From the NCBI GenBank assembly GCA_014879945.1, contig JACSRE010000251.1:1-42448 (forward strand): 42,448 nt of DNA, read 5' to 3'. A program made the translations under genes and the position numbers. The notes under the pieces were generated by a model, which saw nothing but the letters and a program-made list of their open reading frames with translations, was not told the origin of the DNA and searched no databases. Below, in pieces: positions 1 through 42,448 of the stretch; the first letter of the stretch is position 1; each line of letters opens with the position of its first letter. This DNA is from Myxococcus sp. Its GTDB lineage: Bacteria > Myxococcota > Myxococcia > Myxococcales > Myxococcaceae.

Positions 1-1155
1 GTAGCGGGCGTGCAGGCGCGTCACCACGAAGCCTCCGCTGCGACCGCCGCGCTGGGCCTGGGCCTTGAGCTGACGCTTTGCGTTCGCCAGGAGCGCCTCG
101 AGCTGGCTCTTCTGCGCCGGCGTGAGCTTGTCGAGGTTCTTCACCTCGAGCTCGGGCTCGACGTACTGGGCCTCGGGGTCGATCACGTCGAGGCCGAGCT
201 CGACCAGCTCGTTCTCGGTCAGCGGGGGCGTCGGGCAGGGGTCGCAGCTCCTGGCGTCCCACGCGTACTCGGTGACGACGGTGCCCTTCGACTTCGCCTG
301 GGTGCGATCGAACAGCGAGGCATAGAACGGCCCGAACTCGGGCTTCGCGCTCGGCACCAGATCGATGTTGGTGGGGATGGTGGTGTTCGGGGCGTTGGCG
401 ACCTCGTAGCGCTGCCCCCGCGCGAGCACGTGCACGATCAGATCCTGCGTGTCCTTCGCGTTGATGAGGCCGAGGCGCACCGGGAGCTCGAACTTCTCGG
501 AGTCGTAGTGGAACCGCAGCGGCGACAAGGTGGCGCGCCCCTTCTCGAACGTCACCTTCTTCGCGTTCACCTTCGCGACGAAGAACTTCATGCCCTGCTG
601 AACGTAGGGCCGGAAGAGCGGCGCCGCGCCGGGGGGGATCTTGTAGTGCTGCTCGGTGAGCCAGGCCTCGAGCCCCAGCGCGTCTTGCGCCGAGAGGATG
701 ACCACCTCGTACTCACCCACGTCGAACTCCGCCTCGACGCGCACGCCCATTCGCCCCGCGGCGTAGCCGACGCCGAGGCCTCCACCGCCAAAGCCGATGC
801 CCCTCGCGCCGAGCCCGCTGAGCCCGTCGCCGCGGTACTTCGGGCACGGGTCCTGCTCCCAGTACTCGACCAGCCGCGGGGCCGTGAGGGTGTCGAGCCT
901 GGTGAAGACGGCCTTCTTCAGCGTCTTCACCTGCTCCTTCTTGAGCACCACCGGCACCGGCACCACCATCGCGAAGTCTTCGAGCGGCCCCTGGTAGTCG
1001 TTCTGCATCGAGAGCACCGTGCGCGTGCCGTGGCGCATGAGGGCGACCTGGGTGGCGTTGTTGAAGAGCTCGGCGCCGCCTCCAGAGACGTAGAAGCCGC
1101 AGAAGGCCGAGGCTGAGAGGGGGACGAACGTGAGCAGGACGAGCAGGCGAGTCAT
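1..1155 (-). CDS. DUF2330 family secreted protein (C-terminus cut by window edge)
   Basis: The frame is open from an ATG at 1155 to the window edge, giving 385 codons without a stop, so the C-terminus is missing. A GGGAG ribosome-binding site lies just upstream of the ATG. The protein opens with a typical signal peptide (MTRLLVLLTFVPLSASA), then FCGFYVSGGGAELFNNATQ, and about 40 residues on has FAMVVPVPVVLKKEQVK. This layout, with an early FCGF-type start, a 'no free lunch' VPVP stretch and a long beta-rich body, is what I recall for the DUF2330 family of exported proteins in myxobacteria and other bacteria. A Gly-rich patch (GIGFGGGGLGVG) lies near residue 120 and a CDPCP motif near residue 310. 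The function of the family is unknown. The next gene upstream on this strand, the PHP protein, ends 87 bases away, so the two may be co-transcribed. The family call is from memory of its sequence pattern; export is well supported. Confidence 0.8.
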   Translation of the reverse strand, partial: MTRLLVLLTFVPLSASAFCGFYVSGGGAELFNNATQVALMRHGTRTVLSMQNDYQGPLEDFAMVVPVPVVLKKEQVKTLKKAVFTRLDTLTAPRLVEYWEQDPCPKYRGDGLSGLGARGIGFGGGGLGVGYAAGRMGVRVEAEFDVGEYEVVILSAQDALGLEAWLTEQHYKIPPGAAPLFRPYVQQGMKFFVAKVNAKKVTFEKGRATLSPLRFHYDSEKFELPVRLGLINAKDTQDLIVHVLARGQRYEVANAPNTTIPTNIDLVPSAKPEFGPFYASLFDRTQAKSKGTVVTEYAWDARSCDPCPTPPLTENELVELGLDVIDPEAQYVEPELEVKNLDKLTPAQKSQLEALLANAKRQLKAQAQRGGRSGGFVVTRLHARY

Positions 1156-1242
1156 GGAGCTCCCTTTGGGTCGGCGGCCATCAGACAGTGGTTGCGTCAC
1201 TCCGGTTTCTCTTTTTCGACAGGTCGGCCCTCGACGGGCCCC

Positions 1243-2376
1243 TCAGGCGGCACGTCGCTCGGCGCGCACCACGCTCAAGTGGGGCCGCCGAGGCATCAGG
1301 GCGGCGACGGCGAGCGCGCCCAGCAGCCAGGCCGCCCAGCCGCCCACGGTGCGCGGCCAGTCGATGGTGGCGAGGGGGCTGCTCCAGCTGCCGGCGCGCA
1401 CCACCGGGTTGAGCACCATCTCGGTGTTGGGCGTTCGAACCACGGCGCGCACGTAGCGGGCGCCCCGCGGGGCCTCGAAGCGCGCCACCTGCACGCCCTC
1501 GTCGAGTTGCCGCACCTCGCCGCCGTCGGTGCGCCACTCGACGCGCGCCGGCCCGTCGAGCTCGAGCGTCATCACGCCGCGCGCGTCCACCTCGAGCCCC
1601 AGCACCTGCACGTCCATGCGGCCGCGCTCGCCGCGCACCACGTAGGAGCGGCCCGCGCCGAGCGCGCGCAAGATCGCCGGCTCGGTAGCGCCCTCGGCGC
1701 CGACCATGTTCCAGGCGACGCCGATCGACTCCTCGCGCGCCGCGTGCGCGTCGTCGTTGCCCACGGCCCAGGCCAGCCGGCCCGCCGACAGCGCGCAGTC
1801 CCACTCGAAGAGCGAGGTGGCGTAGGCGTTGTGCACCTCGAAGAGCTGAAAGCCCGTCAGCGCCTCGACGTCGCGGCAGTCGTGGCCCGCTCGCAGCGAC
1901 GGGTGGTTCAACCCGACCAGGCCGCCCGAGGCCCGGAGCACGTCGAGCACCCACTGCCGCGACGAGCGGGTCGAGATCGGGAAGTCGAAGCCCACGGCCT
2001 CGTCGGTGCCCAGCACCAGGCGGTGGCTCTTGCTCCAGTTGAGGCCGTGCTCGTACCCACGAATCATCGGCAGCGGCGGTGCCTCGAGGTGGGTGACCTG
2101 GTGGTAGTTCGAGATCGCCAGCGCCGAGAAGCCCCGGTCGGCGTAGGCCTGCGCCAGCTCGGCCGCCGAGGAGCCGCCCGCGGTCAGCCCGCCCCACGCG
2201 CGCGAGTGGGCGTGCAGGTTCACCTTGAGGAACGGAGCGCGCCAGCCCGCGTACGGGTTCTCCCAGCGATCGCCCGCGAAGGGCCGGCGCTCGGGGAAGT
2301 CGTAAGAGGGCACCGCCGCCAGGGGCGCCACCAGCACCAGCACGAGGAGCCCCAGGCGCAACGCCGTTCGCCGCAC
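1243..2376 (-). CDS. Membrane-anchored PHP-domain metallohydrolase
   Basis: The product is 377 residues from a GTG at 2376. This start is preferred over an in-frame TTG at 2400 because GAGGG sits just before the GTG and a hydrophobic signal segment follows at once. Residues 5-22 form a signal peptide or anchor. The PHP metal-binding motif NLHAHS is at 53-58 (H55, H57). Further PHP-type metal ligands are visible in GLNHPS, FEVHNAY and GNDDAH. A hydrophobic stretch near the C-terminus (WAAWLLGALAVAALM) followed by RRP looks like a membrane anchor, so the hydrolase domain would face the periplasm. PHP domains are metal-dependent phosphoesterases, and secreted versions of this type have no settled substrate. 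A terminator-like hairpin lies between this gene and rpsA, so it probably has its own transcription start. A second, unrelated PHP protein lies at 31333-32052. Confidence 0.85.
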   Translation of the reverse strand: MRRTALRLGLLVLVLVAPLAAVPSYDFPERRPFAGDRWENPYAGWRAPFLKVNLHAHSRAWGGLTAGGSSAAELAQAYADRGFSALAISNYHQVTHLEAPPLPMIRGYEHGLNWSKSHRLVLGTDEAVGFDFPISTRSSRQWVLDVLRASGGLVGLNHPSLRAGHDCRDVEALTGFQLFEVHNAYATSLFEWDCALSAGRLAWAVGNDDAHAAREESIGVAWNMVGAEGATEPAILRALGAGRSYVVRGERGRMDVQVLGLEVDARGVMTLELDGPARVEWRTDGGEVRQLDEGVQVARFEAPRGARYVRAVVRTPNTEMVLNPVVRAGSWSSPLATIDWPRTVGGWAAWLLGALAVAALMPRRPHLSVVRAERRAA

Positions 2377-2415
2377 GGCGCCCTCTTGCCACAGATTCAA
2401 CCGCCGCCCAAACGA

Positions 2416-2452
2416 CGAGGCCGGCGCCTCTTTTCGGAGTGCACCGGCCTCG
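2416..2452 (-). terminator. Hairpin downstream of rpsA
   Basis: A 12-base-pair stem is formed by 2416-2427 and 2441-2452 (one G-U pair on the minus-strand RNA), with a 13-base A-rich loop. It lies 25 bases past the S1 stop codon. A long U-run does not follow, only a short TCGTTT, so it is a likely but not classic intrinsic terminator. Confidence 0.6.
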
Positions 2453-2477
2453 CGCGCTTCATCGGCAGACGGCCGAC

Positions 2478-4190
<1,713 letters not shown>

Positions 4191-4389
4191 GTAATGGTTG
4201 TCCTGGACCAACCCGGCGAAGGGCCCGGCTGGGTACGGCACCCCGGGGTTGAAAAAAAAGACGTCTCAGGCCGCTCGCGGGGCAGTGCGAGCGGTGCTGC
4301 CCACCGGTCTCCAATGACGGGTAGTGGCGCGGCCTTAGGCGAGGAACGCGCGCGGGGTCAAGCAGGGGCGGAATAAAGAAGGGGGCGCC
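4191..4389 (-). promoter_or_regulatory. rpsA promoter/leader region with hairpin and U8 tract
   Basis: On the minus strand TTGACC (4361-4356) and TAAGGC (4337-4332) are 18 bases apart and could be the -35 and -10 boxes of a sigma70-type promoter. Downstream of them is a perfect 8-base inverted repeat (4271-4278 with 4287-4294, 8-base loop). After a further 11 bases comes a run of eight T on the minus strand (4259-4252), about 60 bases before the S1 start codon. A U8 run is striking in this GC-rich DNA. It could be an S1 binding site for autoregulation, or part of an attenuator. No gene is seen in this stretch. Confidence 0.45.
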
Positions 4390-5163
4390 TCAGCCGGCCT
4401 TGTCGAGGCGGGCGTAGACGGGGTTGAGCGCCGGGTGCGGCGGGCGATCGCCATAGACGGCCTCGCCGAGCTCGAAGAGCGCGCCATCGAGATCCTCCTC
4501 GGCCGCGGCGGCCTCCTGCTCCTTGGCGGCGAGGGCCTGGTCGAGCTCCTTCATGCGGGCCTCGTGCTCGGCCTTCTTCTCTTCAGCGAGGTCCTCCATC
4601 TCGAGCAATTGCTTGTGCGCGAGGATGCCCTGGGCGCCGACCTGGCCGGGGCGGGGCGTCAGCACCTGGTTGAGCTCCATCTCCATGTCCTCGAGCATGC
4701 GCTGGTTGCGCATCATCTTGAGGCGGAAGGTCTTGAGGTTGGCGCGGCTGGTCTCGATCTTCTTCACGTCGTGGCCTTCGCGCTGCTCGAGCTCCTTGTG
4801 CTTCTGCTCCGCGAGGCTCAGCGAGTTCTTCTGGTACCGGTGCGCGGCCTTCTGCGACGAGAGCGACTTGCGCAGCTCCCGGCTGCGGCTCTCGACGCCG
4901 GCCACGGCGTGCCGCCACTTCTTGGTGATCGCGTGCTTCTCTTCGCGCTCGGCCGCCTGCTGATCGAGGAAGTCCTGGTAGGCGCCGGCCTCGTCGTTCA
5001 TCTCGGCCTCGAGGGCCTCGATCTCTTCACGAATCCCCAGCAGGAAGTCCTCACACTCGAACACCAACTCCATGCCCTTGGGCAGCGGCGCCTTCTCGGC
5101 CAGGTGCTCGCGCGCGAGATCGCCCAGCATGAAGATCAGATCGTTGTAGTTCTCCTTCGGCAT
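4390..5163 (-). CDS. Coiled-coil protein of unknown function
   Basis: The product is 257 residues from an ATG at 5163; an in-frame TTG at 5202 is possible but unlikely. The first 40 residues (MPKENYNDLIFMLGDLAREH...) look like a short globular domain. The rest, about 55-230, is highly charged and rich in Glu, Lys, Gln and Leu with clear heptads, predicting a long coiled coil. A short ordered tail (GDRPPHPALNPVYARLDKAG) ends the protein. There is no signal peptide or membrane segment, so it is probably cytoplasmic. I do not recognise a named family. It lies between rpsA, about 200 bases downstream, and the EF-hand membrane protein, whose stop codon is only 54 bases upstream, so it may share a transcript with the latter. 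No good Shine-Dalgarno is visible. The gene itself is secure; the function is not. Confidence 0.75.
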   Translation of the reverse strand: MPKENYNDLIFMLGDLAREHLAEKAPLPKGMELVFECEDFLLGIREEIEALEAEMNDEAGAYQDFLDQQAAEREEKHAITKKWRHAVAGVESRSRELRKSLSSQKAAHRYQKNSLSLAEQKHKELEQREGHDVKKIETSRANLKTFRLKMMRNQRMLEDMEMELNQVLTPRPGQVGAQGILAHKQLLEMEDLAEEKKAEHEARMKELDQALAAKEQEAAAAEEDLDGALFELGEAVYGDRPPHPALNPVYARLDKAG

Positions 5164-5217
5164 CGGGCCATCAGTGTCGGGTGTGCACCGGGGCCTGGGC
5201 AAGCGTTTGCTGCAGGC

Positions 5218-6204
5218 TCAGCCCAGACGCAGCCCGACCGAGAAGAGCACCAGCGCGCCGAGGATCAGCTTGACGACCAGGAAGGGGCGCGGGCGCCGGG
5301 CGAGCAGGCGGCCGAGGGGGGCGCCGACGAGGAGCAGCGCGCCGCCGACCAGCGTCAGCCCCAACACCCACCCCAGCCGGTCGCTGAACCCCGGCAGCCC
5401 ACCGCGCAGCGCCAGCCCGACCCCTGCCAGGGCAGCCGCGACCGGCGCCCACCCGCCACGTCGCTCGGGCGCGAAGAGCAGCAGCGCCGCGCTCGCGCCC
5501 AGGAGCGCCGCGACGGCGAGCGGCGCCGAGGCTCCGCTCCACGTCGCCTGCGCGCCGAGCAGCAAGAGCCCAAGGCGGAGCGCCCCACCCCGAAGGCCGC
5601 CGGAGGTCAGGAAGCAGAGCAGCAGGAGCGCGAGCGCCTCGACCACGCCGTTGTCCCGCACCCCCAGCTCGAGCCCCCGGAGGAGCCGCGTCGCGTCGAG
5701 CAGCGCCGGCGGCCCAGGCCGAGGCACCTCGAGCGCGGTGAAGACGCCCTGCGCGAAGCGGCGGCCGCGCTCCCCGTCGAGTTGGCTGCCCAGCACCACG
5801 CGGTAGTTGGTCGGCAGCACGCGGAGCACCTTGAAGTCCTGCCGGAGATCACCTTCGGGGCACCGCCAGCGCGCCGTGAGGGTGACGAAGCCGTCCTCCA
5901 GGCGGGCCGTCTCGTCGGAACGGATGCACGGTGCCCGGCCCGCGGTCAGCGGCAGATCGTCCCACACCCCCGCGTTCACGGCCGCGGCGCGCTCGTCGAG
6001 CTCGGCCTGCGTCACCGCCCCATCGCCGTCGACGTCCACGGGCGCGAGCAGGCCGAGCGTCGGGGTGGTGAGGGTGACGATCTCGTTCAGCGAGCCCGCC
6101 GCGCCGGGCTCGAGCCGCGCGTAGACGACGTCGGCGTCATGGGCGCGCGCCACCGAGGCACCGAGGAGCAGGGCTTGGATGAAGAGGAGGCGCAGGCGAC
6201 GCAT
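5218..6204 (-). CDS. EF-hand-containing polytopic membrane protein
   Basis: The product is 328 residues. A signal peptide covers residues 1-21 (cleavage near ARA|HDAD). A soluble N-terminal domain follows, and from about residue 185 there are about six hydrophobic segments to the end. Within the soluble part, residues 57-68 (DVDGDGAVTQAE) form a complete EF-hand calcium loop with acidic residues at positions 1, 3, 5 and 12. The layout of His/Asp-rich N-terminus, exported domain and C-terminal six-helix bundle resembles HupE/UreJ-like putative metal-transport or accessory proteins, but I cannot confirm that from sequence alone. It is divergently arranged with the epimerase gene at 6242, leaving only 37 bases for both promoters. 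The coding call is secure and the role is open. Confidence 0.75.
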   Translation of the reverse strand: MRRLRLLFIQALLLGASVARAHDADVVYARLEPGAAGSLNEIVTLTTPTLGLLAPVDVDGDGAVTQAELDERAAAVNAGVWDDLPLTAGRAPCIRSDETARLEDGFVTLTARWRCPEGDLRQDFKVLRVLPTNYRVVLGSQLDGERGRRFAQGVFTALEVPRPGPPALLDATRLLRGLELGVRDNGVVEALALLLLCFLTSGGLRGGALRLGLLLLGAQATWSGASAPLAVAALLGASAALLLFAPERRGGWAPVAAALAGVGLALRGGLPGFSDRLGWVLGLTLVGGALLLVGAPLGRLLARRPRPFLVVKLILGALVLFSVGLRLG

Positions 6205-6241
6205 GACATCGAACCGCCCATCGTCGTATCAGGCCTGCGCG

Positions 6242-7207
6242 ATGGTGGCGGGGCGAACCAGCAGACGGGTGGGCGTGACGGGCGCGGCGAGCGATCTCGG
6301 GCGCGGCCTGCTGCCGCGGCTCTTGGCCGACCCGAAGATCGACGAGATCGTGGTGTTCGACGTCACCCGGCCCGTCGACGTGCCGGAGCGCGTTCGCTTC
6401 GTCCGACTGGATCTGCTGCGGCAGGGCGTCGAAGGTGACCTCGAGCGGGCCCTGACCGACGCGGGGCTCGACGCGCTCTACCACCTCGCCTTCGTCAACT
6501 CGCGGGTGCACCGGGCCAGCTTCGCGCACGAGCTCGAGGTGATCGGCACGCTGAACCTGCTCGCCGCCGCCGGGGCGGTGAAGGTGCCACGGCTGATCGT
6601 GCCGTCGCTGACGGTGCTCTACGGCGCGCGCGCCCAGAGCCCGGCCTACGCGCCAGAGACGCAGCCGCTGAGCGCCGTGCAGGGCGTCCGGTTCGTCAAC
6701 GATCGGCTCGAGGTCGAGCGGCAGCTGAGCCAGTTCGCCGAGCGGTTCCCCGACGTCGAGGTGCTGATCTTGCGCTTCGCGCCGATCGTCGGCCCGGGCT
6801 CGAACAACCCGTTCACCCGGTTGGTGCGCGCGCAGGCGGTGCCGACGGTGCTGGGCTTCGACCCGCTCTGGCAGGTGGTGCACGAAGACGACGCCGGGCG
6901 GGCGCTCCACCTGGCCCTGCACACCAGGGCGCGCGGCGTCTTCAACATCGTCGGCGAGGGCGTGGCGCCGGTGTCGTCGCTCCTGCGCGCGGCCGGGGTC
7001 ACGCCGGTGCCGTTGGCGGGGCCGCTGCTGCGCACGGCCATCGCCGCGATGGAGGCCGTGGGCCTCTCGGTGAGCCCGTGGGCCTTGATGGACTTCTTCC
7101 GCTACGCGTGGCTCGCCGACGGCCGCCGCGCCGCGCGGGACCTTCACTTTCTGCCTCACCTCCCTGTACACGAGGCGATGGCCACGATGACGGCGCGGCG
7201 GGGGTGA
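6242..7207 (+). CDS. NAD-dependent epimerase/dehydratase (extended SDR)
   Basis: The product is 321 residues starting at an ATG at 6242. The Rossmann glycine motif VGVTGAASDLG lies at residues 10-20, followed by an acidic strand end (VVFDVTRP). The mid-region has YHLAFVNS, typical of the SDR NAD-binding pocket. The catalytic Tyr-x3-Lys of active SDRs is not obvious: around the expected place I see SLTVLYGARAQ, with Tyr but no Lys four residues later. It may therefore bind a nucleotide without normal SDR chemistry. The later motif FAPIVGPG is also family-typical. The stop codon is only three bases before the acyltransferase start, so the two are surely one operon. That suggests a lipid- or envelope-related task, which is inference. 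Confidence 0.85.
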   Translation: MVAGRTSRRVGVTGAASDLGRGLLPRLLADPKIDEIVVFDVTRPVDVPERVRFVRLDLLRQGVEGDLERALTDAGLDALYHLAFVNSRVHRASFAHELEVIGTLNLLAAAGAVKVPRLIVPSLTVLYGARAQSPAYAPETQPLSAVQGVRFVNDRLEVERQLSQFAERFPDVEVLILRFAPIVGPGSNNPFTRLVRAQAVPTVLGFDPLWQVVHEDDAGRALHLALHTRARGVFNIVGEGVAPVSSLLRAAGVTPVPLAGPLLRTAIAAMEAVGLSVSPWALMDFFRYAWLADGRRAARDLHFLPHLPVHEAMATMTARRG

Positions 7208-7210
7208 CCA

Positions 7211-9010
7211 ATGGCGGCGAAGAAAGTGCTCGGCAACGATCCCTTCAAGCGCGGCGCGGCGCCCCGGGTGCCCCTCGCCGCCAGGCCGTCCCTGAAGACG
7301 GCGGGCGCCAGGCCGCAGACGCCGGAGCTGCAGACGCCGCCGCCGAAGAAGGCCACCCGGCGCGACGCGACGCCGCCTTCCCCCGCGGCCCACGCGAGCG
7401 CGCCCACCCTCGCGGCTGATCCGATTCCGCACGCAGGAGTGCCGGTGGCGGTGCCGCTGGGGCGCGGGCCGGCTGCGCACCCCGGCTCGCCCGTGTTGGC
7501 CGTCGACCCGATCCGGCACGAGGCGACGCCCGAGGCCTTCTCGCTCGGGGCCGCGCCCGCACGGCACCGCCACTCACCGTTCCTGAGCGCCGATCCGGTC
7601 GCGCACCCGGATGCGCCCGTCGGCCTCTCGCTGTCTGGTGCGCGCGCCTCGTCGTTCACCCCGGTGGCCCACGGCAACGCGCCCAGCGCGCTGCCGCTCG
7701 AGGTCGCCCTGCCGCACGCGCACTCGCCTGGGCTTCGCGTCGACCCGGTCGCGCACGCCGACGCGCCAGTGGCGCAGCCGCTGTCGGGCGCGGTGCCGCA
7801 CGCGCACTCGCCGGGGCTTCGCGTCGACCCGGTCGCGCACGCCGACGCGCCAGAGGCGCGGCCGTTCTCGCACGCGCGCTCGCCCAGCGTTCGCGTCGAC
7901 CCGGTGGGGCACGCCGACACGCCAGAGCCGCGGCCGCTCTCGCACGCGCGCTCGCCCAGCGTTCGCGTCGACCCGGTGGGGCACGCCGACACGCCAGAGG
8001 TGCAGCCGGTCCTGCGCGCGCACTCGCCCAACCTGGGCGCCGACCCGATCCCCCACGCGGGGGTTCCTTTGAGCGTTCCGCTGGCTGAGGGCCAACCGCC
8101 CGCGCGCGCCTTGACGGAGGCCGAAGCCCCCTGCGACGACGCGAACAGCACCGACGCGCGCGCCCCCATCACCCCGCGACGCCACGGCCCCACGCCGCTG
8201 TTGTCGAGGGCCGGCGCGGTCGCCTCGCTTCAGGGCCTGACCGGCGCCGTGCGCGCGCTGTTGGGCGCCTCGGGGAAAGACACCCGGGTCGATGCCTTCG
8301 GGCGCGATGAGGCCCTGGTGGCGTCGCTCCAGCCGCTCGCCGACGCGCTCTACGATCGGTACTGGCGCGTGACCGTGGCGGGGGCGAACCTGGTCCCCTC
8401 GGGCGCCTCCATCCTGGTGGCCAACCACGCGGGCGCGCTGCCGATCGATGGGCCGTTGCTCCACCACGCCCTCAGGCGCCAGCGCGCCGATCTGAAGCCC
8501 GCGCGGTGGCTGCTCGAAGACCAGCTCTTCCACGCGCCCGGGCTCGGCGTGTTGTGGAACCGCCTCGGCGCCGTGCGCGCCAGCCCCGAGAACGCGATGC
8601 AGCTGCTCGAGGAGCAGACGCCGGTGGTGGTCTTCCCCGAGGGCATTCAGGGGCTCTCGAAGCCGTTCTCCGAGCGCTACCAGCTGCAGCGGTTCGGGCG
8701 CGGGGGCTACGTGAAGATCGCCGCCCGCGCAGGCGTGCCGATCGTGCCGGTGGCGATCGTCGGCGCTGAGGAGTCGGTGCCGCTCCTGGCGAGGCTGCCC
8801 GGCTCCGCGCTCGGAGTGTCGTTTCTGCCGCTCACCCTGCCCCCGTTGCCGGCCCGGTGGTTCATTCAGTTCGGCTCGCCGATCAGGGTCGAGGGTGGCG
8901 CCGAGGCCGCCGGCGACCTCGCCTTCGTGCAGCGCCTCAACGAGCAGGTGCGCGACACCATCGACGTGATGCTGAAGGACCTGCTGTCACGGCGCGACGG
9001 CATCTTCTGA
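7211..9010 (+). CDS. PlsC-like acyltransferase with repeat-rich N-terminal extension
   Basis: The product is 599 residues. About residues 340-599 form a glycerol-phosphate-type acyltransferase: VANHAGALPID (His at 406, Asp at 413, so HX6D rather than the usual HX4D) and later VVFPEGIQGLSK. This is the pattern of the LPLAT branch with NH-[SA]-G-x-LP-x-DG. The enzyme would move an acyl chain from CoA or ACP to a lipid acceptor at the membrane. Residues 1-340 are low-complexity Pro/Ala/His. About nine degenerate units of 22-28 residues repeat the theme HSP-x-L-x-VDPVAHADAP (residues ~62-300). Several units are almost identical at DNA level, showing recent tandem duplication. No signal peptide is seen. 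The extension is not part of the family and its role is unknown. It is co-operonic with the SDR three bases upstream. Confidence 0.85.
   Translation: MAAKKVLGNDPFKRGAAPRVPLAARPSLKTAGARPQTPELQTPPPKKATRRDATPPSPAAHASAPTLAADPIPHAGVPVAVPLGRGPAAHPGSPVLAVDPIRHEATPEAFSLGAAPARHRHSPFLSADPVAHPDAPVGLSLSGARASSFTPVAHGNAPSALPLEVALPHAHSPGLRVDPVAHADAPVAQPLSGAVPHAHSPGLRVDPVAHADAPEARPFSHARSPSVRVDPVGHADTPEPRPLSHARSPSVRVDPVGHADTPEVQPVLRAHSPNLGADPIPHAGVPLSVPLAEGQPPARALTEAEAPCDDANSTDARAPITPRRHGPTPLLSRAGAVASLQGLTGAVRALLGASGKDTRVDAFGRDEALVASLQPLADALYDRYWRVTVAGANLVPSGASILVANHAGALPIDGPLLHHALRRQRADLKPARWLLEDQLFHAPGLGVLWNRLGAVRASPENAMQLLEEQTPVVVFPEGIQGLSKPFSERYQLQRFGRGGYVKIAARAGVPIVPVAIVGAEESVPLLARLPGSALGVSFLPLTLPPLPARWFIQFGSPIRVEGGAEAAGDLAFVQRLNEQVRDTIDVMLKDLLSRRDGIF
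7396..8100 (+). repeat. Tandem coding repeats in the acyltransferase gene
   Basis: About nine in-frame units encode variants of HSPxLxVDPVAHADAPxxxPL. The most recent copies are near-identical: an 84-base unit at 7711-7794 repeated at 7795-7878, and a 72-base unit at 7868-7939 repeated at 7940-8011. Both unit lengths are multiples of three, so gain or loss keeps the frame. Confidence 0.85.
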
Positions 9011-9370
9011 CCGCAGCTCACGGCGTGGAAGCAGCTGCGCTCAACGTTCGGTGAGCTGGCTCAGGCGCTTCATTCATCGCGCCGAGCCATCGCCCATGTG
9101 TCCTCGCGCGTGTTCGCAACGCGGCGCCAACCCGAAGGAAGGCCCGCGTCCATCTGGGTCTGGAACCCCGAGAAGAGCGCGCCGCCGAAGCTCGAGAAGG
9201 CCTTCAAGCTGAAGCTAGCCGGCGAAGGAGGGAGGCCTTTCGCGGCGTCGATCCGCACCCGCGCAGGAGTCGGCTGCACCGATCCCCGAACGAGGCCTCC
9301 TCGATTGCGCTGCTCGGTGCATGGCGCGTCCTCGACGGCCCCGCACGTTCATCGGAGGCCGTGCCGGTGA
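9011..9370. other. 360-base stretch with no convincing gene; possible coding remnant
   Basis: An open frame follows the acyltransferase stop in the same frame and stays open from 9011 to about 9370. Its middle part (WKQLRSTFGELAQALHSSRR, then IWVWNPEKSAPPKLEKAFKL) is more protein-like than a random frame, but there is no ATG, only a GTG at 9098 without a ribosome-binding site. It could be a decayed gene or a small undetected one. An 8-base inverted repeat (9014-9021 with 9051-9058) might act in termination. I recognise nothing else here. Confidence 0.3.
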
Positions 9371-10450
9371 CTACCCGGCGGCGTCGACCCAGCCCACCAG
9401 CTCGGGCCTCGCCAGCACTTCGCCCCGAACCCCGGGCTCCGCGGCGACGGGGAGCGCGAGCATGTCGCGAGCCTCGAACATCTCTTTCACCGCGGCGCGC
9501 GCCTGTTCGTCAGGCGCGAAGATCAGACAGCCGTCACCGCCGCCAGCGCCAGACTGCTTGCCGGCGCAGCCCGCCGAGGCGGCCAGGGCGAGGGCGCGCT
9601 CGAGGCCAGGGGTCTTCGTCGGCCCGAGCGAGAACAGGAGCGCCTGCAGCTCGGTCGCGGCGGCGCGGGCCCCGGGGAAGTCGCCGCGCGCGAGCGCCTC
9701 TTCGAGCTGCCCACCGAGCGCGTCGCTCTGGAGCACGAACCTCTGGCGGCCCTCGACGTCGAGCGTGCGCTCCACCTCGGAGATCAGCGACGGGGTCGAC
9801 GCGCTCTGGCCGCTGAAGACGTAGAGCATCGGCAACCTCGGCGGCATCACCCGCCAGACGTCCACCGGGGGCGCGCTGCTGAGCGCGCCGCCGAACCCGC
9901 CGCGGTTGCCCGCCTCGATGAGCGCCGACACGTCGGCCTTCCGGTAACGCACGACGTCTCCGGCGAAGCAGGCGGCCACGTCGGCGCCGCTGCCCTTCCC
10001 GCCCTGCGCCGACGCGTGGGCCACCAGCGCCAGCTTCAGCGCGTCGAACGAGGCGCCCATCACCGTGCGACACGCCTCGGCCGCCAGCACGCACGCCCGT
10101 GCGCTCGAGCCAAACCCCAGCTTCTGTCCATTCGCGGTCGGAGACGCCTCGAAGGCGATCGAGAAGCCCGGGCCATCCTGCGCGACGGCGCGCATCGCCA
10201 GATCGATGGTGCGCGCGACGAAGTGGAAGGAGGCGGTTGGCGTCGAGTCCCACCGGGCGCCCAGGGGCGTCGTGGATCCCGAGAGCCGGCCCTCGGCCAG
10301 CAGCACGTCGACGCGGCGATCGGGCCGGCGCCGCACGTACGCGCGAACCCGGGGGCCGACCGCCAACACCCGCGCGACGCCTCCCCACAGCACCGAGTAC
10401 TCCCCAGCCAGGAAGAGCTTGCCGGGCGCCGAGAGGGTGCGGTCCACCAC
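9371..10450 (-). CDS. mvaK2: Phosphomevalonate kinase (GHMP kinase family)
   Basis: The product is 359 residues from GTG at 10450; the adjacent GTG at 10447 is equally possible. AGGG lies about 10 bases upstream. The N-terminal GHMP motif APGKLFLAGEY spans residues 8-18. The ATP-binding motif is LGFGSSARACV at 111-121. The C-terminal glycine motif SGAGGGDG at 300-307, preceded by GKQ, is the signature of phosphomevalonate kinases rather than mevalonate kinase or homoserine kinase. The enzyme makes mevalonate diphosphate from phosphomevalonate. Myxobacteria are known to make isoprenoids by the mevalonate route, so the call fits. The other mevalonate genes are not in this window. It is the last gene of a minus-strand run, and a 217-base gap separates it from psuG, so it may have its own promoter. 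Confidence 0.88.
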   Translation of the reverse strand: MVDRTLSAPGKLFLAGEYSVLWGGVARVLAVGPRVRAYVRRRPDRRVDVLLAEGRLSGSTTPLGARWDSTPTASFHFVARTIDLAMRAVAQDGPGFSIAFEASPTANGQKLGFGSSARACVLAAEACRTVMGASFDALKLALVAHASAQGGKGSGADVAACFAGDVVRYRKADVSALIEAGNRGGFGGALSSAPPVDVWRVMPPRLPMLYVFSGQSASTPSLISEVERTLDVEGRQRFVLQSDALGGQLEEALARGDFPGARAAATELQALLFSLGPTKTPGLERALALAASAGCAGKQSGAGGGDGCLIFAPDEQARAAVKEMFEARDMLALPVAAEPGVRGEVLARPELVGWVDAAG

Positions 10451-10667
10451 CCGGTTCTGCCCTGCCCCCGGCTCGCTGACGAGTTTTGCGACGCCCCGAC
10501 GCAGTGCCCGCTGGCCGGTGGCGACCGCGGCGGGCGCGGCGCGCCCCTGAGCTTCGACCAACGCCGCGCTGCACTTCTTTCTCGAGCGGCGGAGCCCGGC
10601 CGGTCCTCGCCAGCGGTTGAAGAGTCGCCGGGACGCTGGCGCGCGTCTCAGGCCCCGGACGCTCGTC

Positions 10668-11567
10668 TCAGCGCGCCGCGGCCACCGCGAGCCGCCCCGC
10701 GAAGGCGGCGTTGTTCTCGAGGAGCGCCAGGTTCGCCAGCAGGGTGCGCCCCTTCGACCGGCGCACCATCTCGCCCAGCAGGAAGGGCGTCGCGGCCTTG
10801 CCTGAGATGCCCTGCTTCTTGCCCAGCGCGAGGGCCGCCTTGAGGTGGCGCTCAATCTCGGCGCGCGGGAGCGCCGTCTTCTCTGGCGGCGGCACCGCGA
10901 ACACCAGGCCGCCCTGCTCCAGCTCGGCGCGCGCGCGCAGCACCTTCGCCGCCTGGGCCGCGTCGTCGACCCGGTGCTCCAGCGGCAGGCCGGTCGACCG
11001 TGAGTAGAAGCCGGGCAGCTCGTTGGTGCCCACGCCGATCACCGGCACGCCCAGCGTCTCGAGCAGCTCGAGCGTCTTGGGGAGATCGAGCACCGACTTC
11101 GCCCCGGCGCACACCACCGCGACGGGCCAGCGGGCGATCGCGGGGAGATCTTGCGAGATGTCGAGCTCCTCGGCGACGCCGCGGTGCACGCCCCCGAGGC
11201 CGCCGGTGGCGAAGACCCGAATGCCTGCGCGCGCGGCCAGCTCACACGTCGCGCTCACCGTGGTGCCGCCGGTGCGACGCTGCGCCACGGCGATCGCCAG
11301 GTCTCGCGAGCCGAGCTTGAGCAGCCCCTTCCCGGTCGCCAGCCGCTGCGTCTGCGCCTCGTCGAGGCCGACGTGCAGCACCCCGTCGATCACGGCCATC
11401 GCGGCGGGGGTGGCGCCGGCGTCGCGCACGGCCGCCTCGCAGCGCCGCGCCGCCTCGAGGTTGCGCGGGTACGGGAGCCCCTGCGCCAGCACCGACGTCT
11501 CGAGCGCGACCAGCGGCCGCTTCGACTTCTTCGCGCGCTGCACCTCGGCCGAAAACACCAGCTTCAT
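10668..11567 (-). CDS. psuG: Pseudouridine-5'-phosphate glycosidase
   Basis: The product is 299 residues. The start at ATG 11567 is chosen over ATG 11579 because GGAG lies six bases before it. The family signature VALETSVLAQGLPYPRNLEAA starts at residue 20 and contains the likely catalytic Glu (E23). GLLKLGSRDLA, with the conserved Lys, is followed by RRTGGTTVSATCELAARAG and by GLGGVHRG. The enzyme splits the C-C bond of pseudouridine 5'-phosphate to uracil and ribose 5-phosphate. Its usual partner, a PsuK-type kinase, is not next to it here; the kinase in the neighbourhood is a deoxynucleoside kinase of another fold. The length is normal (E. coli protein about 312). Confidence 0.93.
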   Translation of the reverse strand: MKLVFSAEVQRAKKSKRPLVALETSVLAQGLPYPRNLEAARRCEAAVRDAGATPAAMAVIDGVLHVGLDEAQTQRLATGKGLLKLGSRDLAIAVAQRRTGGTTVSATCELAARAGIRVFATGGLGGVHRGVAEELDISQDLPAIARWPVAVVCAGAKSVLDLPKTLELLETLGVPVIGVGTNELPGFYSRSTGLPLEHRVDDAAQAAKVLRARAELEQGGLVFAVPPPEKTALPRAEIERHLKAALALGKKQGISGKAATPFLLGEMVRRSKGRTLLANLALLENNAAFAGRLAVAAAR

Positions 11568-11617
11568 TCCAGGCTCCATGACTCGGTGAAGGCAGGGGCG
11601 CGACTCGGCCAGGACAC

Positions 11618-13315
11618 TCAGCCGCGGCGCTTCTCCACCACCAGCTGGTAGTCCTCGATCTTCTTGTCGAGGGTGGGCCGCGAGATGCCCAGCAACGCGG
11701 CGGCCTTGATCTTCTTGCCGCGCGCGGTGCGCAAGGCCTCGGCGATGGCGTCGCGCTCGAGCCGCTGCACCCGCGCTGCGAGGGTGAGCGGGCCCTGGGT
11801 CGCTCCCGTCTGCACCTCGGGCGGGAGCACCAGCGCGGTGACCTCGCTGCCCGCATAGAGCAGCGCGAGGCGCTCGGTGACGCCGCGGAGCTCCTCGACG
11901 TTGAGGGGCCAGTCGTAGTCGACGAGCACCCGGCGGGCGTCAGGCGTCAGCTGTGGCGGCTCCTTGCGGCGCGCCTGGGCCGCGAGCGCGGCGAAGTGCT
12001 CGAACAGCTGCAGCACGTCAGGCCGCCGGTCGCGCAGCGGCAGCGTCTCGAGCTCGGTGCCGGTGAGCACCCGCGCGAGCTCGGCGTCGAGCTCACCGCG
12101 CGACATCAGGGTCTGCAGGGGCGCGTCGCACGTCACCATCAGGCGCACGTCGACGGCCTCTTCGCCGCCCTGCCGCGACGGGGCCACCCGGCGGGCCAGC
12201 AGCCGCGCCAGGCGCTCGGCGGCGTGGCGGGGCAGCGCCTCGAGCTGCTGGAGCACCAGCGTGCCGCCGTCGGCCTCGAGCAGCGCCGAGCTCGCCGGAG
12301 GCACCCCGGGGGCGCTGGTGCGGCCGAACAGCGTCTCTTCCACCAGGCTGGGGTGCTTGCGGCAGTCGACGACGATGAAGGGCCCGAGCGCCCGCGGCGA
12401 GCGCGAGTGAATGTACTCGGCCATCTGCAGCCGCCCGGTGCCGAACTCGCCCCAGAGGATCGCGGGCTCTGGCGTCGACGCCGCCCGCCGGGCCTGCTCG
12501 ACCGTCTTGCGGAACTGCCGCGAGGAGCCGATCAACGACACCTGGCGATCGGGGTTCTGGCGGGCGCGCAGGGCCGTGCAGGCCTCGCCGGTGAGCCGCC
12601 CGAGCGCGGTGATGGTGCGCTGCTCCTCGGCGCCGAAGGGCTCGGGGCGCTCCGCGTACAAGATGCCGAAGGGCGCGCCGCCCGAGGCGATCAGCGGGGC
12701 CACCAGAACCCCGCCGGCGATGCTGGCCTCTTTGCGCTCGAGGGCCGCCCGCACCATGGCGCGGGGCACCTCGACCTTGTCGGCGCCCACCACCGACGCG
12801 GTGAGCAGGCCGTCGGTGCCGCCGAGCAGGGCCGCCGCCTTGTCCGAGTTCACCCCGCGCGAGAGCTCCTCGGCGGCGCGGCGCAGCACCATCGCCTCGC
12901 TGGTGGCCGACAGCAGCGCCACGCCTGCGTGGTAGAGGCCGGCCACCGGCCCGGCGGCGGGGAGGAGCTCTTCGACCGGCGCGCCCGAGATCTCGCCCAG
13001 CCCGGCGCGATCGGCGAGCGCCGCGCGGGCCGTCGGCTCGAAGAGGATGGTGGAGTCGCCCACCTGCAGGCGATCGCCGGGCAGCAACACCATCTCGGCT
13101 TCGATCTTCTCGCCGTTGACGACGGTGCCGTTGCGGCTCCCGAGATCGCTGACGCGCGCCTCGCCGCCCTCGAGCGCGAGCCGAACGTGGCGCCGCGACA
13201 CCTTGGCGTCTTCGAGGCTGATGGTGCACGACGGGCTGCGCCCGATGATCACCTCGCCGGTGACCTCGTGTCGCCGGCCAGCCTGGGGGCCCGTCAACAG
13301 CAGCAGTGCAGCCAC
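11618..13315 (-). CDS. FHA-GAF-AAA(degenerate)-Fis regulator, sigma54-activator-like
   Basis: The product is 565 residues from a GTG at 13315 with an ideal GGAGG seven bases upstream. An FHA phospho-threonine-binding domain covers residues ~5-95 (IIGRSPSC, VSRRH, DLGSRNGTVVNG). A GAF-like region covers ~125-255. An AAA+ domain of the NtrC type covers ~260-500, and a Fis-type helix-turn-helix covers 514-558 (KKIKAAALLGISRPTLDKKI). The ATPase is decayed. Walker A reads GEFGTGR (289-295, Arg in place of Lys). Walker B reads LVLQQLE (353-359, Gln-Gln in place of Asp-Glu). The GAFTGA loop that touches sigma54 is absent. It therefore probably binds DNA and a phosphoprotein but cannot remodel sigma54 polymerase. 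Myxobacteria have many FHA-type enhancer-binding proteins; this looks like an offshoot with an altered job, perhaps as a repressor. Confidence 0.9.
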   Translation of the reverse strand: MAALLLLTGPQAGRRHEVTGEVIIGRSPSCTISLEDAKVSRRHVRLALEGGEARVSDLGSRNGTVVNGEKIEAEMVLLPGDRLQVGDSTILFEPTARAALADRAGLGEISGAPVEELLPAAGPVAGLYHAGVALLSATSEAMVLRRAAEELSRGVNSDKAAALLGGTDGLLTASVVGADKVEVPRAMVRAALERKEASIAGGVLVAPLIASGGAPFGILYAERPEPFGAEEQRTITALGRLTGEACTALRARQNPDRQVSLIGSSRQFRKTVEQARRAASTPEPAILWGEFGTGRLQMAEYIHSRSPRALGPFIVVDCRKHPSLVEETLFGRTSAPGVPPASSALLEADGGTLVLQQLEALPRHAAERLARLLARRVAPSRQGGEEAVDVRLMVTCDAPLQTLMSRGELDAELARVLTGTELETLPLRDRRPDVLQLFEHFAALAAQARRKEPPQLTPDARRVLVDYDWPLNVEELRGVTERLALLYAGSEVTALVLPPEVQTGATQGPLTLAARVQRLERDAIAEALRTARGKKIKAAALLGISRPTLDKKIEDYQLVVEKRRG

Positions 13316-13337
13316 GGTCGTTCCTCCCTGGAAGTCG

Positions 13338-14555
13338 TCAGGCGGGCAGCTCTTGCTGGAGGAGCGCGTGGAGCTCCTGCGGCTCCAGGGTGCGCCCGTC
13401 GCGCGTCACCGCGAGCGCGTTGATCTGAGACTGGTCGATCTCGACGTGCGCGCCCTTGCGCCACTCGGTGGTGGTCTCGCCGCCGTCGACCAGCCGGCCG
13501 ATCACCTTCTCGTCGTCCCAGGTGATCACCTCGGCCCACAGCTGCTCGTCACCCGCCGCGGCGTCTTCGCCGTCGGGGTGCACCTCGAACGGCGCGCGCA
13601 CCACGAAGCCGATGGGCTCCATCAGCCCCTTGCGCAGGAAGCGCGCCTTGAAGAGCGGCAGCAGCTTCTCGGCGAGCGAGCGCAGGTTGGCGGCCTGCTC
13701 CTCGGTCTCTTCTTCGAAGCGGTCGCGGTACTGCTCGAGCATCTCGCCGATGGCGTGCTTGCCCTCGGGCGTGACGATCGACACCATCTGCGCGTCGTGG
13801 CCCTCGAAGAGCTCGGGGTCGACGCCGGGCAGGTTGGTGCGGGCCTCTTCGCTGGGCACCAGGGTGAACTGGCGGCCGACGCTGGTCGAGACGATGGCGC
13901 GCAGCGCGGGCCCCTGGCCAAACGCCAGATCGGTGCACAGCTCGTGCAGGAAGGTCTCGGCGGCGGGCAGATCGTCTTCCTGAATGTTGAAGGCCTCGAC
14001 GTCGAGGGTGCCGAACTTCGACAGCCCGTGGGTGTGCACCCACATGGTGGTGCCGCCCTCGGCCACCGCCGAGCCCTGCATGGGCATGGCGTGGATGGTG
14101 ACGTGATCACGAATGTCGAAGTCGAGCTCGGTGATCTCTTCGACGTCGTTGGTCGAGTGCATGCGGAAGGCGGTGACGTCGACGCACACCGCGTCCATCA
14201 GATCCATCAGGCCGCGCACCGTCCACAGGGCCTCGAAGACGGCCATGGTCTGCTGGGGTTTGCCCGGCACGTAGCGCACCCGGTAGAAGCCGCGCGCGGT
14301 CTCGAGCGTCTTGCGCAGCTCGGGCGTGCCGATGAGGAGCTCGGGCGTCCACCCCAGGGGGCTGTCGCGCACCTCGAAGACGACGTCGACCCGCGACTCG
14401 TCGGCGCGCACCGAGAACAGGCAGTCGTCTTCACCGAAGACCAGCTCGACCTCGTCACCCGCGAAGGCCTCGCGCACCACGGCCTCTTTGACGGGCTCGG
14501 TGTCGAGCGTCGCGAGCACGTAGACGTCTCTCATGGTGGTGGTGACGTCGCTCAC
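13338..14555 (-). CDS. DUF2314-domain protein
   Basis: The product is 405 residues from a GTG at 14555 that overlaps the stop codon of the kinase gene (GTGA), so it is translationally coupled; an internal ATG at 14534 lacks a ribosome-binding site. The last ~100 residues (APFEVHPDGED, EQLWAEVITWDDEKVIGRL, AHVEIDQSQINALAV) match the pattern of the DUF2314 family, of which E. coli YegJ is a member. The N-terminal 300 residues are a mixed alpha/beta region with many acidic residues and no motif that I recognise; they may correspond to other domains of unknown function that accompany DUF2314. No signal peptide is seen, so it should be cytoplasmic. The tight coupling to the deoxynucleoside kinase and the ArsA-like ATPase is the best clue to its role. 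Confidence 0.75.
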   Translation of the reverse strand: MSDVTTTMRDVYVLATLDTEPVKEAVVREAFAGDEVELVFGEDDCLFSVRADESRVDVVFEVRDSPLGWTPELLIGTPELRKTLETARGFYRVRYVPGKPQQTMAVFEALWTVRGLMDLMDAVCVDVTAFRMHSTNDVEEITELDFDIRDHVTIHAMPMQGSAVAEGGTTMWVHTHGLSKFGTLDVEAFNIQEDDLPAAETFLHELCTDLAFGQGPALRAIVSTSVGRQFTLVPSEEARTNLPGVDPELFEGHDAQMVSIVTPEGKHAIGEMLEQYRDRFEEETEEQAANLRSLAEKLLPLFKARFLRKGLMEPIGFVVRAPFEVHPDGEDAAAGDEQLWAEVITWDDEKVIGRLVDGGETTTEWRKGAHVEIDQSQINALAVTRDGRTLEPQELHALLQQELPA

Positions 14556-15166
14556 AGGTGCTTCTCGATCTGCCTGAAGAGATCAGCGCGATCGACCAGG
14601 TCGGTGACGTAGTCGAGGGTGTCGGTGGGGAGCACGAGCACGGGAGACATGGTGTACCGCTTGAACCAGTCTTCGTAGAGGTCGTTGAGGCGCTTGAGGT
14701 AGGGCGTGGGAATGTCCTGCTCCATCTTGCGGCCCCGGAGCTTGATGCGCTGCTTGAGCGTCTTCACCGGGCAGCGAAGGTAGATCATCAAGTCAGGCGG
14801 CCTGAGGGCCGCGGCGATCGTCTCGTACAGCTCCCAGTAGGTCTGCCAGTCGCGCTTGTCGATCAGCTTCTGGCGCGAGAGGTTGCGGGCGAAGATCTCG
14901 GCGTCTTCGTAGATGGTGCGATCCTGCAGGGCGGTGCCGTTCTCGCGCTCGAGTTCGCGATGCAGGCGGAACTTGTGGGTGAGGAAGAAGATCTGCGAGC
15001 GGAACGCCCACGTCTTCATGTCCTTGTAGAAGTCCTCGAGGTACGGGTTCTGATCGTTGGGCTCGTAGAAGGGCTTGAGCCCGTACTTTCGGCACAGGAA
15101 GGCCGTCAGCTCGGTCTTCCCGGCGCCGATGTTGCCGGCGATCGCGATGAACTTGGTGCCCGCCAC
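14552..15166 (-). CDS. Deoxynucleoside kinase family protein
   Basis: The product is 204 residues from a GTG at 15166. The P-loop GNIGAGKT lies at residues 11-18. The DRT variant of the DRS substrate/phosphate motif is at 82-84 (QDRTIYEDAEIFA), and a Lys/Arg-rich LID (KLRGRKMEQ) is near 141-149. These are the hallmarks of the dCK/dGK-type deoxynucleoside kinase family, and the length is normal for bacterial members (about 200-220). It would phosphorylate a deoxynucleoside (probably dA, dG or dC) for salvage; the specificity cannot be read reliably. The gene starts 13 bases after the ArsA-like gene ends, and its stop overlaps the DUF2314 start, so the three form one transcription unit. Confidence 0.88.
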   Translation of the reverse strand: MAGTKFIAIAGNIGAGKTELTAFLCRKYGLKPFYEPNDQNPYLEDFYKDMKTWAFRSQIFFLTHKFRLHRELERENGTALQDRTIYEDAEIFARNLSRQKLIDKRDWQTYWELYETIAAALRPPDLMIYLRCPVKTLKQRIKLRGRKMEQDIPTPYLKRLNDLYEDWFKRYTMSPVLVLPTDTLDYVTDLVDRADLFRQIEKHL

Positions 15167-15178
15167 GTGAGCGCCCCG

Positions 15179-17113
15179 TTACGCGGCTTTGATCTTCGCG
15201 GTGGGCGTGACGGCGTACCAGGACGTGCGGAACTCCTTGAGCGCGCGCAGGCTGGCCGGGTGACGGCCCAGCTCGGGGGCCAGCGTCACCGGCACGCCGA
15301 TCTTCTTCTCGATGATGCGGGCGGTCTCGAGCTGGTGCTTGCGGCGCTCCTCGGTGACGGCGCAGCCGACCGTCTTGGGGAGCACGCGGTTCACCAGCAC
15401 CCGCTCGAAGGGCAGCTTGAGGGCCTTGAGGTACTCGACGTGGCGCTCGGCCTGCGGCACCGCGAGATCTTCGCCGCGGGTGACGACGACGAAGCGGCAC
15501 TCGGCCGGGTTGACGAGGGCCTTCTCGAAGCGCTCGACGTGCTTGATCTGCGCCTCGCACCACGCCATCAGCGCGCCGCCGCCCTTGGCCTTGTACCTGG
15601 TGGCGATGGCGAGAATGGCCTGGAACCAGGCCTTGGCGATCGCGGGCACCTCGAGCACCCGCAGGCTGTTCCCGGCCGGGGCGGGGTCGATGACGATGCG
15701 CTTGAAGCGCTCCTGCACCAGCGCGTCGGTGAGCGCCGTCATGGCGGCCAGCTCGTCCATGCCCACCGGGGCGAGGTCGAACAGGTTGCGCACCAGCTCG
15801 CGGTCCTGGGCGAAGGTCTCGCCCTTGGCCTCGGGGCCGAACATCGGCTCGGCGAGCTCCTTGATCTTCTTCTTCAGGTTGGTGAACCAGTTCGCGAAGT
15901 CGATCTCACGCGCGTAGAGGCCCTTGGTGCCCTTGACCTGGGTCTCGGTGTCGGTGAGCCGGCTGACCAGCACGTCCGACAAGGAGTGAGACGGGTCGGT
16001 CGACAGGAGCAGCACCGGCCCCTCTTTCTCGGTGAGGGTGACGGCGGCAGCGGCGGCGCACGACGACTTGCCGACGCCTCCACCGCCGATGAAGAAGATG
16101 AAGCGCGTGGGCGGCAGCGGCGGGGCGGCGATGGGCGGCATCGAGGGCGCGCGCACCAGCGCCGGAGGCCCCTCGCCCGCGGTGAACTGCAGCGCCTTGG
16201 TCTCTTTGCCGCTGGCCCACTCACGGCCGAACTTCTTCACCTCGTCGAGGCCGCGCGGGCCCACGATGCGGCGGTGAATGAGCGCCACCTTCTGGTGCAT
16301 CGACTGGTACTTGCGCACGTGCGGCGCCTGCAGGCCGCGGCGGTTGGCCACCTCGCGGCTGATCTTCCCGTCTTCGATGAGATCGACCACGATCTCGTCG
16401 ACGGGGAGGCCGCGCTCGCCCAGCACCTTGAAGAACAGCCGCGTCTGCGCCTCGGCCACGGGCTCGGCGATGGTGGCGACGTGCAGGGCGAAGCGCTTGG
16501 GGTTCTTCAAGAAGGCCAGCGCGGCGTCGCACTTCACGATGAACTCGTCGACCGGCATCGGCGGCCGCACCACGTTCTTCGAGGGCCGGCCGTGGCGCTC
16601 ACCGCGCAGCAGCGCGATCAGCTTGCGCAGGTTGGTGGGGTGCTCGAGGAACCGCAGGGCGTGAGAGGTCGAGAAGCCGTCGACGACGATCGCGTCCCAG
16701 TCGGCGCCTTCCGCGAGCTCGATCAGGTGAAAGAGCGCGGCCACCTCACCCATCTGCGCGGTGCTGGTCTCGAGCAGCTTCTTCACGTCGTCGTCGCTCA
16801 GCAGCGCGCCCTTCTGGGTCGAGCCCAGCAGCGCCGGCTTCCACGTCTTGTTGAACGCCGCGCCGAGGGCCTCGAGATCGAGCTCGACCGCCGACAGACC
16901 GCCCTGCCCCTTGCCCGCGGCCAGCTTGGTGGGCTTCGACGAGAGCTTCTTCTTGATCAGATCGGCCACGCCGCCGTCGGCCTCGAGCGACACCAGGAGC
17001 ACGCGCGCCTTGCCGTTGTCCTCCAGGAGGTTGAGCGCGTGGGCGGTGGCGAGGGTGGTCTTGCCAGCGCCGCCCTTTCCAGCAAAGAAGTGGAGCACGG
17101 GTCCGTCAGCCAT
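15179..17113 (-). CDS. Two-domain ArsA/TRC40-like ATPase with degenerate motifs in each half
   Basis: The product is 644 residues from ATG 17113 with GGAAGG about 10 bases upstream. Two deviant-Walker NTPase domains are fused, as in ArsA. Half one has AGKGGAGKTT (11-20) with both the signature Lys 13 and Lys 18, but its switch I reads SLEADGG (42-48) instead of STDPA. Half two has FIGGGGVGKSS (341-351): the signature Lys is replaced by Gly 344, while switch I is classic (STDPSHSL, 371-378) and switch II is near-classic (IDPAPAGNSLRVL, 475-487). The ArsA cysteine metal site is not evident. ArsA/Get3 proteins use ATP-driven dimer-like closure to handle arsenite or tail-anchored proteins. No ArsB or ArsD neighbours are present, so arsenic resistance is unlikely. 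It heads the operon with the deoxynucleoside kinase and the DUF2314 gene. Confidence 0.88.
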   Translation of the reverse strand: MADGPVLHFFAGKGGAGKTTLATAHALNLLEDNGKARVLLVSLEADGGVADLIKKKLSSKPTKLAAGKGQGGLSAVELDLEALGAAFNKTWKPALLGSTQKGALLSDDDVKKLLETSTAQMGEVAALFHLIELAEGADWDAIVVDGFSTSHALRFLEHPTNLRKLIALLRGERHGRPSKNVVRPPMPVDEFIVKCDAALAFLKNPKRFALHVATIAEPVAEAQTRLFFKVLGERGLPVDEIVVDLIEDGKISREVANRRGLQAPHVRKYQSMHQKVALIHRRIVGPRGLDEVKKFGREWASGKETKALQFTAGEGPPALVRAPSMPPIAAPPLPPTRFIFFIGGGGVGKSSCAAAAAVTLTEKEGPVLLLSTDPSHSLSDVLVSRLTDTETQVKGTKGLYAREIDFANWFTNLKKKIKELAEPMFGPEAKGETFAQDRELVRNLFDLAPVGMDELAAMTALTDALVQERFKRIVIDPAPAGNSLRVLEVPAIAKAWFQAILAIATRYKAKGGGALMAWCEAQIKHVERFEKALVNPAECRFVVVTRGEDLAVPQAERHVEYLKALKLPFERVLVNRVLPKTVGCAVTEERRKHQLETARIIEKKIGVPVTLAPELGRHPASLRALKEFRTSWYAVTPTAKIKAA

Positions 17114-17300
17114 TCGGTGGGCCTTCCCTGACTTCGTTGCGACAGTGGTGAGCGTCGGCGGCCGAGTGCCGGCGATGCCCAGTTCAAAGGGCGCGGAGTT
17201 TCCCCCATCTGCCCCCTGTCGGTCAAGGTAAGACCGTCGTCTTTCCGCGCGGTTCCAATGGCGCTCAAGTGCCGCACCGGGGGTGCAGGTGCCTGAAACG

Positions 17301-17675
17301 TCAGGGGATTTGACGCAGCGCAGGCTCCACGAGGCCGCGGGCGATCTGCTGGGTGGAGTGGCGCTGCGGCCGAAACCGCTCGATCAGGGAGGCCACGCCG
17401 GCCTCGGGGAGCGTCTGGCCGCAGGTGAGGATGTCGACGGCGGCGTAGCCGTGCTCAGGCCAGGTGTGGATCGACAGGTGGCTCTCGGAGACCAGCACCA
17501 CCACGCTGGCGCCCTGGGGATGGAAGCGGTGGTGCAGCGCGCCGAGCACCTCACAGCGGGCCGCGCGGGCCGCCGCGATGAGGCCCTCCTCGAGGGCCTG
17601 CGCGTCATCGAGCAGCGCCGGCTCGACGCCCCACAGCTCGAGGAGCACGTGCGTGGCGAGGGCTTCGTGCTTCAC
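17301..17675 (-). CDS. speH: S-adenosylmethionine decarboxylase proenzyme
   Basis: The product is 124 residues. The GTG start at 17675 overlaps the stop of the prkA gene (GTGA). The self-processing site is LVSESHLSIHTWPEHG. Cleavage between E64 and S65 would create the pyruvoyl group on S65. H70 and C85 lie at the same spacing as His68 and Cys83 relative to Ser63 in the Thermotoga maritima enzyme, so the active site looks intact. The length fits the short bacterial class (about 125-130). It makes decarboxylated SAM, the aminopropyl donor for spermidine. No spermidine synthase is seen in the window. It should depend on translation of prkA upstream. Confidence 0.95.
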   Translation of the reverse strand: MKHEALATHVLLELWGVEPALLDDAQALEEGLIAAARAARCEVLGALHHRFHPQGASVVVLVSESHLSIHTWPEHGYAAVDILTCGQTLPEAGVASLIERFRPQRHSTQQIARGLVEPALRQIP

Positions 17676-19897
17676 GCGTAGCGCTTCTTCATCAGGAACA
17701 CGATCGCGTCACGGGCGCTCGCCTCGGTGTGGCCGTACTTCGTCGTCATCTGCTCGAGCGTCTGGCGCACCTGCTGCTGCTCCTTGGCCGACAGCGTGTT
17801 CCGCTCGTCACCCAGGTACTTGAGCGTGTTCTCAGCGTTGATGCGCAGCGTGCGCTTGCGCTCGTCGTAGAAATGATCGGACAGGCGCTTGAACAGATCA
17901 GGGAAGATGCGCCGGTACTCGACGTTGCCCTCGGGGTTGTCGATGCGCCAGGCGCCCACGTTGGCGATGAGGCCCTTGCGGAACTCCTTGGGGTCGTCGC
18001 CCCTGGGCATCACGAAGCCCTCGAACTCCGAGAGGCGCCCTTCGTCGGGCTTCTCGGGCTGGCCGGTGTGTCTGTTGGTGACGCGCTCGCCCTTCACCCA
18101 GGCGCTCACCGTCTGCACGTAGCGCTCGAAGAGCTCTTCGTACTGCCCCTCGGACACCAGGCCCATCGACTCGCGCACCTCGCGATCGGTCCAGTCGAGG
18201 TACTGCTCCTCCACCACCCGCACGAACTCGGCGTGATCGTGGTACCCGTCGACGATCTCCTGCTGGAGGAACTCGTACACGCTCTTGTCGCGCACGAGGT
18301 TGGCGAGCTCCTTGATCACCGCGAGCGGGTGCAGGCTGTCGTGATCGGTGGACTGCGCGGCGTTGAAGAGCGCCGTCTTCACCTCGCGCGCCGAGGCGCC
18401 GCTGCGGCCCTCGTAGTTCGGCCACGCGTCGGACTCTTCGTAGAGCGCGGGCAGCAGCTTCTTGAGCTCTTTCTGCTGCTGCAGGGTGAGGCGCTCGGGG
18501 CCCTCGCCGTCTTGAAAGAGCCGGAGCTTCTCGACCGGCGTGAGGCGCTCGACCAGGCCGCGGGCCTCGGGCGGGTAGCGATCGGGCAGCGGCTTCTTCA
18601 GGCGCGTCAGCGTGGCCCACATGGCGGCCACCGCGGTGGCGTGCGGGGCCACGTGGCGCCCCACGGTGCGGGCGTTGACCTGCGCGTCGTAGATCTCGCG
18701 CTCCACCCTCCAGCGGCGCAGGTACGGCACGCGCACCAGCTCGATGCGGCCCTTGAAGCTGGCGAAGTCGGGCAGCTCCTTGAACGCGGCCAGGTGCTTC
18801 TCGTTCGACGAGGCGATCAGCACCTCGTCGAGCTGCAGCACGAAGTGCTCGAGCGGCACCTCGCTGGTCTCGCAGAAGCCCAGCAGGTACTTGAACGCCT
18901 CGAGCGGGCGCTTGAGCAGATCGACGTACTCCATGAGGCCGCGGTTGGCGTTCACCAGCGCGCCGTGCGGCTCGTAGAGGATGGTGCTGTGCAGCGCGGG
19001 CGGCAGGTTGCCCTGGGTCCGATCGGCGGTGACCTGGTGGTAGGCCGCGTCGACGCTCATCTGCGGCTCGACCGACGCGATGCCCGCCAGGTACCGGCGC
19101 GAGTAGTAGAAGCGCTCGACCTGCACGTGGCGCAGCACCTTGAGGTAGTCGCCGCCATACGAGGCCAGCAGCGCGTCGAAGATCTTCTTCGACTGGTGCG
19201 ACAGCTGGCCCTCGAGCAGCACCGCCGGCACGATCGCGTCGGCCTTCGAGCCCAGCGCGCTCATGATCAGCTTCTTGCGCTCCTTGAGCGGGATCAGCAG
19301 CAGCGGGTGCTCGCGCAGCGGGTTGGTCAGCCGCACCTCGACGTCTTCGGCGTCCAGGTGCGCGAAGCTCAGCAGCTCGCCGCCGCTGCCCGCCCCTTTC
19401 TCTCCGCCGAAGCCGATGGCGCCCTTGACCAGCTTCTCGCTGGGGAAGATCCAGTTGAACGTGTACTGCGCGCCCTGCGGCGTCTGCGAGTACAGCTCGA
19501 GGCCGCGCTTGAGCGACTCGACCAGCGACGACTTCGCCGAGCCGTTGGGCCCGTGCAGGAGGATCAGCTTGTTGATCTGCGCGGCCCGCACGAAGTTACC
19601 CAGCAGCCGGTAGATGGCGTTCTGCACCTCTTCCTGGCCGGCCACCCGCACGTCGGGCTCTTCAGGCGTGGGGTCGAAGACCTTGAACCGGCGAATGCGG
19701 CCGGTCGGGTGCGGCACCAGCTCGTGCCCGAAGTGATCGATCGCGTCGACCAGGTACTGCGCCGAGTTGCGCAGCTGCTGGGTCGGCGCGGTCAGGAAGA
19801 GCTGCGTGTACTCCTCGAACGAGAGGAGCGAGCGGTTCTTGACGAAGTCGCTGGTGACGGCGGTACCGATGTCCTGGATCTGGCGGCGGGCGTCCAC
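17672..19897 (-). CDS. prkA: PrkA-family serine protein kinase / AAA+ protein
   Basis: The product is 741 residues from GTG 19897; no clear ribosome-binding site is seen. The N-terminal AAA+ part carries a P-loop LLHGPNGSAKSSL (residues 113-125; Ala 121 replaces the usual last Gly), then FNWIFPSEKLVKGAIGFGGEKG. PrkA-typical blocks follow: RFYYSRRYL, EYVDLLKRPLEAFKYLL, and a C-terminal region with ELANLVRDKSVYEFLQQE and the DYH-like tail. This matches the PrkA/YeaG family, longer than the roughly 640 residues of E. coli YeaG. PrkA acts in stress, stationary phase and sporulation, described both as a serine kinase and as an AAA+ protease. The usual partners yeaH and spoVR are absent here; instead speH overlaps its end. 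Confidence 0.93.
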   Translation of the reverse strand: MDARRQIQDIGTAVTSDFVKNRSLLSFEEYTQLFLTAPTQQLRNSAQYLVDAIDHFGHELVPHPTGRIRRFKVFDPTPEEPDVRVAGQEEVQNAIYRLLGNFVRAAQINKLILLHGPNGSAKSSLVESLKRGLELYSQTPQGAQYTFNWIFPSEKLVKGAIGFGGEKGAGSGGELLSFAHLDAEDVEVRLTNPLREHPLLLIPLKERKKLIMSALGSKADAIVPAVLLEGQLSHQSKKIFDALLASYGGDYLKVLRHVQVERFYYSRRYLAGIASVEPQMSVDAAYHQVTADRTQGNLPPALHSTILYEPHGALVNANRGLMEYVDLLKRPLEAFKYLLGFCETSEVPLEHFVLQLDEVLIASSNEKHLAAFKELPDFASFKGRIELVRVPYLRRWRVEREIYDAQVNARTVGRHVAPHATAVAAMWATLTRLKKPLPDRYPPEARGLVERLTPVEKLRLFQDGEGPERLTLQQQKELKKLLPALYEESDAWPNYEGRSGASAREVKTALFNAAQSTDHDSLHPLAVIKELANLVRDKSVYEFLQQEIVDGYHDHAEFVRVVEEQYLDWTDREVRESMGLVSEGQYEELFERYVQTVSAWVKGERVTNRHTGQPEKPDEGRLSEFEGFVMPRGDDPKEFRKGLIANVGAWRIDNPEGNVEYRRIFPDLFKRLSDHFYDERKRTLRINAENTLKYLGDERNTLSAKEQQQVRQTLEQMTTKYGHTEASARDAIVFLMKKRYA

Positions 19898-19940
19898 CGC
19901 CGAAGCGTACTGGCTTGAGGGTGAAGCACAACTCCCCGAG

Positions 19941-21434
19941 TCAGCGGCGGGCGCGGCGGCGGAGCGCCAGCAGCAGGCCGAGCGCCGCGACGCACGACGC
20001 GGGGTCGACGGCGTTGCAGCTGCACCCGTCGCGGATCTTGGTGGTCTCGCAGCTGATGCACTCGGGCACGCCGCCGTCTCGGGGCGACACCGGGCCCGCG
20101 TCAGGCTCGTCGATGCCCGCGTCGAGCTCGATCAGCCCTGCGTCGAGCTCGATCACGCCTGCGTCGAGCTCCACGCCGGCGTCTTCCACCGCCACGCCCC
20201 CGTCGTCGTCGGGCACATAGACGCCGCCGTCTGGCCACACCACGCCGGCGTCGAGATCGCACGGGTCGGCGATGGGCGTCTGCACGGGGCAGCCGGGCCC
20301 CGTGATGTTGGAGCGCATGGCGCCGCGGCCATCGGTGGCGGTGGTGAACCACTGCGACCACCGCTGGCGGTAGCGCTCGACCTTCGCCAGCATCGCGGCG
20401 GGCACCTGGGTCTGCCCCGGCGCGAGCACCACCACGAAGGCCACCCGCCAGCAGCGCGGCGCGTGCGGGTACGCGGGCGACCGTCGCCCCATCGCGCGAA
20501 CGATCTCATCAGCGGTGATGTCGTGCCGGGTCAGCCCCGAGCGCGTGGAGCCCGGCGACCCCTTGCCCATGGCGATCACGTCTTGCCCCTTGCCCATGTT
20601 GCCCGGGTCCTCGAGCACCATCATGGGCGAGACCTCACAGGCGCCGCGCAGGCCCATCAGGTACTGATCGATGTGGCTGTACTTGCGATCGCACCCCTCG
20701 AAGCGAAACGAGCCGTTGCCGAGGTCGGTGATGCACTCGCCGTACATGACGGAGCGGGAGTCGGCGAGGTGGCTGTAGTGCTGGTTCGGAGCCCCCGCCT
20801 GTCCGTTCTCCATGTTGTCGCCGCCGAACCCACGAATGAAGTGCTGGCGCCCGCGGCCATCGGCCTGATCGAACTCCACGCCGTTGAGCCAGTGGTGGCC
20901 GTACTCGTGGCCGAGCATCTCGATGCCGCTGAGGCTCTGCACGCCTGGAATCGCGATGCCCAGCGACGGCGCCCACGGGGAGTCGGGGTTCGAAGGCAGC
21001 GCCTCGGGGCCCTGGGGCCCGATGGGAAACAGCGAGGCCGTGCGGCCCAGGGTGCCCATGAAGGCGCACTGCGAGAGCTTCTGGGAGTTGTAGGAGCTGG
21101 TGTTGAGGAACGGGCCATCGCGCCCGATGTTGCGCGCCGTCATGCGCACCGGCGGGCCCTGCCACACGTTGTCGAGGTCGGTGAGCGTCTCGGCGGTGGT
21201 GAAGGCGAAGATCCCGTCGAAGTTGTCGAGCAGCCCGCCGGCCCGCGCCGCGTTGAAGGCCGCCCGGCAGAACTGCTCCTGCTTGCTGGGGAAGATGCTC
21301 ATGTTGTTCATGCCGACGAGGCCGGTGATGGCCCCGCCAGGGTCGGCGACGATCACGATGTCGTTGTTGATGCTCACCTGCGCCTGCGCGCGGAGCCCCA
21401 CGACCAGCGCCACCACCATGAACGAACGGACCAT
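19941..21434 (-). CDS. Secreted zincin-like protein with MYXO-CTERM tail
   Basis: The product is 497 residues from ATG 21434 with GAGG eight bases upstream. A signal peptide covers residues 1-19. The motif EMLGHEYGHHWLNGVEF holds HEXXH (176-180), pointing to a zinc metalloprotease fold, although I cannot name the family. Around residues 395-465 the protein turns into a linker rich in Asp-Ala-Gly (ELDAGVIELDAGLIELDAG). It ends with two Cys pairs, a hydrophobic segment and RRRARR. This is the MYXO-CTERM sorting pattern: a Cys-containing motif, a transmembrane stretch and a basic cluster, found on surface-anchored myxobacterial proteins. It is divergent from the Cys-rich lipoprotein gene, which shares a 174-base promoter region with it. 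Confidence 0.85.
   Translation of the reverse strand: MVRSFMVVALVVGLRAQAQVSINNDIVIVADPGGAITGLVGMNNMSIFPSKQEQFCRAAFNAARAGGLLDNFDGIFAFTTAETLTDLDNVWQGPPVRMTARNIGRDGPFLNTSSYNSQKLSQCAFMGTLGRTASLFPIGPQGPEALPSNPDSPWAPSLGIAIPGVQSLSGIEMLGHEYGHHWLNGVEFDQADGRGRQHFIRGFGGDNMENGQAGAPNQHYSHLADSRSVMYGECITDLGNGSFRFEGCDRKYSHIDQYLMGLRGACEVSPMMVLEDPGNMGKGQDVIAMGKGSPGSTRSGLTRHDITADEIVRAMGRRSPAYPHAPRCWRVAFVVVLAPGQTQVPAAMLAKVERYRQRWSQWFTTATDGRGAMRSNITGPGCPVQTPIADPCDLDAGVVWPDGGVYVPDDDGGVAVEDAGVELDAGVIELDAGLIELDAGIDEPDAGPVSPRDGGVPECISCETTKIRDGCSCNAVDPASCVAALGLLLALRRRARR
20119..20178 (-). repeat. 21-base tandem repeat in the Asp/Ala/Gly linker
   Basis: Near-identical units start at 20119, 20140 and 20161 and encode the ELDAG[VLI]I linker repeat of the MYXO-CTERM protein. 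The length is a multiple of three, so copy changes stay in frame. Confidence 0.75.
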
Positions 21435-21608
21435 TGAGACCTCACGCCCGCGAAAACCTCACGCCTCGACGGGTTCGAGGGCCTAAACCACAGGGTGAGA
21501 CGCGGGCGCAACGCGCGCCTGTCTCTTCAGGTGCACAGGCCAGCGCGCCTCGGTTTTCGGGTGATGCCGCTGGTTTGGAGCGAGACAGCTGTGGCACGGT
21601 GCCCCGCG
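21435..21608. promoter_or_regulatory. Divergent intergenic region, MYXO-CTERM protein / Cys-rich lipoprotein
   Basis: These 174 bases must hold promoters for both genes. I find no clear -35/-10 pair and no sigma54 site. TGGCACGGTGCC occurs about 20 bases before the lipoprotein start but lacks the GC element at the right distance. Confidence 0.4.
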
Positions 21609-24356
21609 ATGCGTCGCCTGTTCCTGCTCAGCGTCGGGGTCTGGCTGACCGCCTGCCCCGCCATCAACTCCACCCCATGCGCCTCCGACACCGAGTGCGC
21701 GGTCGATCAGCGTTGTCGGCGCGGCGCGTGCGGGCCGATCTGCCTCAACGACGGCGAGTGTGGCGACGGCCAGGTGTGCGCGGCCGGGCGCTGCGAGCTG
21801 CGCCCCGAGTGCGCGCAGGCCACCGACTGCGCCTCGGGGTTCACCTGCGCCGAGGGCCGCTGCCGCTGCGAGAACGACGGCGCCTGCGCCGCGAACCAGA
21901 CCTGCACCAACGGCGTCTGCAAGGCGCGCACGCGCTGCCGCCTCGACGCGGACTGCGCCAGCGGCACCCGGTGCGAGGTGACGCAGGGGCTCTGCGTGCC
22001 CAGCTGCCGCCTGCCGACGGACTGCGCGCCGAACCTCGACCCCCAGGTCTCGACGGTGCTCTACGCCTGCCTCGCCGGCACCTGCGCCCGCCGCTGCACG
22101 ACGGATCTCACCTGCGCGGCCGAGGGCGTGGTCTGCAAAGACAGCCTCTGCGTCGCCTCGGACTGCAAGACGAAGGCGGACTGCCCCGAGGGCCAATACT
22201 GCTCCAGCAGCACCTTCGGCCGCTGCCTGGCGTTTCAGCCCTGCACGTCGTCTTCGACCTGCGACGACAACTTCCGCTGCGAGAAGTTCGGCCAGAACGA
22301 GTGCCCGCCGGGCTTCGACTGCGCGCTCTCGATCTGCCGCGAGCTCCCCAGGTGCTTCATCGACTCCGACTGCGTCAGCGGCGTGCCGGGCACCATGCAG
22401 GCGCGCCCCAACGGCTTCTGTGATCGGGGCCACTGCCAGGCGACCGATCGCTGCCTCACCACCACCAGCTGCACCCAGGGGCGCGTCTGCATCGGAGGCC
22501 TCTGCGTGCCGCCCGTCTGTCGCGGCCACGCCGAGTGCGGCGCCGCCAAGGCCTGCGTCGACGGCGCGTGCCAGGAGGCGCCTGGGCCTACCAACATCGC
22601 GCGGCTCGGCCTGCACCCCGCCGAGGCCCTGGTCGAGGTCGGCGACACGCTCCAACTGAAGCTGACGGCCTACCGCCTCGATCAGAGCTCCTACCCGTAC
22701 GGCGCCGGGACCTTCACCGTGCTCGACGAGCAGGGCATGCCCAGCGGGGCGGCGACGGTGTCGAGCACCGGGCTGCTGACGGCCGTGGCCCCCGGCCTGG
22801 TGACCATTCGCGCCGAGATCATGATGTCGTTCGCGAGCCCCACCGAGTCGCGCGTGCGCATCTACCCGCAGGTCTCCATGGGTCGCCGCGTGTTGGTGGT
22901 CGACGCGGCGCGGCGCAGGCCGATCGTCGGGGCCGTGGTGTGGGGGTGCCTGACGGCCGGCTGCGCGATGCCGACCGAGGCCGTCACCGACGCGGCGGGC
23001 CTGGCCGAGTTCCCCACGCTGGGAGCGGGCCCCGCCACCTTCACCGTCGTCAGCCCCGCGACGCGCGCCGACATGAGGCCGACCCACGAGCGGGTCTCGA
23101 TCGTCTCGACGGCCGCGACCGATCTCTACGTGCCCTTGCGTGACAACCCGGTGCGGGCCAACACCGGCTTCAACGGCGCGGTGGGGTTTCAGCAGGTGCG
23201 GGCGAGCGGCACCTACTGGCTCGGGCTGATCGCGACCGCGATCGGAGATCTGCCCGGCGGGCGGCTGTCGTCGATCCTGGGCGATCCGATCTCGACCGAG
23301 ATCCCCGGCATCAACCAGCGCGTCCCCATCCCCGGCGCCTTCGTCGTCTACACCTCCCCTGCCCTCAACATCCCCAGCGAGGTGAAGCCGCGCTCCCTGG
23401 GCTTCGGGCAGGCGGGCGACCGGCCGGCGGTGGCCTTCGCCACGCGAGGAAACCTCGACGAGCTGGGCACGCTGCGCTCGGTCGATCTGCTCAGCTACAT
23501 CGGCTCGGCCGACTTCACGCTGCTGCAGTCGGTCGACCTGTCGTCGCGGCTCGACGTGCCAGACACCGCCGACGTCAACGGCAACGGGCTGTGCACGAAC
23601 CCACAGAAGTGCCCCATGGGCAGCGAAGACGTGCCCGACTGGGCGGGCTTCGCCAGGCTCTCGATGAGCCCGAACCGCCAGCTGAACCGCCGCACCGAGG
23701 TGGTGCTCCCCCGGGTGCCGTCGACGCTCGACACCGTGGTGGTGGCGGGCATCGAAGAAGACGCCTTCCGCGGGGCGCTCCCGACCGGCTTCGCCTCGAA
23801 GGCCGCCGGCGCGCCGGGCAACGACGGGACGCGGCCGGTCGACCCGGTGATGCTCCGCACCGGAGTGCCCTTCGCGAGCGTCGAGTCGTCGACGCCGGGC
23901 ATCTGGTCGATCGCGCTGTCGACCCGCAGCAGCGCCGAGAGCGCGCGCGTCTTTCACGCCGCCGACGCCTTGCCGGTCAAAGTGGCCGTTCAGCCCTTCC
24001 TGCCGCTGCCCGGCCCGGGCACGCTCTCGCCGCTGACCCGCACCTGGACGGCGAAGCAGCCCGAGTGGGCCTCGCTCTACTCCACCGGCGCGGAGGTCGG
24101 CCGGCTGGCCATCACCGGCGCTCAGGTACGGCACACCGTCTATTTCCCCATCTCATTGGGCCAGACGACGGTCGAGGTGCCGCGGGCGCCCAACGGGCCG
24201 GGCTCCGACCCCGCGATCGAGCCCAGCGCGGCGCTCGAGGTGGCCGGCGTCGACCTGTCGAGCACGTCGTCGTGGGACGAGGTGGTCAGCTTCCCCGGCG
24301 TGAACCTCTCGTCGTGGAACAGCGTCATCGACGGCTATTCGAGGGTCGACAGGTGA
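21609..24356 (+). CDS. Large Cys-rich lipoprotein with Ig-like and carboxypeptidase-regulatory-like domains
   Basis: The product is 915 residues. The start at ATG 21609 is chosen because the lipobox follows directly (LTAC, Cys 16), although no strong ribosome-binding site precedes it. Residues ~20-325 consist of about ten short Cys-rich modules of the C-x-[ST]-x2-C-x4-C pattern (such as CASDTECAVDQRC and CLNDGECGDGQVC), probably each held by disulfides. A bacterial Ig-like (BIG2-type) domain follows (LGLHPAEALVEVGDTLQLKL; SSTGLLTAVAPGLVTIRAE). Next comes a carboxypeptidase-regulatory-like beta-sandwich (PIVGAVVWGCLT; VTDAAGLAEFPTLG). The remaining ~400 residues are beta-rich without a known motif. 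It should be an outer-membrane surface protein; such Cys-repeat lipoproteins are common in myxobacteria and have no assigned role. Confidence 0.85.
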   Translation: MRRLFLLSVGVWLTACPAINSTPCASDTECAVDQRCRRGACGPICLNDGECGDGQVCAAGRCELRPECAQATDCASGFTCAEGRCRCENDGACAANQTCTNGVCKARTRCRLDADCASGTRCEVTQGLCVPSCRLPTDCAPNLDPQVSTVLYACLAGTCARRCTTDLTCAAEGVVCKDSLCVASDCKTKADCPEGQYCSSSTFGRCLAFQPCTSSSTCDDNFRCEKFGQNECPPGFDCALSICRELPRCFIDSDCVSGVPGTMQARPNGFCDRGHCQATDRCLTTTSCTQGRVCIGGLCVPPVCRGHAECGAAKACVDGACQEAPGPTNIARLGLHPAEALVEVGDTLQLKLTAYRLDQSSYPYGAGTFTVLDEQGMPSGAATVSSTGLLTAVAPGLVTIRAEIMMSFASPTESRVRIYPQVSMGRRVLVVDAARRRPIVGAVVWGCLTAGCAMPTEAVTDAAGLAEFPTLGAGPATFTVVSPATRADMRPTHERVSIVSTAATDLYVPLRDNPVRANTGFNGAVGFQQVRASGTYWLGLIATAIGDLPGGRLSSILGDPISTEIPGINQRVPIPGAFVVYTSPALNIPSEVKPRSLGFGQAGDRPAVAFATRGNLDELGTLRSVDLLSYIGSADFTLLQSVDLSSRLDVPDTADVNGNGLCTNPQKCPMGSEDVPDWAGFARLSMSPNRQLNRRTEVVLPRVPSTLDTVVVAGIEEDAFRGALPTGFASKAAGAPGNDGTRPVDPVMLRTGVPFASVESSTPGIWSIALSTRSSAESARVFHAADALPVKVAVQPFLPLPGPGTLSPLTRTWTAKQPEWASLYSTGAEVGRLAITGAQVRHTVYFPISLGQTTVEVPRAPNGPGSDPAIEPSAALEVAGVDLSSTSSWDEVVSFPGVNLSSWNSVIDGYSRVDR

Positions 24357-24380
24357 CAGCAACGCGCTAAGTTGCTCGCC

Positions 24381-25916
<1,536 letters not shown>

Positions 25917-26012
25917 AACCAGCACCGTCGCGGGGCGGGGCTAGCGATTCCGATCGCAAAGGGCTAATGGCCCGGGCCGCAGTCCCACCCAGTACCCGTC
26001 GAGGAATTCTTC

Positions 26013-27032
26013 ATGTCATTGATCGTGATCACCGTGCTGCTGGCCGTCGGCCTCATCGCCAGCATGGCCGCCAACCTGGGCTTCTTCGGCCCGAGGGCCC
26101 CCCAGAAGTCGTCCGGCGGCAACGACGCCGCGCCGCGCGCCGACCGCCGCGACGACGACGCCGCCGTGCGCGCCGGCAAGCTCGAGAGTGAGCTCGAGAA
26201 GAAGCGCAAGGAGCTCGACGAGGTCAAGAAGGCCCAGGGCGAGCTCAAAGAGGAGCTGAAGGCCGCGAAGAAGAAGCTCCACGATCAGCGCTCGAGCGAG
26301 AAGGCCGGCGACGACCTGGTGAAGGCCCGCGCCGAGGTGGAGCGCCAGGCGTCGATTCAGCTCGACGCCACCCGGCAGGAGCTCGCCAACGCCCTCGCCG
26401 AGGTGCAGCGCCTGAAGACCGAGGCCGACCTGCGCGGCAAGAAGCGCGCAGAGGCGCCCCGCCCCGCCGCCAGCGACGACAAACCCGAAGAGAAGCGCGA
26501 GGCCGCCCCGCCGGTTCAGCGGGTGATCCGCGAGCTGAGCGAGGCCGAGAAAGAGAAGATGCAGCGCCTCGAGCAGCAGTCCTCGGCGGACAAGAAGAAG
26601 GCCATCGAGCTCGCCGCCGAGCTGCGCAACGTGAAGATCCGCATCGAGCGCGAGAAGCGTGAAGCGCGGCGCGTCTACGAAGAGGGCAAGCTGGCGCGCG
26701 ACAAGTTCCGCGCGGTCGAGCTGCGCCTCAACCGCACCCTGCTCGAGAGCGATCTGCTCAAGCGCGCCATCGCCGATCTCGAGAAGAAGACCGGCACCAA
26801 GGCCGAGAAGGTGACCCTCTCGAGCGAGGAGCTCGCGCAGAGCGACGCCACCATGCGCGAGAAGCACGCCGCCGAAGACAAGGCCTCCGACGACGCCCGC
26901 GCGAAGCTCGAGGCGTCCGAGGTGGTGCTGCTCGAGGGCCAGGAGGGCGAGGCGGCCACCGCCACCGGCCCCGTGACGCCGGCGCCCGAGGCGACGGCCG
27001 AGGCGCCCGAGCCGAGCGCGCCGACGGCCTGA
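26013..27032 (+). CDS. Membrane-anchored coiled-coil protein
   Basis: The product is 339 residues with an excellent GAGGA eight bases before the ATG. Residues 1-25 (MSLIVITVLLAVGLIASMAA...) form one N-terminal membrane segment. The rest is cytoplasmic or periplasmic and almost wholly charged: a long coiled coil at ~50-135, a disordered Lys/Glu/Pro-rich linker at ~140-170, a second coiled coil at ~175-260, and a Pro/Ala/Glu-rich tail. The sequence resembles TolA-like spacers in composition only; there is no TolA C-terminal domain. It lies 96 bases after the Hsp70 gene and is closed by a strong terminator. Function is unknown; a tether or scaffold is plausible. Confidence 0.8.
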   Translation: MSLIVITVLLAVGLIASMAANLGFFGPRAPQKSSGGNDAAPRADRRDDDAAVRAGKLESELEKKRKELDEVKKAQGELKEELKAAKKKLHDQRSSEKAGDDLVKARAEVERQASIQLDATRQELANALAEVQRLKTEADLRGKKRAEAPRPAASDDKPEEKREAAPPVQRVIRELSEAEKEKMQRLEQQSSADKKKAIELAAELRNVKIRIEREKREARRVYEEGKLARDKFRAVELRLNRTLLESDLLKRAIADLEKKTGTKAEKVTLSSEELAQSDATMREKHAAEDKASDDARAKLEASEVVLLEGQEGEAATATGPVTPAPEATAEAPEPSAPTA

Positions 27033-27060
27033 GCGAAGACCCCAGCCGCTGAGTAGACCT

Positions 27061-27098
27061 GAGCCCGGAGCTCCTCTCGCAGGAGCCCGGGCTCTTTC
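27061..27098 (+). terminator. Strong intrinsic terminator after the coiled-coil gene
   Basis: A near-perfect stem (GAGCCCGG-A-GCTCCT pairing with AGGAGCCCGGGCTC, one bulged A, loop CTCGC) is followed by TTTCCTGTT. It separates two convergent genes. Confidence 0.85.
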
Positions 27099-27105
27099 CT
27101 GTTCG

Positions 27106-27609
27106 TCAGGGGGCCTCGAGCGCCTCGCGCACCTTGCGCTCGAGCTCGGCGGGCGCCACCACCCCGCTGTAGGCCGCGATCACCTGGCCGGAGCGATCGA
27201 AGAGCACCCGGGCCGGCAGCTCCCGAATCCGCCCGAAGGGCGTCCGCCCGCCGCGGAGCCGATCGTCGCCCACCAGCAGCGGGTAGCGGAGCTTGTACTC
27301 GGCGGCGAACGGCTCGAGCACGCGCCGCCCCTCGAGATCGAGCCCCACCAGCACCTGGGTGAAGCCCTTCGCCCCGAAGTCGCGCTCGAGGTTGTCGAGG
27401 CTCACCAGGTCGGCCAGGCAGGGGAAGCACCAGGTGGCGATGAAGGTGACGAGCACCACCTTGCCGGTGAGCGCGCCGCGATCGAAGCGCACCGGGCCCA
27501 CCACGTCTTGTGGGAGCGTGCCGATGAAGACGTCACGGTGCGGCAGCCCCGAGGCCGGGGAGTGCGCGCACCCGCCCAGCAACAGCACCGCCAGCCAGAG
27601 GCGCCTCAC
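27106..27609 (-). CDS. Thioredoxin-like (TlpA/ResA-type) lipoprotein
   Basis: The product is 167 residues. The GTG start at 27609 overlaps the stop of the fur gene, and GGAG precedes it. A lipobox ends at Cys 14 (VLLLGGC), so the protein sits on a membrane facing the periplasm. The redox site ATWCFPCLADL gives CFPC (C61, C64) in the usual place for TlpA/ResA/AhpC-TSA-like proteins. The following pattern (LDNLERDFGAKGFTQVLVG; ELPARVLFDRSGQV) is family-typical, with the cis-Pro in LPAR. Such proteins reduce disulfides, for example during cytochrome c maturation. Coupling to a Fur regulator suggests metal or oxidative-stress control, which is inference. Confidence 0.88.
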   Translation of the reverse strand: MRRLWLAVLLLGGCAHSPASGLPHRDVFIGTLPQDVVGPVRFDRGALTGKVVLVTFIATWCFPCLADLVSLDNLERDFGAKGFTQVLVGLDLEGRRVLEPFAAEYKLRYPLLVGDDRLRGGRTPFGRIRELPARVLFDRSGQVIAAYSGVVAPAELERKVREALEAP

Positions 27610-28070
27610 ACCCGCTCCGCGTCGACCACCTTCTGGCAGGCGCGGCACAGGCCGTAGAGCTCCATCTTGTGCGAGGTGACGCGGAAGCCGTGCTTGCGCG
27701 CCACCGCGTCTTGCATCTGCTCGATGCGATCGTTCTCGAACTCGATGATGGTGCCGCAGCGGGTGCAGATCAGGTGATCGTGGTGCTCGCGCCCCACCGT
27801 CGGCTCGTAGCGCGTCTGCCCGTCGCCGAAGTTCTGGGCGTTCGCCAGGCCGCTCTCGGCCAGCAGCTTCATGGTCCGGTACACCGTCGCCACCGAGACC
27901 CGCGGGTCGTGCTCCCGCACCTTCGCCCAGAGCTGCTCGACCGAGAAGTGGCCGTCGAGCTGGAAGAAGGTCTCGAGGATCAGGTGGCGCTGCCGCGTCG
28001 CCTTGAGCCGCCGCTCGTCCATGAAGCGCGCGATGATCGCCTCACGGGCCGCACGATCGGGCATCGTCAT
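27606..28070 (-). CDS. Fur-family metalloregulator
   Basis: The product is 154 residues from ATG 28070, which overlaps the upstream gene's stop (ATGA). The winged-helix domain covers residues ~10-90, with recognition-helix pattern DPRVSVATVYRTMKLLAESGL. The metal region is HHDHLICTRCG (H96, H97, H99, C102, C105), with H134 and a second pair CRACQ (C142, C145). The two CxxC pairs form the structural zinc site, and the histidines and E110 fit a regulatory metal site. It could be Fur, PerR or Zur; sequence alone does not decide. It is the middle gene of a three-gene coupled operon. Confidence 0.92.
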   Translation of the reverse strand: MTMPDRAAREAIIARFMDERRLKATRQRHLILETFFQLDGHFSVEQLWAKVREHDPRVSVATVYRTMKLLAESGLANAQNFGDGQTRYEPTVGREHHDHLICTRCGTIIEFENDRIEQMQDAVARKHGFRVTSHKMELYGLCRACQKVVDAERV

Positions 28071-28624
28071 GGGAAGCGGGCCCTCCACGCCTCGGGCTGC
28101 TCGCCGAGATCGGCGCCGCCGTTGAGGCGCACCAGGGCGTCATGGGCCGCCGCGCGAACCGCCGGGCGCTCGTCGTTCAGCAGGGCGATCAACCGGGGCG
28201 CCTCCGCCGTCGCCTGGCGCCACCCCACCACCTCGGCCGCCAGCGCGCGCACCCGGGGATCTCGATCGGACAGCTGCGCGCTCAGCGCGGCGGGAGCGTC
28301 GATCGGCCGCACCACCTGCGGGAACAACAGCAACATGAAGAACAGCACCGCCACGACGATCTGGGCGAAGGCCTTGAACGGCGAGTACCGCCTGGCGACC
28401 ACCAGGGCCAGGCGGTAGGCGGCGAAGCCGACGGCGAAGGCGAGGAAGGCCCAGGGCGCGAAGCGCGACAGCGGCTCAGGCGCGGTGGGGCTCTGCTGGG
28501 CCCAGAGCGCCAGGAGCGCCGAGCCGACGAGCAACACGAACAGCAGCAGCGGCAAGACCGGTCTGACCCGGACCCCGGCGACGCTCGGCTCTTCGGTTGG
28601 TGGGGTGAGCGGTTGAGCGTTCAT
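28067..28624 (-). CDS. Membrane protein with C-terminal HEAT-like repeats
   Basis: The product is 185 residues from ATG 28624; AAGG lies 7 bases upstream, which favours it over a GTG at 28630. About three hydrophobic segments cover residues 22-45, 57-78 and 84-104. The C-terminal ~75 residues (LSDRDPRVRALAAEVVGW; LLNDERPAVRAAAHDALVRL) form two or three HEAT-like helices, a protein-protein contact fold. The first gene of a coupled operon with fur and the thioredoxin-like lipoprotein, it may be a membrane-tethered partner of one of them. I do not recognise a named family. Confidence 0.78.
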   Translation of the reverse strand: MNAQPLTPPTEEPSVAGVRVRPVLPLLLFVLLVGSALLALWAQQSPTAPEPLSRFAPWAFLAFAVGFAAYRLALVVARRYSPFKAFAQIVVAVLFFMLLLFPQVVRPIDAPAALSAQLSDRDPRVRALAAEVVGWRQATAEAPRLIALLNDERPAVRAAAHDALVRLNGGADLGEQPEAWRARFP

Positions 28625-28651
28625 TGACACCCTTGGGCCAACGCTTATAGC
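28624..28651 (+). promoter_or_regulatory. Sigma70-type promoter for the gene at 28675
   Basis: A perfect TTGACA (28624-28629) is followed after 16 bases by TATAGC (28646-28651). A start near 28658 would leave a leader of about 17 bases. The -35 box overlaps the start codon of the divergent HEAT-repeat gene, so the two units share about 50 bases. Confidence 0.6.
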
Positions 28652-28674
28652 GAGCCGCGGCGCAAAACGCAGAC

Positions 28675-29841
28675 ATGAGTAGCTGGAATCGCAAGCGGCA
28701 CCCCGATGATGTCCCGACCCCCGTCGCCGTGGCGGTGGCCGACTTCTGTCGACGGGCCAAAGCGCCCGCCTCGCCCGCCCTGGTGCGCGACGCGCTCTCG
28801 CTGCTGGCCGACGCCGATGACGGGGCCGTTCGCTCGTTGACCGACGAGGCGCCAGAGGCCACGCCGCTGGGGCCGTTCGCCGTCGTCGATCTCATCAAGG
28901 GCACGAAGGCCAGCGTCGCGGCCGAGCGCCAGGCGGCTGGGTATTACGAGATGGTGCGGCTGGCGACGCTGGCCGAGCCGCTGCCCGAAGTCCCTGCCGA
29001 GAAGGCCCCGGTGAAGGCGCGGCCGTCGAGCCCAACCGCGCCGGCCAGGGCACGCAAGCCGCGCAAGGCCCGCGAGTCGGTCGACGACAAGATCGCGCCG
29101 AAGAAGCGCGTCGCGGGCGCTCCGGTGGCGACGAAGGCCAAAGCCAAGCAGCCCCTGCCCGGCACGGCCTTCCTTCCCAAACGCCACCTGCCGCCGCCCC
29201 GGGGCCGCTTCACCCGGCTCGACTCCTCCCGCAGCACCTACGAGGCCCTGCTCAAGCCCGAGGCGCGCGAGAACCTGTCGGTCGTCGTCGAGCAGTCGGC
29301 CACCCGCTTCCACGTCTTTCAGACGCTCGAGGCGGCCTACACGGGGCGCTCGGGCCAGCCGCTGACGGTCGCCGAGGTGGAGGGCGCGCTGAGCCGGCAC
29401 GCCCTGCTCGACGGCCTCGAGAAGCGGGAGCGCGACAGGGTGCTGGTGTCGCTCGCCACCGCGCGCGGCTCGGTGCCGACGGCGGCGAAGGAGCTGGGCG
29501 TTCGGCCCGCCGACATCGATCGGCTGATCGCCGAGCTGCGGCTCAAGCGCGAAGTGCAGTCGATCAAAGAGACCTTCGTGCGCGAGGCGCTCGACCCCGG
29601 CAACCTCGCCCTGCGCCTGGCGATGCTCGGCCGCCAGCGGTACCTGGCCGATCTGAAGATCGAGAAGCGCTTCACCGACGCGCTGACCCGCGACGTGACG
29701 AAGCTCCTCGACGAGTCAGCCGACGCCGCCAACACGGTCGAAGAGCTGGTCGAGCTGACGGCGAAGAAGCACGCGATTGTTCCCGACCTGTTGAACCGCG
29801 CGGTGGACCGCCTGGGTCTCACGCGCCGCTACATGAGGTGA
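28675..29841 (+). CDS. Unknown protein with Pro/Lys/Ala linker and helical C-terminus
   Basis: The product is 388 residues. Residues 1-95 look globular and helical (VPTPVAVAVADFCRRAK; LVRDALSLLADADDG). Residues ~105-185 are a basic Pro/Ala/Lys-rich linker, and ~185-388 are helical again. Within the latter, VLVSLATARGSVPTAAKELG, continuing to about residue 285, looks like a Fis-type helix-turn-helix, which makes DNA binding plausible. The repeated short-helix C-terminal region has no other motif that I recognise. No signal peptide is present. The gene is the first of the plus-strand run and has its own promoter. The coding call is firm; a DNA-binding role is a guess. Confidence 0.75.
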   Translation: MSSWNRKRHPDDVPTPVAVAVADFCRRAKAPASPALVRDALSLLADADDGAVRSLTDEAPEATPLGPFAVVDLIKGTKASVAAERQAAGYYEMVRLATLAEPLPEVPAEKAPVKARPSSPTAPARARKPRKARESVDDKIAPKKRVAGAPVATKAKAKQPLPGTAFLPKRHLPPPRGRFTRLDSSRSTYEALLKPEARENLSVVVEQSATRFHVFQTLEAAYTGRSGQPLTVAEVEGALSRHALLDGLEKRERDRVLVSLATARGSVPTAAKELGVRPADIDRLIAELRLKREVQSIKETFVREALDPGNLALRLAMLGRQRYLADLKIEKRFTDALTRDVTKLLDESADAANTVEELVELTAKKHAIVPDLLNRAVDRLGLTRRYMR

Positions 29842-29845
29842 GTCC

Positions 29846-30259
29846 ATGCCCATCTACGAATACCGCTGCCAGAAGTGTGGAAACGATCTCGAGGTCATGC
29901 AGAAGGTCTCTGACCCGGCGCCCGTGAAGTGCGAGAAGTGCGGGGCCGACAACAGCTTCGAGCGGCTGATGAGCCGCAGCAGCTTCCAGCTCAAGGGCGG
30001 CGGCTGGTACTCCGATCTCTACGGCTCCACCAAGAAGGACTCGGGCTCCGGCTCGGGCAGCAGCGGCGGCGCGGGTGGTGGCGCGGCGGGCTCCGGCTCG
30101 GGCTCGACCCCTCCCGCCTCGACGTCGGGTGGAACCGGCGGCACGTCGGGTGGAACCGGCGGCACCTCGGGTGGAACCGGTGGATCGTCCGGTGGAACCG
30201 GCGGCACCTCGGGTGGAACCGGTGGATCGTCCGGTGGCTCCTCAGCGAGCGCCGCGTGA
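29846..30259 (+). CDS. FmdB-family zinc ribbon protein with Gly/Ser/Thr repeat tail
   Basis: The product is 137 residues. Residues 1-60 are a FmdB-type zinc ribbon: MPIYEYRCQKCG, then KCEKCG, with Cys 8, 11, 29 and 32 binding zinc, and FERLMSRSSFQLKG[G]GW, typical of the family. FmdB proteins are small regulators or accessory proteins of uncertain role. The last ~75 residues are almost only Gly, Ser, Thr and Ala, including five copies of SGGTGG[TS]. The stop codon overlaps the start of the next gene. Confidence 0.9.
   Translation: MPIYEYRCQKCGNDLEVMQKVSDPAPVKCEKCGADNSFERLMSRSSFQLKGGGWYSDLYGSTKKDSGSGSGSSGGAGGGAAGSGSGSTPPASTSGGTGGTSGGTGGTSGGTGGSSGGTGGTSGGTGGSSGGSSASAA
30125..30238 (+). repeat. 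21-base tandem repeat encoding SGGTGG[TS]
   Basis: Five full copies (starting at 30125, 30146, 30167, 30188 and 30209) and a partial sixth share the core GGTGGAACCGG. It is in-frame and likely prone to copy-number change. Confidence 0.9.
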
Positions 30260-30957
30260 GGAGCGCCCTGCTCGGGGTGCTCCTGTCGCTGAGCGGCTGC
30301 GCGACCTCGCAGGTCTTCGTTCCTCCCGAGCAGGCGGCCGCGCTCCAGCGATCGCTCGCCGGGGAAGAGCGGTACCTGCGCATCGCCTTCTTCGGCACGC
30401 CGTTCTTCGGCGACTCGACCAAGAAGCTGCTCTCGCCGGTCAGCCCCGACCAGGTGCGCGCGCTGAACAACCCCGACGGCACCCCGGTGAGCCCCGGCCC
30501 GGTCGAGCGGGTGTTCGCGCCCGGCACCGCGGCGCGCGTGCTCAAGGTGGAGTTCCCCACGGCCTACGCGATGAGCGAGCGGGTGCTCTACACGCCGCGG
30601 ACCCTGGCCTGGGTGTACCTCGACGTGGCGGGGACGCCGAAGCAGAGCCCGCCGTACATCCTCCTGCTGCGCCCCGGCCTCAAGGACGAGCACGAGGTGC
30701 TCAGCGAGGTGGAGCGCTACCTGTCGAAGGAGCCCGTCAAGCCGTTGCTCGACGGCTTCACCGAGACGGTGCGGGCGGCGGTGCTCGAGAAGAAGGCGAT
30801 CGTGGACATGCCCGCCGAGGCCCTCGAGATGGCCTGGGGCTACCCTGAGCAGAAGCGCTTCGAGCTCGAGGGCACCGTGAAGAAAGAGACCTGGCTCTAC
30901 GCCGAGGGCCGTCGCCAGGCCGTGCTGCGCGACGGGAAGGTCGCGGAGCTGAAGTAG
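30256..30957 (+). CDS. Predicted lipoprotein of unknown function
   Basis: The product is 233 residues. The GTG start at 30256 overlaps the fmdB stop (GTGA). A lipobox LSGC puts the lipid on Cys 15 (SLSGCATSQ). The body is mixed alpha/beta (LRIAFFGTPFFGDSTKKLL; ERVLYTPRTLAWVYLDVAG) with no catalytic motif that I know. A long frame starting at 29929 runs into the same frame, but its first part is antiphase to fmdB and not real. It is translationally coupled to fmdB and followed five bases later by the CULT gene. It probably works in the envelope; nothing more can be said. Confidence 0.75.
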   Translation: MRSALLGVLLSLSGCATSQVFVPPEQAAALQRSLAGEERYLRIAFFGTPFFGDSTKKLLSPVSPDQVRALNNPDGTPVSPGPVERVFAPGTAARVLKVEFPTAYAMSERVLYTPRTLAWVYLDVAGTPKQSPPYILLLRPGLKDEHEVLSEVERYLSKEPVKPLLDGFTETVRAAVLEKKAIVDMPAEALEMAWGYPEQKRFELEGTVKKETWLYAEGRRQAVLRDGKVAELK

Positions 30958-30962
30958 CCCTC

Positions 30963-31331
30963 ATGGCGGAGCCCGTCGCCGACGCGCAGGGCTCCACCAG
31001 GGTCGAGCAGGCGCCCCCAGCGCGGTTCTGGCGCTGCCGAAGGTGCCTGGCCGCGATCACCACCGACGATCAGCGCCTCGAGATCGACGGCCGGCACGTG
31101 CACCTGCGGCTCAACCCCGGCGCGTTCGCCTTCCTGTTCGGGTGCTTTCAGAGCGCCCGCGGCGCCACGCCGGTCGGCGCGCCCACCGACGAGGCCACCT
31201 GGTTCCCGGGGCACCGCTGGCAGCTCTCGATGTGCAGCGACTGCGGCGCCCACCTGGGCTGGAGCTTCAGCGGGCCCTCGGCGTTCGTGGGCCTGGTGTT
31301 GGAGCGCCTGGCGCCGCCCGAGGGCGGCTGA
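30963..31331 (+). CDS. Stand-alone CULT-domain (cereblon-like) protein
   Basis: The product is 122 residues. The domain starts RFWRCRRCLAAIT and has a second pair in MCSDCGAHLGW, so zinc ligands are C25, C28, C91 and C94. The core is TWFPGHRWQLSMCSDCGAHL, ending LGWSF. This is the pattern of the CULT domain, known from the thalidomide-binding part of cereblon and from single-domain bacterial proteins such as Magnetospirillum MsCI4. The aromatic cage W79/W85/W99 plus Y101 of MsCI4 has an exact counterpart here: W80, W86, W100 and F102, at the same spacing. It should bind a small ring ligand such as a uracil- or imide-type group. It has no export signal and lies five bases after the lipoprotein gene. 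Confidence 0.88.
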   Translation: MAEPVADAQGSTRVEQAPPARFWRCRRCLAAITTDDQRLEIDGRHVHLRLNPGAFAFLFGCFQSARGATPVGAPTDEATWFPGHRWQLSMCSDCGAHLGWSFSGPSAFVGLVLERLAPPEGG

Positions 31332-31332
31332 C

Positions 31333-32052
31333 TCACCGCGGCCAGCGACGCTTCTTCTTCTTCTTGCGCTGCTGCTCTTCCTGCCTGGCCTCGCCGGGGC
31401 GGCGCAGGTGCGGCAACGCGCCCATCTGCACGGGCACGTAGTCGGTGCCCAGCAGGGCCTTCACCAGCTCGGCCTGGGTGTTCACCGGCTTGCGGAACAG
31501 GGTGGCGGCGTAGCCGATCTCGTCGAGCGAGGCGCGCGCGTCGCTGCCCGCCACGCCGGGGAGCTTCATCGCCTCGGAGGCCTCGAGCGCGAGCTCGTTG
31601 GCGCCCATGCGCACCTTCGGGTTGTAGACCTCGATGGCCGACAGCAGCTTGAGCGTCTTGACGTAGTCGCCCGCGGGAAAGCCGAGATCCTTGTCGTAGG
31701 GGCGGGCCGCGACGATGGCGGCGCCCAGGGCCTTCAGGCGCGGCAGGCACTCGTCGGCGCTCCAGGCCCTCTCGCGGTTGCTGCCCCACAGCTGCACCGG
31801 CTCGGGCGCGCGATCAGGCTTCTCGAAGAAGCACAGGTACTGGCCCTTGTCGGTCGCCAGCTCGAGGCCCACGAAGACCTTCAGCTTCGTGGTGCGCTGC
31901 AGATCGAAGAGCTCGTCGCACCCGTCCTGGGTGTTGGTCTCGGTGAAGGCGACGCCGTCGAGCCCAAAGGACTCTGCGCGCGCCAACACGGCCTTGGGGT
32001 CGAGCGGGCAGTCGCGCGAGAGGTACGAGTGAACGTGGAGATCGATCAGCAT
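31333..32052 (-). CDS. PHP-domain protein (cytoplasmic)
   Basis: The product is 239 residues from ATG 32052. It opens with the PHP metal motif MLIDLHVHSYLSRD (HVH at residues 5-7), with further motifs GVAFTETN, FVGLELATDKGQY, AARPYD and GSDARASLDEIG. This matches small PHP phosphoesterases, which use two or three metal ions. There is no signal peptide, unlike the PHP protein at 1243-2376. The tail (RQEEQQRKKKKKRRWP) is strongly basic and could bind nucleic acid or acidic partners. The protein is complete. Its substrate is unknown. Confidence 0.88.
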   Translation of the reverse strand: MLIDLHVHSYLSRDCPLDPKAVLARAESFGLDGVAFTETNTQDGCDELFDLQRTTKLKVFVGLELATDKGQYLCFFEKPDRAPEPVQLWGSNRERAWSADECLPRLKALGAAIVAARPYDKDLGFPAGDYVKTLKLLSAIEVYNPKVRMGANELALEASEAMKLPGVAGSDARASLDEIGYAATLFRKPVNTQAELVKALLGTDYVPVQMGALPHLRRPGEARQEEQQRKKKKKRRWPR

Positions 32053-32104
32053 GTGGTGGTTTGTGCCCTTGTCTGGCTCGCGAGCCGCATGGGATAAGCA
32101 GCGC

Positions 32105-32293
32105 ATGTTCACTGGCGTCAAGGTGTTTTCGGCCACCAAGGCCAAAGACCGGGAAGAGCTGAGCGAGAACATCAACCGCTGGCTCAAGAGCAACGCCGAT
32201 CTCGAGATCGTCGACCGCGTCGTGACGCAGTCGAGCGACAACGAGTTCCACTGCTACTCGATGGTCATCTTCTACAAGCAGAAGACGAGCTGA
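32105..32293 (+). CDS. Small 62-residue protein
   Basis: The product runs from ATG 32105 to TGA. It is MFTGVKVFSATKAKDREELS at the N-terminus, then INRWLKSN and SSDNEFHCYSMVIFYKQK at the C-terminus. The mixed alpha/beta composition and the beta-strand-like end suggest a folded small protein. A promoter-like pair (TTGTCT at 32069, GATAAG at 32093, 18 apart) would start transcription at or very near the ATG, so it may be leaderless. The stop abuts the stop of the amylase gene on the other strand. I do not recognise a family. Confidence 0.6.
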   Translation: MFTGVKVFSATKAKDREELSENINRWLKSNADLEIVDRVVTQSSDNEFHCYSMVIFYKQKTS

Positions 32294-34420
32294 CTACGGC
32301 TTGACCAGCACCATCGCCGCGCGAGCGGGGATGGTGAGCTGCCCCGACGCCGGAATCGTGATCATCCGCCCCGAGACCGCGTCCTTCAGCGTCACCGGCA
32401 GCCGCGCCAGCGCCCGGCGCAGGCTCAACGACACCGTGCGCTCCCCGCCCCGGTTGATGGCCACGATGGCGCCGTCGTCGTCGGTCGCCCGCTGGTACAC
32501 GTAGAGATCGTTCTCGATCGCCAGGGTGTCGCGCACGCCGAACTTGAGCGCCTTGCTCTGACGCCGCGCGGTGCCGACCTTGCGCATGAAGTCGAGCAGG
32601 TCAGCCTCACGCGACGACAGCCCCGCCCACTTCATGAAGCGGCGGTTGTCGGGGTCCCCCGCACCGGGGAGGCCGAGCTCGTCGCCGTAGTAGATGAGCG
32701 GCACGCCCTGCTGGGTGAGGATGAACGCGAACGCCCACCTGGTGCGCTGAAACGGCTCGTCGCTGTCGATGGTGGCCGGCGGCTTGTTGCTGCCCCAGGC
32801 CTGCCCCGCGGCGTCGCCCTCGATCTGGTTGGCGGCGATCGAGATGAAGCGGGCGACGTCGTGGTTGCCCAGGAACGGCGAGTTGAGGGTCTCGGGCGAG
32901 TAGTACGCCTCGTTCGCGCGCACGGCCTCGTCGACCGGCACCAGCGAGTCACCGCGGGCGAACGCCTGCACCACCGGCCAGTACAGCGGGAAGTCGAACT
33001 GCCCATCGAGCTCCTGAGGCCCGACGTAGGCGCGAATCTGCGAGCGCCCGTCACTGCCGACGAACGTCTCGCCCACCAGGTAGTAGTCCACCCCGGTGAT
33101 CGCGCTGATCTTCGCGAGGCGCTGGTTCACGGTGCGCCCGCCGATGTGATCGAGGTGCTTGACGGCGTCGAGCCGGAACCCGTCGAGGTCGGCCTCCTCG
33201 AGCCACCACATGGTGTCGGCCGCGAACTGGTCGCCCATCGCGGTGTTCCGCCAGTTGTAGTCGGGCAGGTAGTTGGTGAACGAGCAGACCAGGGGCTTCT
33301 CTTCCCACCCGCAGCCCGCCGCGCCACAGACGCAGCCGTTGCCGATGTTGAACCAGCCGTCGTCGCGGTGCTGGGCCACGTAGGGGTGCTGCTCGTGCAC
33401 GTGGTTGAGCACGAGATCGGTCAGCACCCGAATGCCGCGCGCGTGGGCGGCCTTCGTCAGCGCCTTCAGATCGTCGAGCGTTCCGAAGCGCGACTGCACG
33501 GTGCGCGGCTGGCTGGGCCAATAGCCGTGGTAGCCGGTGTACTTCTGGCCGTACGAGCCGTCGAAGGCGCCGTCGGGGTTGGCGTCGGGCGGAGAGAGCC
33601 ACAGCGCGCGCACGCCGAGCCGGTCGAAGTACCCCTCTTCGATCGCCTGGGTGACGCCCTTGAAGTCGCCGCCCTGGTAGTTGGCCTGCGCCGCGACGCC
33701 GGCGGTGGGGCGGTTGTTCGACGGGTCGCCGTCGCGGAACCGGTCGGTGAAGACGAAGTAGAGGATCGCCTCGCCCCACGCGAACGGCTCGGGCTCGACC
33801 CAGAACGGGAGCAGCACCGGCTCGGCGGCCTTCCCCGCCTCGTCCGAGAGAGTCACCTTCACCGTGTGTTTGCCCACCGCCAGGCCCGTCGCGGCGAACG
33901 AGGTGACGCCGGTGAGCCGATCGAAGCTGATCGTCTGCTCGGCGCCGTCGAGCGTCAGCACCGGCGGCTTGAGCGCCGACTTCGACGAGCCCAGCGAAGC
34001 GGTGAGCTCGACCGTCAGGGCGCCCGCGGCGGTCGCCTGAAAGCCCGTCACCTCGAGCGACGGGGTCGCGCAGTCAGGCACGAAGAGGCGTGAGTGCTCC
34101 ACCTGCCCCACCCACCGCGTGAAGCCCGTCGACGGGTCGAGGATGAGCTCGTCGTCGCCGAGATCGATGCGGTACGCGTAGCCCGACACGCGCGGCTCGA
34201 GCACCTTGCGCCACTCCCAGGTGCCGTCGGCTCGGCGCGTCATCGGCTCGGGGGCGAACGCGCTCCACTCACCGCGCACCGAGACGGCGTCGCGGCTGAT
34301 CGTCGGGGCGAAGCGAATGACCTGCTCGCAGGAGCGCACCGGGCCGGTCGGCGGCTGCACGGCCGGACAGCCAGCGAGGCAAAGCGCGACGAGGGCGGAG
34401 GACGAGACGAACGTGCGCAT
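32294..34420 (-). CDS. Alpha-amylase (GH13) lipoprotein
   Basis: The product is 708 residues from ATG 34420 with GGAG upstream. The lipobox LAGC gives lipidated Cys 18. A starch-binding/CBM48-like beta domain is at ~35-110 (GEWSAFAPEPM). The TIM-barrel catalytic part covers ~210-620 with DLVLNHVHEQHPY, DGFRLDAVKH (nucleophile D418), YLVGETFVG (acid/base E451) and FLGNHDVARF (D521). All GH13 catalytic residues are present. Cysteines 363, 365, 370 and 379 sit in an insert that may form disulfides. It degrades alpha-1,4-glucans outside the cell or in the periplasm. It lies next to glycogen branching enzyme; a CHRD lipoprotein is divergent, 88 bases away. Confidence 0.93.
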   Translation of the reverse strand: MRTFVSSSALVALCLAGCPAVQPPTGPVRSCEQVIRFAPTISRDAVSVRGEWSAFAPEPMTRRADGTWEWRKVLEPRVSGYAYRIDLGDDELILDPSTGFTRWVGQVEHSRLFVPDCATPSLEVTGFQATAAGALTVELTASLGSSKSALKPPVLTLDGAEQTISFDRLTGVTSFAATGLAVGKHTVKVTLSDEAGKAAEPVLLPFWVEPEPFAWGEAILYFVFTDRFRDGDPSNNRPTAGVAAQANYQGGDFKGVTQAIEEGYFDRLGVRALWLSPPDANPDGAFDGSYGQKYTGYHGYWPSQPRTVQSRFGTLDDLKALTKAAHARGIRVLTDLVLNHVHEQHPYVAQHRDDGWFNIGNGCVCGAAGCGWEEKPLVCSFTNYLPDYNWRNTAMGDQFAADTMWWLEEADLDGFRLDAVKHLDHIGGRTVNQRLAKISAITGVDYYLVGETFVGSDGRSQIRAYVGPQELDGQFDFPLYWPVVQAFARGDSLVPVDEAVRANEAYYSPETLNSPFLGNHDVARFISIAANQIEGDAAGQAWGSNKPPATIDSDEPFQRTRWAFAFILTQQGVPLIYYGDELGLPGAGDPDNRRFMKWAGLSSREADLLDFMRKVGTARRQSKALKFGVRDTLAIENDLYVYQRATDDDGAIVAINRGGERTVSLSLRRALARLPVTLKDAVSGRMITIPASGQLTIPARAAMVLVKP

Positions 34421-34508
34421 GGGGAGGCTCCTACTCGTCAGGCGCGCCAGGAGGGAAGGGGTCGCTTTCCGATGATTCCGCCAGGCCCGTTCGATACAAG
34501 CGCTCGCG

Positions 34509-35453
34509 ATGCTCCGACGTGGCGTAGCTCTGGTGCTGGCCCTGTCCCTCCTGGGCTGCAACGAGGAGTGCGTCGATCAGTTCGACTGCCTCAAGGTCGC
34601 CTCGAAGACGACGCTCACCTGCGACGACGGGCGCTGCGTGGTGAAGGCGACGCTCCCCACCCTGCCCTCCTTCGTCACGCCTGACGCCGGGCGCGCCGAT
34701 GGCGGCGTGGTGGCCGGCGACGGAGGCACGCGGCCCGGGCGCGTCATCCCCGGTGACTACGCCGCGCGGCTCTCGGGCGGCCAGCTGGTGCCGCCGGTGA
34801 CGACGATGGCCAGCGGCGCGGCGACGGTCAGGCTCGATCAAGACGACGCCGGGCAGACCTCGCTGTCGTGGTCGTTGAGCTACACCAACCTCGCGCCGAC
34901 GAACGCGGTGTTGATGGTGGGCGCGCCGGCCGGCCGCAGCGTGCTCAACCTCGTCGTGCTCAACGACGGCGGCATCGCGAACCCGTTCGTGGGCACGGTG
35001 GCGCTCACGCGCGCGCAGGCAGAGGCCGTCTCGGCGTTCCAGACGTCGTTCGTGCTCACCTCGGCGGCGCAGCGCACGGGCGAGCTCCGCGGCCAGATCG
35101 TCCCCCGCGGGGCGTTGATCGGGTTCACCCAGCTGGTGCGCAGCGGGAGCGGCGGCTACGGCGGCGGAGGCCACCTGGTGCTCGAGACCGACGGCGGCTT
35201 CATTCCCGTCGCGGGCTCGTTCGAGCTGAGCTGGCCCGAGAGCGGCCCGGTGGCGAGCGCGGCGGTGAGCCAGGGCGGCACCGGCGCGCCGATTCTGCAG
35301 CTCCCCCTCAACGCGAGCGCGACGGGCTCGGCGGGCACCTTCGAGCCGTTGGCCCTGCTGCTGACGTTGAGCGACGCCGGCGTGTTCGTGACGGGGCGCA
35401 GCGCTGATGGCGGTGAGGTGTTCCGCGGCGATCTGAGCCTGTCGCTGCGGTAG
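34509..35453 (+). CDS. CHRD-domain lipoprotein
   Basis: The product is 314 residues. The lipobox SLLGC gives lipidated Cys 17. A short Cys-containing linker follows, then the CHRD domain at ~83-200: YAARLSGGQLVPPVTTMASG at the start and GELRGQIVP near its end. CHRD is a beta-sandwich domain seen in chordin and in many bacterial surface proteins, with unknown bacterial role. The C-terminal 100 residues are beta-rich. It should be a surface or periplasmic protein. It is divergent from the amylase gene and sits directly before glgB. Confidence 0.85.
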   Translation: MLRRGVALVLALSLLGCNEECVDQFDCLKVASKTTLTCDDGRCVVKATLPTLPSFVTPDAGRADGGVVAGDGGTRPGRVIPGDYAARLSGGQLVPPVTTMASGAATVRLDQDDAGQTSLSWSLSYTNLAPTNAVLMVGAPAGRSVLNLVVLNDGGIANPFVGTVALTRAQAEAVSAFQTSFVLTSAAQRTGELRGQIVPRGALIGFTQLVRSGSGGYGGGGHLVLETDGGFIPVAGSFELSWPESGPVASAAVSQGGTGAPILQLPLNASATGSAGTFEPLALLLTLSDAGVFVTGRSADGGEVFRGDLSLSLR

Positions 35454-35502
35454 TCGGCCGAGACGATTGCCCCACCCCACGTCCTGTGGTGAGTCGGCGC
35501 GC

Positions 35503-37719
35503 ATGTCAGACGAGGCGTTGGCGCGACTGGTTTCTCTTCGACACGGCAACCCGCACTCCCTGCTCGGCGCGCACCCCACCCCGACGGACGTCTTCGTGCG
35601 CGTCTTCCGGCCCGAGGCGTTTCGCGTCGAGATCGAGGCGCTCGGCAAGAAGCACGCGCTCCGGCCCCGCCCCGACTTCCCCGGCATCTTCGAGGGCCGG
35701 CTGCCCACCAGAGAGGTGCCGCCGTACATCGTGCACGTCGACTACCCGGGCGGGGCCTCGTTCACCCTGCGCGACCCGTACACCTTCACGCCGACGCTCG
35801 GCCCCGCCGACCTGCACTTCGTCGGCGAAGGCACCCACCGGCGCCTCTGGGAGCGCCTGGGCGCGCACCCCATGCAGCACCAGGGCGTCTTCGGCACCGC
35901 CTTCGTGGTGTGGGCGCCCAACGCCGAGGGCGTCAGCGTGGTGGGCGACTTCAACGGCTGGGACAGCCGCCTCGCCCCGATGCGCTCCATGGGCCAGAGC
36001 GGGCTGTGGGAGCTCTTCGTGCCCGACGTCTCGGAGGGCACCCGCTACAAGTACGAGCTCCGCCCGCGAGACGGCGCGCCCTTCATGAAGGCCGACCCGA
36101 TGGCCTTCCGCACCGAGGTGCCGCCGCTGACCGCGTCGGTGGTGCACCACCTGCACCACTACCGGTGGGGCGACGAGGCCTTCCTCGAGCGCCGCAAGCG
36201 CGCCGATCGCTCGAAGCAGGCGATGAGCATCTACGAGCTGCACGCCGGCTCGTGGCGCGTGGTGCCCGAAGAGGGCAACCGGCCGATGACGTGGCGTGAG
36301 CTGGCGCCGAAGCTGGCCGAGCACCTCACCCGGCTCGGCTTCACCCACGTGGAGTTGCTGCCGATCGCCGAGCACCCCTACGGCGGCAGCTGGGGCTACC
36401 AGGTCAGCTCGTACTACGCGCCCACCGCGCGCTTTGGGCACCCCGACGACTTCCGCTTCTTCGTCGACACGCTCCACGCGGCCGGCATCGGGGTGATCGT
36501 GGACTGGGTGCCGGGGCACTTCCCTCGTGACGCCTTCGCGCTGGCGCACTTCGACGGCACCGCGCTGTACGAGCACGCCGACCCGCGAAAAGGCGCGCAC
36601 CCCGACTGGGGCACGCTCATCTTCAACTTCGGCCGCAACGAGGTGCGCAACTTCCTCATCGCCAACGCGCTCTTCTGGGCCGAGGAGTACCACATCGACG
36701 GGCTGCGCGTTGATGCGGTGGCCTCGATGCTCTACCTCGACTACTCGCGTGCGGCGGGCGAGTGGGTGCCCAACCGCTTCGGCGGGCGCGAGAACGAAGA
36801 GGCGATCGCCTTCTTGCGCGAGCTCAACGAGGTGATGCAGCGGCAGCACCCCGAGGTGGTGGTGATGGCCGAAGAGTCGACCTCATGGCCCGCCGTCTCA
36901 CGGCCCACCAGCCAGGGCGGCCTGGGCTTCACGCACAAGTGGAACATGGGGTGGATGCACGACACCCTGAAGTACTTCGAGAAGGAGCCGATTCACCGCC
37001 GCTGGCACCACCACCAGCTCACCTTCGGGTTGCTGTACGCGTACTCCGAAGACTTCGTGCTGCCGCTGAGCCACGACGAGGTGGTGCACGGCAAGAAGTC
37101 GCTGCTGGGCAAGATGCCGGGCGACGAGTGGCAGCAGTTCGCCAACCTGCGCGCGCTCTACGGGTGGATGTGGGCGCACCCGGGCAAGAAGCTCCTCTTC
37201 ATGGGCGGCGAGTTCGGCCAGCGGCAGGAGTGGGCCGAGAGCCGCTCCCTCGACTGGCACCTGCTCGATCAGGCCCCGCACGCCCAGCTGATGGAGCTCG
37301 TCGCGGCGCTCAACGCGGGCTACCGCTGCGAGGGCGCGCTCTTCGAGACCGACTTCCACCCCCAGGGCTTCCAGTGGATTCAGGCCGACACCGCCGAGCA
37401 GAGCATCTACGCCTTCGTGCGCCGCGGCCGGAACCCGTGGCGTGAGGTGGTGTGCATCGCGAACCTGACCCCCGAGGTGCGGCGAGACTTCCGCGTCGGG
37501 GTGCCCGCGGGCGGCTGGTGGGCCGAGATCCTCAACACCGACGAGCGGCGCTTCGGCGGCTCGGGCGTCGCCAACGCCCCCCGCAAGGCCGACCCCCGCC
37601 CGTGGAACGGCCAGCCCGGCTCGCTGTCGCTGACGCTCCCGCCCCTGGCGGTGGTGTGGCTGGCGCCGGTCGATCCGCCTCCGGGCGCCGTCGCCGACGA
37701 GCCGCGCGGCGCGTCGTGA
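35503..37719 (+). CDS. glgB: 1,4-alpha-glucan branching enzyme
   Basis: The product is 738 residues from ATG 35503; an upstream TTG at 35467 is unlikely. N-terminal carbohydrate-binding domains are followed by the CBM48 signature VWAPNAEGVSVVGDFNGWD. The GH13 barrel has HPYGGSWGYQ, DGLRVDAVASM (nucleophile D404), VVMAEESTSWP (E457) and PLSHDEVVHGKKS (D525). The spacings equal those of E. coli D405, E458 and D526. It cuts alpha-1,4 chains and re-joins them as alpha-1,6 branches. Length is normal (E. coli 728). No other glg gene is adjacent, except the amylase nearby. It is a cytoplasmic enzyme. Confidence 0.97.
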   Translation: MSDEALARLVSLRHGNPHSLLGAHPTPTDVFVRVFRPEAFRVEIEALGKKHALRPRPDFPGIFEGRLPTREVPPYIVHVDYPGGASFTLRDPYTFTPTLGPADLHFVGEGTHRRLWERLGAHPMQHQGVFGTAFVVWAPNAEGVSVVGDFNGWDSRLAPMRSMGQSGLWELFVPDVSEGTRYKYELRPRDGAPFMKADPMAFRTEVPPLTASVVHHLHHYRWGDEAFLERRKRADRSKQAMSIYELHAGSWRVVPEEGNRPMTWRELAPKLAEHLTRLGFTHVELLPIAEHPYGGSWGYQVSSYYAPTARFGHPDDFRFFVDTLHAAGIGVIVDWVPGHFPRDAFALAHFDGTALYEHADPRKGAHPDWGTLIFNFGRNEVRNFLIANALFWAEEYHIDGLRVDAVASMLYLDYSRAAGEWVPNRFGGRENEEAIAFLRELNEVMQRQHPEVVVMAEESTSWPAVSRPTSQGGLGFTHKWNMGWMHDTLKYFEKEPIHRRWHHHQLTFGLLYAYSEDFVLPLSHDEVVHGKKSLLGKMPGDEWQQFANLRALYGWMWAHPGKKLLFMGGEFGQRQEWAESRSLDWHLLDQAPHAQLMELVAALNAGYRCEGALFETDFHPQGFQWIQADTAEQSIYAFVRRGRNPWREVVCIANLTPEVRRDFRVGVPAGGWWAEILNTDERRFGGSGVANAPRKADPRPWNGQPGSLSLTLPPLAVVWLAPVDPPPGAVADEPRGAS

Positions 37720-37772
37720 CGGGGCGCTCGTCGTCGATGCGGTGACGTGCCGAATCGCATAGAAGCCGCGGC

Positions 37773-40355
37773 ATGACGATCTCCCTCCTGGTCGCTTCCG
37801 TCCTGGCCGCTGGCAACCCGGCCGCCTTCCTGCCCAAGAACCGCCCGTACGACGCGCAGAGCTACCGCATCGAGACGACGCTCGCCGAGGACGGCACGTT
37901 CAAGAACAAGCTGATCGCGAAGGTGCTGATCACCAGGGCGACCGGCGAGCTCGAGTTCGACGCCTACGATCTCAACGTCGACTTCGCGCTCGTCGACGGC
38001 AAGCCGGCCGTGCCCACCCCGCGCTACGACCCCGAGACCCGCACCGGCACCCTGACGCTGAAGGCGGCGGGCCTGACGCCGAAGAAAGAGGTCACCGTCG
38101 AGATCTCGTACACGGGCAAGGCCGGCAACCAGCACGAGGGCTTCTTCCAGGTGAAGGACGCCGAAGACCCCAAGCTGCTGCCGTACTACTTCACGCACTT
38201 TCAGCCGCACTTCGCGCAGCGCTTCTTCCCCAACAACGATCAGCCGGGCGACAAGGCCGCGGTCGAGGTCTACGCGGTCGTCGACAGCCGCTACACGGTG
38301 CTCTCGAACGGCGTGAAGACGAAGGACGAGGTCTTTCAAGAGAACGGGAAGAACCTGCGCCGGGTGGAGTGGAAGCAGGAGAAGCCACACTCGACCTACT
38401 TCACCGCGCTCGCCATCGGCCAGTTCGAGCCGGTGGTGATCAGCGAAGACCTGCCGTCCACGATGTGGGTCGCGCCCGGCCGCAAGGACCGCGCCTGGGT
38501 GGTGGTCAACGAGCTCAAGCCGATGTGGAACTTCCAGGTCGGCTACACCGGCACCCGGTACGGCTGGCCCAAGCTCGACATCGTGGCCCTGCCCCGCTTC
38601 TTCTGGAGCGGCATGGAGAACACCTCGCTCATCTTCATGCGCGAGTCGAAGGTGAACGTCGAGGTGAAGAACGACCAGCTCGCGCGGCCGGTGGTGATGA
38701 AGCTGCTGGCCAACGAGATGGCCCACCAGTGGTTCGGCAACCTCGTCACCAGCAAGTGGTGGGACGAGCTCTGGCTCGACGAGGGCATCACCACCCACCT
38801 CGGCGAGGCCACCTCTGACGACGCCAACGGCAACGAGCAGGTCGAGGTCGAGCGCACCGTGGCCATCGTCGAAGACTACTTCCGCCAGGAGGACGGCCCC
38901 CGCGCCCACGCGCTGGTGATGAAGGGCGCCACCGCGGCCGAGTCCTCCGACGCCGTCACCACCCGCAAGGGCGCCGCGGTCGCGCGCATGCTCGAGCTGT
39001 GGCTGGGCAAGAAGGAGTTCAAGGCCGGCCTCAAGGCCTACCTCGAGAAGTACGCGTACCAGAGCGCCACCACCGACGACTTCTTCAAGGCGGTGCTCGA
39101 GGCCAACAAGAAAGAGAAGGACAAGGACCTGAAGGGCTTCAAGGACGCCTGGGTGAACAAGAAGGGCTACCCGGTGATCTTCCCCGAGTTCTCGTTCAGC
39201 GGCTCGCAGGTGACGGTGACGATTCGCCAGCAGAACTCGAACCCCACCGAGAAGGGGCCGTTCGTCTTCAAGCTGCCCATCGTGGTGCACCGCCAGAACG
39301 AGCCGCAGTACACGGTGAAGCAGACCATCCTGGTGGACAAGCCCGAGGTGAAGTTCACCTTCGACGTGCCGGCCGCGCCCCAGTGGATCAACTGGAACGA
39401 AGACTTCGGCGCCCTGGTGCGGGTCAACAAGACCAGCGTGTCAGAGGAGCAGTGGGTGGACTCGGCCCGCTACGACGCCGACCCGACCTGGCGGCTGATC
39501 GCCGCGTGGAACCTGCTGGGCGAGCTCGGCAACCCGAACATGGAGACCGAGGCGCGCCCCACCGACGCCGCCCTCAACGCCATCCTCGATCTGCTCGCCA
39601 AAGATCCCTCGCCGTACGTTCGTGAAGGCGTGCTCAAGCGGCTGACCGACTCGCGCTTCAAGCGGCTGCCCAAGGACTTCGCGACCATCGCCCTCAAGCT
39701 GGCGCAGAAGCCCGAGAACCTGAACGACGACCCGCTCGGCTACATGCGGGTGCGCGGCGCCGCCCTCGAGATGCTGGGCAAGACCGACGCCCCCGATGGG
39801 CACCCGTACATCCTCGAGCGGCTCGGCAAGCGCGAGATCGACATCAACTTCCTGGGCGCCTTCGCGGGCGGCGCCGCGCGCATCAACACTCCGGCGGCGC
39901 TGGCGACCTTGAAGAGCGCCATCGTCACCCAGAAGGGCCGCGGCTACCCCTTCTTCCGCCGCACCGCCGAGGCGCTCGGCTCCATGGAGGGCCCCGAGGT
40001 GATCGCCTCGATTCGCGAGCTGCTGATCGAGAACGCGAACAACCCCGAGCTCACCCGGCAGCTCTTCAACCGCCTCAGCGACAACCGCGCGCTCCGCGAG
40101 AACCCGGACTTCGCCCCGATGATCGCCGTGCTGGTGACCGACGACGCGTTCAACGGCGACGACATTCGCGAGATGATGCTGGCCTCGCTCGACGACGTGA
40201 AGACGGGCGTGGCGAAAGAGGCGCTGCTCGACGTGCTCAAGAACTCGAAGAGCGAGCAGGTGAAGGCCAGCGCGAAGAAGGTGCTCGACGCCAACTTCCC
40301 TGCGCCGCCGCCCGCCGCGCCCGTGAAGGACGCCAAGGGCGGCAAGAAGAAGTAG
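37773..40355 (+). CDS. M1-family aminopeptidase homologue with degenerate active site
   Basis: The product is 860 residues with a probable signal peptide (MTISLLVASVLAAG). It has the M1 layout: N-terminal beta domain, thermolysin-like domain, and a long helical C-terminal region (~560-860) with HEAT-like repeats. The motif SGMENTS (G280-N283) stands for GAMEN. The zinc motif HEXXH reads NEMAH (314-318), so the first zinc His is Asn 314. The following QWFGNLVTSKWWDELWLDEG keeps the third zinc ligand, E337. The catalytic Tyr, four positions before the conserved Gly in YEKG, is Thr (TTRKG, T397; E. coli PepN has Y381 at the same spacing). It is therefore likely a non-catalytic relative. See the finding on this gene. 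Confidence 0.9.
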   Translation: MTISLLVASVLAAGNPAAFLPKNRPYDAQSYRIETTLAEDGTFKNKLIAKVLITRATGELEFDAYDLNVDFALVDGKPAVPTPRYDPETRTGTLTLKAAGLTPKKEVTVEISYTGKAGNQHEGFFQVKDAEDPKLLPYYFTHFQPHFAQRFFPNNDQPGDKAAVEVYAVVDSRYTVLSNGVKTKDEVFQENGKNLRRVEWKQEKPHSTYFTALAIGQFEPVVISEDLPSTMWVAPGRKDRAWVVVNELKPMWNFQVGYTGTRYGWPKLDIVALPRFFWSGMENTSLIFMRESKVNVEVKNDQLARPVVMKLLANEMAHQWFGNLVTSKWWDELWLDEGITTHLGEATSDDANGNEQVEVERTVAIVEDYFRQEDGPRAHALVMKGATAAESSDAVTTRKGAAVARMLELWLGKKEFKAGLKAYLEKYAYQSATTDDFFKAVLEANKKEKDKDLKGFKDAWVNKKGYPVIFPEFSFSGSQVTVTIRQQNSNPTEKGPFVFKLPIVVHRQNEPQYTVKQTILVDKPEVKFTFDVPAAPQWINWNEDFGALVRVNKTSVSEEQWVDSARYDADPTWRLIAAWNLLGELGNPNMETEARPTDAALNAILDLLAKDPSPYVREGVLKRLTDSRFKRLPKDFATIALKLAQKPENLNDDPLGYMRVRGAALEMLGKTDAPDGHPYILERLGKREIDINFLGAFAGGAARINTPAALATLKSAIVTQKGRGYPFFRRTAEALGSMEGPEVIASIRELLIENANNPELTRQLFNRLSDNRALRENPDFAPMIAVLVTDDAFNGDDIREMMLASLDDVKTGVAKEALLDVLKNSKSEQVKASAKKVLDANFPAPPPAAPVKDAKGGKKK

Positions 40356-40370
40356 CCAGCCGCCTGGCTA
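40353..40370. terminator. Palindrome spanning both stop codons of convergent genes
   Basis: A perfect 7-base stem with tetraloop (TAGCCAG-CCGC-CTGGCTA) contains the plus-strand stop TAG (40353-40355) and the minus-strand stop (40368-40370). It may act as a compact bidirectional terminator, but no U-tract follows. Confidence 0.45.
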
Positions 40371-40799
40371 CTGGGCGCCGGTGCAGATCCAGTCCTTCAC
40401 CAGCTTCTGCTGATCGGCGGGCAGCGCGCCGCCGGGAGGCATCACGCCGCCGAGGGACTCGCCGGCCGGCCCCTTGCGGGCGTTGAGCTTGAGCCACAGC
40501 ACGCTGCGGCTGAGGCTGTTGGCCTCGACCACCTTGAGGCCCGGCGCCACCTTCGAGCTCTTCGCCACCGCCGCCGCCGTGCGCGCCGCGTCGCTGTAGT
40601 CGCCGTTGGAGGCGTCGAAGGCGTTGTGGCAGCTCTTGCACTGCTTATCGAAGATCTGCGCCTGGACGGTCGCCGAGAGCGTCACCGGGGTCGTCACCGC
40701 AGGGTCGCACAGCAGCTCGGGCGGCCCCGCGTCCACCGTCATCATCTGCTGCCCACAGCCCACCAGCACCGCCACCGAAGCCATCGCGAGAGAACGCAT
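40368..40799 (-). CDS. Cytochrome-c-like lipoprotein
   Basis: The product is 143 residues from ATG 40799 with GAAGG six bases upstream. The lipobox LVGC gives lipidated Cys 15. The heme motif is KQCKSCHNAFD (C54, C57, H58), and the likely axial Met is M120 in GGVMPPGGALP, followed by QKLVKDWICTGAQ. This is the pattern of the small 'planctomycete-type' cytochrome c domain found on surface and periplasmic proteins. It should carry electrons in the envelope. It shares only 12 bases with the M1 gene and is followed on its own strand by nothing else. The GroEL terminator lies just upstream. Confidence 0.85.
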   Translation of the reverse strand: MRSLAMASVAVLVGCGQQMMTVDAGPPELLCDPAVTTPVTLSATVQAQIFDKQCKSCHNAFDASNGDYSDAARTAAAVAKSSKVAPGLKVVEANSLSRSVLWLKLNARKGPAGESLGGVMPPGGALPADQQKLVKDWICTGAQ

Positions 40800-40853
40800 G
40801 GCGCCTTCGTACACACCGCGCGGGGCCTGCGCACCAGCTTCGCGCCAGCCGCA

Positions 40854-40898
40854 AACGAAGGCCCCGGTCACTCCCATGGGGAGCGCCGGGGCCTCGTT
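40854..40898 (-). terminator. Terminator-like hairpin after groEL
   Basis: On the minus strand a 12-13-base stem (AACGAGGCCCCGG with CCGGGGCCTTCGTT, one bulge) encloses a second short stem. It lies 33 bases past the groEL stop. No long U-run follows. Confidence 0.7.
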
Positions 40899-40930
40899 AC
40901 GTCACGTCAGGTGAGGGCGTCGCCGCCGGC

Positions 40931-42448
<1,518 letters not shown>

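Follow-up and report, generated by a model that had tools for sequence, protein, structure and literature searches.

A predicted secreted M1-family protein retained after loss of its first zinc ligand in a genus of uncultured Myxococcaceae

Aminopeptidases of family M1, including human puromycin-sensitive aminopeptidase (PSA/NPEPPS), Escherichia coli PepN and aminopeptidase N, consist of an M1 N-domain, a thermolysin-like catalytic domain, an Ig-like domain and a helical C-terminus. In PSA, the source of the residue numbering and roles used here, the Glu of the GMEN motif (Glu319) has been proposed as the residue that binds the amino terminus of the substrate, and the Y438F substitution lowers kcat 1000-fold (PMC10343166). 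Replacement of the first His of the zinc site of rat aminopeptidase B by Tyr, Ala or Phe (H325Y, H325A, H325F) left 0% activity in each case; Asn was not among the substitutions made (PMC2241622). Pseudoenzymes of M1 and of other HEXXH families are already known. Yeast Tma108, an M1 member described as a pseudopeptidase in a review, is thought to bind the N-terminal part of proteins via the old substrate pocket of the M1 fold (PMC11266112); it keeps its zinc ligands, has one substrate-binding residue altered and acts on nascent chains in the cytosol. Non-random, lineage-conserved losses of HEXXH residues have been described for ADAMs, CLCA and the M13 protein Gone early (PMC3650047, PMC11266112). 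These belong to other, mostly animal, families, and the first-His changes highlighted among them are to Arg and Glu, not Asn. The literature searched says little about bacterial M1 pseudo-aminopeptidases, and a search of it for NEXXH returned no match.

The gene examined here lies in a 42,448-nucleotide stretch of a myxobacterial contig (JACSRE010000251.1), hereafter the window. Its product (Table 1) has the domain order of M1 aminopeptidases and belongs to the family by descent, both M1 domains scoring above their curated Pfam cut-offs (Peptidase_M1, E 1.1e-44, 153.1 versus 27.7 bits; Peptidase_M1_N, E 8.9e-20, 72 versus 25.8 bits). It falls below the cut-offs of the aminopeptidase N equivalogs (TIGR02412, 181 versus 591 bits; TIGR02414, 113 versus 718 bits) and likewise does not reach that of the LTA4H equivalog. 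As in M1 aminopeptidases, GMEN and the final Glu of HEXXHX18E are present; unlike in those enzymes, the first zinc His is Asn, the catalytic Tyr is Thr and the Asn of NEXFA is Asp. The protein resembles ADAMs, CLCA and Gone early in that its HEXXH loss is conserved within a lineage, and differs from Tma108 in having lost a metal ligand and in looking secreted. The signal-like N-terminus, whose n-region contains no Lys or Arg, suggests export and hence a location outside the cytoplasm. A structure prediction built from seven sequences, of low confidence (pLDDT 53), places helices from residue 558 to 841; with pLDDT of 23–41 over catalytic-domain residues 231–410, it is too poor for reading the active site or for a fold search.

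Table 1. Features of the M1-family gene, in window coordinates
Feature	Position	Strand	Evidence
Secreted M1-family pseudo-aminopeptidase (predicted), 860 aa	37773..40355	+	Open frame, third-codon GC 0.97; PF01433, PF17900, HEAT_2; orthologues in 7/7 genus genomes
Signal-peptide-like N-terminus, residues 1–18	37773..37826	+	MTISLLVASVLAAG; hydrophobic wherever an orthologue has its full 5' end
Peptidase_M1_N domain, residues 38–209, including Q144	37884..38399	+	Pfam; 8sw0 alignment
GMEN motif, residues 280–283	38610..38621	+	E282 aligned with PSA Glu319; invariant in genus
NEMAH, residues 314–318	38712..38726	+	Asn (AAC, 38712–38714) for first zinc ligand; Glu315 and His318 retained
D336-E337	38778..38783	+	Third zinc ligand E337 (38781–38783) retained; NEXFA Asn to Asp in 7/7
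T397 at catalytic Tyr position	38961..38963	+	ACC; T, N or Y across genus
Best HEAT_2 stretch, residues 561–626, helical tail	39453..39650	+	Pfam HEAT_2, E 2.2e-10

Active-site residues were mapped by phmmer alignment to human PSA (8sw0), in which NEMAHQWFGN of the window's protein aligns on HELAHQWFGN. Residues N314, E315, H318, E337, E282, Q144 and T397 correspond to PSA H352, E353, H356, E375, E319, E180 and Y438, respectively. Thus, the zinc site reads N314-E-M-A-H318 plus E337 with its first ligand replaced, the transition-state Tyr is replaced by Thr, and residue 144 is Gln where PSA has Glu180. N314 is separated by 23 residues from E337 and by 83 from T397, and the GXMEN motif is present as S279-G280-M-E-N283. 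An initial annotation, made from the window's letters, had proposed that Asn replaces the first His and Thr the Tyr while H318, E337 and GMEN remain; the open frame and the PSA alignment bear this out, and all residues it named lie within 38610–38980. With both the first ligand and the Tyr lost, peptidase activity is unlikely, judging from the rat aminopeptidase B and PSA mutants.

Orthologues were compared among seven genomes of the uncultured Myxococcaceae genus (loci L001–L007), which form a single clade with 100/100 support. The gene is present in all seven, and the six relatives are 83–91% identical to the window's protein. The first-ligand codon is AAC in every genome and the residue before the third ligand is uniformly Asp336 (N336D). 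E282, E315, H318, E337 and Q144 are also invariant; because 72% of alignment columns are invariant within the genus, such constancy of a single residue means little. Some of the genus-specific changes cluster at the metal site, namely H314N, N336D, F339I/L, A340T, F392S and Y397T/N/Y. A DNA pattern for HE..HQWFG was found in 148 of 195 phylum genomes and one for NE..HQWFG in six, all of this genus, the seventh member reading HHWFG. Of the conserved Asn and Thr in orthologues that the initial annotation took as the mark of a stable pseudoenzyme, Thr is not a conserved replacement: at the Tyr position L001–L007 carry, in order, T, T, T, Y, N, N and N, so that Tyr is lost in six of seven members. 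On the tree, members with Asn or Thr surround L004, which has Tyr. Tyr was therefore lost more than once or regained, and position 397 looks unconstrained either way.

Selection on the gene is purifying. Mean dN/dS in the genus is about 0.22 (NG86; pairs 0.04–0.28), being lowest in the Ig and HEAT parts (0.18) and 0.24 in the catalytic part, and the loss of a catalytic residue is thus fixed, seven of seven, in a lineage under constraint. Outside the control clade g16, 173 positions are invariant in intact lineages; the genus keeps 138 of these and g16, itself intact, 146, so overall constraint on the gene is nearly that on an active enzyme. Between genomes G000 and G006 the gene is 87% identical with a dN/dS of 0.25. 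The remaining three M1 genes are 72% (dN/dS 0.31), 82% (0.32) and 64% (0.56) identical, which makes it the most conserved of the four in this single genome pair. The initial annotation's interpretation is thus partly supported: the fixed Asn314, the low dN/dS and this ranking speak for a stable pseudoenzyme, and the Thr is not stable. The three other M1 genes of G000 have intact sites, and peptide trimming could therefore be covered elsewhere. The fastest-evolving of the four (64%, 0.56) is the LTA4H-like paralogue, whose site is intact (L072, G000:C116; L075, G006:C53).

Seventeen relatives from other genera of the family, some of them fragments, are 46–57% identical where full length. HEXXH, the third-ligand Glu and the Tyr are intact in all 17 wherever covered, which confines the loss to one genus and one independent case. 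The initial annotation had taken intact orthologues with mutations only in the window as a sign of recent decay or sequencing error. The first half of that description holds outside the genus, yet Asn314 is shared by all seven genus genomes. Metagenome origin of all genus members found by name would also fit an assembly error; however, the AAC codon is common to seven separate assemblies, between which dN reaches 0.116 and dS 0.48, and the orthologues have no stops. The same codon in seven genomes together with low dN/dS rules out error or decay, which we regard as having a negligible chance of being correct.

The genomic setting indicates which gene lost its ligand. The M1 gene is divergent to a conserved cluster of genes for small membrane-type proteins, including a holin-X-like protein (PF07332), a YtxH-like protein that narrowly misses its Pfam cut-off and further proteins assigned to no family. 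Parts of this cluster lie next to the M1 gene in G001, G003, G005 and G006 of the genus, and also in the intact lineages G010, G014, G015, G021, G023, G048, G076 and G079; glgB is the upstream neighbor instead in the window, G002 and G004. Because these neighbors are common to intact and Asn314 lineages, it is the single-copy positional orthologue itself that lost the ligand. No intact M1 orthologue was found alongside the pseudoenzyme copy in the seven genus genomes, and function must therefore have persisted in this one gene after catalysis was lost. A spare duplicate freed from constraint was considered and is ruled out by these two observations.

Several other features of the neighborhood were recorded. 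The holin-X-like, YtxH-like and glycine-zipper-like genes at L052 10555–13000 and their equivalents are divergent to the M1 gene whether the lineage is intact or carries the pseudoenzyme, and members of the cluster are possible functional partners of the M1 protein. Near the window's M1 gene, positions 27106–31328 encode a redoxin, a Fur-family regulator, a HEAT-repeat protein and two unknown genes. In G078 and G079, homologues of these directly adjoin the intact M1 orthologue, and the neighborhood has therefore been rearranged. Between the M1 gene and groEL, positions 40368–40877 encode a small protein that has a single c-type haem-like motif (CKSCH) and matches no Pfam family; it is 59–88% identical in the four other genus members compared.

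The independent case is L015 (G017:C426:17026–19515), a more distant relative (40% identical) from another genus of the family. Its M1 gene is likewise flanked by parts of the small-membrane-protein cluster. L015 has lost nearly the whole active site independently of the genus: HEXXH reads RALAD, so that the Glu315 and His318 equivalents are gone, GMEN reads GAEG, and Ser replaces Tyr, with no stops in the frame. The N-terminal, Ig-like and HEAT domains are 47–63% identical to those of two relatives, L012 and L038, and the catalytic domain, usually one of the better conserved regions, only 39–43%. L015 is the weaker evidence because it is one genome on a long branch with unusual composition.

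What the protein now does can be read in several ways. Asparagine can serve as a weak metal ligand, and a remodelled site in which Asn314, or Asp336, takes the place of His, with Asn-His-Glu holding zinc or another metal for slow or different catalysis, would fit the fixation of N336D together with H314N and the retention of Glu315, His318 and Glu337 in all seven members, unlike in L015. The transition-state Tyr is lost in six of seven, and the occurrence of T, N and Y at its position is explained by no hydrolytic role of that residue; the corresponding ligand mutants of rat aminopeptidase B are inactive (PMC2241622). We consider a remodelled site improbable. A protein that serves only as a scaffold, by way of the N-terminal, Ig-like and HEAT domains, the old active site being a drifting, unused relic, would agree with L015, where those domains outlasted nearly the entire site, and with the dN/dS minimum in the Ig and HEAT parts of the genus proteins. 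Against such drift, GMEN, E315, H318 and E337 are untouched in the genus, and the catalytic domain is second-best conserved relative to the intact orthologue L009 (61%, versus 52% for the N-terminal, 65% for the Ig-like and 50% for the HEAT domain). A pure scaffold is therefore also an unlikely account.

We favor, at a probability of roughly 0.6, an M1-fold protein that is secreted, no longer has peptidase activity and is maintained for a non-catalytic task, probably binding peptide or protein N-termini. Retention of GMEN, E337 and Q144 suggests binding without cutting, and because residues that bind the amino terminus are kept, an N-terminus binder is preferred, as proposed for Tma108 (PMC11266112). 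The pocket of Glu282, Glu337 and Gln144 would still hold the free N-terminus of a peptide, or of a protein in the envelope or outside the cell, and the N-terminal, Ig-like and HEAT-repeat domains would supply partner contacts. Against this reading stand the retention of the catalytic base Glu315, which a pure binder would not need, the Tyr of L004 and the capacity of Asn for weak metal binding.

More tentatively, secreted, HEAT-tailed M1 proteins of uncultured Myxococcaceae may form a subfamily with an ancestral non-catalytic role in N-terminus binding or envelope scaffolding. Peptidase activity would be dispensable to such a role, so that it could be lost at least twice from a single-copy gene while the gene was kept; we rate this wider reading as possible but less likely than the narrower one. 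Close intact orthologues at the same locus provide natural pairs for asking what a non-cutting aminopeptidase fold does.
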